NCBI RefSeq assembly: GCF_008087625.1
Contig: NZ_CP042997.1
Location: 3,224,001-3,288,000, forward strand
Origin: Aquisphaera giovannonii
GTDB lineage: Bacteria; Planctomycetota; Planctomycetia; Isosphaerales; Isosphaeraceae
Reading direction: 5' to 3'
Length of the DNA stretch: 64,000 nt
How positions within the stretch are numbered: the first letter of the stretch is position 1; each line of letters starts with the position of its first letter. The translations under genes were made by a program, and so were the position numbers. The notes below the pieces were generated by a model that did not search any database, was not told where the DNA came from, and worked only from the letters and a program-made list of their open reading frames with translations. Shown piece by piece: positions 1-64,000 of the stretch.

Positions 1-114
1 CCATCCGCCGCTTGAAGTCCTTGGCCGGCACCACGGTTGGCTATGCTCCCCGGAGACTGGAATCCCAATCGGCCGCACGATCCCGCCGATCCGACCATCA
101 TACCCGCCGCCGCC

Positions 115-135
115 CCGGGCGGAAACCGCGCCCGG
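115..135. terminator. GC-rich hairpin just past the porin stop codon
   Basis: A 7-bp perfect stem (ccgggcg / cgcccgg) with a 7-nt loop lies 8 bases beyond the stop of the minus-strand porin gene. There is no T-run on either side, so it may only be a 3'-end stabilising structure. Weak call based on position and symmetry alone. Confidence 0.3.
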
Positions 136-142
136 CTCGCGG

Positions 143-1789
143 TCAGTAGTAGAGCTGGCCCCGGATCCAGAACAGGTCGTTGGTCCGCCCGTAGAGGTCC
201 TTGGACGGATTCAGCAGCACGGGGGAGCCGTACATGGAATGCTGCCAGTCGAAGTAGATCTTGATGTACTTGGTGAGGTACCAATTCAGCCCGACGTCCA
301 GGAGGTCGATGCTCCGCGTCCACTGGTTCGGATCCGCGAATCCCCCCGTGAAGACGGCCTCGCCGAGGCTGAGCTGGCTGAATCGCGCGTAGGGCTCGAG
401 GGCACCGGGACCCCAGAGGCCCCTGGCCGGGTCGAAGGGCCGCAGCGGGGTGACGACCTGGCGACGTTCCACGACCTCCCCGGTCAGGAAGTAGGAGAGG
501 GTGAAATGGTTGCCGGTTGCGGGGATGGACTGGAGAGCGTGCAGGCCCGGGCGGTAGACATGGTCCCGGCCTCCTTGCCATTCCGCCTCGAACGAGAAGC
601 CGGCCGCGTACCAGGCCATGTGCAGCGCCGTGGCGCTGCGGCCGCCGAAATCGACGGTGTCGTCGTTGTACCTGAGGAAGATCGAGGACGCCGCCTGGGC
701 GGCCTCGTCATTCTCCGAGGACTGGATCGACGTCCTCAGCGGCAGGGGATGAAGCATGTTGGCCTGTTTGCCCAGGAAGCCGGAGGCTCCGACGTTGAAG
801 TTCCGCAGCAGTGGCATCCGCTCGGAGCGGAGGAACGGCCGGTAGTTGAGGTAGCCCACCGCGTCCCGGGTCGTGTTGTTGTCGGCCAGGCCGATGAGGT
901 GCCCGTCGAAGCCGCCGGCCGCGTATTCGAGTCGGTCGTCGAAGAGGAAGCCGTGGGCCATGAGGCCGGCCGACCGGGACAGGCCGAAGTTGAGCGGGAA
1001 TAGCGACCGCTCGGGCGTGATGAAATACTGCTCCAGGTGGTCGTACCAGTCGTAGCTGTACGGAACCAGCATCCGGCCGAAGCGGACCTGGAATCGCTTG
1101 TCCGGGACGACGTTCACGTTGCCGTCGAGCAGGTCCCAGACGCCCTCGACGCTACGCTGGATGGACACCTCGTACTGGAAGAGCCGGGTCAACTGGCCCT
1201 CCCAGTAGAACCGGACGCGCGGGATGAACAGGCCGCTCCGGGCCGGTACCTGGTCGCCGGGGGAGAACACCTTGAGGTCGGTCTGGTCCAGGAGGCGGAA
1301 TCGGAGCTGGTACTCATCGTCCCGTGACTTGAGGGTGAAGCCCTCTTCGAGCGCCGCGCGGAGCGGCAGTTCCTCGGAACGCTCGAGGAACGACTCGAAC
1401 CCCTGCCCGCTGCCACGCCTCCTGCCTTGCTCCCGACCGACGCGAGCTTCGCCGGAGGCGGACGGCTCGGTCCGATTGCCGGGCCGAGGTGAGTCCCAAC
1501 GCTCCGGCTCGCGGAGGGCCGGCTCCATTTTCCGCGAAAGGTCCCTGTATCGCTCCTCCAGCCTCTCGTACCGCTCATGAGTCGCCCGTCGATCCCGCTC
1601 CGAATCCTCGAGGCGACGGAGGATCTGCTCGTTGAGGCTCTCCAGCTTGCGGAGCCGATCCTCCAGGACCTCGCCGTTCCGCGCCGGGGGCAGGGCCGCG
1701 GGTGGCTCGTCGCCGGCCGCGACGGAGGACGTGAGGGAAGCGGCCATCGCGAGAACCAGCAGGCGAGCGGATGGCCTCCCGAGTCGCAT
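143..1789 (-). CDS. Outer-membrane porin, phosphate-selective O/P type, with N-terminal coiled coil
   Basis: A 548-residue exported beta-barrel protein expected to sit in the outer membrane and pass small anionic solutes. Residues 1 to about 25 form a signal peptide (MRLGRPSAR then a hydrophobic run ending SSVAAG). Residues about 40-92 are a heptad-rich coiled coil dense in Glu, Arg and Leu. The rest alternates aromatic and charged residues as in OprO/OprP-type barrels, with recognisable stretches such as RFYWEGQL, RFGRMLVPYSYDWYD and FGLSRSAG. The chain ends in LYY, an aromatic terminus as expected for BAM-inserted barrels. An AGGGG ribosome-binding site precedes the ATG by a few bases. Planctomycetes carry many such coiled-coil porins; the actual substrate cannot be read from sequence. 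Confidence 0.85.
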   Translation of the reverse strand: MRLGRPSARLLVLAMAASLTSSVAAGDEPPAALPPARNGEVLEDRLRKLESLNEQILRRLEDSERDRRATHERYERLEERYRDLSRKMEPALREPERWDSPRPGNRTEPSASGEARVGREQGRRRGSGQGFESFLERSEELPLRAALEEGFTLKSRDDEYQLRFRLLDQTDLKVFSPGDQVPARSGLFIPRVRFYWEGQLTRLFQYEVSIQRSVEGVWDLLDGNVNVVPDKRFQVRFGRMLVPYSYDWYDHLEQYFITPERSLFPLNFGLSRSAGLMAHGFLFDDRLEYAAGGFDGHLIGLADNNTTRDAVGYLNYRPFLRSERMPLLRNFNVGASGFLGKQANMLHPLPLRTSIQSSENDEAAQAASSIFLRYNDDTVDFGGRSATALHMAWYAAGFSFEAEWQGGRDHVYRPGLHALQSIPATGNHFTLSYFLTGEVVERRQVVTPLRPFDPARGLWGPGALEPYARFSQLSLGEAVFTGGFADPNQWTRSIDLLDVGLNWYLTKYIKIYFDWQHSMYGSPVLLNPSKDLYGRTNDLFWIRGQLYY

Positions 1790-1955
1790 GGTCGCCCCTG
1801 GATCGCTCGGCCCTTCGTCCGTCGCGGAGCACCGGCCAGGCCCCGACCATCCGGATCATCATGGATCATCGGCCGACGACGCCACGGACTTGACCCAGAA
1901 GCCCTCATATCCCGAAGAATCCGCAAGATCGCAGGCGGATCAGGATTGGACCGGC

Positions 1956-2378
1956 TCAGAACCCGCGGATATCGATCGCCGGGTTCATGGCCTTCACGCT
2001 GGCCAGGAAGTCGTAGAAGTGCCGGAAGCGAGCCGGGAAGCGGACCGAGCCGCCGCCGTGTCGGATCCGCACGCTGCGGGGCGTCGGCCCGCGGCGGATG
2101 GACCGGATGCTCGCGACGTGGACCTGCCGCGCGGCCTTCTTGCCGCGGAACTCGATCCAGCCGTCCTCGCCCAGCTCGATCTCGGTCGGCCGTCTGGGCA
2201 ATCGCACGTAGAAGACCCAGATGAAGGCGGCGAGGCCGGCGAGCAGCAGGAGCCGGGCCGCCAGAGGGGTGGGGTGGGTCACCGCGTTCAGATAGAGGGC
2301 ACCCGCGCCCAGTGTCAGGCCCAACTTCGTGAGCCGGGTGAGCCACAGGTACGCGGGGGTAACTCGATAGACTTTCAT
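1956..2378 (-). CDS. Small membrane protein with PH-like C-terminal domain
   Basis: A 140-residue protein with two hydrophobic segments near residues 14-55 (LGLTLGAGALYL and LLLLAGLAAFIWVFYV), followed by a soluble domain that begins EIELGEDGWIEF and ends FYDFLASVKAMNPAIDIRGF. The strand-rich pattern closed by one amphipathic helix is what bacterial PH-like domains look like, so I read it as two TM helices plus a cytosolic PH-type module. The function is not known. It is preceded by a ggggcctccgccc-type leader with no clear promoter. Two other small TM proteins in this window (4369-4938 and 12815-13450) have a comparable plan. Confidence 0.6.
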   Translation of the reverse strand: MKVYRVTPAYLWLTRLTKLGLTLGAGALYLNAVTHPTPLAARLLLLAGLAAFIWVFYVRLPRRPTEIELGEDGWIEFRGKKAARQVHVASIRSIRRGPTPRSVRIRHGGGSVRFPARFRHFYDFLASVKAMNPAIDIRGF

Positions 2379-2479
2379 GGCGGGGCCTCCGGGGCGAGGA
2401 AGTCGGCTCTATCCCTTGTTCGCACCGAGGAGGCCGGTATTGTGCGAGGTCGCGGCATGCGTCGCCGGTCGAGACCGGA

Positions 2480-3331
2480 TCAAGTCGGATCCAGGTACGA
2501 CTCGTCCTCGAGACCGCGGATGTACGCGAGGGCCTCCTCGATCGAGACGACGGCCGCGCCGGGTAGCCTGCCGCGGAGGTCGAGCTCGCGGAGGAGGCGA
2601 AGGTCCTCCCCATCCTGCTCGTCGACCTCCGAGGAGCGGGCGACCCGGTCGTCATCGAGATGGACGATCAAGCGGAGAGTCCGCTCGGTCACCGCGCCGC
2701 GGAGGGCCTGCGAGGCGGCATTCCGGGCATCGCGGGGGTCGATCGCCTTCCCGACGTCGTGCAGGAGGGCGGCGAGGAGGAACTCCTCGTCATACGGCCG
2801 GGCCTCGCGGGCCAGCTCGAAGACCTGGAGGCTGTGGTAGAGCGCATCGCCCTCGGGATGGCTCCTCGCGTCCTGCTTGATCGACTCGAGCGGGGCGAGC
2901 CGCATCCGGTAGACCGTGAAGCGATCCAGCCTTTCCGAGAGGGCAGGGGGGACGTAGCCTTCGGGAGGGTCGGCGGGGTCGGGGGCCTCCTCCTCCTGGT
3001 CCTCCTCCGCGGCTCCGTCGGCGTCGCCGACCGCATCCTCGGGGTCGGCCTCGTCCCGAGCCCTGGACCGCCAGAGCCGGGCCGCCTCCTCGCGGACCTC
3101 GCCGTCCGATGGCAGGTCGCCGGGGCGGATTCGGTGGCCCAGAACCGCCGCGGCCTTCCTCTTCGCGGCGTAGAGGTCGGCCTCGGGGCGTTCCGCGATC
3201 CAGTCCGCCGCCGCCGGATCGTCGGCCGGCGCCGAGTCCAGCAGCCGCCTGGCCGCCTCGACGGCGATCTGCTTCCGAAGGCGTTCGGTCGCGGCGGGCA
3301 CTCGATATTTCTTGCGGAACTTGTCCTGCAT
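2480..3331 (-). CDS. HD-domain protein (putative metal-dependent phosphohydrolase)
   Basis: A 283-residue soluble protein. The N-terminal third is helical and charged. A low-complexity acidic linker (runs of Asp, Glu, Ala and Pro) occupies about residues 100-125. The C-terminal part carries an HD signature: DALYHSLQVFELA supplies the first His and LLHDVGKAIDPRDA the His-Asp pair. HD proteins hydrolyse phosphate esters of nucleotides or signalling molecules, but nothing indicates the substrate here. The HD segment resembles that of tRNA nucleotidyltransferase-type HD domains more than HD-GYP, since no GYP motif is present. The acidic insert is the unusual part. Confidence 0.7.
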   Translation of the reverse strand: MQDKFRKKYRVPAATERLRKQIAVEAARRLLDSAPADDPAAADWIAERPEADLYAAKRKAAAVLGHRIRPGDLPSDGEVREEAARLWRSRARDEADPEDAVGDADGAAEEDQEEEAPDPADPPEGYVPPALSERLDRFTVYRMRLAPLESIKQDARSHPEGDALYHSLQVFELAREARPYDEEFLLAALLHDVGKAIDPRDARNAASQALRGAVTERTLRLIVHLDDDRVARSSEVDEQDGEDLRLLRELDLRGRLPGAAVVSIEEALAYIRGLEDESYLDPT

Positions 3332-4368
3332 GCGTCCTCCGGGGAGGCCACCATTCTACGCGACGGGCGGCCGGAACCGGGAAAGAATGCACCGTTCTCG
3401 GGCCGGTACGGGTCGATGCACGACGACCGAGCGTAGGGAGCACCGAGCGTACACACATACACGTAAACGGCTTTGATCGTCGACGACCCCGCGCCCAGAG
3501 GATGACCACAAACTCTTACGGAACCGCGATTTAACATCCATTCTCGCCTGGCTTTATGGGTCTGTTTTCGATGAAATGCCCATTCGCACTCGGGTCGCAC
3601 GTCCACGATCGAACCTCGATTACGCGGCGGCAAGGCAAGACGACTGCGCGTTGATGGCGACGAAGCATGGACGATCCCTTGCGATTCCGTGACGATTTCC
3701 CATTGAGACGCTCCGCCATGCCGGGCTTTTGATTTCAACGTACGCCTCGACCGCGCGGATTTCGCATCGACTCCCACCCTGAGAGGGATGGGCAGGAGTC
3801 GGATCGTGCAGGAATCACGCCGGGCTGCCAGCGACAAATGCAGTCCCCCTACTATGACAAAGCGCTATGTTTCCGGATTTCTGATTGGCCTGGCGGGAAT
3901 TCGAGGCGGGTTTCCCGTCCGTGTATCCAGATCCGTCCTCCTTCGCATGCTCAACGGCCGCGATGATTCAGCGTGCTTGCCTGCGCGGTGGAAGCTCGTC
4001 GATCCGGCGAGAAGCCGCTTCTCAACGCTGGTCCTCGTCTCCCGAAACTCCCGAGGCGAATGCGGCGGCCCCCGAACCTGCCCGCTCGGGATGGTCTCGG
4101 CAGTTGGATCCGCGCGTGGCCGGACGTACCGAGCGTCCCGACCTGTCCCATCCCCCTTCATCCGGGACGACGCACGATCGCCCCGGTCCCCGGGTGTATT
4201 CGGCATCATCGTGATTTATGCTCCACGGCCTGTCGCCCTGATGGCTGCGAACGGCCGGGTAGCCCACGCTGCCCAGCCTGATGCTTGAAGCGAGCCCCCT
4301 GCGCGAACGGGGTCTGAACAGCTCGACGGCCCAGACGCATTCTCAACCGCCGGGCCGCGGAGGAGAAC
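3332..4368. other. About 1 kb without a convincing gene
   Basis: This stretch between an HD-domain gene and a PH-domain gene holds short open frames on both strands, but none has a good ribosome-binding site, a recognisable domain or a coding-like residue pattern. The part around 3420-3720 is visibly less GC-rich than its surroundings (for example tacacacatacacgtaaac), which fits regulatory or decayed sequence. No tRNA, repeat array or transposase remnant was seen. Confidence 0.5.
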
Positions 4369-4938
4369 ATGGACGAGTCGGCGGAAGAGAAGATCCGTCC
4401 GGAGCTCACCCGGTCTGAGAAGCTCGTGTGGTGTGGCCAGCCGCCTCAGGGGTTCATGCTGCGTGCGGCGGATGCGCTCCTGATCCCGTTCAGCATCCTG
4501 TGGGGTGGGTTCGCCGTCTTCTGGGAGGTGACGGCAATCGCCATGGGGGCGCCCGTCTTCTTCGTGCTTTGGGGCATACCGTTTGTCCTGATGGGGCTGT
4601 ACATCACCGTCGGCCGATTCTGGGCGGACGCCCGCCGGAGGGCCTCGACGGTCTATGCCGTCACCTCGGAGCGTGTCCTGATCGTGTCGGGCGTATGGAC
4701 CCGCAGCGTCAAGTCGCTGGACATCGCGTCGCTGACCGACATGGCGCTGACCGAGCGTCGGGACGGCGCGGGGACCATCACCTTCGGCTCGGTGCCCTAT
4801 TTCTACGGGTGGTACGCCGCATCCGGGTGGCCGGGCCTCGCGGCCCAACAGGTGCCGAGTTTCGACCTGGCCGACGGGGCCCGGCAGGTTTACGAGCAGA
4901 TCCGAGCGGTGCAGAAGGCATCCAGGCAGCACGCCTGA
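4369..4938 (+). CDS. Bacterial PH-domain membrane protein
   Basis: A 189-residue protein with a strong GGAGGAGAAC ribosome-binding site directly before ATG. Residues 1-30 are soluble (SEKLVWCGQPPQGFM, the opening typical of bPH proteins). Two TM helices follow at about 33-80, then a PH-type domain from about 95: VYAVTSERVLIVSG, SLTDMALTERRDGAGTITFG, and a terminal helix ending VYEQIRAVQKASRQHA. The YAVTxxRxLI plus GTIxFG pattern is characteristic of the bacterial PH2 (YdbS/YdbT-like) group. The role of these proteins is generally unclear. A longer relative lies at 12815-13450. Confidence 0.8.
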   Translation: MDESAEEKIRPELTRSEKLVWCGQPPQGFMLRAADALLIPFSILWGGFAVFWEVTAIAMGAPVFFVLWGIPFVLMGLYITVGRFWADARRRASTVYAVTSERVLIVSGVWTRSVKSLDIASLTDMALTERRDGAGTITFGSVPYFYGWYAASGWPGLAAQQVPSFDLADGARQVYEQIRAVQKASRQHA

Positions 4939-5130
4939 CCTCGAGCGAGGCCCGGGATGGCCGGATCGACCGGGGCTCGCGGACGAATGGGTCGCCGGCC
5001 TGAACCGGCGTCCCGGTAACACGACCCTCGCCCTGGAATGGGAGCCGCCGTCCGAATATTTCGCCGCCGCGGCAGAACGTACGTTTCGAGCAGGTTGACC
5101 CGAACCCCGCCGCCCGAGGAGCATGAATCG

Positions 5131-7131
5131 ATGTCGAGTTCTCCGAAGCGGGCAAGAACCCGCACCATGCCGGGGGCGCTGTCCCTGGCCGCCGCCCTTG
5201 TCCTGGGGATGCCCATGACGTCGCTGGCCGAATCGCCGCCCCTGATCCCTCGCGAGGTCCTCTTCGGCAACCCGGAGCGGATCGGGCCGAAGCTCTCCCC
5301 CGACGGGACCCGGATGGCCTGGATCGCCCCGGACAAGAAGAACATCCTCCAGGTCTGGGTGAAGACGATCGGCAAGGAGGACGATCGGATCGTCACGGCC
5401 GATCCCAAGCGAGGCATCCGCCAGTTCAGCTGGGCGGAAAACAGCCGGGTGCTGCTGTACATGCAGGACAGCGACGGCGACGAGAATTTCCACGTCTACG
5501 GCGTGGACCTCGCGAGCGGCAGCGTCCGCGACCTGACCCCGTTCCAGGGGGCGAAGGCCCAGATCACCGCCACCGACCCGGGCTACCCGGACACGGTCCT
5601 GGTCTCGCTCAACGTCCGCAGCAGGGCGCTCTTCGACGTCTATCGGCTGGACCTGAACACCGGCGGATTGACGGTCGACACGGAGAATCCCGGCGACGTC
5701 ATGGGCTGGGTCGCGGACTCGCACCTCCAGGTCCGCGCCGCGCAGGCGATGACCCCGACGGGCGGCGCCGCGATCCGCGTCCGGGATGATGCATCGTCCG
5801 CGTTCCGGCCGTGGCTCGAGGTCGGCCCCGAGGACGCGCTGACGTTCGGGGCCCTGGACTTCTCGGCCGACGGCAGGTCGCTCACGCTCCTCTCCTCCGT
5901 CGGGCGGGACACCGCCGCGGTCGTGCAGCGGGACATCGCCGCGGGGACCGAGACGGTGCTGGCCGCGTCCGACGAGGCCGACGCCGACAGCGTCCTGATC
6001 CACCCGAAGACGCACGCCGTCCAGGCGGCGCGGTTCTCGCCCGGCCGGTCGACCTGGAAGGTCATCGACCCGAGCATCGCGGAGGACTTCGAGGCGATCG
6101 GCAAGCTCCGCGAGGGCGACTTCTCGGTCGTCAATCGCGACAACGCCGACCGGACCTGGCTGGTTGCCTTCGCCTCGGACCGCGGGCCGGTGGCGTATTA
6201 CGCCTGGGACCGATCGTCGAGGAAGGGCACGTTCCTGTTCGTTCATCAGCCGAAGCTCGAGGGGCTGGCGCTCGCCGAGATGAAGCCGGTGAAGATCAAG
6301 GCCCGCGACGGCCTCACGCTGAACGCGTACCTGACGCTCCCCGTGGGCATCGAGCCCCGCGGGCTGCCGATGGTCCTGATGGTCCACGGCGGCCCGTGGG
6401 CCCGCGACCAGTGGGGCTACAACCCGTACGCCCAGTGGTTCGCCAATCGCGGGTATGCCTGCCTGTCGGTGAACTTCCGCGGCTCGACGGGCTACGGGAA
6501 GGCGTTCCTCAACGCGGCGAACAAGCAATGGGGCAAGGCGATGCACGACGACCTGATCGACGCCTGCAAGTGGGCGAGCGACCGGGGCTTCGCCGACCCG
6601 AAGAAGATCGCCGTCTTCGGCGGCTCGTACGGCGGCTATGCCGCGCTCGCGGCGCTCACGTTCACGCCCGAGTTCTTCGCCTGCGCCGTGGACATGGTCG
6701 GGCCCTCGAACCTGAAGACGCTGATCGCCACGATCCCGCCCTACTGGAAGCCGATGCGCGTGATGTTCGACACGCGGATGGGGAACGTGGACGACCCGAA
6801 GGACGCGGAGCTGATCCGCGAGGCCTCGCCCCTGTTCAAGGCCGACCGGATCCGCCGGCCGCTCCTCATCGGCCAGGGGGCGAACGACCCCCGCGTCAAG
6901 CAGGCCGAGTCCGAGCAGATCGTCGCCGCGATCGAGAAGAACGGCGGCCGAGTCACCTACGTCCTGTACCCCGACGAGGGCCACGGATTCGCCCGCCCCG
7001 AGAACCGGATCGACTTCAACGCCCGCGCCGAGGCGTTCCTCGCCGAGTGCCTCGGCGGCCGGGTCGAGCCCATGGCGGGCGACAAGGTGGCCGGATCGAC
7101 CGCCGTGGTGAAGGAGGTCGGCCGGAAGTGA
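5131..7131 (+). CDS. S9 family (prolyl-oligopeptidase-type) secreted peptidase
   Basis: A 666-residue exported serine peptidase. I take the ATG at 5131 because a GAGGA site sits about 10 bases upstream and the product then opens with a basic stretch and signal peptide (LSLAAALVLGMPMTSLAES). The first ~400 residues are a repetitive beta-propeller-like region. The C-terminal alpha/beta-hydrolase carries the nucleophile elbow FGGSYGGYA (Ser499), the acid in GANDPRV (Asp586) and the base in DEGHGF (His618), in the order expected for S9. The oxyanion-region motif VHGGPWARDQWGYN is intact. It likely trims short peptides outside the cytoplasm. The gene is monocistronic and converges on the next gene. 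Confidence 0.9.
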   Translation: MSSSPKRARTRTMPGALSLAAALVLGMPMTSLAESPPLIPREVLFGNPERIGPKLSPDGTRMAWIAPDKKNILQVWVKTIGKEDDRIVTADPKRGIRQFSWAENSRVLLYMQDSDGDENFHVYGVDLASGSVRDLTPFQGAKAQITATDPGYPDTVLVSLNVRSRALFDVYRLDLNTGGLTVDTENPGDVMGWVADSHLQVRAAQAMTPTGGAAIRVRDDASSAFRPWLEVGPEDALTFGALDFSADGRSLTLLSSVGRDTAAVVQRDIAAGTETVLAASDEADADSVLIHPKTHAVQAARFSPGRSTWKVIDPSIAEDFEAIGKLREGDFSVVNRDNADRTWLVAFASDRGPVAYYAWDRSSRKGTFLFVHQPKLEGLALAEMKPVKIKARDGLTLNAYLTLPVGIEPRGLPMVLMVHGGPWARDQWGYNPYAQWFANRGYACLSVNFRGSTGYGKAFLNAANKQWGKAMHDDLIDACKWASDRGFADPKKIAVFGGSYGGYAALAALTFTPEFFACAVDMVGPSNLKTLIATIPPYWKPMRVMFDTRMGNVDDPKDAELIREASPLFKADRIRRPLLIGQGANDPRVKQAESEQIVAAIEKNGGRVTYVLYPDEGHGFARPENRIDFNARAEAFLAECLGGRVEPMAGDKVAGSTAVVKEVGRK

Positions 7132-7212
7132 AGGCAGCCGTCCGGAGCCTGGGAACGCCGGACGAGACCGCCTCCAACTTTCCCGGCGAGCCGGATGTTC
7201 GGCCGGGGCAGG

Positions 7213-9333
7213 TCAGCGGCGAGTCAGGAGACGGACCGCCGCGTCTAGCGCATCGTCAGAGGTACCGATGGAGAACCCAACGCCCGGCTCGACGTCGACG
7301 TCGGGCGTCACTCCATTGCCGTCGAGGAGCGATCCGTCGGCCTGGAAGCAAGCGCGTGTGGCGAGGTGGATCAGCATCGAGTCGCAGAGTCGCGTCGGCG
7401 CGACGCCGCCGCTGCTCCCGGCGCTGGGAGTGCCCATCAGGGTGACCCCCGGCCTGCCTTTCAGGGACGAGAGGAACGTGTCGGTCGCGCTGAAGCACCG
7501 GTAGTCCATCAGGATGACGACCTGCTCCCAGTGATGTCCCGTGCCCTCCTTCGCGGGCCCGCTCAGCACCATGTAGTACCAATCGCCGAACCGATCGGGC
7601 GGCGGATCCCAATCGGGCCGGAAGGTAAGCCGGAAGCGGGAGATGGCCTCGCGCTCGGCCGTCGTCCATCCCGGGAAGTCCGCCGGCCGATAGTTCATGT
7701 CCATCACGGTCGCGCGTTTCTCGCCGTTCAGGTACTTGACGGCTTTGACGACGCGAGGCGGCTCGTCCGGTTTCCGCAGATAGGAATCGATCAACCTCAG
7801 GCAGTCGTGGCTGCCGCCGAAATTCCCGCGGACGTCGATGATCAGGGCCCTGGACCCCAGGAACCGGGGCATCCACTCCTCGATCTCGCGGACCCCCGCC
7901 CGGTCCATCCGCTCGAGCCGCAAGTAGCCGAGGTCTTCGGCGAGGAGACGCGAGCCGGCCGGGGAGAGGGTTTTCCTGGTGGGCCAGCTTTCGAATTTCT
8001 CGAGCGGCATGCCCTCCGACACGGGAAGGGTCAGGGTCCTTCGACTCTGACCGTCCTCCGAGGAGAACTCCACCGTGACCTCCGGCCTCGACGGCAGGCC
8101 AAGCTCACCACGAAGGTAGTGGACGTTGAAGATGACCCCGGGATCGGCGAACATCTTCAACTTGATGAGGGATGCCGATCCCTTCGGGATGAGTTCGGCG
8201 GCCCGGGCGCACCATTCGGCCATGTCGCGGCCGTCGATCCGAACGACGTAAGGGTGACCCGGGAGGATGAAGCCGCTTCGATCCGGCCGGAATGCCACGT
8301 ATCGGCCTCCGGCTGGGTCGATCCCGAAGGGCAGGTAGCCCCTGGGCGTCAGCTTGTACTGGGTCGTCGCATGGCCGTCGATCCCGAGGGATACGATCCT
8401 CTGGATCTCGACGGAGAACTCCTCGGGGGTCAGCCCCTCATCGATTCGTCGACGGAGCGATTCTATGGCCTTCGGAAAGTCCGCCTGGCGGGCATGTCGA
8501 TAGGCCCATCGACCATTGACGACCTTCTCGAAGTCACCCAGCATGCATCGCATCAAATCCTTGATGGGCAGTTGAGGGTGTAAGCTCTCGGTCGCGGCTC
8601 TCGCTCCTCTGCGGTTCTCCATGACCTTGTGACGGTTCTCGGCCGTCATGGGGGCGTCTTGGATCATGACCGCATTGCCCGTGATGCGATCGACGAGTCG
8701 GACCGATACCGAATCGCTCGGCTTCCGACCCATTTCGGCGAGTACTTGACCCAACCACCCCGCGATCATCTCCTCCGCCCCGTCCTCGTGGCGTTCCCTG
8801 CAAAATGCCATGACCGCATCGGTGCGCAGCCCATCGATCTCGACGAGTCGGTAGGGGTGGCCCCGAAATTCGACGAGGATCCCGTCCGGGGAGAACTCGA
8901 CCTTGGTGAATGGCGAGCGTCGGTGTCCGTCGGGATCGGTCGGTCCCGGGGACGCGAGGCGGGCCTGCCTCCTCTGCCGATAGGCACGCCAGACTCGCCG
9001 CTGGTTCTCGCGAGTCATCGGCGCCGCATCGATCCGCTCCACGTCGCCGGACTGCGGATTGCGAAGGGCCAGGCGGATGTTGGTCCCGTCCTCAATCGCG
9101 AGGGTCTCCGCGGGCCGATGGCCCATCCTCGTGAGGATCTCGACGAGACCGGTCGCGAACCGCTCATCCCAGGCGTCGCCATAAATCCGCTTGCAGAACG
9201 CAAGCATGGCGGGGCATGGCAGGTCGTCGATCGAGTCGAGTTCGTACCAGTCGCCTCGGAACTCGACCCGGGCTTGGTCTCCCTCGCATTGCACATTCGT
9301 GAACGGGGAAAGCGACTCAAAAACCTGGGACAT
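7213..9333 (-). CDS. S41-type peptidase with two copies of an uncharacterised N-terminal repeat
   Basis: A 706-residue protein; I start it at the ATG at 9333 (MSQVFESL) rather than further upstream because homology between its two repeats begins just inside this start. Residues 9-115 and 140-238 are two diverged copies of one module: SPFTxV at the front, FRGxxY, an AFCxR helix, an MGxxP turn and DAPMTxEN or AAPMTREN at the end. The C-terminal half is tail-protease-like: GYLRLERMD, ALIIDVRGNFGG, the nucleophile segment FSATDTF (Ser615 in the SAxE-like position) and GNGVTPDVDVEP. The Lys expected about 25 residues after the Ser is replaced (GTPSAGSSGG), so a Tricorn/retinoid-binding-like S41 mechanism or loss of activity is possible. 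There is no signal peptide. Confidence 0.75.
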   Translation of the reverse strand: MSQVFESLSPFTNVQCEGDQARVEFRGDWYELDSIDDLPCPAMLAFCKRIYGDAWDERFATGLVEILTRMGHRPAETLAIEDGTNIRLALRNPQSGDVERIDAAPMTRENQRRVWRAYRQRRQARLASPGPTDPDGHRRSPFTKVEFSPDGILVEFRGHPYRLVEIDGLRTDAVMAFCRERHEDGAEEMIAGWLGQVLAEMGRKPSDSVSVRLVDRITGNAVMIQDAPMTAENRHKVMENRRGARAATESLHPQLPIKDLMRCMLGDFEKVVNGRWAYRHARQADFPKAIESLRRRIDEGLTPEEFSVEIQRIVSLGIDGHATTQYKLTPRGYLPFGIDPAGGRYVAFRPDRSGFILPGHPYVVRIDGRDMAEWCARAAELIPKGSASLIKLKMFADPGVIFNVHYLRGELGLPSRPEVTVEFSSEDGQSRRTLTLPVSEGMPLEKFESWPTRKTLSPAGSRLLAEDLGYLRLERMDRAGVREIEEWMPRFLGSRALIIDVRGNFGGSHDCLRLIDSYLRKPDEPPRVVKAVKYLNGEKRATVMDMNYRPADFPGWTTAEREAISRFRLTFRPDWDPPPDRFGDWYYMVLSGPAKEGTGHHWEQVVILMDYRCFSATDTFLSSLKGRPGVTLMGTPSAGSSGGVAPTRLCDSMLIHLATRACFQADGSLLDGNGVTPDVDVEPGVGFSIGTSDDALDAAVRLLTRR

Positions 9334-9856
9334 GGGCAACTCTCTCGACGCTCGCCGGGGTGCGGCCACGACGGCCAAGCGGTGGGTCCGCCCCCGGCGG
9401 ATCTCTCGACACGGCACCAGACGCACCCTAAACACATTGACGCATTTTGAAGTGTCGGGCTTTCATGGGAAGGCCTTCGCTGCGGGACTCCCCACCGGTT
9501 GCGTTCGCCCAAGGCGCGAGGATATTTAGCGGATTTGGCGACCCGGACCATGAGTGGAGGACGCGGATCAGGACGCCGACGCACTCTTCGTCATCGGCTA
9601 CTTCTACGACTTCCTGACTCGGAATCCCGCGCTCGACTGCAGCGAGCCGGGGGCGGCGGAGCGCGCCGGGCGGATCGACACGCGCGGAAGGTCGGGGACC
9701 CGACTTTTCCGACATTGCGAAGCCCGGTCCGGGCCGACTTGAAGCCATCCGCCATCGCGGGGGACTGCCGCCGCGACACCGCCGGGCCGATGGACTAGAA
9801 TCCTGGGGTCAGGTGGAGCGGGAATCCCTAGGCGGTCCGACGAGGGGCGTGGCTCG
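9334..9856. other. Intergenic region between divergent genes
   Basis: About 520 bases separate the peptidase gene from the epimerase gene on the other strand, so promoters for both must lie here. The short frames in it show no domain or good start signal. No palindromic operator stood out. Confidence 0.4.
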
Positions 9857-10855
9857 ATGCGAGTGCTGATCACGGGGGGGGCGGGTTTCATCGGTTCGCA
9901 CCTGGCCGAGGCTTACCTCGGGCGCGGGGACGAGGTCTTCGTGCTCGACGACCTGTCGACCGGGAGCATCGACAACATCACGCATCTCCGCGGCAGGAAG
10001 GGGTTCCATTACTCGATCGAGAGCGTCCACCATGCGCCCACGGTTGCGGAGCTGGTGGACCAGTGCGACGCCGTCTTCCACCTCGCCGCGGCGGTGGGCG
10101 TCCGCCTGATCGTGGAGAGCCCCGTGCGGACGATCGAGACGAACGTGCACGGGACCGAAGTCGTGCTCGCGGCGGCGAACAAGAAGAAGAAGAAGGTCCT
10201 CATCGCCTCCACGTCCGAGGTATACGGCCTCAGCGCCGACGTGCCGTTCCGCGAGGACGGCAACCTCGTGCTCGGCCCGACCACCAAGGGCCGATGGAGC
10301 TACGCCTGCTCCAAGGCCATCGACGAGTTCCTGGCCCTGGCTTACTGGCGGGAGCGGAAGCTGCCGACGATCATCGTCCGGCTGTTCAACACGGTCGGGC
10401 CCCGGCAGACCGGCCAGTATGGGATGGTGGTGCCGACGTTCGTGAAGCAGGCGCTGACGGGGCGGCCGCTCACCATCTTCGGCGATGGCCGGCAGTCCCG
10501 CTGCTTCACCCATGTCCGGGACGTCGTCGGCGCGCTCGTCGGCCTGATGGACCACCCCGGGGCCGTGGGCGAGGTCTTCAACATCGGTTCCAGCGAGGAG
10601 GTCACCATCCAGGCGCTCGCGGAGCGGGTGAAGGAGCGCACCGGATCGAACTCGCCGATCCTTCACGTCCCCTATGAGCAGGCGTACGGGGAGGGCTTCG
10701 AAGACATGCCCCGGCGCGTCCCGGACGTGGGCAAGGTCGCGGGGCTGATCGGCTACCGGCCGAGCCGGTCGCTGGACGCCATCCTCGACGACGTGATCGG
10801 CTTCTTCCGGGACGCCCCCCCGGCCGGGGCCCGCGCCGGCGACCTGCCCGCCTGA
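9857..10855 (+). CDS. SDR-family NAD-dependent nucleotide-sugar epimerase/dehydratase
   Basis: A 332-residue extended short-chain dehydrogenase. The dinucleotide motif is ITGGAGFIGSHL at the N-terminus, followed by LDDLSTG (the acidic residue that prefers NAD over NADP). The catalytic YxxxK appears as WSYACSKAIDEF, with Ser-Thr before it (IASTSEVYG). RLFNTVGPRQTG and the C-terminal DVGKVAGLIGYRPSRSLDAIL are typical of the UDP-glucuronate decarboxylase / GDP-mannose dehydratase branch. It probably makes a UDP- or GDP-activated sugar for cell-surface polysaccharide. A GAGGGG site sits 9 bases before the ATG. No glycosyltransferase is adjacent, so the exact sugar stays open. Confidence 0.88.
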   Translation: MRVLITGGAGFIGSHLAEAYLGRGDEVFVLDDLSTGSIDNITHLRGRKGFHYSIESVHHAPTVAELVDQCDAVFHLAAAVGVRLIVESPVRTIETNVHGTEVVLAAANKKKKKVLIASTSEVYGLSADVPFREDGNLVLGPTTKGRWSYACSKAIDEFLALAYWRERKLPTIIVRLFNTVGPRQTGQYGMVVPTFVKQALTGRPLTIFGDGRQSRCFTHVRDVVGALVGLMDHPGAVGEVFNIGSSEEVTIQALAERVKERTGSNSPILHVPYEQAYGEGFEDMPRRVPDVGKVAGLIGYRPSRSLDAILDDVIGFFRDAPPAGARAGDLPA

Positions 10856-11112
10856 ATCGGGTCGGCCTCCGCGGGGAACGGCCCGGGGGGGTTCCACGCG
10901 GGCCCGGGAGCGGGCAGAATGAGGCCATCCCGCGGGGGTGCCGCGGGAAATCCGGTCTCGGCTTGCGTCGATGCCGGCCGGGCCATACAACGTTTGTTTC
11001 GAGCCCTCCCGGGCCGAGTCCGCCGTCTCCCGCGCCCCGAGGATCGCGACAGGTCCCGCGGACGACGGCCCGGCCCGCGAGCCATCCGATCGATGTGCCG
11101 GGAGACGGTAGA

Positions 11113-12354
11113 ATGAGCAACCAGAACACCGCCGCGCAAGCCCGCGCGGCGCTCGAGGCCGGTGAAGGCATCCTGCGGCTCGCCCCGACGTGGGTTCCCC
11201 GCTCCTTCCTGATGCCGGGCGGCCGGCTGAAGCTGTCGCGCGAGGACCTCTACGCCCTGGGCACCCACCGCGGCGGCATCGACGAGCGCTGGTTCGGCTC
11301 GACCACCCCGGCCGCCAACGAAGGCGCCCCTCCGGACGAGGGGCTCAGCTACGTCGTGCACGAGGGGGGCAAGTTCACCCTCCGCGACGCCATCGAAGCC
11401 GTCGGCGCCGACATCATCGGCAAGCCGCTGTGGGACGCCTACAAGAAGTGGCCCGTCTACAGCAAGTTCTTCGACAACCTCGGGCCGATCCCGCACCACA
11501 TGCACCAGAACCAGGAGCAGGCGGCCAAGCTCGGCCTCGAGGGGAAGCCGGAGAGCTACTACTTCCCGCCGCAGCTCAACTGGACCGGGAACAACTTCCC
11601 GTACACGTTCTTCGGCCTCGAGCCGGGCACGACCAAGGAGGACATCCGCCGCTGCCTGGAACGCTGGAACCAGGGCGACAACGGGATCCTCGACCACTCC
11701 AAGGCGTACCGCCTGAAGCCCGGCACCGGTTGGCTCGTCCCCCCCGACGTGCTGCACGCGCCCGGCTCGCTGGTGACCTACGAGCCGCAGTGGGGCTCCG
11801 ACGTCTTCGGCATGTATCAGTCCATGGTGGAGGGCCGTCGCGTCCCCTGGGAGCTGCTGGTCAAGGACGTGCCGGAGCAGTACAAGCACGACCTCGACTA
11901 CCTGGTCAACCAGCTCGACTGGGAGAAGAACGTCGATCCCGAGTTCAAGGCCCACAACTACCTGGAGCCGATCGTCCGGAGCGGCGGCGAGGAGCAGGGG
12001 TTCGTGGACAGGTGGATCGTCTACGGCACCGTCGACGGCAAGCAGCTCTTCAGCGCTTGCGAGCTGACGGTCCACCCGGGCCGCACGGCGACCATCAAGG
12101 ATCCCGGCGCCTACGGCCTGATCGTGACCCAGGGGAGCGGCAAGATCGGCTCGCTGGACGTGGACAGCCCGAACTTCATCCGCTTCGGCGAGATCACCAA
12201 GGACGAGGTCTTCGTCGCCGCGAAGCGGGCCGGCGAGGGCGTCACCTTCCACAACACCGGCTCGGAGCCGTTCGTCAGCCTCCGCTACTTCGGCCCGGAC
12301 ACGCACAAGGACTTGCCGGCGGTCGGCGACCACCTCAAGCGGGGTGCGCGTTGA
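11113..12354 (+). CDS. Cupin protein of the mannose-6-phosphate-isomerase-like type
   Basis: A 413-residue protein starting at ATG 11113. The first cupin holds a metal-site cluster PHHMHQNQEQ: His129, His131 and Glu135 fit the HxH-x3-E arrangement of class I phosphomannose isomerases, and the later DVLHAPGSL supplies the further His. The second half (ELTVHPGRTATIKD, TFHNTGSEPFVSLRYFGPD) is another cupin-like barrel. It likely isomerises or epimerises a sugar, with a divalent metal. It opens a plus-strand run that ends at 16728 with two TIM-barrel isomerases and a sugar dehydrogenase, so a role in sugar or polyol breakdown is inferred. The real substrate is unknown. Confidence 0.75.
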   Translation: MSNQNTAAQARAALEAGEGILRLAPTWVPRSFLMPGGRLKLSREDLYALGTHRGGIDERWFGSTTPAANEGAPPDEGLSYVVHEGGKFTLRDAIEAVGADIIGKPLWDAYKKWPVYSKFFDNLGPIPHHMHQNQEQAAKLGLEGKPESYYFPPQLNWTGNNFPYTFFGLEPGTTKEDIRRCLERWNQGDNGILDHSKAYRLKPGTGWLVPPDVLHAPGSLVTYEPQWGSDVFGMYQSMVEGRRVPWELLVKDVPEQYKHDLDYLVNQLDWEKNVDPEFKAHNYLEPIVRSGGEEQGFVDRWIVYGTVDGKQLFSACELTVHPGRTATIKDPGAYGLIVTQGSGKIGSLDVDSPNFIRFGEITKDEVFVAAKRAGEGVTFHNTGSEPFVSLRYFGPDTHKDLPAVGDHLKRGAR

Positions 12355-12432
12355 TCGCCGTGCGTCCCGCCTCGGCCGCCGCCCCGGGTGCCCCGCGCCC
12401 CGGGACGGCGGCCTGACCGCCGGGGAGGCCGC

Positions 12433-12780
12433 ATGGTATCCTGGACAGCGTTCCTCGTCGCCCTCGTGCTCGTCCTGGGCGGGCTCTTCGCCGTGCTCGT
12501 GCTGTTCGGCCTGTCGCGATCGGCCTCCGGGGGGGACCTCGACTGGCAGATTGCCCGGCTGGAGAGGAAGGTGGACCTGATCCTCACCAACATGGGGATC
12601 GGCCACGACGACCACGTGCCCGAGAAGGTCACGCGGCTGGCGAGCAACGGGCAGGTCGAGGAGGCCGTCGAGGAGTACGTCCGGCTGACCGGGTCGCGGA
12701 AGTCCGTGGCGAGGCGCGAGGTCCAGTACCTGCGCGAGAAGCTGCGGGCGTCGAAGGGCGGGCCAGACCCGGAGCCCTGA
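12433..12780 (+). CDS. Small membrane protein with ribosomal-L7/L12-like tail
   Basis: A 115-residue protein with a GGGGAGG site 4 bases before the chosen ATG. One N-terminal TM helix (residues 3-25, FLVALVLVLGGLFAVLVLFGL) is followed by a short amphipathic helix (IARLERKVDLILTNMGI) and a domain with the pattern NGQVEEAVEEYVRLTG, which resembles the helix-turn of the L7/L12 C-terminal fold (GQKxxAIKxYRExTG). Such membrane-bound L7/L12-like modules occur in actinobacteria and planctomycetes without known role. It sits 79 bases after the cupin gene and 35 before the next one, so it is probably co-transcribed. Confidence 0.7.
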   Translation: MVSWTAFLVALVLVLGGLFAVLVLFGLSRSASGGDLDWQIARLERKVDLILTNMGIGHDDHVPEKVTRLASNGQVEEAVEEYVRLTGSRKSVARREVQYLREKLRASKGGPDPEP

Positions 12781-12814
12781 AGGCCCCGCCGCGGCGTTAC
12801 GAGCGGAGCGAGCG

Positions 12815-13450
12815 ATGTTCGATCCGTACGGCTGGAATGGCGAGGACCCGGCGGACCGCCTGGGGGAGGCCCTCGTCGGCCTGATCAAGGAGGAGATCGG
12901 GCCGACCGAGTACCTCCTCTGGGCCGACCGACCGGCCTCTCCGCGGCCGATCCGCATCCCCGCGATGCCGATGCTGTTCGTCTCGGCGATGGCGGGCCTG
13001 AGCGGTCTGGCCCTGGCCGGGATCTTCGGGCTCGCGAACCAGGCCTGGCTGGACCCGCGACTGGTGGCCCTGGCGATGGGGCTGGCCCCGGCGGTCCTCG
13101 GGGGCCTGATCATCCTGCACCTCCTCGGCCGCGGCGTCCGCATGCTCCTCCGGCGGCGATGGCTCTCCCGGCTCGTCTACGCGGTCACCGACCAGCGCGC
13201 CATCGTGGGCCGCATCGACGCCCCGGCGGGCGACCGCCTGACCCATTCGCTGTGGCGCGGGACGGTCGCCGACACCCGGCGGTTCGAGAACCCCGACGGC
13301 TCCGGCGACCTGTTCTTCCTGGGCCACGGCCGCGAGGACTGGCTGCCGCTCGACTTCCAGGAGGTCCCCAGCGTCGGCCTCGTCGAGTCCCTGGCCAGGG
13401 AGACGCTCATCGACGAGCCGGCCGAGGGCTGGCAGGCCGACGACGATTGA
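12815..13450 (+). CDS. Membrane protein with bacterial-PH-like domain
   Basis: A 211-residue protein. Residues about 50-110 hold two TM helices (FVSALAGL-type run and [21 protein letters not shown]). After a basic turn ([21 protein letters not shown]) comes a strand-rich domain ending [18 protein letters not shown] and a closing helix. The YAVTDQRAI and GDLFFLG pieces line up with YAVTSERVL and GTITFG of the protein at 4369, so I class it with the bacterial PH group. The insertion into a carbohydrate-catabolism run is odd; it may be a passenger gene or part of a membrane sensor. Function unknown. Confidence 0.7.
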
Positions 13451-13538
13451 TCGCGGCCACGACAGGCCCGCCCCGCGCATCGCGCGACCCAACCTCCCCA
13501 CCGTACCGTCACCCGATCCGTCCCGAGGAGAAGGCCCC

Positions 13539-14597
<1,059 letters not shown>

Positions 14598-14685
14598 ATC
14601 CGACGACGCGCCCCGGCCCCGCGGCCGGGACGAAGGGCCGATGGAAGAGACCCGGAAACCGAATCCGAACCGCGAAGGTGACCCC

Positions 14686-15834
14686 ATGGCAGACCTCAAA
14701 CCGCTCAACATCGGCCTCATCGGCTGCGGCTTCATGGGCCGCACGCACAGCAACGCCTACAAGCGGGTGAACGACTTCTTCGACGCCCCGTACCGGCCCG
14801 TGCTCAAGGCCTGCTGCGCCCGCAGCGAGGAGAACGCCCGGCACTTCGCGGGCCGCTGGGGCTACGAGTCGATCGAGACCGACTGGCGGAAGCTGATCGC
14901 CCGCCGGGACATCGACGCCGTCGACATCTGCGCGCCGAACAACATGCACGCCGAGATCGCCATCGCCGCCGCGCAGGCCGGCAAGGCCGTGCTCTGCGAG
15001 AAGCCGCTGGCGATGAACCTGGTGCAGGGCCACCAGATGGTGGACGCCGTCGAGAAGGCGGGCGTCGCCAACACGGTCTGGTACAACTACCGCCGCGTCC
15101 CGGCCGTGACGCTGGCGAAGCAGCTCATCGAGTCCGGCCGCCTGGGCCGCATCTTCCACTACCGCGCCAACTTCCTCCAGGACTGGACGATCTCCGCCGA
15201 CCTCCCGCAGGGGGGGACGGGGCTATGGCGGCTCGACGCGGACGTCTCCGGCTCGGGCGTGACGGGGGACCTCCTGGCACACTGCATCGACACGGCCATC
15301 TGGCTGAACGGCCACATCGGCAGCGTGGCCGGGATGACCGAGACCTTCGTGAAGGAGCGGAGGCACAACCTCACCGGGAAGGTCCAGCCCGTCCACATCG
15401 ACGACGCGTGCGCCTTCCTCTGCCGGTTCGACAACGGCTCCCTGGGCCTGTTCGAGTCGACCCGCTACGCCCGCGGCCACAAGGCGCTCTACACGTTCGA
15501 GATCAACGGCGAGAAGGCGTCGATCAAGTGGGACCTCCACGACCTGCACCGGCTCGAATACTTCGATCATGGCGATGACTCGCTGGTCCGCGGCTGGCGC
15601 TCCGTGCACGTCACGGACAGCGATATGCCGTACATGAAGCACTGGTGGGTGCCCGGCCTCCAGATCGGCTACGAGCACACCTTCGTCCACCACGTGGCCG
15701 ACTTCCTGGACAACCTCGCCATGGGCCAGCCCACCGCGCCGACGTTCCGCGACGCCCTCGCCACCCAGGCCGTCTGCGACGCCGTCCTCGACTCGGCCGA
15801 TCATCACAAGTGGGAGACGGTCGTCCCGGTCTGA
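14686..15834 (+). CDS. Gfo/Idh/MocA-family NAD(P)-dependent oxidoreductase
   Basis: A 382-residue sugar or inositol dehydrogenase. I use the ATG at 14686 because the Rossmann motif [13 protein letters not shown] then begins 9 residues in. CEKPLAMN carries the conserved EKP lysine, YNYRRVPA and the HCIDTAIWL helix (the His of the catalytic dyad region) follow, and the C-terminal half is the beta-sheet substrate domain ([27 protein letters not shown]). The enzyme oxidises a hydroxyl of a sugar or cyclitol with NAD(P). It sits between two TIM-barrel isomerases, a layout familiar from inositol and rare-sugar pathways. The stop is 42 bases before the next start. Confidence 0.9.
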
Positions 15835-15876
15835 CCCGGCCCACGACTCGCCCGGACACGCCCCCGGAGAATCCGC

Positions 15877-16728
15877 ATGAAATACGGGATGAACCTGCTC
15901 CTCTGGACCGACTTCGTCACCGAGGAGCACGACGCCATCATCGGCGAGATCAAGGCCCTGGGCTTCGATTCCGTCGAGGTCCCCATCTTCAACACGGCCG
16001 ACCTCGCCCCCTACGCCCGGCTCGGCAAGCGCCTCCGGTCCCTCGGGCTGGGGGCGACCGCCGTGACCGTCATGCCCGCCGACGCCAACCCGATCTCGCC
16101 GGACCGGGCCAGCCGCGACGCCGCGGTCGCCCACCTTGACAGGGTGCTGGAATGCGGCCAGCAGTTCGGCTGCGAGATCCTCTGCGGCCCCCTCCATTCC
16201 GCCCTCGGCGTCTTCTCCGGCGCCGGCCCGACCGGGGACGAGTTCAAGTCCGGCGTCGAGACGCTCCAGCGGGCCGCGGAGAAGGCCAAGGATCGCGGCA
16301 TCCGCCTGGCGATCGAGTACCTGAACCGGTTCGAGAACTACTTCCTCACCACGGCCGAGCAGGCCGTCCGCTTCGTGAAGGCGGTCGGCCATCCGTCGTG
16401 CAAGATGATGTTCGACAGCTTCCACGCCCACATCGAGGAGAAGGACCAGCGGCGGGCCATCCTGGCGTGCGCCCCGGAGACGATCCACGTGCACGTCTCC
16501 GAGAACGACCGCGGCACGCCGGGCACGGGCCAGGTCGACTGGGATTCCTTCTACAAGGGCCTGAGCGAGTCCGGCTTCGACGGCTACACGACCATCGAGG
16601 CCTTCGGCACCGCGCTGCCGGCGCTGGCCGCCGCGACGAAGGTCTGGCGTCCCCTCTTCCCGGATGCCATGGGCCTCTGCCGCGAGGGGCTGGCGTTCAT
16701 GAAGGGAGGCGGGAGGCGGCTGGGCTGA
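15877..16728 (+). CDS. TIM-barrel sugar phosphate isomerase/epimerase
   Basis: A 283-residue protein of the D-tagatose/D-allulose 3-epimerase-like group, with a GGAGAATCCGC leader. The first strand reads KYGMNLLLWTDFV. Metal ligands can be placed at Glu in LAIEYLNRFENYFLT, Asp/His in MMFDSFHAHIEE, the His of HVHVSENDRGTPGTG, and Glu in YTTIEAFG, all at their family positions. The length is standard. As the last gene of the run begun at 11113, it probably takes the keto-sugar made by the preceding dehydrogenase. The exact epimer cannot be told from sequence. Confidence 0.87.
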   Translation: MKYGMNLLLWTDFVTEEHDAIIGEIKALGFDSVEVPIFNTADLAPYARLGKRLRSLGLGATAVTVMPADANPISPDRASRDAAVAHLDRVLECGQQFGCEILCGPLHSALGVFSGAGPTGDEFKSGVETLQRAAEKAKDRGIRLAIEYLNRFENYFLTTAEQAVRFVKAVGHPSCKMMFDSFHAHIEEKDQRRAILACAPETIHVHVSENDRGTPGTGQVDWDSFYKGLSESGFDGYTTIEAFGTALPALAAATKVWRPLFPDAMGLCREGLAFMKGGGRRLG

Positions 16729-16815
16729 TACGCCGCCGACGACCCTCCGTCGACCGGCAGAGCGACCCCGGGGTAGGATGTGCCCGGGGCCGCTATCGAC
16801 TCGGGGAGGATCGCC

Positions 16816-17568
16816 ATGCCGATCCACGACTGGACGCTCGTCGACGCGAGGCTCTTCCATACCTTCCATCAGCACTGGATCACACGGCTCTGCGACGCCC
16901 TGAACGACGACAGGCTGCCGCCCGAGTTCTTCGCCCTCTCGGAACAGTCGATCGTTCGACCGATCCCCGATGCCCTGACCCTCGGGATGCACGCCGAGCC
17001 CGAGGGGCCGGAACGCCCATCGGCGGCGATGGCCGTGGCCTCGGCCCCTCCCCGCGCCCGTCTCGTCAGCAGGATCGAGCAACAGGTCTACGCACGAAAG
17101 GTAGACCGGGTGGCCATCCGTCATCGACACGGCCAGGTCGTGTCCGTCATCGAGATCGTGTCGCCGGGGAACAAGTCCGGCCGGTCGGCGTTGAGGACGT
17201 TCGTGGAGAAGAGCGCGGACCTCATCGAGCGAGGGGTCCACGTCCTGGTCGTCGATCTCTTCCCGCCCACCCGACGAGACCCCCAGGGGATCCACAAGGC
17301 GATCTGAGACGAGTTCGTCGAAGAAGATTTCGAGTTGCCTCCGGGCAAGCCGTTGATCCTCGCAAGCTACGACGCGGGCCCCCCGACCGTGGCCTACGTC
17401 GAGCCCGTCGGCGTCGGGGACTCTCTCCCCGAGATGCCAATTTTCCTGACGTCCGATCTGTACGTACCGGCGCCACTGGAATCCAGCTACCAGCTGAACT
17501 GGCTCCATTTCCCCGCCCCCATGAAGCGACTGCTCGAGGAGCCCCCAGGCCCGCGGGGCGATCGATAA
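16816..17568 (+). pseudogene. DUF4058 gene interrupted by an in-frame TGA
   Basis: The first 163 codons (MPIHDWTLVDARLFHTFHQH to QGIHKAI) are a recognisable DUF4058 protein, including AVVEIVSPGNKSxR-like IEIVSPGNKSGRS and VVDLFPPTRRDPQG. Codon 164 is TGA (17305-17307). Reading past it in the same frame gives DEFVEEDFELPPGKPLILASY, then AYVEPVAVGD-type AYVEPVGVGDSLPEMP and YVPAPLESSYQLNW up to TAA at 17568, which is the expected remainder of the family. As I recall the family, the position after GIHxAI is Trp (IWxE), so one TGG-to-TGA change would explain it. A GGGGAGGA site precedes the ATG. Both halves keep a coding pattern, so the lesion looks recent, or it is a sequencing error. Confidence 0.8.
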
Positions 17569-17678
17569 GTCATGGTGACAACCCGCCCTGGAGCGGCGAA
17601 AATCGGGCGAGGCCGGGCGAGCCTCGGGCGAACGGACACCGAGTGAACGACCCGCCACGCCTCAAGAGACCCACCACG

Positions 17679-18320
17679 ATGCGACCCCGCGCCGCCATGC
17701 CGATCGTCCTCGCGTCCACATCCCTCTGCCTGGGCCTCGGGCTGGCCGCCTCGCCGGGCGGCTCGCCGCAGGAACCGCCCAGGGTCCAGGGCAAGGTCGA
17801 GCAGAAGCCGCAGGCGAGGCCCCACGGGGCACCCGTCGTGGTCGATCCGGCGACGGTCCGCATCGACGACGGCGACACCGTGGTCATCCGCTGGGGCGAG
17901 GGCGACGAGGAGACCGTCCGCATCCTGGGGATCGATACGCCGGAGACCCGCCACGAGGAGCATTCGATCCCGTATGACCAATCGTTCGGCCCGGAGGGCA
18001 GGGCGTTCGCCCAGGGGGCGTTCGCGGTCGCGAGCGACGTGAAGCTGATCCGCGCGGCGATGCTCGACCCCTACGGGCGTACCCTCGGGTACCTGATCCT
18101 CGACGGCAAGAACTACTCCGTGCTCGTCATCAAGGCGGGCCTGAGCGACGAAACCGTCAGCTTCTACGGCGACAACGGACTGCCCGCTATGGCCGCGGAG
18201 GTCAAGTCAGCCGCCAAGGGACGCCCGCCGCTCGCCTTCGAGCCGCCGCACGCGTTCCGCAAGCGGATGCGCTCCGTCTCCGACTGGCAGAAGTCGCCCC
18301 ATCCGAACCCCGCACGCTGA
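17679..18320 (+). CDS. Secreted thermonuclease-like (SNase-fold) protein
   Basis: A 213-residue protein. The N-terminus is a signal peptide (MRPRAAMPIVLASTSLCLGL, then LAASPGG). The staphylococcal-nuclease barrel follows: RIDDGDTVVI, VRILGIDTPET (the first active-site Arg and Asp), and further on DPYGRTLGYLILDGKN, which holds the second conserved Arg. The catalytic Glu that normally sits between them (TDRYGRxLA, preceded by DxxxxExD) is not obvious because the segment RAAMLDPYGRTLG replaces it, so activity is uncertain. The start was chosen for the signal peptide; an in-frame GTG lies 11 codons upstream. Confidence 0.75.
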   Translation: MRPRAAMPIVLASTSLCLGLGLAASPGGSPQEPPRVQGKVEQKPQARPHGAPVVVDPATVRIDDGDTVVIRWGEGDEETVRILGIDTPETRHEEHSIPYDQSFGPEGRAFAQGAFAVASDVKLIRAAMLDPYGRTLGYLILDGKNYSVLVIKAGLSDETVSFYGDNGLPAMAAEVKSAAKGRPPLAFEPPHAFRKRMRSVSDWQKSPHPNPAR

Positions 18321-18436
18321 CCGGGCCACCGGCCGTCGCCGCGCATCGGGAATGATGCACCCCTCGGCGAAGTTCGCCCTGGGTGGCCGTCGGGGCCAAG
18401 AATAGGGCCTGGATGCCCCGCCCGGAGAACCATGGT

Positions 18437-18970
18437 CTATGCGGTCGCGGACGACGTGCGGGGCATGCCGCAGCTCGCGGCCGCTTGCCGCTTGGCGTTG
18501 AGGTCGCGGTAGAACCGCACTTCCAGGCGGTTGGTCAGCAACGCCCGTCGGGCCTCGCGGACGAGGTTGATGCTCGCGCCCAGGAGCAGGGACACTCCGC
18601 AGACGGCCATGAGGGTGGGTATGGCGACGAGGCGGTTGCCGAACAGGACGTCGAGCGCCAGCATCAGGCTCGTCCCGACGAAGCAGCCGAAGGCCAGATA
18701 GAGCATGCTGAGGGCGTAGCGGACCCGGTCGCTGCGCCACTCCAGGTGATGCAGCTGATCGGCCACGTGGGCGAGCCGCTCCGGGACGAGATCGAGGTCC
18801 GTCGCCCCCCGGCAGAGCGCGTCGCGCAGGTCGTTGAGGACCCGGATGCGATCGACGACCCGCGACATCCGGTTCGACGTGGAGATGATCAGCGAACCAT
18901 TGGCCGTCATGAACAGGGCTGGGGTGATCATGACCGACAGGGTCGAGTAGCTGTTCACGTCGAGCGGCAT
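18437..18970 (-). CDS. DUF2721 family membrane protein
   Basis: A 177-residue protein beginning MPLDVNSYSTLSVMITPALF, with the family's hallmark pattern: an N-terminal TM helix, then STSNRMSRVVDRIRVL, a charged helical stretch (LAHVADQLHHLEWRSDRVRYAL) and two more TM helices near 95-140. Most DUF2721 proteins are about 130-150 residues; the extra here is a polar C-terminal tail. No function is established for the family. A GGGGAG lies 13 bases before the ATG. Confidence 0.82.
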   Translation of the reverse strand: MPLDVNSYSTLSVMITPALFMTANGSLIISTSNRMSRVVDRIRVLNDLRDALCRGATDLDLVPERLAHVADQLHHLEWRSDRVRYALSMLYLAFGCFVGTSLMLALDVLFGNRLVAIPTLMAVCGVSLLLGASINLVREARRALLTNRLEVRFYRDLNAKRQAAASCGMPRTSSATA

Positions 18971-19148
18971 GGGCGCGAAGCACTCCCCGGCCAGGATTGG
19001 GGGGCGAGACCCCGTCCGTCTCGCCCGGGTCGTTCCGAACTCGGCGGCGAAGCGGACCGCGCCGGGGAGCTGGCGGGCATGCCGGGCCGGCGGCCGCGGG
19101 ACACAACCTCCGTCCCGCGTCTGGCCGCTGCCCCGGTACGGTGGTCGA

Positions 19149-20975
19149 TCACACGCCCACCTTCTTGCCGCTACGCTCGCTCCGCTTGCGCCCCTCCTCG
19201 CTGAGGACCTTCTTGCGGAGGCGGATCTTGCTCGGCGTGATCTCGACGAGCTCGTCGGATTCTATGTACTCCAGCGCGATCTCCAGGGTGAGGAGGCGCG
19301 GGGGCTTGAGGAGGACGTTCTTGTCCGATCCGGAGGCCCGCATGTTCGTCAGCTTCTTCTCCTTGCACGGATTGACGACCATGTCCTCGTTGCGGGCGTT
19401 CTCGGCGATGATCATCCCCTCGTAGATGTCATCCCCGGGCGAGATGAACATGGTCCCGCGCTGCTGGAGGTTATCCATGGCGAAGGCGACGGCCTGGCCG
19501 CGGACCATGCTGATCATGACGCCGTTGGGGCGGCTCGGGATGTCGCCCTTGAACGGCCGGTAGTCGTGGAAGTTATGGTGCATGATCGCCTCGCCCTGCG
19601 TGGCGCTCATGAGCCGGTTGCGCAGGCCGATGAGGCCCCGCGAGGGGATCAGGAACTCGAGGTGCGCGTAGGCCCCCTTGACGTCCATCTTGCTCATCTC
19701 GCCCCGCCGGCCGCCGACCAGTTCCATCACCGGGCCGATGTGGGTGTGGGGGACGTCCACCACGAGGAACTCGTACGGCTCGTGGTCCACGCCGTTGACC
19801 TTCCGGATGATGACCTCCGGCTTGCCGACCGAGAGCTCGTAGCCCTCGCGCCGCATGGTCTCGATGAGGACCGACAGGTGCAGCAGGCCGCGGCCGGAGA
19901 CCTGGAAGGCGTCGCCGTCCTCGGTCGGCTCGACCCGGAGCGCCACGTTCGACTCCAGCTCGCGCTGGAGGCGGTCGTTGATGTGCCGCGAGGTCAGGTA
20001 CTGGCCCTCGCCCGTCAACGGGGAATCGTTCACCCGGAAGAGCATGCTGAGGGTCGGCTCGCCGACCTCGATCCGCGGCAGGGGGGTCGTCATCTCGACG
20101 TCGGCGATCGTGTCGCCGATCTCGACGGTGGCGAGCCCGACCACGGCGACGATGTCGCCCGCCTCGGCCTCCTGGACCTCGACCCGGCCCAGCTTGTCGA
20201 AGAGCAGCAGCCCGTCGATGGAGCCGGGCGTCACGGCGTTGCCCGCCTTCAGGAGGTTGGCCCTCTGTCCCCGGCGGACCTTGCCGGAGAAGATGCGGCC
20301 GATCGCGATCCGCCCCACGTACTCCGAGTAGTCGAGCGTCGTGCAGAGCATGGAGAACGGGCCGTCGGGATCCACGACCGGGCCGGGGACCTTGGCGGCG
20401 ATCAGCTCGAACAGGGGCCGCATGTCGCCCGCGGTGTCGCTGGGGTCGTGCGAGGCGAAGCCCGCCTTGCCGGAGGCGAAGATGTACGCGAAGTCGAGCT
20501 GCTCGTCGCTGGCCCCGAGCTCCACGAAGGTGTCGAAGATCTCGTTGAGCACCTCGTTGGGCCGGGCGTCGGGTCGATCGACCTTGTTGATGACGACGAT
20601 CGGCCGGATGTGGCACTCGAACGCCTTCCGCAGCACGAACTTCGTCTGGGGCATCGGCCCCTCGAAGGCGTCAACCAGCACCAGGGCACCGTCGGCCATC
20701 TGGAGCGTGCGTTCGACCTCCCCGCCGAAGTCCGCGTGACCGGGTGTGTCGATCAGGTTGATCTTCGTCGAGCCGTAGTTGATGGCGATGTTCTTCGCCA
20801 GGATCGTGATGCCCCGCTCCCGCTCCAGATCGTTGGAGTCGAGGATCCGCTCCCCCTGCAACTGAGAGGCGCGGAACTGCCCGGACTGGCGAAGCATCGC
20901 GTCGACCAGAGTCGTCTTGCCGTGATCCACGTGGGCGATGATCGCCACGTTCCTGATGTCGTCGCGTCGCTTCAT
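19149..20975 (-). CDS. typA: Ribosome-associated GTPase TypA/BipA
   Basis: A 608-residue translational GTPase that binds the ribosome and supports 50S assembly and stress adaptation. All G motifs are present: AHVDHGKTTL (G1), RERGIT (G2), DTPGHADFGG (G3) and NKVDRPDARP (G4). Residue length equals the usual 605-615. The elongation-factor-G-like C-terminal domains and the TypA-specific tail (EIALEYIESDELVEITP, IRLRKKVLSEEGRKRS) are complete. I start it at the ATG at 20975, with GGAG five bases upstream; an earlier in-frame start would only add an Arg-rich extension. Confidence 0.97.
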   Translation of the reverse strand: MKRRDDIRNVAIIAHVDHGKTTLVDAMLRQSGQFRASQLQGERILDSNDLERERGITILAKNIAINYGSTKINLIDTPGHADFGGEVERTLQMADGALVLVDAFEGPMPQTKFVLRKAFECHIRPIVVINKVDRPDARPNEVLNEIFDTFVELGASDEQLDFAYIFASGKAGFASHDPSDTAGDMRPLFELIAAKVPGPVVDPDGPFSMLCTTLDYSEYVGRIAIGRIFSGKVRRGQRANLLKAGNAVTPGSIDGLLLFDKLGRVEVQEAEAGDIVAVVGLATVEIGDTIADVEMTTPLPRIEVGEPTLSMLFRVNDSPLTGEGQYLTSRHINDRLQRELESNVALRVEPTEDGDAFQVSGRGLLHLSVLIETMRREGYELSVGKPEVIIRKVNGVDHEPYEFLVVDVPHTHIGPVMELVGGRRGEMSKMDVKGAYAHLEFLIPSRGLIGLRNRLMSATQGEAIMHHNFHDYRPFKGDIPSRPNGVMISMVRGQAVAFAMDNLQQRGTMFISPGDDIYEGMIIAENARNEDMVVNPCKEKKLTNMRASGSDKNVLLKPPRLLTLEIALEYIESDELVEITPSKIRLRKKVLSEEGRKRSERSGKKVGV

Positions 20976-22082
20976 GGGTCTCCTACCCCGCCTCGGGGCG
21001 GGCTTCCTCGCGATCCGCCCCCCGCCAGTTGCGCGAGGCGAACATGTTGACACGGGACGAAATTTTACACGTTAACGCGGGGTCCAGACAAGGTCGGCAG
21101 CGATTGCATGCGTGAACCAGACAGCCTTCCAATCGTGGAGCGGCATGGACGAGCCTCGCATCTGCCCCTCCGAGCGCCTGACCGCGAGGAGCCTTGGCGA
21201 AAGGTCGGAAGTACCATGGGCCCGTGGGATGGAGGTTGATCCGCGAGTCCCTCACATGGCGGGAAACGCACCAGCCAGAATCATCCGGATTCTCGCCATG
21301 AGGGTCGCCATGTCCGGGGGGTGATCCGCTCAGCCCTGGTTCGGAATCGTCTTGAGCGGGGCTCCTGGCCCAGGCACCCGTGGTCTCGAAGTCGATGCCG
21401 CGTGGTCCAGGCATACCGGTGAAGGCCGTCGGGCCGTCAACCACGGTGAAGGAGAACCGATCCTGGCCGTGTCCGACCCCGCCAGGCAACCGAACTCGCC
21501 CGCCTTACGTCACGAGATGGACGACCCGATCGCGGCGATTTGGCCACATCCTCGTCGGGGTAGTTGGCAAGCTTTTTGCTGCATTTAAGGAGTGTCGGAG
21601 TAAGCCCAACAGCTCGATCGCAGCTGCCGGCACGATCCCACGCGGAAGGGTGGGAGTGGTCTTCGGTCCGATACGCCCGGCACCCATCCGTTGGACGAGG
21701 GCCCGATCGAGGGAGTGACGTTGATGGTGATCGTCACACTCAATCCGCCCCCTCTCCCGATGAAGCCCTGCTCGGCCCGTCGCCTCCCCGGCCTTCTCCG
21801 AGCCCCTTCGGCGGGGGCGACCAGCTCGTCACGCGAGATTCATCCTCGCGGGGGGACAGTCGGCGCCCGCCGATTTGGTCCGCGACGGTACGCGGGATGG
21901 GCTGCCATCCTCGGACCCGCTGAACTCGAGAACTTTGCGACGGCCGTCGTCTTCGGCGCGGCGAGTGCAAGTCATTCGGGGGACGTTCGGAAGCGGGACG
22001 GGCGCTCGATCCGGATACGCGACGACAACAGGTCACCTCACATGATTCCCGAGTCGCTCGATCAGACCTGAGGTATGCAATA
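20976..22082. other. About 1.1 kb without a convincing gene
   Basis: The space between divergent typA and the trehalose-phosphatase-like gene contains several open frames on both strands but none with a recognisable domain or good start signal. AT-rich pockets near 21040-21080 (aaattttacacgttaac) and 21560-21600 (ctttttgctgcatttaagg) could hold the typA and other promoters. No RNA gene was recognised. Confidence 0.5.
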
Positions 22083-22964
22083 ATGTTGATGCAGCTCCCA
22101 GGCGTCGAACACCCCGAAGCGAGCACGAAGATCGCGGAAGCCTCCAGCCTGGTGCTCTTCCTCGAGCTGGACGAGGTCCTCGAGGATGCCGGCGCATGGT
22201 CGGAGCAGGAGCCGCGGACGCTCATCGAGGACCTCGCCTCGCGGGAAGGGGTCCTCGTGTGCCTCCTCGGCTCGAGATCGCTCGCCGAGATGAAGGGCCT
22301 CGTCGAGAACCCCAGGCTGGTCTACGTGGCCGACCGTGGGATGGAGGTCGAAGGCCCCGCCTTCCACTTCGTCCATCCCGAGGCGGTGCAGTGCCGCTCG
22401 GCGATCGAGGCGGTGGGGCAGCGGCTGATGGGGCTGCCCCTCCTCTATCCGGAGATCGCCATCGAGTCCCGCACCCTGGCCCTGGCGATCGACGCGTCCC
22501 GATGCCCGGGGGACGCGGCCGAGGAGATCGCCAACATCGTCGCGGCCCTCGTCCCCGAGACCCACGCCGACCTGAAGGCGAGCCGGCATCACGCACGCTT
22601 CGAGATCCGCCCGCGCGTCTCCTGGGGCTTCCGGGAGGCGATGGAGTGGGTCTACGGACGCCTCAAGGGCACGGACGCCGCCATCGTCGCCGTCGGCGGC
22701 GAGGAGGTCGCGAACGCCGTCGCCGGGTCGATCCACCTCGGGGGCGAGCAGCGGGACGGGGCCGGACGACCCGGAGGCCTCGTCGACGTCCCCGGGCTGC
22801 TCTCCTGGCTGCTCGAGCGGTGGCAGGAGCGTCTCGATTCCATGGCCTCGTCGTGGGGCCCCCATCGGGCGCGGCCCTCGCTGGCCCTGAAGGAAACGAC
22901 GCCCATCCTCAACGTCCGGCTCCGCAGGGCCGCGATGGACCGGAGGCGGGCCGCGAACGGATGA
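22083..22964 (+). CDS. Trehalose-phosphatase-like HAD-fold protein with degenerate active site
   Basis: A 293-residue protein that follows the OtsB pattern from end to end: a Rossmann-like start, SRSLAEMKGLVENPRLVYVADRGMEVEGP (here in pieces: RSLAEMKGLV, VYVADRGMEVEGP), FVHPEA, and later RFEIRPRVSWGFREAMEWV. The catalytic residues are missing: the DxDGT nucleophile motif reads ELDEV (Glu28, Asp30), the SGR motif reads GSR, the Lys before the EIRP strand is absent, and the GDDxTDExAF acid loop reads GGEEVANAV. It therefore probably does not hydrolyse trehalose-6-phosphate; a binding or regulatory role is inferred. No otsA is adjacent. It converges on the cardiolipin synthase gene 21 bases away. 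Confidence 0.7.
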   Translation: MLMQLPGVEHPEASTKIAEASSLVLFLELDEVLEDAGAWSEQEPRTLIEDLASREGVLVCLLGSRSLAEMKGLVENPRLVYVADRGMEVEGPAFHFVHPEAVQCRSAIEAVGQRLMGLPLLYPEIAIESRTLALAIDASRCPGDAAEEIANIVAALVPETHADLKASRHHARFEIRPRVSWGFREAMEWVYGRLKGTDAAIVAVGGEEVANAVAGSIHLGGEQRDGAGRPGGLVDVPGLLSWLLERWQERLDSMASSWGPHRARPSLALKETTPILNVRLRRAAMDRRRAANG

Positions 22965-22985
22965 GTCCCCTAGCCGCTTGAACGT

Positions 22986-24437
22986 TCAGAGGAGCGGGGA
23001 CAGGAGCCGGACGACGCTCTCCGCAAGCTCCCGCAGCCATCCCGGCTGCGGCAGCTCCCGCTCCGAGTCGAACTGGAGTCGGAGCGCCCACTCCGCGAGG
23101 TCGGCGACGCACTCCCTCGAGTAGAGGAAGAGGGCGACCTCGTAGTTCAGGAACAGGCTGCGGTTGTCCATGTTGGCCGACCCGATCACCGCGAGGTTGT
23201 CGTCGAAGAGGACGGCCTTCGCGTGCATCATGACCGGCTGGTGCAGGTAGACCTTGCCCCCGGACTCGTGCAGCTCGCGCAGGTAGCTCTCGCGTGCCAG
23301 GTCGGTCGATAGGTGGTTGGACCGCTTGGGGACGATGAGCCGGATGTCCACGCCCCTCCGCGCCGCGAGGTTGAGCGACCGGACGAGCATCTCGTCGGGG
23401 ACGAAGTAGGGCGTGACGATCCATATCCTCTTCGATGCCGCGAAGATGAGCGACACGAGCGTCTCATACAGAGGGTCGTCCTGCACGTCCGGGCCGCTGG
23501 CGACGACCTGGACGGTGCTCGACGCGCCGGCGATGCCGGCCACGGGGGGCGGGGCGGGGCCGGCCCGCTCGCCGTCCTCGCCGTCGGGGGGCATCTTGCG
23601 CAAGTCCTCCCCCGTGGCGAATTCCCAGTCGGAGAAGAAGAGGGCGTCCAGGTCGGCGACGGAGGGCCCGACGATGACCGCGGAGAGGTCGCGCCAAAGG
23701 CCATCGTCGGGGCCGGGCCCCATGTACGGCCACGCGAAGTTCATCCCCCCCGTCAGCGCGATCCGGCCGTCCACGACGACGATCTTGCGATGATTGCGGA
23801 GGTTCGCGCGGCCGCGAAAAGGGACGTGCAAGACGGGCATGAAATAGGCCACCCGGGCGCCGCTCTCCAGCAGCCTCGCAAGGTCGCGCCTGCGGACTCG
23901 GCGTGAGCCGACGCTGTCCAGCAGCAGCCGGACCGAGACTCCTCCCGCGGCCCGCCTCGCGAGGTGCTCGACCAGTTCGCGCCCGACCCGGCCACGGCCG
24001 AGGATGTAGGTCGTGATGTGGATCGAGGAGGTCGCCGAGTCGATCAACTCCACCAGTCGCCGGAAGGCATCCTCCCCGCGCGTCAGCAACTCGACGCGGT
24101 TGCCCTCCCGGGCGGGCGGCACTCCGTATGACATGAGGAAGCGCTCGGTCCCCTGGTGCCCCTCGATGCTGCGAGGGTTCTGCAGGCCGGCGCGTTCGTA
24201 CACGCGCGGCTTGCGCCTGGCCATGCGGCTCATCTTGCGGCCGCCCAGCATCAGGTAGAGCGGGACCCCCAGATAGGGGAGGAAGAGGATGACCAGCAGC
24301 CAGGCCATCGTGCTGGCGGGGGACCGCCGCTGGCGGATCAGATGGGCCAGGAAGATGAGCCCCAGGAAGAATCCGATGTGCGTCGCGAATTCGGGCAGCA
24401 GCCAGTTGTCGGGCCACTCGAAGAAACGTCGCACCAC
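22986..24437 (-). CDS. cls: Cardiolipin synthase (phospholipase D family)
   Basis: A 483-residue membrane enzyme that joins two phosphatidylglycerols, or PG and another head group donor, into cardiolipin. Two TM helices near the N-terminus (FFLGLIFLAHLI and MAWLLVILFLPYLGVPLYLML) are followed by two HKD motifs: NHRKIVVVDGRIALTGGMN and MHAKAVLFDDNLAVIGSANMD. I prefer the GTG at 24437, which has GGAG nine bases upstream and gives the standard family length; another GTG at 24518 would add 27 residues with no family features. The insert near the middle (PPPVAGIAGASSTVQVVASGP) is Pro/Ala rich. Gene ends converge with the preceding plus-strand gene. Confidence 0.9.
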   Translation of the reverse strand: MVRRFFEWPDNWLLPEFATHIGFFLGLIFLAHLIRQRRSPASTMAWLLVILFLPYLGVPLYLMLGGRKMSRMARRKPRVYERAGLQNPRSIEGHQGTERFLMSYGVPPAREGNRVELLTRGEDAFRRLVELIDSATSSIHITTYILGRGRVGRELVEHLARRAAGGVSVRLLLDSVGSRRVRRRDLARLLESGARVAYFMPVLHVPFRGRANLRNHRKIVVVDGRIALTGGMNFAWPYMGPGPDDGLWRDLSAVIVGPSVADLDALFFSDWEFATGEDLRKMPPDGEDGERAGPAPPPVAGIAGASSTVQVVASGPDVQDDPLYETLVSLIFAASKRIWIVTPYFVPDEMLVRSLNLAARRGVDIRLIVPKRSNHLSTDLARESYLRELHESGGKVYLHQPVMMHAKAVLFDDNLAVIGSANMDNRSLFLNYEVALFLYSRECVADLAEWALRLQFDSERELPQPGWLRELAESVVRLLSPLL

Positions 24438-24623
24438 CGAGGCGAGCTCCAGGGATGCCGCCGAGGCACCGGGCTGTGCGGATCGGCAAGCGTGGTCCGC
24501 CCAGTATCCTCGCCGCACGTTCCAATTGCAACGAGCCGGCCGCGTCGCACTCCACGTCCCCGAAGCGAGCCCCTCGCCGCAGGACTCGGGAGGCAGGCCC
24601 CCGGGACTTCGGAGTCCGACCGT

Positions 24624-25241
24624 TCAGTCGAAATCCGCGGGAAGGCTCCTGTCCCGTTCGTGCAGGAAGGCGCGGGCGATCTGGGACGGGAGCGTCCTCT
24701 CGAGCGAGAGATCCGGGATCTCGTCCTCCGCGAAGAAGCCGACTTCCAGGATTTCGTAGCTCGTCGCGGGCGCCCCTCCCACGATCTCGCAGCGGAAGAG
24801 GAGCTTGTAGGTGTGATGGACCAAGTTCGGGTGCCCCTGACGATCGCGATCGAGCACGGCGAGCAGCTTCGTCGCCCTGGTTTCGAAGCCCGACTCTTCC
24901 CGGATCTCGCGGACGACGCCCTCGGCCGGCGAATCGCCGACGTCCGCCCAGCCCCCGGGAAGGGTCCAGAGCCCGTCGCTCCGCTCGCGGACGAGCAGCA
25001 GCTTGCCGTCCCGGAAGACCACGCCGCGGACGTCGACCTTCGGCGTGGCGTAGCCGGAATCGCCGCCGAGCAGCCCGGCCACCCGCCCGACCTCCTCGCC
25101 CGATCCCTCGGCGATCATCTCCGCCGCGATCGCCCGGAGACTCTCGTAACGCTCCCGGTCGTAGGGCTCCCTGTTGTAGGCCAGGCCCGTCTGGCCGATC
25201 GCGTCGATCCGCCTGGCCCATTGCAGCCATCGAGGAGTCAT
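24624..25241 (-). CDS. Nudix hydrolase with N-terminal helical domain
   Basis: A 205-residue protein; the ATG at 25241 has GGGAGG five bases upstream. Residues 1-70 form the small helical domain common to ADP-ribose-pyrophosphatase-like Nudix enzymes ([37 protein letters not shown]). The Nudix box is [20 protein letters not shown] followed by SGFE, with [10 protein letters not shown] matching the metal-binding helix. It hydrolyses a nucleoside diphosphate linked to another moiety; ADP-ribose or a sugar nucleotide is plausible. Monocistronic, with a tRNA gene just upstream. Confidence 0.87.
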
Positions 25242-25307
25242 CGGGCCTCCCGGCGCATGCAAAAGGGGTCACGCCGAGAGCGACGCGACCCCTGCTGTTT
25301 CACGAAA

Positions 25308-25394
25308 TGCCGGAGACAGGACTTGAACCTGCACGGGCATGGTTAGCCCACTAGCCCCTCAAGCTAGCGTGTCTGCCAATTCCACCACTCCGGC
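25308..25394 (-). tRNA. tRNA-Leu, anticodon GAG
   Basis: The minus strand reads GCCGGAG at the 5' end and CTCCGGC plus discriminator A at the 3' end, a perfect 7-bp acceptor stem. The anticodon stem is CTAGC / GCTAG around the loop TTGAGGG, giving anticodon GAG (reads CUC and CUU). The T arm GCAGGTTCAAGTCCTGT has the GGTTCAAGTCC consensus, and the long variable arm (TGGGCTAACCATGCCCG) is as expected for Leu. No CCA is encoded. Total 87 nt. Confidence 0.97.
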
Positions 25395-25599
25395 GTGCGT
25401 CTCATTCGATCCCAGTTGTGAGATACCATCCTAATCGCGGGGCGGCGGATGTCAAGGGTCCCGATGAGGATGCGCGGAGGGCCCCCGGACGTCGATGCGC
25501 CTCCCGCCGGCGGGGGGGGACTTGCAACCGGGTCGTGGCGTCCCCATCCTGAGGGGAGCATGGCTCGGAGTGCGAGGATCGTTCGTCGGGGAGACCGTC

Positions 25600-26457
25600 A
25601 TGGCAATGGGTCGAAATCGTCTGGTGTGTTGCGGACTCGCGACTTTCCTGCTGGTCCAGGGGGCCGGCGCCGCGGACGGCCCCGCGGAGCCGCGTGGGGG
25701 CGAGGCCGCGAGGGACACGCCGGCGGAGGTGCCCGTCCCGCCGAAGGGAAGGTGGACCAGCCTCTTCAACGGCAAGGACCTCGCCGGCTGGACGCCCAAG
25801 ATCACGGGATTCGCCCTGGGCGAGGATGCGATGGAGACATTCCGGGTACGGGACGGCAAGATGGTCGTCTCCTACGACCGGTACGGCAACTTCGACGGCC
25901 ACTTCGGCCACATCTTCTACGCGCACCCGTTCTCCAGCTACAAGCTGCGGATCGAGTACCGGTTCGTCGGCGATCAGGCGAAGGGGGGCCCGGGCTGGGC
26001 CTTCCGCAACAGCGGGGCGATGATCCATTGCCAGCCCCCGGGAACGATGCGGAAGGACCAGGACTTCCCCGTCTCCCTGGAGGTCCAGTTCCTGGGAGGC
26101 ACCGGACGCGGCGAGCGGCGGACGGGCAACCTCTGCACGCCCGGCACGCACGTGCATATGAAAGGCAAATTGATCACCCAGCACTGCAACGATTCGACCT
26201 CGAAGACCTACGACGGCGACCAGTGGGTCACGATCGAGGTCGAGGCCCACGGCGGCGGGACGATCAAGCACTTCGTCAACGGCGAGCTCGTCATCGAGTA
26301 CGACCGGCCGGTCCTCGACGGCAGCGATCCCGACGCCAGGCGGCTCGCGGAGTCGCGAGGAGGCAAGCGGGAGGTCGCCGGCGGCTACATCTCGCTCCAG
26401 GCGGAGAGCCACCCCGTCGAATTCCGGAAGGTGGAGATCTTCCCGCTCGACGAATGA
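25600..26457 (+). CDS. Secreted DUF1080 (3-keto-disaccharide hydrolase-type) protein
   Basis: A 285-residue exported protein. The N-terminus is a signal peptide (MAMGRNRLVCCGLATFLLV, then QGAGAADG). The DUF1080 lectin-like jelly-roll starts TSLFNGKDLAGW and carries the family's landmarks: DGKMVVSYDRYG, SSYKLRIEYRF, NSGAMIHC, LEVQFLGG and EFRKVEIFPLDE. Members are associated with breakdown of 3-keto sugars made by Gfo/Idh oxidoreductases. The pocket between two AT-poor regions contains no clear promoter. It lies alone on the plus strand after the tRNA. Substrate not predictable. Confidence 0.88.
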   Translation: MAMGRNRLVCCGLATFLLVQGAGAADGPAEPRGGEAARDTPAEVPVPPKGRWTSLFNGKDLAGWTPKITGFALGEDAMETFRVRDGKMVVSYDRYGNFDGHFGHIFYAHPFSSYKLRIEYRFVGDQAKGGPGWAFRNSGAMIHCQPPGTMRKDQDFPVSLEVQFLGGTGRGERRTGNLCTPGTHVHMKGKLITQHCNDSTSKTYDGDQWVTIEVEAHGGGTIKHFVNGELVIEYDRPVLDGSDPDARRLAESRGGKREVAGGYISLQAESHPVEFRKVEIFPLDE

Positions 26458-26488
26458 CCGGCGGGGCGGGCCCCCGTCCGTCGCCCCG

Positions 26489-27409
26489 TCATCGGGGTCT
26501 CTCGAGCGGGCGGGGGAAGGCGTCGAGCGGGGCGATCGCCTCGTAGATCGCGACCCGCTCGTCCAGGGAGAGGCTGCGGAGCGGGGCCCGGACCGGGCCG
26601 CAGTCCACCCCCAGCATGCCCATCACGGCCTTGGACGCGGCCAGGAACCCGTGCTTCCGCAGGGTCTTGATGAGGTCGATCGACCGGCCCTGGAGCTCGC
26701 GGGCGGCGATCAGGTCCCGGGCCTCGAAGGCCCGGGTCAGCCGCTGGTAGAGCGGCGCGGCGAAATTGTAGGTGCTGCCGACCGCCCCGCGGATGCCCAG
26801 GCAGAGGCCGGCCAGGAGGCACTCGTCGGACCCGAAGAAGACGTCGAATGCCCCGCCCTCGAGCCGGATGCATTCCTGCAATTCGAGGAGGTCGTCGTTG
26901 GAGTATTTGAGCCCGCGGAGGGTCGGGATGCGGAACCTCGCCTGGCGCAGGAAGTCGGACATGGCGATCCGGACGCCGGTCATGCCGGGGATGTCGTAGT
27001 AGTAGAAGGGCAGCGGATCGGCCTCGGCCGCGATCGGGACGCAGAAATCCACGAGGTCCAGGGCGGTCGCCGGCTTGAAATAGTTCGGGGCCACGGCGGA
27101 GACGGCGGACGCGCCGACCTCCCGGGCATGTGCAGCGAGCTTCACGGCCTCGGGCAGCGAGTTGTCGCCGACGTGGACGACCACCTGCATGGAACCACCG
27201 GCCGTGGCGCACCACCGCTCCGCGAGCGCCATCCTCTCATCCAGCCCGAGGGAGGCGCACTCTCCGGTCGTGCCGCCGATGAACACCGCGCGGATCCCGA
27301 CCTCCCGCAGGAGCGCGGCCTGGTCGTCGACCCGGTCGAGGGCGAGGCCCCCCTGTGCGTCCATCGGGGTGTGGCAGGCCGGGATCAGGCCGGTGAGCGG
27401 GGCGGGCAT
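26489..27409 (-). CDS. DapA-superfamily aldolase, N-acetylneuraminate-lyase-like
   Basis: A 306-residue class I aldolase. GGTTGECASL marks the carboxylate-binding loop, FYYYDIPGMTGV the Tyr-containing strand of the neuraminate-lyase group, and GLKYSND the Schiff-base Lys. The combination YYYxIPxxTG with HVGDNSLPEAVKLAAHA and VAPNYFKP is closer to N-acetylneuraminate lyase than to dihydrodipicolinate synthase. It probably cleaves a 2-keto-3-deoxy acid such as sialic acid or a related sugar acid. The start at 27409 has GGGAG upstream. Its operon partner genes are not present nearby, so the physiological substrate is open. Confidence 0.85.
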   Translation of the reverse strand: MPAPLTGLIPACHTPMDAQGGLALDRVDDQAALLREVGIRAVFIGGTTGECASLGLDERMALAERWCATAGGSMQVVVHVGDNSLPEAVKLAAHAREVGASAVSAVAPNYFKPATALDLVDFCVPIAAEADPLPFYYYDIPGMTGVRIAMSDFLRQARFRIPTLRGLKYSNDDLLELQECIRLEGGAFDVFFGSDECLLAGLCLGIRGAVGSTYNFAAPLYQRLTRAFEARDLIAARELQGRSIDLIKTLRKHGFLAASKAVMGMLGVDCGPVRAPLRSLSLDERVAIYEAIAPLDAFPRPLERPR

Positions 27410-27927
27410 GGGCAGCTCCCTGGTGATCGAATCGCGCCGGATGCCGTAGTCTAACGGCCTGCGACCGGCGGCCGCCACCCGGCCGAGCGATCTCCCCGAC
27501 GCGACGATATCCCCCGCCCGCATCCCCGTCACGACCGTCGCCTACGCTGCCGAGGCTGGCCAGCATGGCCCGCCCGGCGCGCCGAACTTCCGGAGGCGCG
27601 ACGGACCGCCCCGACCGCGTCGTGCCGGGGAGGATCGTCGCTGGCGACCGCCATCTCGCCGGAGCCTCGCGCGTCCCTGGGACCGTGGAAGAGGTCGACG
27701 GCCAGAGATCACGGGCCCGGATCCCGACGATGGAGCAAAACGCGGCCGCGGGTGTGCCTTCGTCCACCTCTTCACGCAGCAGCCTGGACGGCCGCAAGGT
27801 TCTCGAGGGGATCGACGGATTCCCGGGATGTTGCTTGCCCGCGCGGGGAGACCAGTGTATTTTTGTCGCCAATGTTTCTTAGTTCACTATCATCCGGGAG
27901 GGTCCTTCCCGGGCCCGGGGGTTGGCG
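27410..27927. other. Intergenic region between divergent genes
   Basis: About 520 bases with no convincing gene. The portion at 27855-27900 is AT-rich for this genome (gtatttttgtcgccaatg, then tttcttagttcactatcat) and could serve as promoter for the small gene that follows; TATCAT resembles a -10 box but no well-spaced -35 is clear. Confidence 0.35.
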
Positions 27928-28173
27928 ATGTTCGACGCGAGTGACGACCCGAACGCGGCGTCGCAGTACCGGCGGGCCTACGGCGAGGCCGCGCGGCTGA
28001 TCGAGATCGCGCGATTCGACCATTGCTTCGGCCGCGACTTCGCGGCGGGGATCGGCGGGCGCGTCGAGGCGATCGCCGCCGAGGTGACCAGGAGGATGGG
28101 GGCGTCCGCGAAGGCCGATCTCGTGGGACTGGCGGTCCGTGATGCGTCGGCGGGGCGTCCCCCGCGATGGTGA
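27928..28173 (+). CDS. Small hypothetical protein
   Basis: An 81-residue helical protein starting MFDASDDPNAASQYRRAYGE, with no TM segment. The amphipathic pattern (AARLIEIARFDHCFGRDF, then GGRVEAIAAEVTRRMG) suggests one helical domain. I recognise no family. An AT-rich promoter-like stretch lies just upstream, which is the main reason to believe in it. It converges on the histidine-kinase gene 33 bases away. Confidence 0.4.
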   Translation: MFDASDDPNAASQYRRAYGEAARLIEIARFDHCFGRDFAAGIGGRVEAIAAEVTRRMGASAKADLVGLAVRDASAGRPPRW

Positions 28174-28206
28174 CGGGCCGGGCCTGGCCCCGCCCGCGCC
28201 GCGACG

Positions 28207-29772
28207 TCAGACGATGAGGGCGAGCAGGGCCTCGGGGTCGGCGGGCTTGACGAGGTGGCTATCGAAGCCGGAGTCGAGCGCCCTCTTTCGGTCGTCCTCC
28301 CGCCCGTATCCCGTGACGGCGATGAGCCGGACGTGCCGCAGGTCGGGATGCTCCCGGATCGCGCGGGCCACGGCGAAGCCGTCCATCCCGGGGAGTCCGA
28401 CGTCGCAAATGATCACGTCCGGATGCGACTGCTGCGCCGATTGCACCCCCTCCACGCCGTTGAAGGCCAGCCTCACGTCGTAGCCGTGCGTGGCGAGCAG
28501 CATCCTCAGGCTCTCCGCCGAGTCGCGATTGTCCTCGACGACCAGGATCCGGACGTGCCGGCTGGGGGCCGCCTCGCCGGCCGGGGTCTCGGTGAGGGCC
28601 ATCGGCTCGTCCTCCAGGGGGAGGAGGACCAGGAACTCGGCGCCGCGTCCTCTGCCCTCGCTGCCGGCCCGGACGGTGCCGCCGTGGAGCTCCACGAGCC
28701 GCCGGACCAGGGCCAGTCCCAGCCCGAGCCCGCCTCTCGGGCGATCGAGGCTGAGGTCGGCCTGCGTGAACACGTCGAAGATCCGGGGGAGGAGCTCCGG
28801 TTCCACGCCGATGCCCGTGTCGCGGACGCGGACGACGGCCTCGCGACGCGGGCCGTCGGCCGCGACCTCGACGGACACCTCGCCCCCCGGATCCGTGAAC
28901 TTGCAGGCGTTCTCCAGCAGGTTATCCAGGACCTGGGTCAGCCGCGTCCGATCGCCGCCGACCCAGATGGGGACCTCGGGGATGGACGTGTTGAGCGCGA
29001 CCCCGGCCTCGCGGAAGGGCTCCAGGTGATCATCGACCACCAGGCGGGTGAGCTGCCCGAGGTCCGTGCGCTCCCTGTTGAGCGTGATCTTCCCGCGGGT
29101 GATGCGCGAGACGTCCAGCAGGTCGTTGATGAGGCGGCTCATGTGGGTGACCTGGCGGTCCATCATGTCGCGGACGCGCTCCACGACCGTCGGGTCATCG
29201 CTGCGGAGCCGCAGCAGGTGGATCGAGTTGCGCAGCGGGGCCAGAGGATTGCGGAGCTCGTGCGCGAGCATGGACAGGAACTCATCCCTGCCCTTGACGC
29301 CCCGGCGGACCTCCTCGAGCAGGGCCAGGTTCTGCTGCTCCGTCCGCTTCCGGTCCGAGATGTCGCGCGCGATCTTCGATGCGCCGACGATGACGCCTGA
29401 GACATCGCGGATCGGCGATACGGTCAGCGAGACGTTGATGATCCGGCCATCCTTGGTCGCGCGTGAGGTCTCGTAGTGCTCGATCCGCTCGCCGCGGCCG
29501 ACGCGGGCCAGGACATGGAGGATGTCGTCCACCTGGCCCGGCACCGCCAGCACGGTGATGGAGCGGCCCAGGACCTCCTCCGGGGCGTATCCGAAGATCC
29601 GCTCCGCCCCCCGATTCCAGCTCAGGATCGTACCGTCGAGGGCCTTGCCGATGATCGCGTCCTGCGACGATTCCACGATCGACGCGAGGAAGGCCTGCCG
29701 ATTCGAATCCGACCAGAGATGGAGGCCATCCGGTTCGGAGCCGCCGTCCTTACTGGAGACTTCGTCAGTCAT
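28207..29772 (-). CDS. Hybrid PAS-domain sensor histidine kinase with C-terminal receiver
   Basis: A 521-residue soluble hybrid kinase. Residues about 28-140 are a PAS domain (FLASIVESSQDAIIGKALDG, FGYAPEEVLG) followed by a PAC-like strand. HisKA: LSMLAHELRNPLAPLRNSI, with the phosphoacceptor His. The catalytic domain shows the N box (VLDNLLENACKFTDPGGEV), the G1 box (VRDTGIGVEPELLPRIFDVF) and GGLGLGLALVRRLVELHGG. The C-terminal receiver reads RILVVEDNRDSAESLRML and VIICDVGLPGMDGFAVA, with the acceptor Asp in ICDVG. There are no TM helices, so it senses an internal signal. No response-regulator gene follows, so the receiver may pass phosphate to a distant partner. Divergent from an aldehyde dehydrogenase gene. 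Confidence 0.92.
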   Translation of the reverse strand: MTDEVSSKDGGSEPDGLHLWSDSNRQAFLASIVESSQDAIIGKALDGTILSWNRGAERIFGYAPEEVLGRSITVLAVPGQVDDILHVLARVGRGERIEHYETSRATKDGRIINVSLTVSPIRDVSGVIVGASKIARDISDRKRTEQQNLALLEEVRRGVKGRDEFLSMLAHELRNPLAPLRNSIHLLRLRSDDPTVVERVRDMMDRQVTHMSRLINDLLDVSRITRGKITLNRERTDLGQLTRLVVDDHLEPFREAGVALNTSIPEVPIWVGGDRTRLTQVLDNLLENACKFTDPGGEVSVEVAADGPRREAVVRVRDTGIGVEPELLPRIFDVFTQADLSLDRPRGGLGLGLALVRRLVELHGGTVRAGSEGRGRGAEFLVLLPLEDEPMALTETPAGEAAPSRHVRILVVEDNRDSAESLRMLLATHGYDVRLAFNGVEGVQSAQQSHPDVIICDVGLPGMDGFAVARAIREHPDLRHVRLIAVTGYGREDDRKRALDSGFDSHLVKPADPEALLALIV

Positions 29773-30266
29773 GGCATTACCGGTCCACAGACGATCCTCG
29801 ATGCGAGGGGCGGGAGTCGTCCCCAGGAGGCCCTCCGCGGCGGGGCCCGCGCTCGACGACGAACTCGCCTTCACCCGGGGCCGGGCAGGCCCCGATGCGA
29901 GTCGTCTCCAGCCCGACAGCCCCTCCGGATAGACGCACCCGCGGCCGACGAGGACACCGACGCCCGCCCCGCCCCCGGCGGCGCCGGGACGATGGCCGGT
30001 GTCATGAGCCCGCACTTATTGGTGCTATGATCCGGTCCCCGGGTCGTGGAACGCAAGGTTTATCAAATTAAAAGCCTTTCAGCCGTTGCGTTCGGCCTCG
30101 TCCGGAAACGGGCGGGCACCGGCGGGCACCCATCCCGGGAGGCGCCTCCCCTGTCCGGGCCGGGCCCTGTCGCATAGCATAATGGCGTCGGAGGAGGGCG
30201 AGCGCGCGGCCCTCGCGGAGGGCGCCCCATCCGGACGGGGCGCATGAATACGGGACGAGGCGGCCC
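29773..30266. other. Intergenic region between divergent kinase and dehydrogenase genes
   Basis: About 490 bases. A short AT-rich segment at about 30054-30083 (caaggtttatcaaattaaaa) and the CATAAT at about 30177 are the only promoter-like pieces. A small direct repeat, gcgggcacc, occurs twice at about 30111-30130. No gene was recognised. Confidence 0.35.
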
Positions 30267-31769
30267 ATGTCAATCCTGTCGGAAGACACGCTGATCACGA
30301 CGAATCCCGCCACCGGCGCCCGCGTCGGCTCACGCGCGGCGACTCCGACGTCCGAGGTTGAGGCGATCGTCCGGAGGGCGGGCGAGGCCCAGGCCGGCTG
30401 GCAGGACCGGCCATGGAAGGAACGGCGAGCCGCACTGACGCGATGGCGGCGGATCCTCAGCCGCGATCGCGGACGGTGGGCCGACCTCATCCGCGACGAG
30501 ATCGGCAAGCCCCGCGTCGAGGCGATGGCAGGCGACGTGCTCCCCACGCTCGACGGCCTGCGATGGACCGAGAGGTACGCCGGTCGTCTCCTCCGCGGTT
30601 CGACGGTCGGGCCCTCGTGGCAACGCATGCTCCTGATCGGCGTCGCGAGGCAGAGGCCGATACCGTTCGGGGTCGTCGGGATCATCGGCACGTGGAATTA
30701 CCCCCTCTTCCTGAACGCGACCGCCATCGCACAGGCCCTGGCCGCCGGCAATGCGGTGGTCTGGAAGCCGTCGGAGCTGGCGACCGCGACCGGGATGCTG
30801 CTCCAGGAGGGGATCGACGAGGCCGGCTTCCCGACGGGGCTGGTGGCGCCGGTCTTCGGGGGGGCGGACGTCGGCCGGGCCCTCATCGATGCCGGCATCC
30901 GGAAGGCCGTGTTCACCGGCGGGGTGGCCGGCGGACGCAGGGTCCTGGCCGCCTGCGGAGAGCTCGGCATCCCCGCGGTCGCGGAGCTCTCGGGCTTCGA
31001 CCCCGCGATCGTGCTCCCCGACGCGCCACTCGGGAGCACGGCTTCTTGCATCGCCTGGGCGGCCTTCGTGGGCTGCGGGCAGACGTGCGTCGCCGTGAAG
31101 CGCGTCTATGTCGTCGGCGACCCTCGGCCGTGGGCGGAGGAGCTGGCCGCGGCGGCGAACGCCCTCCGGGTGGGCGACCCCTCGCGCGAAGGCACGGACG
31201 TCGGCCCCATGATCACCGACGGCGCGAGGGCGAGGTTCGACGACATGATCAAGGCCGCCGTGCGTGCCGGGGCCCGGGTCATCGCCGGCGGTGAGGCGCC
31301 GGGGGGGCCCGGGTGGTTCTACAGGCCCACCGTCCTCCTCGGCGAGACGCCCGACGCCGAGGCCGCGCTCGCCGGCGCCTTCGGCCCCGTCGTCCTGGTC
31401 CGCGGCGTGCCGGATGCGGACTCCGCGGTCGCCGCCGCCAACGCCTCGGAATTCGCCCTGGGCGCGAGCGTGTGGGGCAAGGATCGCACGGCCGCGCGAG
31501 CGGTCGCCCGGCGGTTGCTCGCGGGCAGCGTGAGCATCAACGACGCCGTCACCCCCACGGCCCACGCCGGCGCCCCATTCGGCGGCTTCAGGTCCAGCGG
31601 GTACGGCCGCACCCATGGCGCGGAGGGGCTGAGGGAATTCGTGCAGATGTCGGCGACCTTCGAGCGGCCCGCGGGCGGGTTCCGTCCGCAGCTCTACCCC
31701 TACGGCAAGACCCGGATGGTAAAACGAATGCTCGATTTCTATTGCCGACTCTTCCACCCAGCCGCCTGA
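30267..31769 (+). CDS. Aldehyde dehydrogenase family protein
   Basis: A 500-residue NAD(P)-dependent dehydrogenase. The coenzyme and core motifs are in order: GIIGTWNYPLFL, AAGNAVVWKPSE, FTGGVAGGRRV, the general-base region VAELSGFDPAIVLPDA (Glu within ELSG, the usual ELGG altered) and the nucleophile region GCGQTCVAVKRVYV with the catalytic Cys. The C-terminus holds GPVVLVRGVPDADSAVAAAN and FGGFRSSGYGRTHG. It oxidises an aldehyde to the acid. The substrate is not evident; the C-terminal extension past GREG (FRPQLYPYGKTRMVKRML) resembles long-chain or membrane-associated members. Divergent from the hybrid kinase, which may share the control region. Confidence 0.9.
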   Translation: MSILSEDTLITTNPATGARVGSRAATPTSEVEAIVRRAGEAQAGWQDRPWKERRAALTRWRRILSRDRGRWADLIRDEIGKPRVEAMAGDVLPTLDGLRWTERYAGRLLRGSTVGPSWQRMLLIGVARQRPIPFGVVGIIGTWNYPLFLNATAIAQALAAGNAVVWKPSELATATGMLLQEGIDEAGFPTGLVAPVFGGADVGRALIDAGIRKAVFTGGVAGGRRVLAACGELGIPAVAELSGFDPAIVLPDAPLGSTASCIAWAAFVGCGQTCVAVKRVYVVGDPRPWAEELAAAANALRVGDPSREGTDVGPMITDGARARFDDMIKAAVRAGARVIAGGEAPGGPGWFYRPTVLLGETPDAEAALAGAFGPVVLVRGVPDADSAVAAANASEFALGASVWGKDRTAARAVARRLLAGSVSINDAVTPTAHAGAPFGGFRSSGYGRTHGAEGLREFVQMSATFERPAGGFRPQLYPYGKTRMVKRMLDFYCRLFHPAA

Positions 31770-32178
31770 ACTCGTCGTCGCCGTCCGACCCTCACGCGCC
31801 CATCACGCCCGTCGGACCGCCGGGACTTGCCCGCGACCAGCATCGCCTTCGCTCGGGCAGCAGCGGGCCAGATGCTCCCCTTCGAGGGGCCTCCCGAACC
31901 TCCGCGTCTCCCGATGTCTGGAGGCTGGAGCGGTCCCTCGGGAGAGCCGAGGTGAATGATGCAGCCCGCGGGGCTTCAGTGTCTCGGCCCATCCGGAGGG
32001 ATGGCCGCGGGGCAAACGACCCGAATTGATACCTCGCGCCCTCCTCATCCGCCTTACAACGGCACGGCATGATCATCGTCCGGACACGGCCCGGGTCAAA
32101 AAATCGCCCTCGCCCATGCGATCGCTCCCGACCAAACGGTTTTGGCAGTCTCGATGGTACGCGACGATCCCGTCACTC
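31770..32178. other. Gene-free stretch upstream of the MarR-type regulator
   Basis: About 410 bases with only short open frames and no domain. The right half becomes less GC-rich toward the putative promoter at 32179. No repeat or RNA gene was seen. Confidence 0.35.
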
Positions 32179-32207
32179 TTGTCGAAAGATTCGTCGTCGA
32201 GTACCCT
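32179..32207 (+). promoter_or_regulatory. Candidate sigma-70-type promoter
   Basis: TTGTCG (32179-32184) and TACCCT (32202-32207) are separated by 17 bases in a locally AT-rich patch, 40 bases before the GTG start of the regulator gene. The -35 box matches the consensus at four of six positions. Prediction by eye only. Confidence 0.35.
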
Positions 32208-32246
32208 TTCTGTAGAGATCGAAATTCCCGTCGAGGCGAGTCAGCC

Positions 32247-32855
32247 GTGAATCTCACACCCGCCGCGCAGAAATTTGTGCTCCACTGGGGGGAGATGGGA
32301 CAGCCGTGGGGCATCAATCGCACCATGGCGCAGGTCCACGCGCTGCTGTTCGTTTCTCCGGCACCCCTGGACGCCGAGGAGATCAGCAAGCTGCTGGACG
32401 TCAGCCGTTCGAACGTGTCGACGAGCCTCCGCGAGTTGATCACCTGGGGCGTGGTCCGCCGGGTGCACATCATCGGGGATCGTCGGGACCGCTTCGAAGC
32501 CCTCAAGGACGTCATGGAGACCTTCCGCGTGATCATGGCGGAGCGCAAGCGTCGGGAGATGGATCCGACGATTGCCCTGCTGGAGCACTGCGTGAAGGAG
32601 GCCAAGGCCGGCGACGAGGCCGAGAAATACACGCGCGAGCAGCTCGAGAAGATGCTCGAGTTCGTGAAGATGGTCACGCAGTGGTACGGCTACATCGACA
32701 ACCTGTCCACCTCGGCGCTCCTGAGGCTCTTCCGCGGCGGCGCGATGATCGCCAAGCTCTTCGGCAAGGCGAAGCCACGACCGACGTCGGCGGGCGCCGA
32801 CGCGGGTATGGACGAGGACGAAGAGGTCGCCGAGCCGAGCCTGGAGACGAGCTGA
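32247..32855 (+). CDS. GbsR/MarR-type winged-helix transcriptional regulator
   Basis: A 202-residue DNA-binding protein. The winged helix-turn-helix lies in the first third: VHALLFVSPAPLDAEEISKL, LDVSRSNVSTSLRELITWGV, VRRVHIIGDRRDRFEALKD, with the recognition helix SRSNVSTSLREL typical of GbsR. The C-terminal half is helical (HCVKEAKAGDEAEKYTREQL) and a final acidic tail follows. I prefer the GTG at 32247 (GAGGCGAG about 9 bases upstream) because a promoter-like element lies between it and the upstream in-frame ATG at 32142. GbsR proteins usually control osmolyte genes; no such gene is adjacent, so the target is unknown. Confidence 0.85.
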   Translation: MNLTPAAQKFVLHWGEMGQPWGINRTMAQVHALLFVSPAPLDAEEISKLLDVSRSNVSTSLRELITWGVVRRVHIIGDRRDRFEALKDVMETFRVIMAERKRREMDPTIALLEHCVKEAKAGDEAEKYTREQLEKMLEFVKMVTQWYGYIDNLSTSALLRLFRGGAMIAKLFGKAKPRPTSAGADAGMDEDEEVAEPSLETS

Positions 32856-32875
32856 GCGGGCCGGGGGTTTGCCCT

Positions 32876-34522
32876 TCAGAAAGGCGGCTCGCCCTTGGAC
32901 GCGGCGGGCTGGCCGGCCGGGGGAGGGGCCGGCCTCGCGGGCGGCGGCGGGAACCCCGGGGCGGGCGAGCTCGCCGGGGCCGCGGGAGCGGCGGGCTCGC
33001 CGGGGGGCGGGGGTGACGCGGGCGTCCGGGGGGTGTCCTTCCTGGCCGCCGGCCGCGCGGCCGCCGAGTCGGCTCGCTCGGCCTTCTTCCGCTCCAGGGC
33101 CTCGGTGTAGGACGTGAAGGCGTCGTCCGACAGGTAGCGGTCGATGAGGGCCTGGAGGTCGTTGAACCGGGCCTGCACGTTCTTCGTCAGGACGGCCGTC
33201 TTCGAGGCCGCCTCCTCCTTCGTCGCCTGATTCTTCAGGTCCTCCAGGCGCTTCGCGAAGACGTCCCTCCGCGGCAGGAGCGCGTACTCCTTGAGGCCCT
33301 GCTCGATGGCGTCGTAGTCCTCGCCCTGGAGCCTCGCCTCCAGCCTCTTCTCCAGGCGCGACCGGATCGCCACCAGGTCGATGACCTCGTCGCGCAGCGC
33401 CTCCAGCCGGACCTGGTAACCGACGGTGAGGGGCTTGGGGTCGAACGGGATGTCGCGCTCGTCCCCGCCCTCGCCGGGCATCATCGGGATCTCGACCATC
33501 GGCTCGGTGTTCGCCGCGAGGAGGCGGAGGATCACGAGCCCCGTCGCGAAATCCGCATCGAGCACAATGCGCCCGGAGCGATCGGTCATCCCGAGCTCCT
33601 GCGGGTGTCCGTCGGGGACGGCCCGCGCCGTGAGCGTGTATCCGGCGGCCGGCGACTGGTCGCCACGCGTGAGGAACCGGAGCCGGACGGGGCTCTTGCC
33701 CGGCTTGATCCCGATCGCGGCCAGGCTGTTGGGCCTCGAGACTCGCTGCGTGAGTGGGTCCCGGAGCGCGGAGACGATCGCGCAGCGGGCCACCGGACCG
33801 TCGACCTGCTCGACCTGGAGATAGGAGAAGGGGATCCTGCGGATCAGGACGGCGTTGTCCCGGGTCGTCACCAGCCGGAGGGGCAGGAAGACGGTGCCCT
33901 TCGACGCCACGCGGCCGAGCTCGCTCGCCGGCGCGACGGAGGCGCCGCGGACCAGGAGCAACGCCCGGCCTCCCTCCTGCCCGGTGATCAAAGCGGTCGG
34001 ATTGAACAGCTCGAGGGCGAATCGGAGCAGGGCCCGGGGGGCGTCGTCCGGCACGGACGCCCTCTGCTCCTGCACCGGGCCCAGCCGCCTCGTGCCGGTG
34101 TCATACTCCCGGCCGGTGAAGGCCAGCGCGGCGTCCCCCGACGCCGAGATCCGCACGAGCCAGATCTTGTCGAAGCCGGGGTCGAAGCCCGACAGCACCT
34201 CGCCGTCGAGCGCTTGGAGATTTCCGCCGGCCAGCGGGCTGGCCTTCGGGGCGACGGTGACGGCCCATGGGGGGCCCACGAACCTGCGAACCAGCGCCTG
34301 CCATTCGCGGACGATCCGCGAGAGGGATGCCCGGTCCAGCCGGGCCGAGGGGTCGACGGCGAGGTGCAATTCGATGCGGTACGGGAGCCGATCGATCGGC
34401 TCGCCGGGCCTCGCCGCGGCCGCGACTTCGGGGGCGGGCAACTCCGCCGCGGCGGAGACGCGGGCGAGGCCCGCCAGCAGGATTGCGGCCAGGGTTGCGC
34501 AACGGGGGACGGCCCGGCTCAT
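32876..34522 (-). CDS. Secreted protein with Pro/Ala-rich C-terminal tail, fifth gene of the FHA operon
   Basis: A 548-residue exported protein of unknown role. The signal peptide is MSRAVPRCATLAAILLAGLARVSAA (read in part), starting from the ATG at 34522. The middle is strand-rich (SYLQVEQVDGPVARCAIVSA, LRFLTRGDQSP). Residues about 375-470 are helical with a heptad pattern (IRSRLEKRLEARLQGEDYDA, VFAKRLEDLKNQATKEEAAS). The last ~75 residues are Pro, Ala and Gly with few others, as in wall- or surface-reaching tails. Its ATG overlaps the stop of the upstream gene as ATGA, so it is translationally coupled. It is the last gene of the minus-strand operon. Confidence 0.75.
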   Translation of the reverse strand: MSRAVPRCATLAAILLAGLARVSAAAELPAPEVAAAARPGEPIDRLPYRIELHLAVDPSARLDRASLSRIVREWQALVRRFVGPPWAVTVAPKASPLAGGNLQALDGEVLSGFDPGFDKIWLVRISASGDAALAFTGREYDTGTRRLGPVQEQRASVPDDAPRALLRFALELFNPTALITGQEGGRALLLVRGASVAPASELGRVASKGTVFLPLRLVTTRDNAVLIRRIPFSYLQVEQVDGPVARCAIVSALRDPLTQRVSRPNSLAAIGIKPGKSPVRLRFLTRGDQSPAAGYTLTARAVPDGHPQELGMTDRSGRIVLDADFATGLVILRLLAANTEPMVEIPMMPGEGGDERDIPFDPKPLTVGYQVRLEALRDEVIDLVAIRSRLEKRLEARLQGEDYDAIEQGLKEYALLPRRDVFAKRLEDLKNQATKEEAASKTAVLTKNVQARFNDLQALIDRYLSDDAFTSYTEALERKKAERADSAAARPAARKDTPRTPASPPPPGEPAAPAAPASSPAPGFPPPPARPAPPPAGQPAASKGEPPF

Positions 34523-37065
34523 GGCTTCCTCCAGGGGTCGCGTGCGAACCACGGCTCGATCTCCCACGTCGCCAGGCCTTGATAGAGCGATTCGGCGGCC
34601 TCGACCGGGCCCCTCAGCCGGGTCCGCCAGGCGTAGTGATCGGCGACCTGCCAGAGCGGGATCACGGGCAGCTCATCCCGCGACTCGCGGTCGATCTGGA
34701 TCGCCAGGCCGCGGGCCGTGGAGAGCTCGGTCGCGCGGTCGAGCTGGAGGAGGAGCTGGAGGATCCGCGGGCTCGCGGCCGACGAGAGGGCATCCGACTG
34801 GGGGGGGGCGTCGTAGCCCGGGCAGAGCATGAGCCCGGCCTCGAGGATCGGCTCTTCGCAGCGGAGGGCCCGATAGGCGAGGTCGAACCGCCGGCCCTGG
34901 CGCAGCTCGGACTCGAGCCTGGACTCGGGCACTTCCACCGGCTGGATCTTGATGCCGGTCAGCTCCAGCGACTCCACCAGCTTCGGCATCGCCGCACGGG
35001 CCTCGGCGATCGCGGGATACTCGAGCTTGAGCTCGATGCGAGCCGCCCCCAGCTCCTTGCGGGCGCCGGCCACCAGCATGATCGCCAGCGTCGCGTTGAA
35101 CTCGAGGGGCTTCACGCCCGGGGCGTTGGCGTACGAGCCTTTCGGGAACGGCCCGTCCGTCGCGTCGCTGGACTCGTCGACGGGCCGGCGGAGGACGGCG
35201 TCCTCGAGTATGCCCTTCCGCGGGATCGCATAGGAGAGGCCGCGACGCAAGGAACGATTGCGCAGGACCGGGTTGCGGGCGTCGATCGCGAGGACGTGCG
35301 AGCGGGGCTGGGCGTACTGCCCCACGCGGATCTCCGGGTTCGCCTTCAACGCCGCGACCTGGTCCGGCGGCACGTGGGCCGCGAGGGTGACGTCCCCCTC
35401 GAGGAGCGCCGCGACGACCGGCCGGTTGCGCGGCAGGCGCACCTCGTGGATCCGCATGACCCGCAGGCCGGCCGACGAGGCGGAGGCCGGGGCGGGCTCC
35501 GGCCGCGGGCCGGCCCGGGCCAGGTCCAGGGCGTCGGCCGAGGAGGCGGCGCAGCGGAACGGGCCGTCGGTCACGAGCAGTCGCTCCAGGCGGGTGGTGG
35601 CGACGCGTCCGTCGATCCCGGCGTGCGCCGGGCCGACGGGCCACTCGAACCACGACCCCGTCCTCACGAGCGGCCGCTTGAGCCGGATCTCCACCCTCGA
35701 CTCGTCCGCCGCCGCGACGCGGTCCAGGGCGTCGGCCCATCGGGCCTGATACTTGTTGGAGCTCGGGTCGGTCCGGTCGATCAGGCAGCGGGCCACGTCC
35801 GCGGCCGTCGCCTCGCGCGAGCCGTCGGACCACCTCGTGCCGGGCCGGACGCGCAGGACGAGCCTGCGGCCGAGATCCGCCGATTCCAGCGACTCGACGA
35901 GCTGGTCGGCGAGCTTCCCCTGCGCCGCCTCCTCGCTGTCGGCCGCGAGGATGGGCCGATAGAGCAGGCGGCTGACGCGGGCGTCGGCCGGGGACCGCAC
36001 CCATGGTCCGACGGGGTAGGGGACGTCGTTGACGGCCACGTCCAGGGTGGGGATCGCTTCGAAGGCCTTCGCGTAGAGGTCGGCCGCCCCCTCGAGCTCC
36101 GGCCACGTCCGCAGCGCATCGGCGAGGGCGTCCAGCCTCGCCGCCCCTTGCAGGGCCTCGGCCGCCCGGACCCGGTCGCGTGCGAGCGAGGCGAAGCGAT
36201 CTCGCATGGCCCGGACGCTCGGATGGTCGCCTGCCAGCTCCTCGGCCTCGTGGAGGTAGCGACGGCCCCTGGAGAACTGGCGGAGCTCGATCGCCCGACC
36301 GATCCATCCGCCGTAGGCGGAGGCGAGCTGGTCCATGAGGCCGGGATAGTTGCGATCCCTCGCCAGCAGCTCGCGGAGGAGCCGGAGGCCGCGTTCGCTG
36401 TCGCCGGCGACGAGCGCGGCCGTCCCCTCCGCGAGCAGCAGCTTGTTCACGTGCTCGTCCATGCCCGGCCAGGACGGGTTGCGCGTCTTCACGCGGAGCA
36501 GGCATTCGAACGCGCGGGCGAAGTCGCGGGCGAGGACCAGTCGGTCCGCCTCTTCCAGGAGCATGTCCTCGAAGTACTCGATGGAACGGATGTTCGACCG
36601 CTTCACCGTGTAGTCGCGGACCGCCACGTTGTCCAGGAGGTGGACCTTGACCACCTGGGTGGGGTCGTCCGCCGCGGGCGCCTCCTCCGCCTTCTTCCTG
36701 GGCGCGGTCTTGATCTTCGAGCGCTCGCCGGGAAGCGTGATGTTCCCCTCGTACTGGGCGGCCAGCTCCGCGTCGCTCGAGGCCGACGCATCCTTCTTCT
36801 TCGGGTCGACCGGCGGCAGGGGCCGCGGGCTGACCGGGTCGACGATGAAGACGGAGTTGTCGGAGAGCGTGATGCGGTCGAAGGGCACGGATCGGAGTAA
36901 CTGGGACGGGGCGGAGGCGGCCCCGGGCGGCTGACCTGCGGGCTCCTGGGCCCTGCCCGTCGCGGCGCCGTGACCGGCCCAAGCGAGGACGGCGAGGGTC
37001 GAGCCGGCCAGCGCCGTCAGGCGGATGGCCCCGCCGCGGGAGGAATTCCCTCGCCGACTCATCAT
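34519..37065 (-). CDS. Exported family-5 solute-binding-like protein with helical repeat N-terminus, fourth gene of the FHA operon
   Basis: An 848-residue protein with a signal peptide (LTALAGSTLAVLAWAGHG) after MMSRRGNSSRGG. Residues about 120-310 are helical and repeat-like (YFEDMLLEEADRLVLARDFA, LLREL, RNYPGLMDQLASAYGGWIGR), resembling TPR solenoid. From about 330 the chain matches peptide/nickel ABC-transporter binding proteins (SBP family 5): VRPGTRWSDGSREATAADVA, VLRNRSLRRGLSYAIPR, YPAIAEARAAMPKLVESLEL and DLAYRALRCEEP. No permease or ATPase is adjacent, so it is unlikely to serve a classical importer. It starts with ATGA overlap on the upstream gene. Confidence 0.8.
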   Translation of the reverse strand: MMSRRGNSSRGGAIRLTALAGSTLAVLAWAGHGAATGRAQEPAGQPPGAASAPSQLLRSVPFDRITLSDNSVFIVDPVSPRPLPPVDPKKKDASASSDAELAAQYEGNITLPGERSKIKTAPRKKAEEAPAADDPTQVVKVHLLDNVAVRDYTVKRSNIRSIEYFEDMLLEEADRLVLARDFARAFECLLRVKTRNPSWPGMDEHVNKLLLAEGTAALVAGDSERGLRLLRELLARDRNYPGLMDQLASAYGGWIGRAIELRQFSRGRRYLHEAEELAGDHPSVRAMRDRFASLARDRVRAAEALQGAARLDALADALRTWPELEGAADLYAKAFEAIPTLDVAVNDVPYPVGPWVRSPADARVSRLLYRPILAADSEEAAQGKLADQLVESLESADLGRRLVLRVRPGTRWSDGSREATAADVARCLIDRTDPSSNKYQARWADALDRVAAADESRVEIRLKRPLVRTGSWFEWPVGPAHAGIDGRVATTRLERLLVTDGPFRCAASSADALDLARAGPRPEPAPASASSAGLRVMRIHEVRLPRNRPVVAALLEGDVTLAAHVPPDQVAALKANPEIRVGQYAQPRSHVLAIDARNPVLRNRSLRRGLSYAIPRKGILEDAVLRRPVDESSDATDGPFPKGSYANAPGVKPLEFNATLAIMLVAGARKELGAARIELKLEYPAIAEARAAMPKLVESLELTGIKIQPVEVPESRLESELRQGRRFDLAYRALRCEEPILEAGLMLCPGYDAPPQSDALSSAASPRILQLLLQLDRATELSTARGLAIQIDRESRDELPVIPLWQVADHYAWRTRLRGPVEAAESLYQGLATWEIEPWFARDPWRKP

Positions 37066-40000
37066 GGCCTGCCTCCGGGCTGGGCATTCAGGTCGACCGG
37101 GCGGAGCGTGCCGCGGGCGACCGGGACCAGGGTACGGCCGCCGACCTGGAGCAGGCCGCCGGCCGGGAGGATGTCCAGTTCCATCCTCCGCCGAGGCGAG
37201 CCGTCGGCGAGGGAGCGTCCCTGGAGCGCCCCCGTCCTCTCCAGGAACCAGACGGTGTCGCCCTCGACGATGGGCTCGCCGATCGCGGGCGAATCGAGCT
37301 GCGCGGACCAGGCACGCCGGCCGTCGGCCAGCAGGGCGAGCACGCCCCCGGCGGCGTCGGCGACGAAGCAACGCCCCGCCACGATGACCGGGCGCCCCAC
37401 GAGCGGAGCGGCCAGCGGCCATGACCCGACGGGGCTCAGGTCGCGGATCGACAGGGCCCGGACCTTGGCGTCGGACGTGGCCACGATGGCCGCCCCCTCG
37501 GTCACGGCGGGGTCCGAGACGATCCCCCTGTCCAGCAGGCTCTCGGCCTCGACGACCAGGCGGGGGGCCGGCTCGGCCTTCAGGGCGAGTCGGCGGACCC
37601 GCCCGGTGTCGTCGGCGAGGATGGCCGTAGTGGCGTCGATGGGCGCGGGGGCCAGCCAGCGGCCGCGACGATCCCGGTCGTAGACCGGGACGAACGGCTC
37701 GGCCCTGGACTCGGCGGAGAGCGGGTCGATCAGGTAGACGCGACCGTCGGCCCCGGGGATCAGGAGGTTGCCCTCCCAGGCCAGCGGCGGGGACGCCAGC
37801 GACGAGGGCAGCTCCACCTTCCTCCAGGCCTCGATGCCTTGCCCACCCCCCGGCTCGTGGACCCAGACCGACGCGCCGCCCCCGTCCGGGGCGATCACGT
37901 CGATGCCGTCTCCTCGCCCGGCCACGGTCATCAGCCGGCCGGCGGGCAGGGCCTTCACGCCGGTCCCCGCGATCGGCAGGACTTCGAAGCCGCCGGCGGT
38001 GAGGCGCTGCAGGGGGAGGACATCCACGCCGCCGGCCTCGCCGACGGTCTTCAGCCCGTCCCCTTTCGCGGTCCGGGAGAGCGGCGTGGGCCAGCCGGCC
38101 CCCAGGATCGTCCGCCAGCCGATCGATCCTTCCTTCGCGTCCACCCCGCAGAGCAGGCTGCCGCCCGTCGCCGGGTCCCGGGTCGTGAAGACGACCCGAC
38201 GACGGCCGTCGATGGCCTGCAACGGGGCGATCGGCGGGCCGAGCGGCCCGAGGAGGAACCGTGCGGCGATCTTCCCGCGCTCCGCGTCGAGGTCGTACCG
38301 GCCGCTGCGGGCGCCGCCGAGCCAGAGCTCCCGCTCGGAGAGCGCCAGGCCGAACGCCGGGCCCGCGGAATCGGCGTCCGGATTGGTCCTGGCCAGCGAC
38401 CGGAGCGGGGAGTCGCTCGAGTAGTCGCCCAGCGCGAAGGCCTCGACCGCACCCCGGTCCCCCGTGGCCCAGAGGACCGAGCCGGCAGTCGCCGGCGTCG
38501 CCCATTGCCATCCCGCCACGTCGAGGCGCTGGGCCGGCCGGAGCTTCGCCCCCTCGTCCTCGAGGAGCATCACCCGCCAGGTGCTCTCGGCCGGGCGGTC
38601 GTCCTCGGCGACGACCAGGTAGCGGCCGACCCGGACCGGCGTGCATGCGATCGAGCCCTCGTCGTGCCCGAGGTACTCCACGCCCAGGCAGGCGAGCGGC
38701 TCGCGCGACAGGGTGAACAGGCAATCCCTGCGGGCCAGCAGATAGAGGAATCGCCCCTGCTCGTCGCTCACCGGGGCCTTCGCCAGGGGCAGCCCGAGGT
38801 TCAGGGTGCCCAGGACCTCCCCTTGCCGGAGCGAGACGGCCAGCAGCTTGCCGCCCGGGAGGGCCTGGAAGAGGTCGTTGCCGAGGACCAGCGGCGGGGA
38901 CTCGATCGGCTCGCCGAGCGGCAGCCGCCAAATCAGCTTGCCCGTCGCGGCCTCCAGCTTGAGGAGCTCATCGTGCCGGGCGTCGGCCACCAGGACCGAG
39001 GAGTCGCCGGCCACGGCCGTCGGCGGGAACGGGGCGGACAGCCCGACGGGCCGCTGCCAGACCGGCGCCCCGCTGCTCGAGTCCAGCGCGTAGGCGATGC
39101 CGTCCGCCAGGCCGTAGGCGAGCGTGTCCGCGGCCACCGGGCCCGCCGGCGCGGCCGAGGATCGGAGCACCAGGGTCGTGGCCGGTCCGAGGCCCTCCCG
39201 GCGATCATCGGTCGCGGCCGGGCGGCGGGACGCGTCCAGCCGGACGGCCTTCTTCACCAGCTCGTTCGCGCCGCTCATGTGCCGGACCAGCTCCGCATCG
39301 CGCGACAGGTCCGCGTACTTCGACACGAGTGCATCCCTGGCCGCGTACACCCCGGGGGCGGACCCCGCCTGGAGGGCCCGGTCCATCGCGGCCAGCGACT
39401 CCGCGCGGGCCTGGGACTTGCGGACCGCCGCCCGTGCCTCGTCGAGGAGGTCGGGCAGGCGGGACTTCTTCAGGAACGCGGCGGCGGATTCGCCGGCGAT
39501 CTGGGCGTGGAGCGTCACGGCCGTCTCGGCCTCGCGGAGCGAGTTCTCGTCCGCCGACCGTCGCGCACGGTCCGCCAGGCCCTCGCCGATCCTGATCACG
39601 AGATCGGCGAGCTCCGCCCTGCTGTCCCGGAAGGCCGGCTCGTCCCCGACGCCCGAGAGCATCTCCCCGGCCGCCTCCAGCGCCGTGCTCCAGGTGGCGC
39701 CGGAGACCGTGATGTACTGGCGGACGTTGGCAAGGGCCCGCAAGACCCTCGCCTGGCCGGCCCGACGGTCCTCCGGGTACGCGGCGAGGAAGGCGTCGAA
39801 GTCCCGCATCGCGGAGCGGAAGTCCCCGTCCTCCATCTCCTCGAACGCGTGGTTGTAGGAGGACTCGGTCTGGGACTTGACGATGATCGCTCGCAGGCCG
39901 ATCCCCATTCCGACCAGCGCGAGGAGGGCGACGACGAGCCCGATCACGAGCGGCGAGGAGACCAATCTCTCCCGCCCCGGCGCCTCGGCGCGGCGGTCGC

Positions 40001-40592
40001 GGAGTGCCCGGAACCACGCCCCCAGTCGACCCTCGGACGCGTCGGCCTTCGCGCCCGGGCCGACCTCGGCCAGCCCAGCCCGGGGGGGACCCTCGAGCTC
40101 CAGCTCGTCGAGCCAGGCGGGGCTCTCGAGCTTCGCGGGACGGGTCAGCACGCGCGTCTTCTCGTCGCCGTCTTCCCGGCCTCTCCCGCCCCGGACCTCG
40201 TCCCGCGCCGAGGGCTGCGCGGCGGGTCGGTCGAGCACGCGGGTCGCCTCCTCCGCGCCGCGTCTCGAAGCGCGACGGCCGGGCCGGCGTCCCAGGTCCT
40301 CGTCGATGCGGAACATGTAGATCCGGCACGGGCCGACGCCGACCTCATCCCCCTGGTGCAGGCTCGAGGAGGACATCTTCGTGCCGTTCACCTCGACGTA
40401 CTGCGCGTCCGGCGAGGCCTCGATCCGGAACCGGTGCTTCTTCCAGAGGATCCGGCCATGCACGGGGCGCACGCCCTCGCCGGAGAGGACGACGTCGCAG
40501 GCCGCACTCGTCCCGAAGAGGGCCGGATGGTCGCGCGACAGCTCCACGAACTGGACGCGGCCCTGATCGTCGTGGACTTCGAGGGTGGCCAT
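37062..40592 (-). CDS. FHA-TM-TPR-beta-propeller protein, third gene of the operon
   Basis: A 1176-residue membrane protein. Residues 1-95 form an FHA-like domain (GTSAACDVVLSGEG, VRPVHGRILW, VEVNGTKM, GDEVGVG); the conserved Ser of SxxH is replaced (VRPVH). Residues 96-212 are a basic/acidic linker with two near-identical acidic-TRVL motifs, EEATRVLDRPAA at 114-125 and DEKTRVLTRPAK at 143-154, candidate phospho-Thr sites for FHA binding. A TM helix spans 214-237 (LVIGLVVALLALVGMGIGL). Next comes a TPR-like helical region (HAFEEMEDGDFRSAMRDFDA) and from about 450 a PQQ-type beta-propeller (GLADGIAYALDSSSGAPVWQ). The FHA therefore faces the cytoplasm and the propeller the periplasm. It reads phosphorylation inside and probably binds partners outside. 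Confidence 0.82.
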   Translation of the reverse strand: MATLEVHDDQGRVQFVELSRDHPALFGTSAACDVVLSGEGVRPVHGRILWKKHRFRIEASPDAQYVEVNGTKMSSSSLHQGDEVGVGPCRIYMFRIDEDLGRRPGRRASRRGAEEATRVLDRPAAQPSARDEVRGGRGREDGDEKTRVLTRPAKLESPAWLDELELEGPPRAGLAEVGPGAKADASEGRLGAWFRALRDRRAEAPGRERLVSSPLVIGLVVALLALVGMGIGLRAIIVKSQTESSYNHAFEEMEDGDFRSAMRDFDAFLAAYPEDRRAGQARVLRALANVRQYITVSGATWSTALEAAGEMLSGVGDEPAFRDSRAELADLVIRIGEGLADRARRSADENSLREAETAVTLHAQIAGESAAAFLKKSRLPDLLDEARAAVRKSQARAESLAAMDRALQAGSAPGVYAARDALVSKYADLSRDAELVRHMSGANELVKKAVRLDASRRPAATDDRREGLGPATTLVLRSSAAPAGPVAADTLAYGLADGIAYALDSSSGAPVWQRPVGLSAPFPPTAVAGDSSVLVADARHDELLKLEAATGKLIWRLPLGEPIESPPLVLGNDLFQALPGGKLLAVSLRQGEVLGTLNLGLPLAKAPVSDEQGRFLYLLARRDCLFTLSREPLACLGVEYLGHDEGSIACTPVRVGRYLVVAEDDRPAESTWRVMLLEDEGAKLRPAQRLDVAGWQWATPATAGSVLWATGDRGAVEAFALGDYSSDSPLRSLARTNPDADSAGPAFGLALSERELWLGGARSGRYDLDAERGKIAARFLLGPLGPPIAPLQAIDGRRRVVFTTRDPATGGSLLCGVDAKEGSIGWRTILGAGWPTPLSRTAKGDGLKTVGEAGGVDVLPLQRLTAGGFEVLPIAGTGVKALPAGRLMTVAGRGDGIDVIAPDGGGASVWVHEPGGGQGIEAWRKVELPSSLASPPLAWEGNLLIPGADGRVYLIDPLSAESRAEPFVPVYDRDRRGRWLAPAPIDATTAILADDTGRVRRLALKAEPAPRLVVEAESLLDRGIVSDPAVTEGAAIVATSDAKVRALSIRDLSPVGSWPLAAPLVGRPVIVAGRCFVADAAGGVLALLADGRRAWSAQLDSPAIGEPIVEGDTVWFLERTGALQGRSLADGSPRRRMELDILPAGGLLQVGGRTLVPVARGTLRPVDLNAQPGGRP

Positions 40593-40662
40593 GCGGAGGG
40601 TTCGGCTCCAGGGCGGTTTCGTCGAAGGATGGGACGGCGCGGGGGCATGACCGGGGTGCCGG

Positions 40663-41634
40663 TCAGCGGAGGGTCTCCTGCGCGATGACCTGGAAGCCGT
40701 AGGTGTCCCCCCTGGGGACGACGCTGAATCGGGTCACGCGGATCTCGCCCGGCTGCCGCCCCCGATAGCGGACCTCGAGCTGGGCGAGCTGATCTTCCAC
40801 GCCCTTGGGGTAGAACTGGAGCACGACCCCCTCGCCGACGTCGATGCCCGCCTTCTTCAGGAGGGCGATGTCCGAGGCCTTCCGCCCGAGGCCCTGCCAG
40901 AGGAAGTAGAGTCGGCCGTCGCTGCGGCCGGAGCCGTATCGCTTGGTCGGCTGCGGGTTGGAGAAGTCGGAGACGTAGATGAGCTGGTCCGGGCCCGCGA
41001 CCACGGCGAGCTCGACCTTCAGGGCGTCGAGCTGGCGCGCGTACTCCTCGGCCGTCTGGCCGGGGTTGTAGACGATGCTCCAGCGCTGCTCGCGGGAGAC
41101 CCCGCCGTCTCCGGGGCCGTAGCCGAGCCCCGGGCCGCCGGAGCCGATCTTGCTGGCCCGCTTCCCCGTGGCCACCGCCCCGCCGCTGGGCATCACCGCG
41201 CCGAGGTCCACCTCCGCCATCCCGGAGCCGGCCTCCGCGACCGCGTCGAGCATCGCGCCGGGCGTCGCCTGCACCGAGGGCTCCTCGAAGTCGCCGGCCT
41301 CCTCCTCGTTGTTCGAGGCGAACGGGGCGGCGTCGGCGCCCGGCACGTCGATCTTCTCCGTCGAGCCTGGCGTCCCCTCCGGGCTGCCCCCGCCGCCGCC
41401 GGATACCTCGATGATCTCCACCGGCGACGTCACGCGCGACGCGTACGCCTGGTTCGCGATGTAGACGATCCCGAGCAGGCCGACGACCATGGCCGCGCCG
41501 GCGATCACCGCCATCAGGAAGGACGTCACCTGGTCGTACAGCGATTCCCCGAGGACCATCGGGGAGGCGGCGGGCTCGCCGCCCTTCGCCCCGGCCTTGA
41601 CGCCGGGGGCCGGGCCGGTGGTCGTGGTCGTCAT
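40663..41634 (-). CDS. Single-TM protein of unknown function, second gene of the FHA operon
   Basis: A 323-residue protein. An N-terminal cytoplasmic stretch (TTTTTGPAPGVKAGAKGG) is followed by a TM helix at about 38-65 (TSFLMAVIAGAAMVVGLLGI), then a Gly/Ser-rich linker and an exposed globular part containing VGEGVVLQFYPKGVEDQLAQ and IRVTRFSVVPRGDTYGFQVI. I recognise no family. Its ATG overlaps the stop of the toroid gene as ATGA, and the FHA gene begins 71 bases after its stop. Confidence 0.75.
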   Translation of the reverse strand: MTTTTTGPAPGVKAGAKGGEPAASPMVLGESLYDQVTSFLMAVIAGAAMVVGLLGIVYIANQAYASRVTSPVEIIEVSGGGGGSPEGTPGSTEKIDVPGADAAPFASNNEEEAGDFEEPSVQATPGAMLDAVAEAGSGMAEVDLGAVMPSGGAVATGKRASKIGSGGPGLGYGPGDGGVSREQRWSIVYNPGQTAEEYARQLDALKVELAVVAGPDQLIYVSDFSNPQPTKRYGSGRSDGRLYFLWQGLGRKASDIALLKKAGIDVGEGVVLQFYPKGVEDQLAQLEVRYRGRQPGEIRVTRFSVVPRGDTYGFQVIAQETLR

Positions 41635-43289
41635 GGCGAGGGGCTCCGTGCCGACTGGGTCGGCGTCGCCGACCCCCGGGCCGGCGGCCTGCGGATGTCG
41701 TCCTCGTCCGGAGTGCCGCCGAGGGGGCGGGTCGCGTCATACCAGGCCTGCCAGGCCTGCGCCGCCTGCGTGCGCTGCTCGGGCGTGGACGGGCTCGGGG
41801 GCCCCGCCCCGTCGATCTTCCGGCTGAGGAGCTGGAGGCCCAGGCGGGACGCGGCGACGACGTCCTCGTCCGGGTCCGTGATGGCCCCGATCAGGTCGGG
41901 GACCACGTCCATGTCGCCGGTGCGGGAGAGGGCCCAGGCGGCGACCTGGCGGAGCCCGGGGTCGCGATCCTTCATCATCTTCCGGAGCCGGTCCTTGTGC
42001 GGCTTCAGCACGTCGGGCCCCTCCCGATGGTAGCGCTCGATGAGCCCCGCCACGGCGGAGTCGCCGTCCTTCGTCCGCGGGTCCTCCAGCACCCGGATCA
42101 TCTCGTCCACCGCGCCGTTCATCGGGCGGGACATGATCTTGCCGCCGGCCACGGTCATGGAGGTCAGGTCCTTCGGGAGGTACCGCCCCCCCACGAGCGT
42201 CCCGGCGCCCAGCTTCTTGTTGATGACGCGGCGGATCGACTTGGCGGTCGACTTGGTCAGGTAGAGGATCGCCCAGGCCGAATTCATCTCGTCCGGCTGC
42301 GGGGACGCCTTCCAGGCTCCGTTGGGCTGCTGGCTCGACCGGATGAACGCCCGCCCCTTCTCCAGGATGTCCGCCTTTCCCATGGACTGGCGGTCCGCGA
42401 AGGCCGAGACCCGCTCGAGCCCGTAGAGGGCGTAGTAGATCGACTGGCCGATGAGGGTGGGGTTGGTGGTCGTGTAGTTGGCCGCCAGCCACGCCATGCC
42501 CTTCTTCGCCGCCTGGTCCATCTGGGCCAGGGGCGTGGTGATCTGATAGGCCTGGCCGCCCGGATCGGTGGAGATGACGGTCAGGAGCGGGCTATCCCCG
42601 CGCCGCGATTGCCGGTAAAGCTCGAGCTGCCGCTTGCAGAGCAGCAGGCTGCCCACGCCGGCGGCGGTCATGGACATGTTGTCCTGATATTCGGCCTGGT
42701 CGCGGTGGTAGTTCCAGCTCCCGGCCGAGCCCTGGACGCTGAGATACCAGGCCGCCGCCCTGTCCCACACCGAGGGGGGGACGTCGAACCCGGCGTTCTC
42801 GCATTCCCAGAGCCCCAGCAGGGCATACTGGCTGATCGAGGCGTCGCCTTGCTGCCGGTGGGTGTAGTCCCAGGATCCATTCGCGTTCTGACGGCCGATG
42901 AGGAAGGTCGCGACGAGGTTGATCTCCCCCTTGTGCTCGTCCCCGTCCAGGTTCGAGAGCACCATCGCCACGACGGCCGCCTCGTAGATGTCCTGGCCGC
43001 CGTGTCGTTGCGGCTCGTACGCGCTGCCGGTGAATCGCTTGCGGATCTTGGCGAGGCAGTCGGCGAGGACGGGGTCGGACTTGGGCACGTCCGCCTTGAT
43101 CATCGCCAGTGCGATCATCGCCGACTCGCCCACCTGGCCCTGGGTCGCGGCGGCCCCGCGCAGGTACTGGACCCCGGCCATGACCGCCTGCTCCTGCTGG
43201 CCGCGCGCGGGGGCGGTCCCGAGGGCCATGAGGAGCAGGGCCAGGCACGGCGGTAGGACGAAGGGCAGCGGCCGTTGCGAGTGCGACAT
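41631..43289 (-). CDS. Secreted QW-repeat alpha-toroid (prenyltransferase/squalene-oxidase repeat) with C-terminal HEAT repeats, first gene of the operon
   Basis: A 552-residue exported protein. Signal peptide: LPFVLPPCLALLLMALGTAP after MSHSQRP. The next ~350 residues are alpha-alpha toroid repeats with three QW-type motifs: QNANGSW, QGSAGSW and QQPNGAW, and partner helices such as SISQYALLGLWEC and MTAAGVGSLLLCK. No DxDD proton donor is present, so it is not a squalene-hopene cyclase but a scaffold-type member. From about 430 HEAT-like helices follow (DPGLRQVAAWALSRTGD, DEDVVAASRLGLQLL). The ATG at 43289 is used; an upstream TTG at 43301 is possible. It opens the operon. Confidence 0.82.
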   Translation of the reverse strand: MSHSQRPLPFVLPPCLALLLMALGTAPARGQQEQAVMAGVQYLRGAAATQGQVGESAMIALAMIKADVPKSDPVLADCLAKIRKRFTGSAYEPQRHGGQDIYEAAVVAMVLSNLDGDEHKGEINLVATFLIGRQNANGSWDYTHRQQGDASISQYALLGLWECENAGFDVPPSVWDRAAAWYLSVQGSAGSWNYHRDQAEYQDNMSMTAAGVGSLLLCKRQLELYRQSRRGDSPLLTVISTDPGGQAYQITTPLAQMDQAAKKGMAWLAANYTTTNPTLIGQSIYYALYGLERVSAFADRQSMGKADILEKGRAFIRSSQQPNGAWKASPQPDEMNSAWAILYLTKSTAKSIRRVINKKLGAGTLVGGRYLPKDLTSMTVAGGKIMSRPMNGAVDEMIRVLEDPRTKDGDSAVAGLIERYHREGPDVLKPHKDRLRKMMKDRDPGLRQVAAWALSRTGDMDVVPDLIGAITDPDEDVVAASRLGLQLLSRKIDGAGPPSPSTPEQRTQAAQAWQAWYDATRPLGGTPDEDDIRRPPARGSATPTQSARSPSP

Positions 43290-43391
43290 GCGAGGGGCCA
43301 ACGGTCAGGGGCCGGTGCTTGGACGTCGACATCACCCGATATTCGATTGTATCCCGGCCGCGTCCGAAAGCGAAGCCGCCCGATCGAGCTA

Positions 43392-44159
43392 TCAGCCCCT
43401 CTTGCGCACTCGGATGTTCCGGAATGCCACCGGCCCGTGGTCGGCCTGGAGCATCAGCGGCCCCTTGGCACTCTCGGGCAGGCGCCAGGCATGCCCCGTG
43501 GGCGAGCCGAGCTCGACGTCCTCGTGGATCGTGATCCCGTTCAGGACCACCTTCTCCATGCGGGCGTTGGCGGTCTTCTTCCCCGACCGGTCGAACCGGG
43601 GGGCCTTGAAGACGATGTCCATCGACTGCCACTCCCCGGCGGCCCCGGCGGCGTTGCGGGCGGGGGCATGCCCCTCGTCGAGGTAGCGATACCGCGGGAG
43701 CAGCTCCGCCCTGGGATAGATGCCGCCGCAATCCGACCCCTTCAACCCGCGGTCGCCCTTGGCGCGCGTGTCCATGATCTGGACCTCGTAGAGCCCCTCG
43801 AGCTTCACCCCGGAATTGGAACCCTGCGGGATGAGGAACTCCAGGTGCACCTCCACGTCGCCGAACGACTCGGCCGAGAGCAGGTTGCTCGTCCGGCCAT
43901 CCGGGCCGTTCACGATCGTCCCGCGTCCCGGGACCGGCTCGAGCAACCTCGAGTTGCCGGGTCGGAGGCGGGCGTCGCCGGCCTGGGCCCAGGCTCCCCA
44001 GGGCTTCCGCCAGCCGCTCAGGTCGCCGCCGCCGGTCAGGTCAATCCAGCCTCCGTTGTCGGCCGCCCGGGACGATTCGGCTCCCCATCCGAGCGCCCCC
44101 GCGACCGCGACCGCCGCGCACAGCAACCGAAATCGGTCAAGACCTGTCGTTCCGCCCAT
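43392..44159 (-). CDS. Secreted DUF1080 (3-keto-disaccharide hydrolase-type) protein
   Basis: A 255-residue exported protein, started at the ATG at 44159 because it then opens with a signal peptide (RLLCAAVAVAGALGWG, then AESSRAAD). It shows the DUF1080 landmarks: WIDLTGGGDLSGWRKPWGAW, VHLEFLIPQGSNSGVKL, YEVQIMDTRAKGD, YRYLDEGHAPARN and the final FRNIRVRKRG. Related to the gene at 25600 but shorter. It lies upstream of the FHA operon with a 102-base gap and is transcribed the same way, so it may or may not share its transcript. Confidence 0.88.
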   Translation of the reverse strand: MGGTTGLDRFRLLCAAVAVAGALGWGAESSRAADNGGWIDLTGGGDLSGWRKPWGAWAQAGDARLRPGNSRLLEPVPGRGTIVNGPDGRTSNLLSAESFGDVEVHLEFLIPQGSNSGVKLEGLYEVQIMDTRAKGDRGLKGSDCGGIYPRAELLPRYRYLDEGHAPARNAAGAAGEWQSMDIVFKAPRFDRSGKKTANARMEKVVLNGITIHEDVELGSPTGHAWRLPESAKGPLMLQADHGPVAFRNIRVRKRG

Positions 44160-44259
44160 GGCTAGCCCCGTCGATGTCCGCTGGATCGAAGATGCCGCCG
44201 GCTGGCCCGATGGCCCCGGAGATCTCACGATACGGGACCGGCGCATCCTCCGGAAGCGG

Positions 44260-45489
44260 TCAGCCACGTATCCCGGCACGGGCCCCCGGGCGCCCCGGTC
44301 GGCCCGCGGACGTCCCGGCGTAGCTGGTGCCCCGCCAGTCCACCCGGCCGGTCCAGCACATCCGGATCGACTTCGCCAGGATGTAGTCCGTCACGAGGTT
44401 GCCGAGCGGGAAGAGGGCCGCGTACCGCGAGCCGGGGACCGACGCCTCGTAGATCAGCCGGAAGACCGCGTACATGAACGCGTGATGGAGCAGGCTCATC
44501 CCCAGCAGCCACCAGGCGAACGGACCCGCCCCGCCCCGAAGGAGGAGGCCGATCGCCGCCAGGAACGCGACGTGGCCGCTCTGGCAGAAGACGAGCGGGT
44601 CCAGCAGGCGGAGGCCCAGCCGCCAGGGGCTGCGACCGAGGGCGTCGTAGAGGATCCGGCTCCAGCCCCGCACCTGCTGCGAGAGTGAGGCATACATCCG
44701 GCACGTCACGAGCCCGCGCACCATCACGGTGCGGATCGGTCGGCCGAGTCCCTTGACCTTCTCCGCCAGGCCGATGTCCTCGACGAACCGGTCGCGGACC
44801 GCGGCATGCCCGCCGGCCTCGTCGTAGGCGGCCCGCTCCACGAGGATGGACTGCCCGTTCGCGAACGCCAGCGTCGAGCGGTCGTCGTTCACCCGGTCGA
44901 GCGGGTACGACTGCATCAGGACGATCCCGCCGAGCGGCTGGACGAGCTGCTCCCAAAAGGTCTCGCAGCGCAGCTCCGGCAGGAGGCTGACGAGCGCCGC
45001 CCGCTGCGATCGGGCGTGCTCCATCATCACGCCGAGGAACGGGGGGGCGTGCTCCGTGTCGGCGTCGAGGAACCAGAGCCAGTCGCCCCGGGCATGGTCC
45101 TTCGCCCGGTCGAGCACGGCGGTCTTCCCCGTCCAGCCGGCCGGGGGCGGCTCCTCGTTGTTCAGGACGGTCACGCGCGGGTCCCTCGCGGCGAACTCGG
45201 CGGCGATCGCGCCGGTCCGGTCCGCGCTGCGGTCGTTGATCACGACGACCTCCAGCCGCGGATAGCGCTGGGCGCAGACCGACGCCAGGCATCCGGCGAG
45301 GACCGCCTCCTCGTCCTTCGCCGGGATGATGGCCGTCACGAGGGGCGCGTCGGCGGCGTCGATGGACGGCGAATCCGGGGACAGGTAGCGGGTCTTGCCC
45401 AGGATCCAGCGTAGGACGAAGAAGCGGACCGGCCAGATGGCGATGATCGCGGCGTAGATCCCCAGGATGGTGCGCTGGGTGGTCGTCAT
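44260..45489 (-). CDS. Membrane-bound family 2 glycosyltransferase
   Basis: A 409-residue inverting glycosyltransferase. One TM helix at the N-terminus precedes the GT-A fold: AIIPAKDEEAVLAGCLASV, VVINDRSADRTGAIAAEF, WLWFLDADTEHAPPF (DxD site), VEDIGLAEKVKG (catalytic acid region) and QQVRGWSRILYDALG (QxxRW-like). Three further TM helices lie near the C-terminus. The C-terminal VDWRGTSYAG resembles HpnB-type hopanoid- or carotenoid-associated transferases, but that is only suggestive. It starts with ATGA overlap on the upstream gene and belongs to a three-gene operon. Confidence 0.85.
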   Translation of the reverse strand: MTTTQRTILGIYAAIIAIWPVRFFVLRWILGKTRYLSPDSPSIDAADAPLVTAIIPAKDEEAVLAGCLASVCAQRYPRLEVVVINDRSADRTGAIAAEFAARDPRVTVLNNEEPPPAGWTGKTAVLDRAKDHARGDWLWFLDADTEHAPPFLGVMMEHARSQRAALVSLLPELRCETFWEQLVQPLGGIVLMQSYPLDRVNDDRSTLAFANGQSILVERAAYDEAGGHAAVRDRFVEDIGLAEKVKGLGRPIRTVMVRGLVTCRMYASLSQQVRGWSRILYDALGRSPWRLGLRLLDPLVFCQSGHVAFLAAIGLLLRGGAGPFAWWLLGMSLLHHAFMYAVFRLIYEASVPGSRYAALFPLGNLVTDYILAKSIRMCWTGRVDWRGTSYAGTSAGRPGRPGARAGIRG

Positions 45490-45986
45490 CGGCCCGGCAC
45501 CTCGTCCCACGCCATCGGGGCCGCGTAGCCCTCGAGCTCGTAGCCGCGGGGATAGGCGAGGATCCCGAGCAGCAGCGCGGTCAGCCAGAATGGGAAGATC
45601 GTTTCGACCCGCGGCGAGACGAGCCAGCCGTGGGCAAGCCCCAGGGGCGCCGCGAGTGCCCCCACCAGGGCGGGGAGGACATGGCCCCAGTAGAACCGGG
45701 CCCATCGGGACCTCGGGTCGTCCAGCCGGGCGCGCCTGCCCAGGACCCGCCGGAGCAGGGTGCTGAACGCGAACAGGACGAAGAGGGCCGCGAGGAGCGC
45801 CTGGTTGAGCTTCGAGGCCAGGTCGGGGCGTGCGCCCGCGGGGCGAGTCCGGAGCAGCAAGCCGGAGCCGGCGACGACGAGGGCGACGCCGATCAGGACG
45901 TTGAGCACGGCCGACCGGGTCCGCCTCAGGCAATGCAGCGAGGCGACGTCGAGCGCCTCCTCGATGGTCTCATTCGGGTCGTGCAT
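45486..45986 (-). CDS. Polytopic membrane protein of unknown function
   Basis: A 166-residue protein with about four TM helices: VLNVLIGVALVVAGSGLLL, ALLAALFVLFAFSTLL, VLPALVGALAAPLGLAHGW and FWLTALLLGILAYP. The N-terminus (MHDPNETIEEALDVASLHCL) is soluble. No family recognised. It overlaps the preceding gene by 17 bases and is coupled to the glycosyltransferase by ATGA, so it probably works with that enzyme in the membrane. Confidence 0.72.
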   Translation of the reverse strand: MHDPNETIEEALDVASLHCLRRTRSAVLNVLIGVALVVAGSGLLLRTRPAGARPDLASKLNQALLAALFVLFAFSTLLRRVLGRRARLDDPRSRWARFYWGHVLPALVGALAAPLGLAHGWLVSPRVETIFPFWLTALLLGILAYPRGYELEGYAAPMAWDEVPGR

Positions 45987-46524
45987 GCGGGCCGGCCTCC
46001 CCTGGTTCCCGGAGGCGCCTCTGGAGCGCGAGGATCAACTCCACCTGGCCGACCGGCCGGTTGGTGCGGCGGGCGATGAGGTCGGGCGTGGCGCCCGACT
46101 GGGCCATCTCGCGGATGTCGGCGTGGCGGAGGGAGAGCCCCTCGGCCGGATCCGGAGGCGCCTGGGGAGGGCCCGCGGCCGAGATGCCGAGGTCGGGCAC
46201 TTCGATCAGCGTCGGCCCGATGCCCGATCCCGATCCGTCCTGGGCCCCGGCGGGGGCGACCCGCGCGACCAGCCGCGGGCCCGATACGGTCGGCCCGGCC
46301 CGACGGGCCGCGGCCCCGCTGACGACGGTCGAGGTGGTCGCGGCGAGGCGGGCCTCGACGAGCTGGAGGCGTCGCGAGAGGTCCTGGATGCGATCGCCGG
46401 CATGGGCGTTCGCCCGCCGCAGTTCTCGGAGTGCCGCCCGCCCCCGGACCCCGGCCGCGACCAGCCCGGCAAGGAGCAGCCCGACGAGGGGCACGAAGAT
46501 CATCGTCCCGTAATGACCCGCCAT
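45970..46524 (-). CDS. Membrane-anchored coiled-coil protein of unknown function
   Basis: A 184-residue protein. An N-terminal TM helix (TMIFVPLVGLLLAGLVAAGV) is followed by a coiled coil (ALRELRRANAHAGDRIQDLS, RRLQLVEARLA), a linker, and a helical end (LRHADIREMAQSGATPDLIA, TNRPVGQVELILALQRR) that looks like a helix-turn-helix-type protein-binding tail. First gene of the three-gene operon with the glycosyltransferase. Confidence 0.68.
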   Translation of the reverse strand: MAGHYGTMIFVPLVGLLLAGLVAAGVRGRAALRELRRANAHAGDRIQDLSRRLQLVEARLAATTSTVVSGAAARRAGPTVSGPRLVARVAPAGAQDGSGSGIGPTLIEVPDLGISAAGPPQAPPDPAEGLSLRHADIREMAQSGATPDLIARRTNRPVGQVELILALQRRLREPGEAGPHARPE

Positions 46525-46569
46525 CGCGGCCCCCTCCCTGGCGACGAATCCGACGTACGCCGCCCCCGT

Positions 46570-47883
46570 TCAGTGCGGATGTTCGTGGGTATCGTCGTGG
46601 TCGCCCGAGCCATGGTTTCCGTGGCCCCCCTCGTCCGGATTAGGATCGTAAGGATGGGCGGGCTGGGCCGCATGCACCCCGGAGGATGGCTGCGGCTGCG
46701 CCTCCGCGGCCTCACCCTGCGCCCGCGCTCGATAGGCCGCGTTCGCGGCGTCGAAGACCTCGCGCAGGGCGACGTCGTGGGCGGACGCCGCGCGGGCACA
46801 GTCGTCGTATTCGGGGCTGAAGGTGGGCGGACGGTTCTCGATCCAGCCGAGCTTGCCGCGGATCGGGCCGAACGGGGTCTCCACCTCCGTCGCCTGCCGC
46901 TTCAGCTTGTGGCGGCTGACGGGGTAGCGGCGGATGCCCAGCGTGGCGGTCTCCCGGAAGAGGATCTCCTCCATGGCCGGGATCTTCGGCTCGTCGCACA
47001 GGACGCTGATCATCACGGCCGGCCGGTTCTTCTTCATCTGGATGGGCGTGACGAAGGCGTCCAGCGCCCCGGCTTCCATCAGCTTGATCGTCGTGTAGCC
47101 GACCACCTCGCCCGGCAGGTCGTCGAGGTTCGTCTCGAGGACCCAGATGCGGTCGCCCGAGGGGGGAAGGTTCACGGTGCCGACGAAGAGCCGCAGGACA
47201 TTGGCCTGCTCGGGCAGGTCGCGCGTCCCGGCGCCCAGGCCGATCGACTCGATCGTGATGGCGGGCAGGGGGCCGAACCGCTCGACGATCGTGGCGAGGA
47301 TGGCCGCGCCGGTGGGCGTGGTCAGCTCGCACTCGGCCGGGGATTCGGCCAGGGGCACCCCCTTGAGGATCTCCGCCGTCGCCGGCGCGGGCAGGGCCAT
47401 CCGCCCATGGGCCGCCCGGATCCAGCCCCTCCCGGGCGGCACGGGGCTGGCCTCGAATCGGTCGACGCCGAGTAGGTCCAGGCCGACGGCCGAGCCGACG
47501 ATGTCCATGATCGAGTCGAGCGCGCCGACCTCGTGGAAATGGATCTTCGCCAGCTCGGTCCCGTGCACCCTCGCCTCGGCCTCGCCGAGCTTGAGGAAGA
47601 TCTTCCTGGCGAGGTCCTTCTGCGAGTCCGTCAGCCGGCCCTTGTCGATGATGGCCTCGATGTGGTGCCAGTGGCGGTGCGCGTGCTCGCGGGGCGTCTC
47701 CACCTTCGCGTGGGTGGCGCGGAAGCCCCCCTTGCGGACGGTCTCGAACGAGAGGCTGCCGGGCAGCCCGAGGCTCGCCACGGCCCCCTCGATGGCCCGA
47801 TGGTCCACGCCGGCATCGACCAGGGCCCCCAGGGTCATGTCTCCCGAGATGCCGCTGAAGCAGTCAAAATAGCCGACGCGCAC
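46570..47883 (-). CDS. larC: Nickel-pincer cofactor synthase LarC
   Basis: A 437-residue protein that inserts nickel into the pyridinium dithiocarboxylate scaffold of lactate-racemase-type cofactors (TIGR00299/DUF111). The start GTG at 47883 is followed immediately by VGYFDCFSGISGDMTLGALV, the family's N-terminal signature; GGGGG lies a few bases upstream. HRHWHHIEAIID, EVGALDSIMDIVGSAVGLDL, SPVPPGRG and PTGAAIL are all conserved. The C-terminus is His-rich (HGNHGSGDHDDTHEHPH), a plausible nickel store. No larA, larB or larE lies next to it, so the partner enzymes must be elsewhere. Confidence 0.93.
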   Translation of the reverse strand: MRVGYFDCFSGISGDMTLGALVDAGVDHRAIEGAVASLGLPGSLSFETVRKGGFRATHAKVETPREHAHRHWHHIEAIIDKGRLTDSQKDLARKIFLKLGEAEARVHGTELAKIHFHEVGALDSIMDIVGSAVGLDLLGVDRFEASPVPPGRGWIRAAHGRMALPAPATAEILKGVPLAESPAECELTTPTGAAILATIVERFGPLPAITIESIGLGAGTRDLPEQANVLRLFVGTVNLPPSGDRIWVLETNLDDLPGEVVGYTTIKLMEAGALDAFVTPIQMKKNRPAVMISVLCDEPKIPAMEEILFRETATLGIRRYPVSRHKLKRQATEVETPFGPIRGKLGWIENRPPTFSPEYDDCARAASAHDVALREVFDAANAAYRARAQGEAAEAQPQPSSGVHAAQPAHPYDPNPDEGGHGNHGSGDHDDTHEHPH

Positions 47884-48143
47884 GCACTTGCCCCCGTTGC
47901 CCAAAGTCAATCCGGCGAGACGGATGCCATTCTAACCGACGGGGGATCCGGGGCAAGGCCGTTCGACTCTCCGGCGGGCCGCGGATGCGACGGGCGAGGC
48001 GTCGCGGTGGCCGTCCAGGCCCGTCGACCGGTCGAGACCCTCCGGCACCCGGCGGCGGGAAAACCGAGAAACCTGGGACAGTCGTCGCTGGGCGGCGTCT
48101 TAGGGTTGAAAAGTCAGGGCAGGGGCCGGAGGACGGCGACCCG

Positions 48144-48650
48144 ATGGAACCGGAACGACTGGGCGAGCTCCTGGATCGTCACGCCGCAGCGCTCGAGCTG
48201 TTCGCTCGGCAGTGGTGCGACACGCCGGAGGACGTCGTCCAGGATGCCTTCCTCAAGCTCGCCGCCCTTCCGACGCCGCCGGACGAGCCCGCCGCCTGGC
48301 TCTTCCGCGTCGTCCGCAACGGGGCCATGGACGCCTCCCGCGCCGCCCGCCGGCGCCGGAAGCACGAGGCCCTCGCGACCCGCTCGGCCGCCTGGTTCGA
48401 GGGCCCCGATTCGGACCGCCCCGTCGGGACCATCGACCCCGAGGACGCGGCCGACGCCCTCCGCGCCCTGCCGGACGAGGAGCGTGAGGTCATCGTCGCC
48501 CACCTCTGGGGCGGGCTCTCGTTCGACCAGGTCGCCGGCCTGATCTCCGGTTCGTCGAGCACGGCCCATCGGCTCTATTCCCGTGGACTCTCCGCCCTTC
48601 GCGAACGATTGGGGGTGACATGCCGCAAGACGCGCCGGAACCCGAGCTGA
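48144..48650 (+). CDS. ECF-type sigma factor
   Basis: A 168-residue short sigma-70 family protein. Region 2 reads LFARQWCDTPEDVVQDAFLK and PAAWLFRVVRNGAMDASRAA; region 4 reads LPDEEREVIVAHLWGGLSFD and GSSSTAHRLYSRGLSALRER. The start ATG 48144 was chosen because region 2 then has the normal distance from the N-terminus. Its stop overlaps the next start by 31 bases, a common arrangement for an ECF sigma and its membrane partner. It likely controls this operon, but the -35/-10 it uses cannot be deduced. Confidence 0.92.
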   Translation: MEPERLGELLDRHAAALELFARQWCDTPEDVVQDAFLKLAALPTPPDEPAAWLFRVVRNGAMDASRAARRRRKHEALATRSAAWFEGPDSDRPVGTIDPEDAADALRALPDEEREVIVAHLWGGLSFDQVAGLISGSSSTAHRLYSRGLSALRERLGVTCRKTRRNPS

Positions 48651-49159
48651 GCGAGATCGCCGCCGAGCTCGGCAAGCTGGCCCCCGCCGGGAGCCGGGTC
48701 AACCGCGATCGCCTGATGTACGAGGCCGGCTTCGCGGCCGGACGCACCTCCGCCCGGGGGAGGCGTGGCTGGGCCTGGCCGTCCGTGGCCGCGGCCCTCG
48801 CCTTCGCGGTGGTCGCCGAGTCGGCCGCCCTGGCCGTCCGTCGCGAGCCCCGCGTGGTCGTCGTCGAGCGGAGGATCCCTACGCCCGACCTTGGCCCCGG
48901 GAGTCCCCCCCGGGACGGAAGCCTCGCCCAGGTCCGCACCGGCGGGCCGACGGCTGTCCCCGACGCAAGCGACGACCCGGGCGAGCCCCGACGCCCCCGT
49001 CGTCGGGCCCTCGACTGGACTCTCGATACGATGCCGGGGCCCACCCCGCTCCTCAGCCGCGCCGAGGCCGCCTCGGGTCGGGGGCTGGACCGCTCCCCCG
49101 GCAGCTCGCTCCGTCGCGTCGATACCCCCAGACTACTCCAGACCGGAGGCCCGTCGTGA
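48620..49159 (+). CDS. Membrane protein partner of the ECF sigma factor (anti-sigma-like)
   Basis: A 179-residue protein. The N-terminal ~50 residues are soluble (PEPELSEIAAELGKLAPAGS, RDRLMYEAGFAAGR), then one TM helix (WPSVAAALAFAVVAESAALAV), then a Pro/Arg-rich outer part. The size and topology match the small membrane proteins that usually accompany planctomycete ECF factors and may restrain them; no zinc-binding ZAS motif is visible, so anti-sigma activity is inferred from position. Its stop overlaps the next start as GTGA. Confidence 0.75.
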   Translation: MPQDAPEPELSEIAAELGKLAPAGSRVNRDRLMYEAGFAAGRTSARGRRGWAWPSVAAALAFAVVAESAALAVRREPRVVVVERRIPTPDLGPGSPPRDGSLAQVRTGGPTAVPDASDDPGEPRRPRRRALDWTLDTMPGPTPLLSRAEAASGRGLDRSPGSSLRRVDTPRLLQTGGPS

Positions 49160-52100
49160 AACGTTCCGTGATCCCACTGTTCGGCCTGTCGATGGCGATC
49201 GTCGCCGCGAACGCCTTCGGCGGCCAGGAGCCCGGGAGTGCGCCCATGGTGGTCGCCCTGAGGCCCACGTCCGCCCCCGTTCCGGCGCTCAAATACCTGC
49301 TCATCCCGGCCAGGCACGAGCAGCAACCCGGGAACGCGGCCGTCTTCTACCATCGCGCGGTGGAGCGGCTCATCGAGATCAATCTCCGCGTCCAGCTCCA
49401 GGCGGCGACGCAGAAGCAGGCGAGCAAGGCCCAGGCGAGCCAGGAGGCCGTGGCGTCCTGGCTGGAGATGCCGATCGCCGAGTTGCCCCGCGAGGAGGTG
49501 CGGAACTACCTGGCGATCTACGATTTCTGCCTCAACGAGGCCGACCTCGGCAGCGTGCGAGAGACGTGCGACTGGGAATACGGTCACCGCGTCGTCGGCT
49601 TCACGCTGGTTATCGGCGAGCTCCAGGAGATGCGCCAGATTGGCCGCCTGATCGCGCTCAAGGCCAGGCTGGAGATCGCGGAAGGCCACTTCGATTCCGC
49701 GGTCCACTGGCTCCGGACCGGCTTCGCCGTGGCCGACCACCTGACGCGGGCACCCATCATGATCCCGATGCTGATCGGGGGCACGGTCGTGTCCAGCCTG
49801 AGGGTACCGCTCCTGGACCTCTGCCAGGCACCCGGGGCGCCGAACCTGTACTGGGCCCTCGCCAACCTGCCCAGGCCCTTCCTCGACATCCGGCCCTCGC
49901 TGGACGGCGAGCGGTTCGCCCTCGAGCAGGAATTCCCGGAGCTCCGGCAGCTCGATTCCGGCGCGTGGACGGTCGACCGTGCCCGCGCCTTCGCCGACGA
50001 CATCAGCCGCCGCTTCACCCGGTTCGCCGACGACTGGGTGCGGTTCTCGAATCGTGACACCCCCACCCCGCTGGAGAACCTGGCCGACCGCCTCGTCTTC
50101 GCGTCTGTGGTGGGGCGGAACTACCCCGAGGCCAAGCGTCGGCTCATCGAGAAGGGCCGCCCCGCCGCGACCGTCGAGGCCATGCCCGCCGTCCAGGTCG
50201 TGGCGCTGGATTCCTACCTCCTCTACGAGCAGGCGCGCGACGACCTGTTCAAGTGGGCCGGCCTCCCCTACGTCCAGGCGTGGGAGGGGATGCAGCGCCA
50301 GGGCATCGACTGGGCGATGCTCAGGAACGGCATCCCGTTCGTGGCCATGCTGCCCGCCATGCAGTCCGGCGTCATGGTCCCCTCCCGGGTCCAGCGAGAG
50401 ATCGACCTGGTCCAGATCCTGGAGGCCCTGAGCCTCCACGCGTCGAAGAACGGCGGGGCCCTGCCGCCGAGCCTCGAGGCGATGAAGGACGTGCCCGTCC
50501 CCGCGGACCCCCTGACGGGCAAGCCCTACGAGTACGCCCTCCAGGGAGATACCGCCACCCTCACTGCCCCCGCGCCCGCCGGCTACCCGAACGAGCCTCC
50601 TTACCTGCTCAAGTACGCCGTGAAGCTGTCGCAGACGGTCGGCGCGCGAGAGCCTTCCCCGAAGGATGACGACATGGCGACGATCCTGCCCCTCGTCCTC
50701 GCGCTGGCGACGACGGCTTTCGCCCCGGGTGACGATCCCCGAGCCCGGGCCATCGCCCCGTTCCTGGACCCCGACGTCGTGGCGGTCGGCCGGGTGGACG
50801 TCGTCCGGCTGGACGCAGGCCGGCTCCTGCACGGCTGGATCGCGAACCGGGAGCAGGCCGACGGGCTATCCGGGGCCGTCGGCACCTGGATCGACGCCCT
50901 CCGCAAGGCGGGTGCCGGCGACGTCTACGTCCTCTTCGACCTGCCGGACCTCTCGCGAGGTCCGTCCTCGCCGCCTTCGGTCGTTGTGCCCTTGCCGGAG
51001 GGTGCGGACGCCAAGGCCATCGGCGACCTCTTCCGCCGCGGCGGGCCCGCCAATGGGCCCGCCTGGGAGGCCAGCGAGGTTGTCCACGGCGCCGTCTTCG
51101 CCGGGACCAGGGCCAGGCTGGAGCGGGTACGCAAGTCGGCCGCGTCGGCCCGGCCCGAGCTGTCCGAGGCCATGGCCAGCCTGGGCGACTCGGTCGCGGA
51201 CCTCGTCGTCATCCCCAGCGCAGACACGCGACGGGTCCTGGAGGAGATGATCCCCGCGCTGCCGTCCGAGCTGGGCGGGGGGCCGATCACGTCCCTGACC
51301 AGGGGCATCCCCTGGGCCGCCGCCGGCCTCTCCGCCGGGGAGGAGCCGCGCATCCAGATCATCGTCCGCGGGCAGGACGCGGCGGCCCTCAAGGCCATGG
51401 CGGATCTGGGGCAGGGGGTCCGGAAGCTCGTCGGCGAATCCCCGACGATTGCGCAGTACGCGCCCGAGATCGCGGGCATCCTGGAGGCGATCAAGCCCGC
51501 CGCGGGTGCCGACCGGGTCACATTGACCCTCGAGCCCGCGAAGGCCGCCGTCGTGGCACGCGGCATCCTGCTGCCGGCCCGGCAGAACGCCTCGCGGCAG
51601 GTGTGCGTGAACCACCTGAAGCAGATCGGCCTGGCCATGCACAACTATCATTCCCTGCATAAGGCCTTCCCGCCCGCGTACACGACGGACCCGGCCGGAA
51701 AGCCGCTGCTGAGCTGGCGCGTCCTGATCCTGCCGTTCCTGGAGCAGGAGGCCCTCTTCAAGGAGTTCCACCTCGACGAGGCATGGGACAGCCCCCACAA
51801 CCGCACCCTGATCGAACGCATCCCGGAGGTCTACCGCTGCGCCGGCCTCGGGGACAACCCGCCGCCGGCCGGGAAGACGAGCTACCTGACGCCTCGCGGC
51901 GAGGCGACCATCTTCCCCGGCGCGACGGCGACGGACCTCAAGTCGATCACGGACGGCACCTCGAACACCATCTTCGTCCTGGATGTCCCCAACGATCGCT
52001 CCGTCACCTGGACGAAGCCGGACGACTGGGAGGTCGCGGCCGGCCTCGACGCGAAGGCCATCCTCAGTCGCCACCCGGGCGGCTCCGAAGTCCTCATGGC

Positions 52101-52206
52101 CGACGGCTCGGTCCGGTTCATCAAGGACGCAATCGCCGGGGAGACGCTCAGGAAGCTACTGACCCGGAACGACGGGGATGTCTTCTCCTGGGACGACGTA
52201 CCCTGA
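49156..52206 (+). CDS. Large secreted protein: unknown N-terminal half fused to a DUF1559 half
   Basis: A 1016-residue exported protein starting at GTG 49156. The first half has a signal peptide (IPLFGLSMAIVAANAFG) and a helical body (WLRTGFAVADHLTRAPIMIP, LEALSLHASKNGGALPPSLE) ending in a pseudopilin-type ALPPSLEAMKDVPVPADPLT. Residue 507 is Met (50674) followed by LPLVLALATTAFAPGDD, which is itself a signal-peptide-like start with AAGGA upstream. The second half contains QVCVNHLKQIGLAMHNYHS, DGTSNTIFVLDVPND and HPGGSEVLMADGSVRFIKD, the DUF1559 C-terminal H-x9-DG signature. It probably arose by loss of a stop between two secreted genes. Confidence 0.8.
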   Translation: MKRSVIPLFGLSMAIVAANAFGGQEPGSAPMVVALRPTSAPVPALKYLLIPARHEQQPGNAAVFYHRAVERLIEINLRVQLQAATQKQASKAQASQEAVASWLEMPIAELPREEVRNYLAIYDFCLNEADLGSVRETCDWEYGHRVVGFTLVIGELQEMRQIGRLIALKARLEIAEGHFDSAVHWLRTGFAVADHLTRAPIMIPMLIGGTVVSSLRVPLLDLCQAPGAPNLYWALANLPRPFLDIRPSLDGERFALEQEFPELRQLDSGAWTVDRARAFADDISRRFTRFADDWVRFSNRDTPTPLENLADRLVFASVVGRNYPEAKRRLIEKGRPAATVEAMPAVQVVALDSYLLYEQARDDLFKWAGLPYVQAWEGMQRQGIDWAMLRNGIPFVAMLPAMQSGVMVPSRVQREIDLVQILEALSLHASKNGGALPPSLEAMKDVPVPADPLTGKPYEYALQGDTATLTAPAPAGYPNEPPYLLKYAVKLSQTVGAREPSPKDDDMATILPLVLALATTAFAPGDDPRARAIAPFLDPDVVAVGRVDVVRLDAGRLLHGWIANREQADGLSGAVGTWIDALRKAGAGDVYVLFDLPDLSRGPSSPPSVVVPLPEGADAKAIGDLFRRGGPANGPAWEASEVVHGAVFAGTRARLERVRKSAASARPELSEAMASLGDSVADLVVIPSADTRRVLEEMIPALPSELGGGPITSLTRGIPWAAAGLSAGEEPRIQIIVRGQDAAALKAMADLGQGVRKLVGESPTIAQYAPEIAGILEAIKPAAGADRVTLTLEPAKAAVVARGILLPARQNASRQVCVNHLKQIGLAMHNYHSLHKAFPPAYTTDPAGKPLLSWRVLILPFLEQEALFKEFHLDEAWDSPHNRTLIERIPEVYRCAGLGDNPPPAGKTSYLTPRGEATIFPGATATDLKSITDGTSNTIFVLDVPNDRSVTWTKPDDWEVAAGLDAKAILSRHPGGSEVLMADGSVRFIKDAIAGETLRKLLTRNDGDVFSWDDVP

Positions 52207-52233
52207 CCCTCGACCGCGGACGACGCAGGCCCG

Positions 52234-52269
52234 GGCCCGGCGAGGAGGGGATGCTCCCCTCGCCGGGCC
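52234..52269. terminator. Strong hairpin between convergent genes
   Basis: GGCCCGGCG (52234-52242) pairs with CGCCGGGCC (52261-52269), and inside it AGGGGA with TCCCCT around the 3-nt loop TGC, with one AGG bulge: a 15-bp stem. It lies in the 66 bases between the stops of two convergent genes and could stop transcription from both sides. T-runs are short. Confidence 0.6.
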
Positions 52270-52272
52270 GCG

Positions 52273-52875
52273 TCATTTGAGGCCGACGGCCTTCCGGGCC
52301 AGGACCTTGTTGCTGTCGAAGGTGAAGGCCCCCAGCACGTCATTGAAGTTCTGCCGGTCGAGGAGCCTCGGATACAGCGCCTTCGCCGCGGCGACTCGCT
52401 TCTCGTCGAACGAAAAGGCCCTGATCAGGGCGGCGGCCTGGCGGCACGTGAGCGGCCGGGCCGTCGCGAAGTTCTCGATGAAGGTCAGCTTCCCGTCGTC
52501 GAAGGGCTCCTTCTTCAGGCCTTGCAAGAGCTTCTCGGATTCCGCGTCGGAGAGCGGCAGGGCGGAGGCCGTGACCGGGGCCGGCCGGACGCGAGAGAGC
52601 TCCTCCGCGAGTTCCCTGGCCTTGAGCTCCGCGCGGCTCAATCGAAGCTCGATCCGCTCGCGGAGGGCCCTGTCGCCGATCTTCCTGGCCTCGGCGGCCG
52701 CCTCGCGCAGGTCCTTGACGATCTCATCCGCGCGGACTTTTGCCTGCGCGGGCGTGATGGAAGCCGCCTCGCCCGATCCCGGTGCCGGCTGGCCGAAGCA
52801 TGCGGAATAGGGCGCCGAGAGGAGGCACGGGAGGACGAACAGTCGGGCCGGTGCCAGACCGAGTCGCATGATCAT
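52273..52875 (-). CDS. Secreted DUF4476 protein
   Basis: A 200-residue exported protein. The N-terminus MIMRLGLAPARLFVLPCLLS with a Cys near residue 26 could be a signal peptide or lipoprotein-type signal. A coiled-coil stretch follows (VRADEIVKDLREAAAEARKI). The DUF4476 region is at the C-terminus: EPFDDGKLTFIENFATARPL, RQAAALIRAFSFDEKRVAAA, NFNDVLGAFTFDSNKVLARK. Function unknown. Convergent with the large DUF1559 fusion gene. Confidence 0.82.
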   Translation of the reverse strand: MIMRLGLAPARLFVLPCLLSAPYSACFGQPAPGSGEAASITPAQAKVRADEIVKDLREAAAEARKIGDRALRERIELRLSRAELKARELAEELSRVRPAPVTASALPLSDAESEKLLQGLKKEPFDDGKLTFIENFATARPLTCRQAAALIRAFSFDEKRVAAAKALYPRLLDRQNFNDVLGAFTFDSNKVLARKAVGLK

Positions 52876-53090
52876 CGTCTTGACCTCGCGAATCGAGACC
52901 CTGGGATGTTAACGCGGCGATGGGGGCCATGCCCCCTCCCCATAATCATCCGCACGCCCGCGGGCCCGCACCCTGCGGAAAGTTTCGCCAGCCCGTCCGG
53001 GCCAGGGCACGCGGCGAGAGCTTCCGGGCGCCCCAGGGCCGGGAGGCCCGGGACGATGCCGGGTCCGAGGAAGCCTGCGTCGAGGAATCG

Positions 53091-53693
53091 TCACGACTTT
53101 GCAGGAGCGACCGGATCGCGACTCGGATCGGGCGCGGGGGGCGTCTCGGCGGTCTTCTGCAGGAATTCGACGATGTCGGGCCGGTCCCAGTCGCTCGCCC
53201 CGACCTCCGCGGACACGATGCGGCCGGCCGGGGACAGGATGAACGTGGCGGGGATGCCCTCGGTCTCGTAGGCCATGGGCACGTCGGTGGCGTGCAGGAA
53301 GGTCATAGGCCAGTTCTTGCCGCGGATGAAGTCGCTTACCTTGTCCCGGTCCCGGTCCAGCGACACGCAGACGAACTCGATGTTCTTGCCCTTGAGCATC
53401 TCCCTGCGGGCGAGGTCGGCGATGGACGGCATCTCGCGAACGCAAGGGGGACACCAGGTGGCCCAGACGTTGAGGAAGACGGTCTTGCCCCGGTACCTTT
53501 CCAGACTGACGGCCTGGCCCTGGAGATCCTCCATGGGCCAACGATACTCGGCGGGCCGGTCCATGGCCATTTCCGCGAGGTTGGGGCCCCGGCCCGGCAC
53601 GAAGAAGGTCAGGTAGACCACCCAGAAGGCGACGAAGACCAGGCCGATGATCAGCCAGGTCCGGTCGGGCCTCCTCGCACTCGCGTCGGTCAT
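53091..53693 (-). CDS. TlpA-family thiol-disulfide reductase
   Basis: A 200-residue membrane-anchored thioredoxin-like protein. Residues about 13-33 form the anchor (WLIIGLVFVAFWVVYLTFFV). The thioredoxin domain carries WATWCPPCVREMPSIADL with the CPPC active site, then MTFLHATDVPMAYETEGIPA with the cis-Pro, and GIPATFILSPAGRIVSAEVG. It likely reduces disulfides in exported proteins or in cytochrome assembly. Its stop is followed by an AT-poor gap; upstream sits the spermidine-synthase-like gene, 45 bases away, so they may be co-transcribed. Confidence 0.9.
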   Translation of the reverse strand: MTDASARRPDRTWLIIGLVFVAFWVVYLTFFVPGRGPNLAEMAMDRPAEYRWPMEDLQGQAVSLERYRGKTVFLNVWATWCPPCVREMPSIADLARREMLKGKNIEFVCVSLDRDRDKVSDFIRGKNWPMTFLHATDVPMAYETEGIPATFILSPAGRIVSAEVGASDWDRPDIVEFLQKTAETPPAPDPSRDPVAPAKS

Positions 53694-53738
53694 TCCAGCT
53701 CTCCCGGGCCGGGGCCGTGGATCCCTCCACGCCGCGGG

Positions 53739-56594
53739 TCAGTCGTCGCCTCGCGTCTCCGCCACGGGCGCCAGCAGGTTCTCCACCGGTGCGTAGTCGT
53801 CGGTCAGGATGATGCCGCGGGAACGGTCCTCGATGACGATCCTGGTCGTCTCCGCGTCGTAGACCATCGGCTCGGTCCGCCGCCCCTTGCGGAAGAACTG
53901 GGGGTCGTCGGGGCGCCTGCCCAGTTCCTCCAGGTCGAGGGGCTGCTTCGAGGCCACGACGACGAAGGTCTCGCGGAGCCCCGCGCCCGGCTTGCGGTCG
54001 GTCCCGAAGATATACAGGTGCGGGAAGGAGAGCTGGGCCGTCTTCGTCCAGGCACCCAGGAAGCCGCCGTAGCGACGCGCCCGGTCCAGCTCCTGGGCGT
54101 GGATCCGCTCCCTGGCCGCGGGGTCGACGACCTCGTCCTTGCTGATCCGCCTGTCCGCCTTCATGTTGGCCACGTCGTCCGACTCGTAGACGTCGATGAT
54201 GTTGATCATGTAGACGCCGGTCGGGCTGAGCATCCCGGCGATCTTGTCGTTGAACTCCCGCGTGGTCAGGTGCCAGGGCACGGAGAAGTCGTTGAAGGCG
54301 TCCCCGAAGATCAGGTCATACTGCTTCTGCCCCGCGTTCTTCTCCACGAACTGGCGGGCGTCGCCCCAGTGCGTCTGGATCGGAGTGTCGGCGGGCAGGC
54401 CGGTCGCCATGAAGTTGGCCCTGGAGACCGCGGGGTCGATCTCGGCCACGTCGACCTGCGTCCCCGGGTAGGCGTATTGCATGTGCCGCTGGAAGGTGTA
54501 GGCGCCCCCGCCCAGGAACAGGGTCTTCAGATCCGACCTCGCGACCTTCGGCAGGATCGGCGCCCTGCGTCCCTGGTCGTCCAGGGCCTGGAGGCTCTCC
54601 CGGACCCTCTCCTTCACCCTGTCCTCCCGCTTGCCGGACGGGCCGGCCTGGGAGAAGACGTTCGCGGGCAGGTCCGACACCTTGCCCGGCGTCGAGGGCT
54701 TGCCCGCCGGGGCGGAGTCGGCGGCCAGGGTGATCCTGCCGCCGGCCTTGGCCGCGCGATAGGCCACCTGGGCGTAGACGTGCTCGTAGTCGTAGTCGAG
54801 CCGCTCCGGATGTCCGAGGACGAAGTAGCCGTGGATCAGGTTGTCGAGGACCAGGGTCCGCAGGTTGACCTCCTCGCCGTCGGGCCCGTCCTCGGGATCG
54901 TTGGTCACCTTGATGTAGTAGTACTTGCTCTCGTCGACCCAGGCGAACGCGTCATCCTTCGTCGCGGGGTCGCCGGAGGGCTCTCGGAGGCCGTAGTTCT
55001 CGCCGATCTGGTGGAACACCGGGATCGGCAGGAAGGCAAGGACGCAGCATCCCAGCGGCACGCCCGCCCAGAGCGCGTGGCGGAGCGTCCCCAGCACGGT
55101 CGCCGCGAACGCCATGAGGGTCGCGATGACCAGGAGGACGCCCTTCGTGCCCAGGAGGTCGATGAGGTAGAACCCCGTCAGGAACGTGCCCAGGATGCTG
55201 CCGACCATGCCCCAGGCGTAGACCTCGCCGATGGCCGTGCCGGTCCTCTTGAAGCGGCGGAGGCGGTCGACGGCGAGCTTGGCCACCACGGGGCTGACCG
55301 TCCCCATGGTGATCGCCGGCACGAAGAAGACGATCGCGGTCACCAGGAGCAGCCGATACTGCCACGAGAGCTTGACGGCCGGCAGGAAGGGGAGCTTCAG
55401 CTCATTCCAGGCGATGGCCGAGCCGAGCACGTTCTTGTGCTCCGGCAGGTCGAAGAGCCATTGGACGAGGCTCGCCGGCGCCTCCATGGCGAGGATGCCG
55501 AGGGTCATCACGGAGGCCGCGAGGAACAGCCAGCTCGCCTGCTTCTCGTCGCGGACGAGGTTGGCGATCCGGCCGCCCAGGTAGTTGCCCAGGCTCAGCC
55601 CGGCGAGGAGCACGGCGATCACGCTCGTCCATCCGTAGATGCTAGAGCCGAGGTGCCGCGCGACCAGCCTGCCGGCGACCATCTCCAGCGCCATGAAGGC
55701 CAGGCTCGCCACGAAGGCGAGCGTCGCGAGGTCCTTCAGCGAGGGCCGCACGCCCGTTGCGTCGGAGTCGGCCTCCCAGCCCTCCTCGACCGAGGAGCCC
55801 AGCGAGCCCTGCCTCGCGGCGAGCAGGCCCATCAGGCCGTTGATCCCCATCGCCAGCGCCGCGACGTTGCCCGCGACGGCGAGGTAATTCAAGTCGTAGG
55901 AGCCCAGGTGGATCGAGCCCAGCCCCAGGCCCCGGACGACCGGCCCGACGGAGCCCAGCCCCAGGAGCGCCGAGGCGACCAGGCCGAGCGCCGCGCCGGC
56001 TCCCCCGGATGCCAGCAGCGCGGAGAGGAGCGACAGGGCCGCGCCGACCACCAGGACGATCGTTGACGACGAAGCCAGGTACATCAGGATGAAGCCGGCC
56101 AGGAACGTGCCGACGATCGAACCGATGGCGCCGCAGACGTAGACGTCGCCGATGGCGCTGCCGCTCCGGCGGGACTGCTCCACCGCCATCTTCGCGACCA
56201 CCGGCCCGACCATGCCGAGCACCGTCGCGGGCACCAGGAAGTCGAGGACGACCACCAGCACCGTCCGGAGCTCCCAGTTCATCGACTCCGGCGACGGGAT
56301 GACGCGGTCCACCACGGCGTTCATCCAGAGGCACGCCAGCGTCAGCATCGCCCCCAGGGCGAACAGCGGCCCGACCGCCCGGCGCGGCTCGACCCGGTCG
56401 GCCAGCCGGCCGCCCAGCACGTTCCCCAGGCAGATGCCGCCCAGGATGATGCCGATGACGCTCGTCCATACCGTCAGCGACGACCCGACGTGGCGGGCCA
56501 CCAGGCGGCTCGAGACCAGCTCCAGGATCATGATGCAGAGGCTGCTCAGGAACGCCAGGGCATAAGGGAGCAACCGGGCAAGGACGCCAGCCAT
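53739..56594 (-). CDS. Fused membrane-spermidine-synthase-like protein with duplicated transporter half
   Basis: A 951-residue polytopic protein. The ATG at 56594 begins the first membrane repeat (LARLLPYALAFLSSLCIMIL, ELVSSRLVARHVGSSLTVWT, GNVLGGRLADRVEP). A second diverged copy begins near residue 285 (LATLAFVASLAFMALEMVAG, RLVARHLGSSIYGWTSVIAV, GNYLGGRIANLV). Both also share FVPAxxxGxVxPVVAK and SAIGDVYVCGAIGSIVGTFL / TAIGEVYAWGMVGSILGTFL. The last ~350 residues are a spermidine-synthase-like Rossmann domain: TLFLGGGAYTFQRHMQYAYP, DVAEIDPAVS, YDLIFGDAFNDFSVPWHLTT. Family members transfer aminopropyl groups; the present pocket is not decisive. The duplication is the notable part. Confidence 0.85.
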   Translation of the reverse strand: MAGVLARLLPYALAFLSSLCIMILELVSSRLVARHVGSSLTVWTSVIGIILGGICLGNVLGGRLADRVEPRRAVGPLFALGAMLTLACLWMNAVVDRVIPSPESMNWELRTVLVVVLDFLVPATVLGMVGPVVAKMAVEQSRRSGSAIGDVYVCGAIGSIVGTFLAGFILMYLASSSTIVLVVGAALSLLSALLASGGAGAALGLVASALLGLGSVGPVVRGLGLGSIHLGSYDLNYLAVAGNVAALAMGINGLMGLLAARQGSLGSSVEEGWEADSDATGVRPSLKDLATLAFVASLAFMALEMVAGRLVARHLGSSIYGWTSVIAVLLAGLSLGNYLGGRIANLVRDEKQASWLFLAASVMTLGILAMEAPASLVQWLFDLPEHKNVLGSAIAWNELKLPFLPAVKLSWQYRLLLVTAIVFFVPAITMGTVSPVVAKLAVDRLRRFKRTGTAIGEVYAWGMVGSILGTFLTGFYLIDLLGTKGVLLVIATLMAFAATVLGTLRHALWAGVPLGCCVLAFLPIPVFHQIGENYGLREPSGDPATKDDAFAWVDESKYYYIKVTNDPEDGPDGEEVNLRTLVLDNLIHGYFVLGHPERLDYDYEHVYAQVAYRAAKAGGRITLAADSAPAGKPSTPGKVSDLPANVFSQAGPSGKREDRVKERVRESLQALDDQGRRAPILPKVARSDLKTLFLGGGAYTFQRHMQYAYPGTQVDVAEIDPAVSRANFMATGLPADTPIQTHWGDARQFVEKNAGQKQYDLIFGDAFNDFSVPWHLTTREFNDKIAGMLSPTGVYMINIIDVYESDDVANMKADRRISKDEVVDPAARERIHAQELDRARRYGGFLGAWTKTAQLSFPHLYIFGTDRKPGAGLRETFVVVASKQPLDLEELGRRPDDPQFFRKGRRTEPMVYDAETTRIVIEDRSRGIILTDDYAPVENLLAPVAETRGDD

Positions 56595-57073
56595 TCCAGG
56601 GGAACTCCTCACGACCGCCAGTCCGGGCTTGGCGACATGCCATCCGTGCCGGGGGGGAACGCGATGCAACGCGGAGTAATGACGATATCCCACCGGCCCG
56701 CCGCGCCACAACCGCCTACCCGGCGGCCCGCCGAGCCCCATGGGCCGCCGGGATGCCACGCCGGTCGCGTCCTACGCCTCGGCACCGGCATCTCTTGCGC
56801 GCGGCGGGCGATGGACCTTCGCCGGCCGCATCCGCCCCCGGCCGGGGGTGAACCTCGGCGTCCGGGGCTCGATGGGTGGACGCTGCGGACCTGGCTCTTG
56901 CGATGGGCCCGGCCTCGCTCATGGAGCAGGCGAACGACACCGTGAAGTCCCCAGGTCCACCCCGAGTCGAGGGCCGCATTTTCGAGCGATCCGGGACGAT
57001 GGAGGGCGAATCCCTGGCACGGAACCGGCATCCGATGCGAAGATGGTGCGACCAATTCGGGAGACTTCATGCG
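56595..57073. other. Intergenic region between divergent genes
   Basis: About 480 bases separate the spermidine-synthase-like gene and the FG-GAP gene. Short frames exist but show no domain. No operator or RNA gene was noticed. Confidence 0.35.
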
Positions 57074-58303
57074 ATGCGACACTTCCGCGTGCAACGCGCC
57101 CTGCGGCCTGGGATCGCCCTGGTGGCGCTGATCGCGATCGCTCTCGGCGTCTTCCTCCGCCGCTCCGGGAGGCGTGAGAGCCCCCTGCCGCCGCCGGCGG
57201 GGCAGGGTCGGATCGAGATCGAGGCCGGTACGCGGGAGCAGCCCGAGATGGACGAGCCCCCCGTGGCCGTCGCCGAGGCGCTCGCCGTCGGCGAGCGCCG
57301 GGCCGTGGAGGTCGAGGGCAAGCCGCTGATCGTCGACGGCTTCGGCGCGTTCCCGGCGATGGGGGACCTGGACGGCGACGGCCGGATGGACCTCCTGCTG
57401 GGCGGGACCAGGGGGTTCCTGCAGGTGTATCTCAACGTGGGAAGTCCGGGCCGGCCGCGGCTGTCCGCCCCCGTCCGGTTCGGCGAGTTCTGCCGCGACG
57501 AACGAATCCCGATCGGGTGAAGCGGCGCCTACTTCCGTCCGCAGTTGGCGGACATCGACGGGGACGGACGGCCCGACCTGATGACCGGGTCCGACGACTG
57601 TTGCGACAAGGCGCCGGGGTTCCACTGGTTCCGCCGGGAGGCCGACGGCACCTACGCCGCGAAGGGCGAGGTGCTCGTCCGAGTCTCAGCCATCCAGGCC
57701 GGGCCGAGCATCGCCGATGCCGTCAAGCTCCAGGCTCTGAGTGACGAACTCGCCCGCTATCGGATGCGTGTCCGGTTCGCCGACTGGGACGACGACGGCC
57801 ACGTGGATATCCTCGCCGTCGATACGAGGTCCAGGGGGCGAATCGCCCGGACCCGCGGACGCTGGCGACCCGAAGGCGCGGTCGATGCCGCGGCCGAGGT
57901 CGAGGGAAGTCCGAAGGTGGAGCATGTCGACTGCCAGCCGGTCGTCATCGACTGGGATGGCGACGGCCGCCTCGACCTGATCACGGCCGACCACGTCCTG
58001 CCGAGTCGGGACGCCCGGGCGTATACCTGTCGCGTCTGGTTGCAACGCAATGAAGGGCAGGCGGGCAGCCCTCGCCTGGGCCCGCGGCGGCTCCTGACGA
58101 GCTTCGAGAATTGGGGCGTGACGGTGGGGGTCGATGCGGCGGACCTCGACGGCGAGGGCCGACCGGGGCTACTCCTGGCCGCCAGGACTGGGGAGCAGGC
58201 CCCTTCCTACCGGACGGCCGTCTGGTACCACCCGCGACGGCGGCCGCCCATCACGCCCGGCACCCGGCGAGACGCGGGCCCCGACGCCAGTCGCCAGCCG
58301 TAA
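57074..58303 (+). CDS. FG-GAP/VCBS repeat protein with an in-frame TGA at codon 149
   Basis: A signal-anchored beta-propeller protein: residues 11-30 are hydrophobic (LRPGIALVALIAIALGVFL). Calcium-type DxDGDG motifs recur: DLDGDGRMDLLLGG before the stop, then DIDGDGRPDLMTGS, DWDDDGHVDILAV, DWDGDGRLDLIT and DLDGEGRPGLLLA after it, all in one frame to TAA at 58303. TGA at 57518-57520 follows RIPIG and is followed by SGAYFRPQLADIDGDG. A 6-bp hairpin (GTCCGC / GCGGAC, loop AGTTG) starts 16 bases beyond the TGA. Either this is a recent nonsense mutation, or the TGA is read as selenocysteine or by suppression. The protein would be 408 residues if read through. Confidence 0.7.
57537..57553 (+). promoter_or_regulatory. 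Hairpin 3' of the in-frame TGA (possible bacterial SECIS-like element)
   Basis: GTCCGC pairs with GCGGAC around AGTTG. The loop begins 22 bases after the TGA and has a G at its second position, which fits the loose consensus for bacterial SECIS elements. The evidence is weak because short stems are common in GC-rich coding sequence, and a comparable 5-bp stem occurs after the TGA in the DUF4058 gene, where Sec is not expected. Confidence 0.2.
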
Positions 58304-58850
58304 ATATGATCAAAACGTTAATTATATTTTAGATAAACCTTGATGTTTTTATAGTTTCTTCGACGCCGTCCGGGATTCGATCGGGGACAGCACCCCGGAG
58401 CCGATGCGGATTGGATCTCGGGACCCCGGGGCTGGCCTACCGCGCCGTCTTCCCGCTCCTCGTCGGTTGCCCCTGCGCGAGGCCGGGGGAGCCTCCCGTA
58501 GGAGACGGTCGCGGCATCGTTCTCCGTGCCTTCAGGCGGGTGCGGGGCAACCGCCAGGGACCGGGTGGCATCGCCGGGGCGAGGCACGGCGTCCCCGGGC
58601 TCTGCTGCGGGACATCCGCGTCGATCGTGCCGATGGACGGGCAGGGATTTCCGCTGCGGTTCGAGGCGTCGCCCTCGACGATCCGAGGGTCGGGGACCGA
58701 CGTGACGGCTTCCCCTCCTCGTCATTGACTTCATGCGGGGGCCAGGTAGAGTGGAATTATCTTGGGCCGCCCATGACGCGCCGGTAACCCGAGCCCTGAC
58801 CGACGCTCCTCGAACGCACCCCGCCGGGTGCGAGGGGAGTACGAGACGCA
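58304..58850. other. Gene-free region with an AT-rich island
   Basis: The first 55 bases after the FG-GAP stop are extremely AT-rich for this genome (aaaacgttaattatatttta), then about 490 bases of ordinary high-GC sequence with no convincing gene. The island ends in a T-rich run (gatgtttttatagtttc) that could terminate the upstream gene. Confidence 0.45.
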
Positions 58851-58882
58851 TTTGATTTAAACGCACAGATAAATACTTATCT
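58851..58882 (+). promoter_or_regulatory. AT-rich promoter region of nifJ with palindromic operator
   Basis: TTGATT (58852-58857) and TACTTA (58874-58879) are 16 bases apart and could be -35 and -10. The perfect inverted repeat AGATAA-ATAC-TTATCT (58867-58882) overlaps the -10, the position expected for a repressor site. The start codon of nifJ is 145 bases downstream. Neither the regulator nor the promoter is proven. Confidence 0.4.
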
Positions 58883-59026
58883 AATGGCTTCAGATAGGGT
58901 GCCGGCGGCTTGATGCTCCACAGGAGCACGCCCGAAGGCACGCCGTCATCCACGCCGAATCGCGTGGCCCGCCCCGGGAGGCGACGTCGCCCCCGCACGG
59001 CGGAGAGATCCACGAGGAGGTATGCC

Positions 59027-62601
<3,575 letters not shown>

Positions 62602-62605
<4 letters not shown>

Positions 62606-63612
62606 GCCCGTCAATCCGCACCAAGTACCTGGGCCTGGACCTGAAGAACCCGCTGGTGGCCTCGGCGGGCCCGCTCACGGGCAAGATCGACAGCCTCATG
62701 AAGCTCGAGGAGGCCGGGGCCTCGGCCGTCGTCCTCCCCTCGCTCTTCGAGGAGCAGATCACCCGGGAGGAGGTGGAGATCGCCCTCCTCTACGACTTCA
62801 ACAACGAGGGCTTCGCCGAGGCCCAGACCTACCTGCCCGAGATGCAGGACTATCACACCGGCCCCGACAACTACCTGCAACTGGTCCGCCAGGCCAAGCA
62901 GGCTCTCACGGTGCCGGTGATCGGCAGCCTCAACGGCACCACCAACGGCGGCTGGATCCACTACGGCAGGATGATCGAGCAGGCCGGGGCCGACGCGCTG
63001 GAGCTGAACATCTACTTCCTGCCGACGGAGCCCGAGACGACCGCCCTGGAGGTGGAGAACCGCTACCTGGAGCTGGTGTCGGCGGTCCGCGAGGCGGTCT
63101 CGATCCCGCTGGCCGTCAAGGTCGGGCCGTTCTTCAGCTCGATGCCCAACATGGCGAAGCGGCTCTACCAGTCCGGGGCCGACGGCCTCGTCCTGTTCAA
63201 CCGCTTCCTCCAGCCGGACATCGACCTGGAGACGCTCAGCGTGGAGCCCCACCTGGTCCTCAGCAGCAGCGACGAGCTGCGGCTCCCGCTCCGCTGGATC
63301 GCCATCCTTCGGTCCTATTTCGAGAAGTCCCTGGCGGCGACCAGCGGGGTGCACGCGGCCGAGGACGTCATCAAGCTCCTGCTCGCCGGCGCCGACGTGG
63401 CGATGACAACGTCCGGCGTGCTCCGGAAGGGCCCCGGGCTGCTCTCCGAGATGCTCGTCGGCCTCCGGACCTGGCTGGAGGAGAAGGAGTACGTCTCCGT
63501 CGAGCAGATGAAGGGCTCCCTCAGCCAGCGGAACAGCCCCGACCCGGCGGCGTTCGAGCGGGCCAATTACGTGAAGGCAATCCGCTCGTATACCTCGCAG
63601 TTCGCGGGCTGA
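62602..63612 (+). CDS. Dihydroorotate-dehydrogenase-like protein
   Basis: A 336-residue flavin TIM-barrel protein (PyrD/PreA-like). It opens LGLDLKNPLVASAGPLTGK, then GASAVVLPSLFEEQI, TVPVIGSLNGTT, GADALELNIYFLPTEPE, LAVKVGPFFSSMPNMAKRLY and AGADVAMTTSGVLRKGPG. The Cys/Ser active base of true DHODH in the NCPN loop reads LNIYFLP here, so orotate formation is doubtful. Its ATG overlaps the nifJ stop as ATGA, so both are made together; a role as electron-transfer partner or a subunit linked to ferredoxin metabolism is inferred. Confidence 0.85.
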
Positions 63613-63636
63613 CGACGGCCCGAGATCCTCGCGAGG

Positions 63637-63663
63637 GGGGCCGGCGTCCGAAATGCCGGCCCC
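63637..63663 (+). terminator. Rho-independent-type hairpin after the nifJ operon
   Basis: GGGGCCGGC (63637-63645) pairs perfectly with GCCGGCCCC (63655-63663) around a 9-nt loop, 24 bases after the stop of the dihydroorotate-dehydrogenase-like gene. A short T-containing stretch (gacgattta) follows. It separates the nifJ transcript from the next gene. Confidence 0.6.
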
Positions 63664-63706
63664 GACGATTTAGGACGGATCACGACCGCCCGGATCGAGG
63701 CCCGCC

Positions 63707-64000
63707 TTGCCCACCATCGCGATCGACGACCTGGAAGACCCCCGGATCGCCGCCTATCGGAGCCTCAAGGCGACGAACGCGACGCGGGGGCTCGACCACT
63801 TCGTCGTCGAGGGGGACAAGCTCGTCGACCGCCTCCTGCGGAGCCGCTTCCCGGTGGAGTCCATCCTCGCCACCGATCGCTTCGCGGCGAAGCACGGCGG
63901 GCAGCTCCCGGACGGCCTGCCCCTCTACGTCGTCCCCTTCGGGCTCGTCCACGAGCTCGTCGGATTCCCGTTCCACCGGGGCGTCCTCGCCTGCGGCCGG
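63707..64000 (+). CDS. TrmH/SpoU-family RNA 2'-O-methyltransferase (5' part)
   Basis: The first 98 codons, open to the end of the window. It starts at TTG 63707 with GAGG eight bases upstream; no in-frame ATG is near. It reads PTIAIDDLEDPRIAAYRSLK, then FVVEGDKLVDRLLRSRF, VESILATDRFAAK and VGFPFHRGVLACGR, which is the N-terminal substrate-binding domain of TrmH-family proteins (LVVEGxxLVxxAL and GFxxHRGVLA). The catalytic SPOUT domain with its knot must lie beyond the window. It methylates a ribose in rRNA or tRNA; the target site is unknown. Confidence 0.8.
   Translation, partial: MPTIAIDDLEDPRIAAYRSLKATNATRGLDHFVVEGDKLVDRLLRSRFPVESILATDRFAAKHGGQLPDGLPLYVVPFGLVHELVGFPFHRGVLACGR

Follow-up and report, generated by a model that had tools for sequence, protein, structure and literature searches.

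Five minus-strand genes of Aquisphaera giovannonii (order Isosphaerales; genome of 10.5 Mb in 3 contigs) are so tightly coupled that an earlier note, made from the letters of the locus alone, took their products for one machine spanning the inner membrane with no named counterpart. If these genes do encode one machine, of what kind is it, what drives it, and does any described system resemble it? We followed this up starting from the 64,000-nucleotide stretch of DNA that contains the genes (the window), and we consider it probable from sequence that they encode the transducer and the periplasmic parts of an envelope-spanning machine specific to Planctomycetia and driven by the proton motive force, which a three-gene motor cassette completes.

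Layout and conservation of the five-gene unit

All five open reading frames are present on the minus strand of the window, with the following starts, stops and intervals:

41631-43289, minus strand: gene A, 552 aa with a Sec signal, a secreted alpha-toroid (repeats of the squalene-cyclase/prenyltransferase type) that has HEAT repeats at its C-terminus
40663-41634, minus strand: gene B, the proposed force transducer, made up of a tail in the cytoplasm, a TM helix (32-65), a disordered linker (70-175) and a C-terminal alpha/beta domain at about 180-323
40593-40662, minus strand: the B-C junction of 70 bases, where families outside the Isosphaerales that have the full operon carry exbB-exbD1-exbD2
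37062-40592, minus strand: gene C, with an FHA-like cytoplasmic domain, a TM helix at about 211-234 (by sequence), a TPR-like segment and a PQQ/BamB-like propeller; 1176 aa
34519-37065, minus strand: gene D, secreted, with a helical-repeat N-terminal part and an SBP_bac_5 substrate-binding fold; 848 aa
32876-34522, minus strand: gene E, the final gene of the operon, secreted, with a Pro/Ala-rich C-terminal tail; 548 aa

The three ATGA overlaps claimed for the operon are borne out (A/B at 41631-41634, C/D at 37062-37065, D/E at 34519-34522), and the remaining junction, between B and C, is indeed short but measures 70 and not 71 bases. On the plus strand a MarR-like regulator (window 32142-32855) faces the end of the operon, a position that is kept in several Isosphaerales loci.

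The domains first read from the translations are largely recovered by Pfam, which assigns HEAT_2 (1.1e-8) to A, FHA (4.1e-6) and the PQQ/BamB-like propeller (1.9e-23) to C, and SBP_bac_5 (1.1e-24) to D behind its helical stretch, while the cyclase repeats of A (squalene-hopene-cyclase type) and the TPR of C give weak matches. Protein E matches no Pfam family, and an NCBIfam search of the five products added nothing above cut-off. The N-termini of A, D and E are of the Sec type and, in the window proteins, without a lipobox; a lipoprotein origin for any of them was rejected, as the matches in relatives are scattered and several fall in truncated sequences.

That the genes form a unit had been deduced from their coupling alone. 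Comparison of 20 loci of 20 kb each, 13 of them from Isosphaerales genomes and 7 from other families, shows that the order A-B-C-D-E, on one strand, is kept in 20/20 loci wherever the genes are found, an arrangement far beyond chance. The 4-base (-4, ATGA) overlap of A and B recurs in most Isosphaerales loci. The genes are thus an old unit, with their order preserved across the Isosphaerales, and the scattering in close relatives that would have spoken against this did not occur for A-E.

Among 45 Isosphaerales genomes C is found in 44 and B in 42, the latter in single copy (once in two pieces, on a broken contig) and adjoining C where contigs allow. Across Planctomycetia, B is present in 242/298 genomes, or 217/262 of the good ones, many of the surveyed genomes being drafts. 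An even sample of the phylum yielded B in 16/246 genomes, namely the window genome and 15 others, all of class Planctomycetia, and in 0/230 sampled genomes from other classes; a profile of the C-terminal domain of B found the same 16 genomes, and a single-protein scan of named organisms returned seven loci, all from close relatives. An orthologue of A is the first operon gene in most lineages, and in four f2 loci (L079, L080, L082, L083) A was not found beside B. In family f88 (nine loci, L114-L122) nothing of the operon but a divergent C-terminal domain of B was detected, and in 2/9 of these loci an Exb cassette lies beside B in divergent orientation. B is duplicated in some lineages: a second B stands in tandem with the operon copy in L127 (G382), and another lies beside a divergent exbB-exbD-exbD cassette in L131 (G358, f97).

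We found no description of this operon in the literature, and neither the essential-gene study of P. limnophila nor that of the T. immobilis proteome mentions ExbB, ExbD or FHA proteins in its main text.

A motor cassette within the operon or apart from it

In five loci of other families (L079, L081, L083, L084 and L085) the B-C interval holds genes of the ExbB/TolQ and ExbD/TolR types, and ExbB/ExbD profiles place exbB, exbD1 and exbD2 between B and C in f2, f3, f4, f94 and f97. The full operon in other families is an eight-gene A-B-exbB-exbD1-exbD2-C-D-E. Its cassette encodes a proton channel of the ExbB/TolQ type and two subunits of the ExbD/TolR type, of which ExbD2 carries a zinc ribbon at its N-terminus. 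The cassette is absent from the B-C junction in all Isosphaerales loci examined. PF01618 matches six times in the window genome. Four of these matches were retrieved, and one of them belongs to a complete cassette far from the operon:

C1:5,439,024-5,439,821, minus strand: split ExbB, 2.2 Mb from the operon (Pfam MotA_ExbB, 6.5e-21)
C1:5,438,527-5,438,964 and C1:5,437,075-5,438,490, minus strand: the two split ExbDs (Pfam ExbD, 1.7e-15 and 2.2e-15)

The split ExbB scores 159 bits against operon-type ExbB by blastp, and the sampled paralogues reach ~72 bits at best. The maximum-likelihood tree (midpoint root, with 15 Isosphaerales paralogues picked from five genomes) likewise joins split and operon ExbBs in one group (99/98) and places these paralogues in another (99/93). 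The TM Asp of ExbD and the channel Thr/Gly positions of ExbB are kept. The split itself is a direct observation and is not confined to the window genome, as 15 more Isosphaerales genomes also carry the three-gene cassette away from the operon, and operon-type ExbB occurs once, at >258 bits, in 39/45 genomes of the order. Most likely, the 70-base B-C junction is the place that the motor genes left; that they were never inserted there is less likely. Beside the split cassette of the window genome (L090:7194-8030, C1 ~5.44 Mb), and in 11/15 compared loci, lies a divergent gene combining response-regulator and HATPase_c_2 domains, which we judged unrelated.

That the products make up a single inner-membrane-spanning machine, as proposed, is therefore well supported, the unit being class-wide and the operon of other families including an ExbB-ExbD-ExbD motor; the motor had escaped the first reading because its genes lie outside the window.

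Since the Isosphaerales motor is unlinked, its functional coupling to the operon in that order rests on orthology and on weak co-loss data. In two genomes, G002 and G012, B, D and operon-type ExbB were all not found, and as both are drafts this co-loss of B and ExbB is suggestive only. G002, which is of the same genus as the window genome, has a short C-like fragment (L134:10334-10753), perhaps all that is left of an operon since lost. Could A-E and the ExbBD cassette then be neighbours by descent only, the cassette serving another transducer while A-E form a passive envelope scaffold? The separation of the cassette in Isosphaerales, where neither part has been lost, would fit such an arrangement. 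However, the cassette accompanies B in f2, f3, f4, f94 and f97, it adjoins B in two f88 loci and the second B of f97 (L131), and no TonB_C transducer that it could serve is detectable in the Isosphaerales, so that we regard descent alone as very unlikely.

The candidate transducer and the cytoplasmic control modules

AlphaFold2 predicts for B a TM helix (32-65), then disorder over residues 70-175, and at the C-terminus an alpha/beta domain modelled with confidence. TonB and TolA are built in the same way, with a flexible linker between the TM helix and the terminal domain. As the long disordered linker made a fold search with the full-length model uninformative, the C-terminal domain was modelled alone (44 sequences; pLDDT 88, pTM 0.82). 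No confident fold relative of this domain model was found in the PDB (best Foldseek E 0.07, VIA-align Z <3), and TonB, TolA and vWA chains are absent from its match lists. The sequence of B likewise has no Pfam or PDB match, TonB and vWA included, and no member of a 35-sequence B alignment matches TonB.

Near the cytoplasmic end of the TM helix of B, Asp34 and Ser38 are nearly invariant; the helix contains no His, and the SHLS/His motif, the motor-docking element of TonB/TolA and vWA transducers (Williams-Jones et al. 2025, PMC12204202), is absent. TonB_C (PF03544) was detected in 0/45 Isosphaerales genomes, with positive controls in E. coli, Caulobacter and Bacteroides, and the ExbBD motors of this order thus seem to use other transducers. 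From its modelled architecture B is likely the force transducer of the machine, and we infer that it would serve the Isosphaerales ExbBD motors.

On the cytoplasmic side, the earlier note had proposed that the machine is read out by phosphorylation. FHA domains usually bind phosphothreonine through the arginine of a GR motif and the serine of an SxxH motif. In the window C the sequence is FGT where GR is expected (Thr for Arg) and RPVH where SxxH is expected (Arg for Ser), and other FHA-type orthologues have GT, GS or similar at the first place and no Ser at the second. The domain itself is also exchanged: in f3, f4 and f94 the FHA is replaced by a helical domain that, by our reading of the sequences, resembles domains preceding planctomycete kinases, and in one orthologue (L130:12109-16599; G358, f97) by a Ser/Thr kinase (Pkinase 9.3e-50, with HRD and DMG motifs present). 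The missing residues and the domain swaps together make phosphothreonine reading by the window C doubtful, and the claim of a phosphorylation readout is weak and, for this protein, finds no support. Instead, the occurrence of an FHA-like, helical or kinase domain according to family points to a cytoplasmic end that is a changeable control module, and the fusion of a kinase to the TPR/PQQ propeller in L130 is a possible direct link of kinase signalling to the machine.

The N-terminus of ExbD2 varies similarly, being a CxxC...CxxC zinc ribbon in other families and a different domain in Isosphaerales. GYF_2 is the best or second-best Pfam match of two Isosphaerales ExbD2 N-termini; we rejected this identity, as the matches are below cut-off (E 0.007 and 0.11, in 2/3 fragments) and the full proteins give none.

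Relation to known systems and the proposed machine

Proton-driven 5:2 motors are the main route by which energy reaches the outer membrane. With an ExbB and two ExbDs in its operon or in a separate cassette, the machine described here is most likely of the proton-driven, envelope-spanning kind to which Ton, Tol and Agl-Glt belong. The statement that no described system has this set of genes is accordingly right for the set but not for the general kind, which is already known.

The closest described layout is the Agl-Glt core of Myxococcus xanthus, AglRQS with GltC-E and GltG (PMC3169522). Like our cassette it has one TolQ-like and two TolR-like subunits, it includes an FHA-TM envelope protein and exported TPR proteins, and its motor genes may sit in a cluster separate from the envelope genes. 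However, GltG joins FHA, TM and a TonB C-domain, whereas C combines FHA and TM with the TPR/PQQ propeller, has no TonB match and leaves the transducer role to a separate protein, the proposed transducer B; neither a toroid, an SBP nor a PQQ propeller is among the listed Glt proteins (PMC3169522). This comparison was made at the level of Pfam domains.

A role in surface motility, or in moving surface components as the Agl-Glt core does, would draw on the matching motor gene set, FHA-TM protein and cytoplasmic regulatory domains, and also on the GYF_2 matches of the two ExbD2 N-termini, below cut-off as they are. Against it stand the lack of a GltG-like TonB_C and of any Pfam-detectable outer-membrane barrel, and the propeller, SBP and toroid proteins, which have no place in the Glt list. 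Gliding is not known across class Planctomycetia, and we judge a motility role quite unlikely.

The Ton system shares with the present one a proton-driven ExbB/ExbD motor, here within the operon (other families) or split from it (window genome), and a TonB-like succession of TM helix, flexible linker and C-terminal domain in B. It differs in that there are two different ExbDs here, that the C-terminal domain of B is not TonB_C by Pfam and that no TonB-dependent receptor is found among the five window products. As Ton is the best-known use of ExbBD, and as D has an SBP_bac_5 fold whose closest solved relatives are agrocinopine and other family-5 binding proteins, the machine might instead be one of energised uptake, in which D would capture a solute or peptide and dock with the help of A, C and E, and ExbBD would act through B to open an outer-membrane gate encoded elsewhere. 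Yet Pfam identifies neither a permease nor a TonB-dependent receptor or porin among the five window products, and TonB_C was detected in no Isosphaerales genome. D is moreover divergent, at ~22-32% identity between families outside the closest Isosphaerales, and carries the extra helical part. Unlike in an SBP-dependent ABC importer, D has no permease or ATPase gene in its operon, either among the five genes or between operon genes in the relatives read. We therefore consider uptake unlikely.

Tol-Pal resembles the machine in its TolQ/TolR-type motor, its TM-linker-domain protein and its periplasmic propeller, but TolB and OmpA/Pal matches are absent among the five products, and the propeller here is a TM-anchored one of PQQ type. 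The vWA force transducers of PVC bacteria are encoded next to tolQ and a pair of tolR genes (Williams-Jones et al. 2025, PMC12204202) and share with B the TM helix, flexible linker and terminal domain; B differs in lacking the SHLS/His motif, no vWA match was seen for it in Pfam or in the fold lists, and its neighbours are the toroid, the FHA-propeller protein, the SBP and E in place of the one TPR gene of vWA systems. The machine thus lacks at least one tested defining feature of each of Ton, Tol-Pal, Agl-Glt and the vWA group, and the absence of a named counterpart holds for the gene set and for proteins B and E.

The simplest reading of the gene content is that force passes from the motor through B to a periplasmic assembly. 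In such a machine proton flow through ExbB/ExbD1/ExbD2 would move or rotate the ExbD axle, and B would be held to this motor by its single TM helix; the flexible linker of B would carry the force, and its C-terminal domain would pull a partner on the outer-membrane side. The soluble, exported proteins A, D and E, together with the periplasmic TPR-propeller of C, would form the load or a docking assembly. Inside, control could be exerted through the TM helix and variable cytoplasmic domain of C (FHA-like, helical or Ser/Thr kinase) and through the zinc ribbon or GYF-like domain that ExbD2 has in the cytoplasm. While the gene content, synteny, domain assignments and predicted architecture of B come directly from our data, it is by inference that we couple B to this motor, let it transmit force and assign the load. 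Apart from the unlinked motor of the Isosphaerales, points that tell against this reading are the missing docking motif of B, the lack of an outer-membrane barrel or receptor gene in the operon, the four f2 loci without A beside B, and the f88 loci, in which B in divergent form is the one operon gene detected.

Our first guess for the role of the machine is maintenance of the outer membrane or envelope, since its genes occur widely in the class, mostly as single copies, and are not accompanied by a receptor gene. A bolder version, which we hold to be rather unlikely, is that a class-specific machine, its transducer domain having no relation to TonB, TolA or vWA, replaced Tol-Pal in Planctomycetia and pulls on the outer membrane during FtsZ-less division under a kinase- or FHA-like cytoplasmic switch.

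For the Isosphaerales the motor and the envelope parts have been separated in the genome and both kept, and the operon read alone hides the engine. The proposed force-carrying part, B, matches no named protein family. How Planctomycetia deliver energy to the outer membrane without a TonB_C transducer, of which none is detectable in the Isosphaerales, is a question that this widespread, mostly single-copy eight-gene set, with its unnamed transducer, makes directly testable in planctomycetes amenable to genetics.
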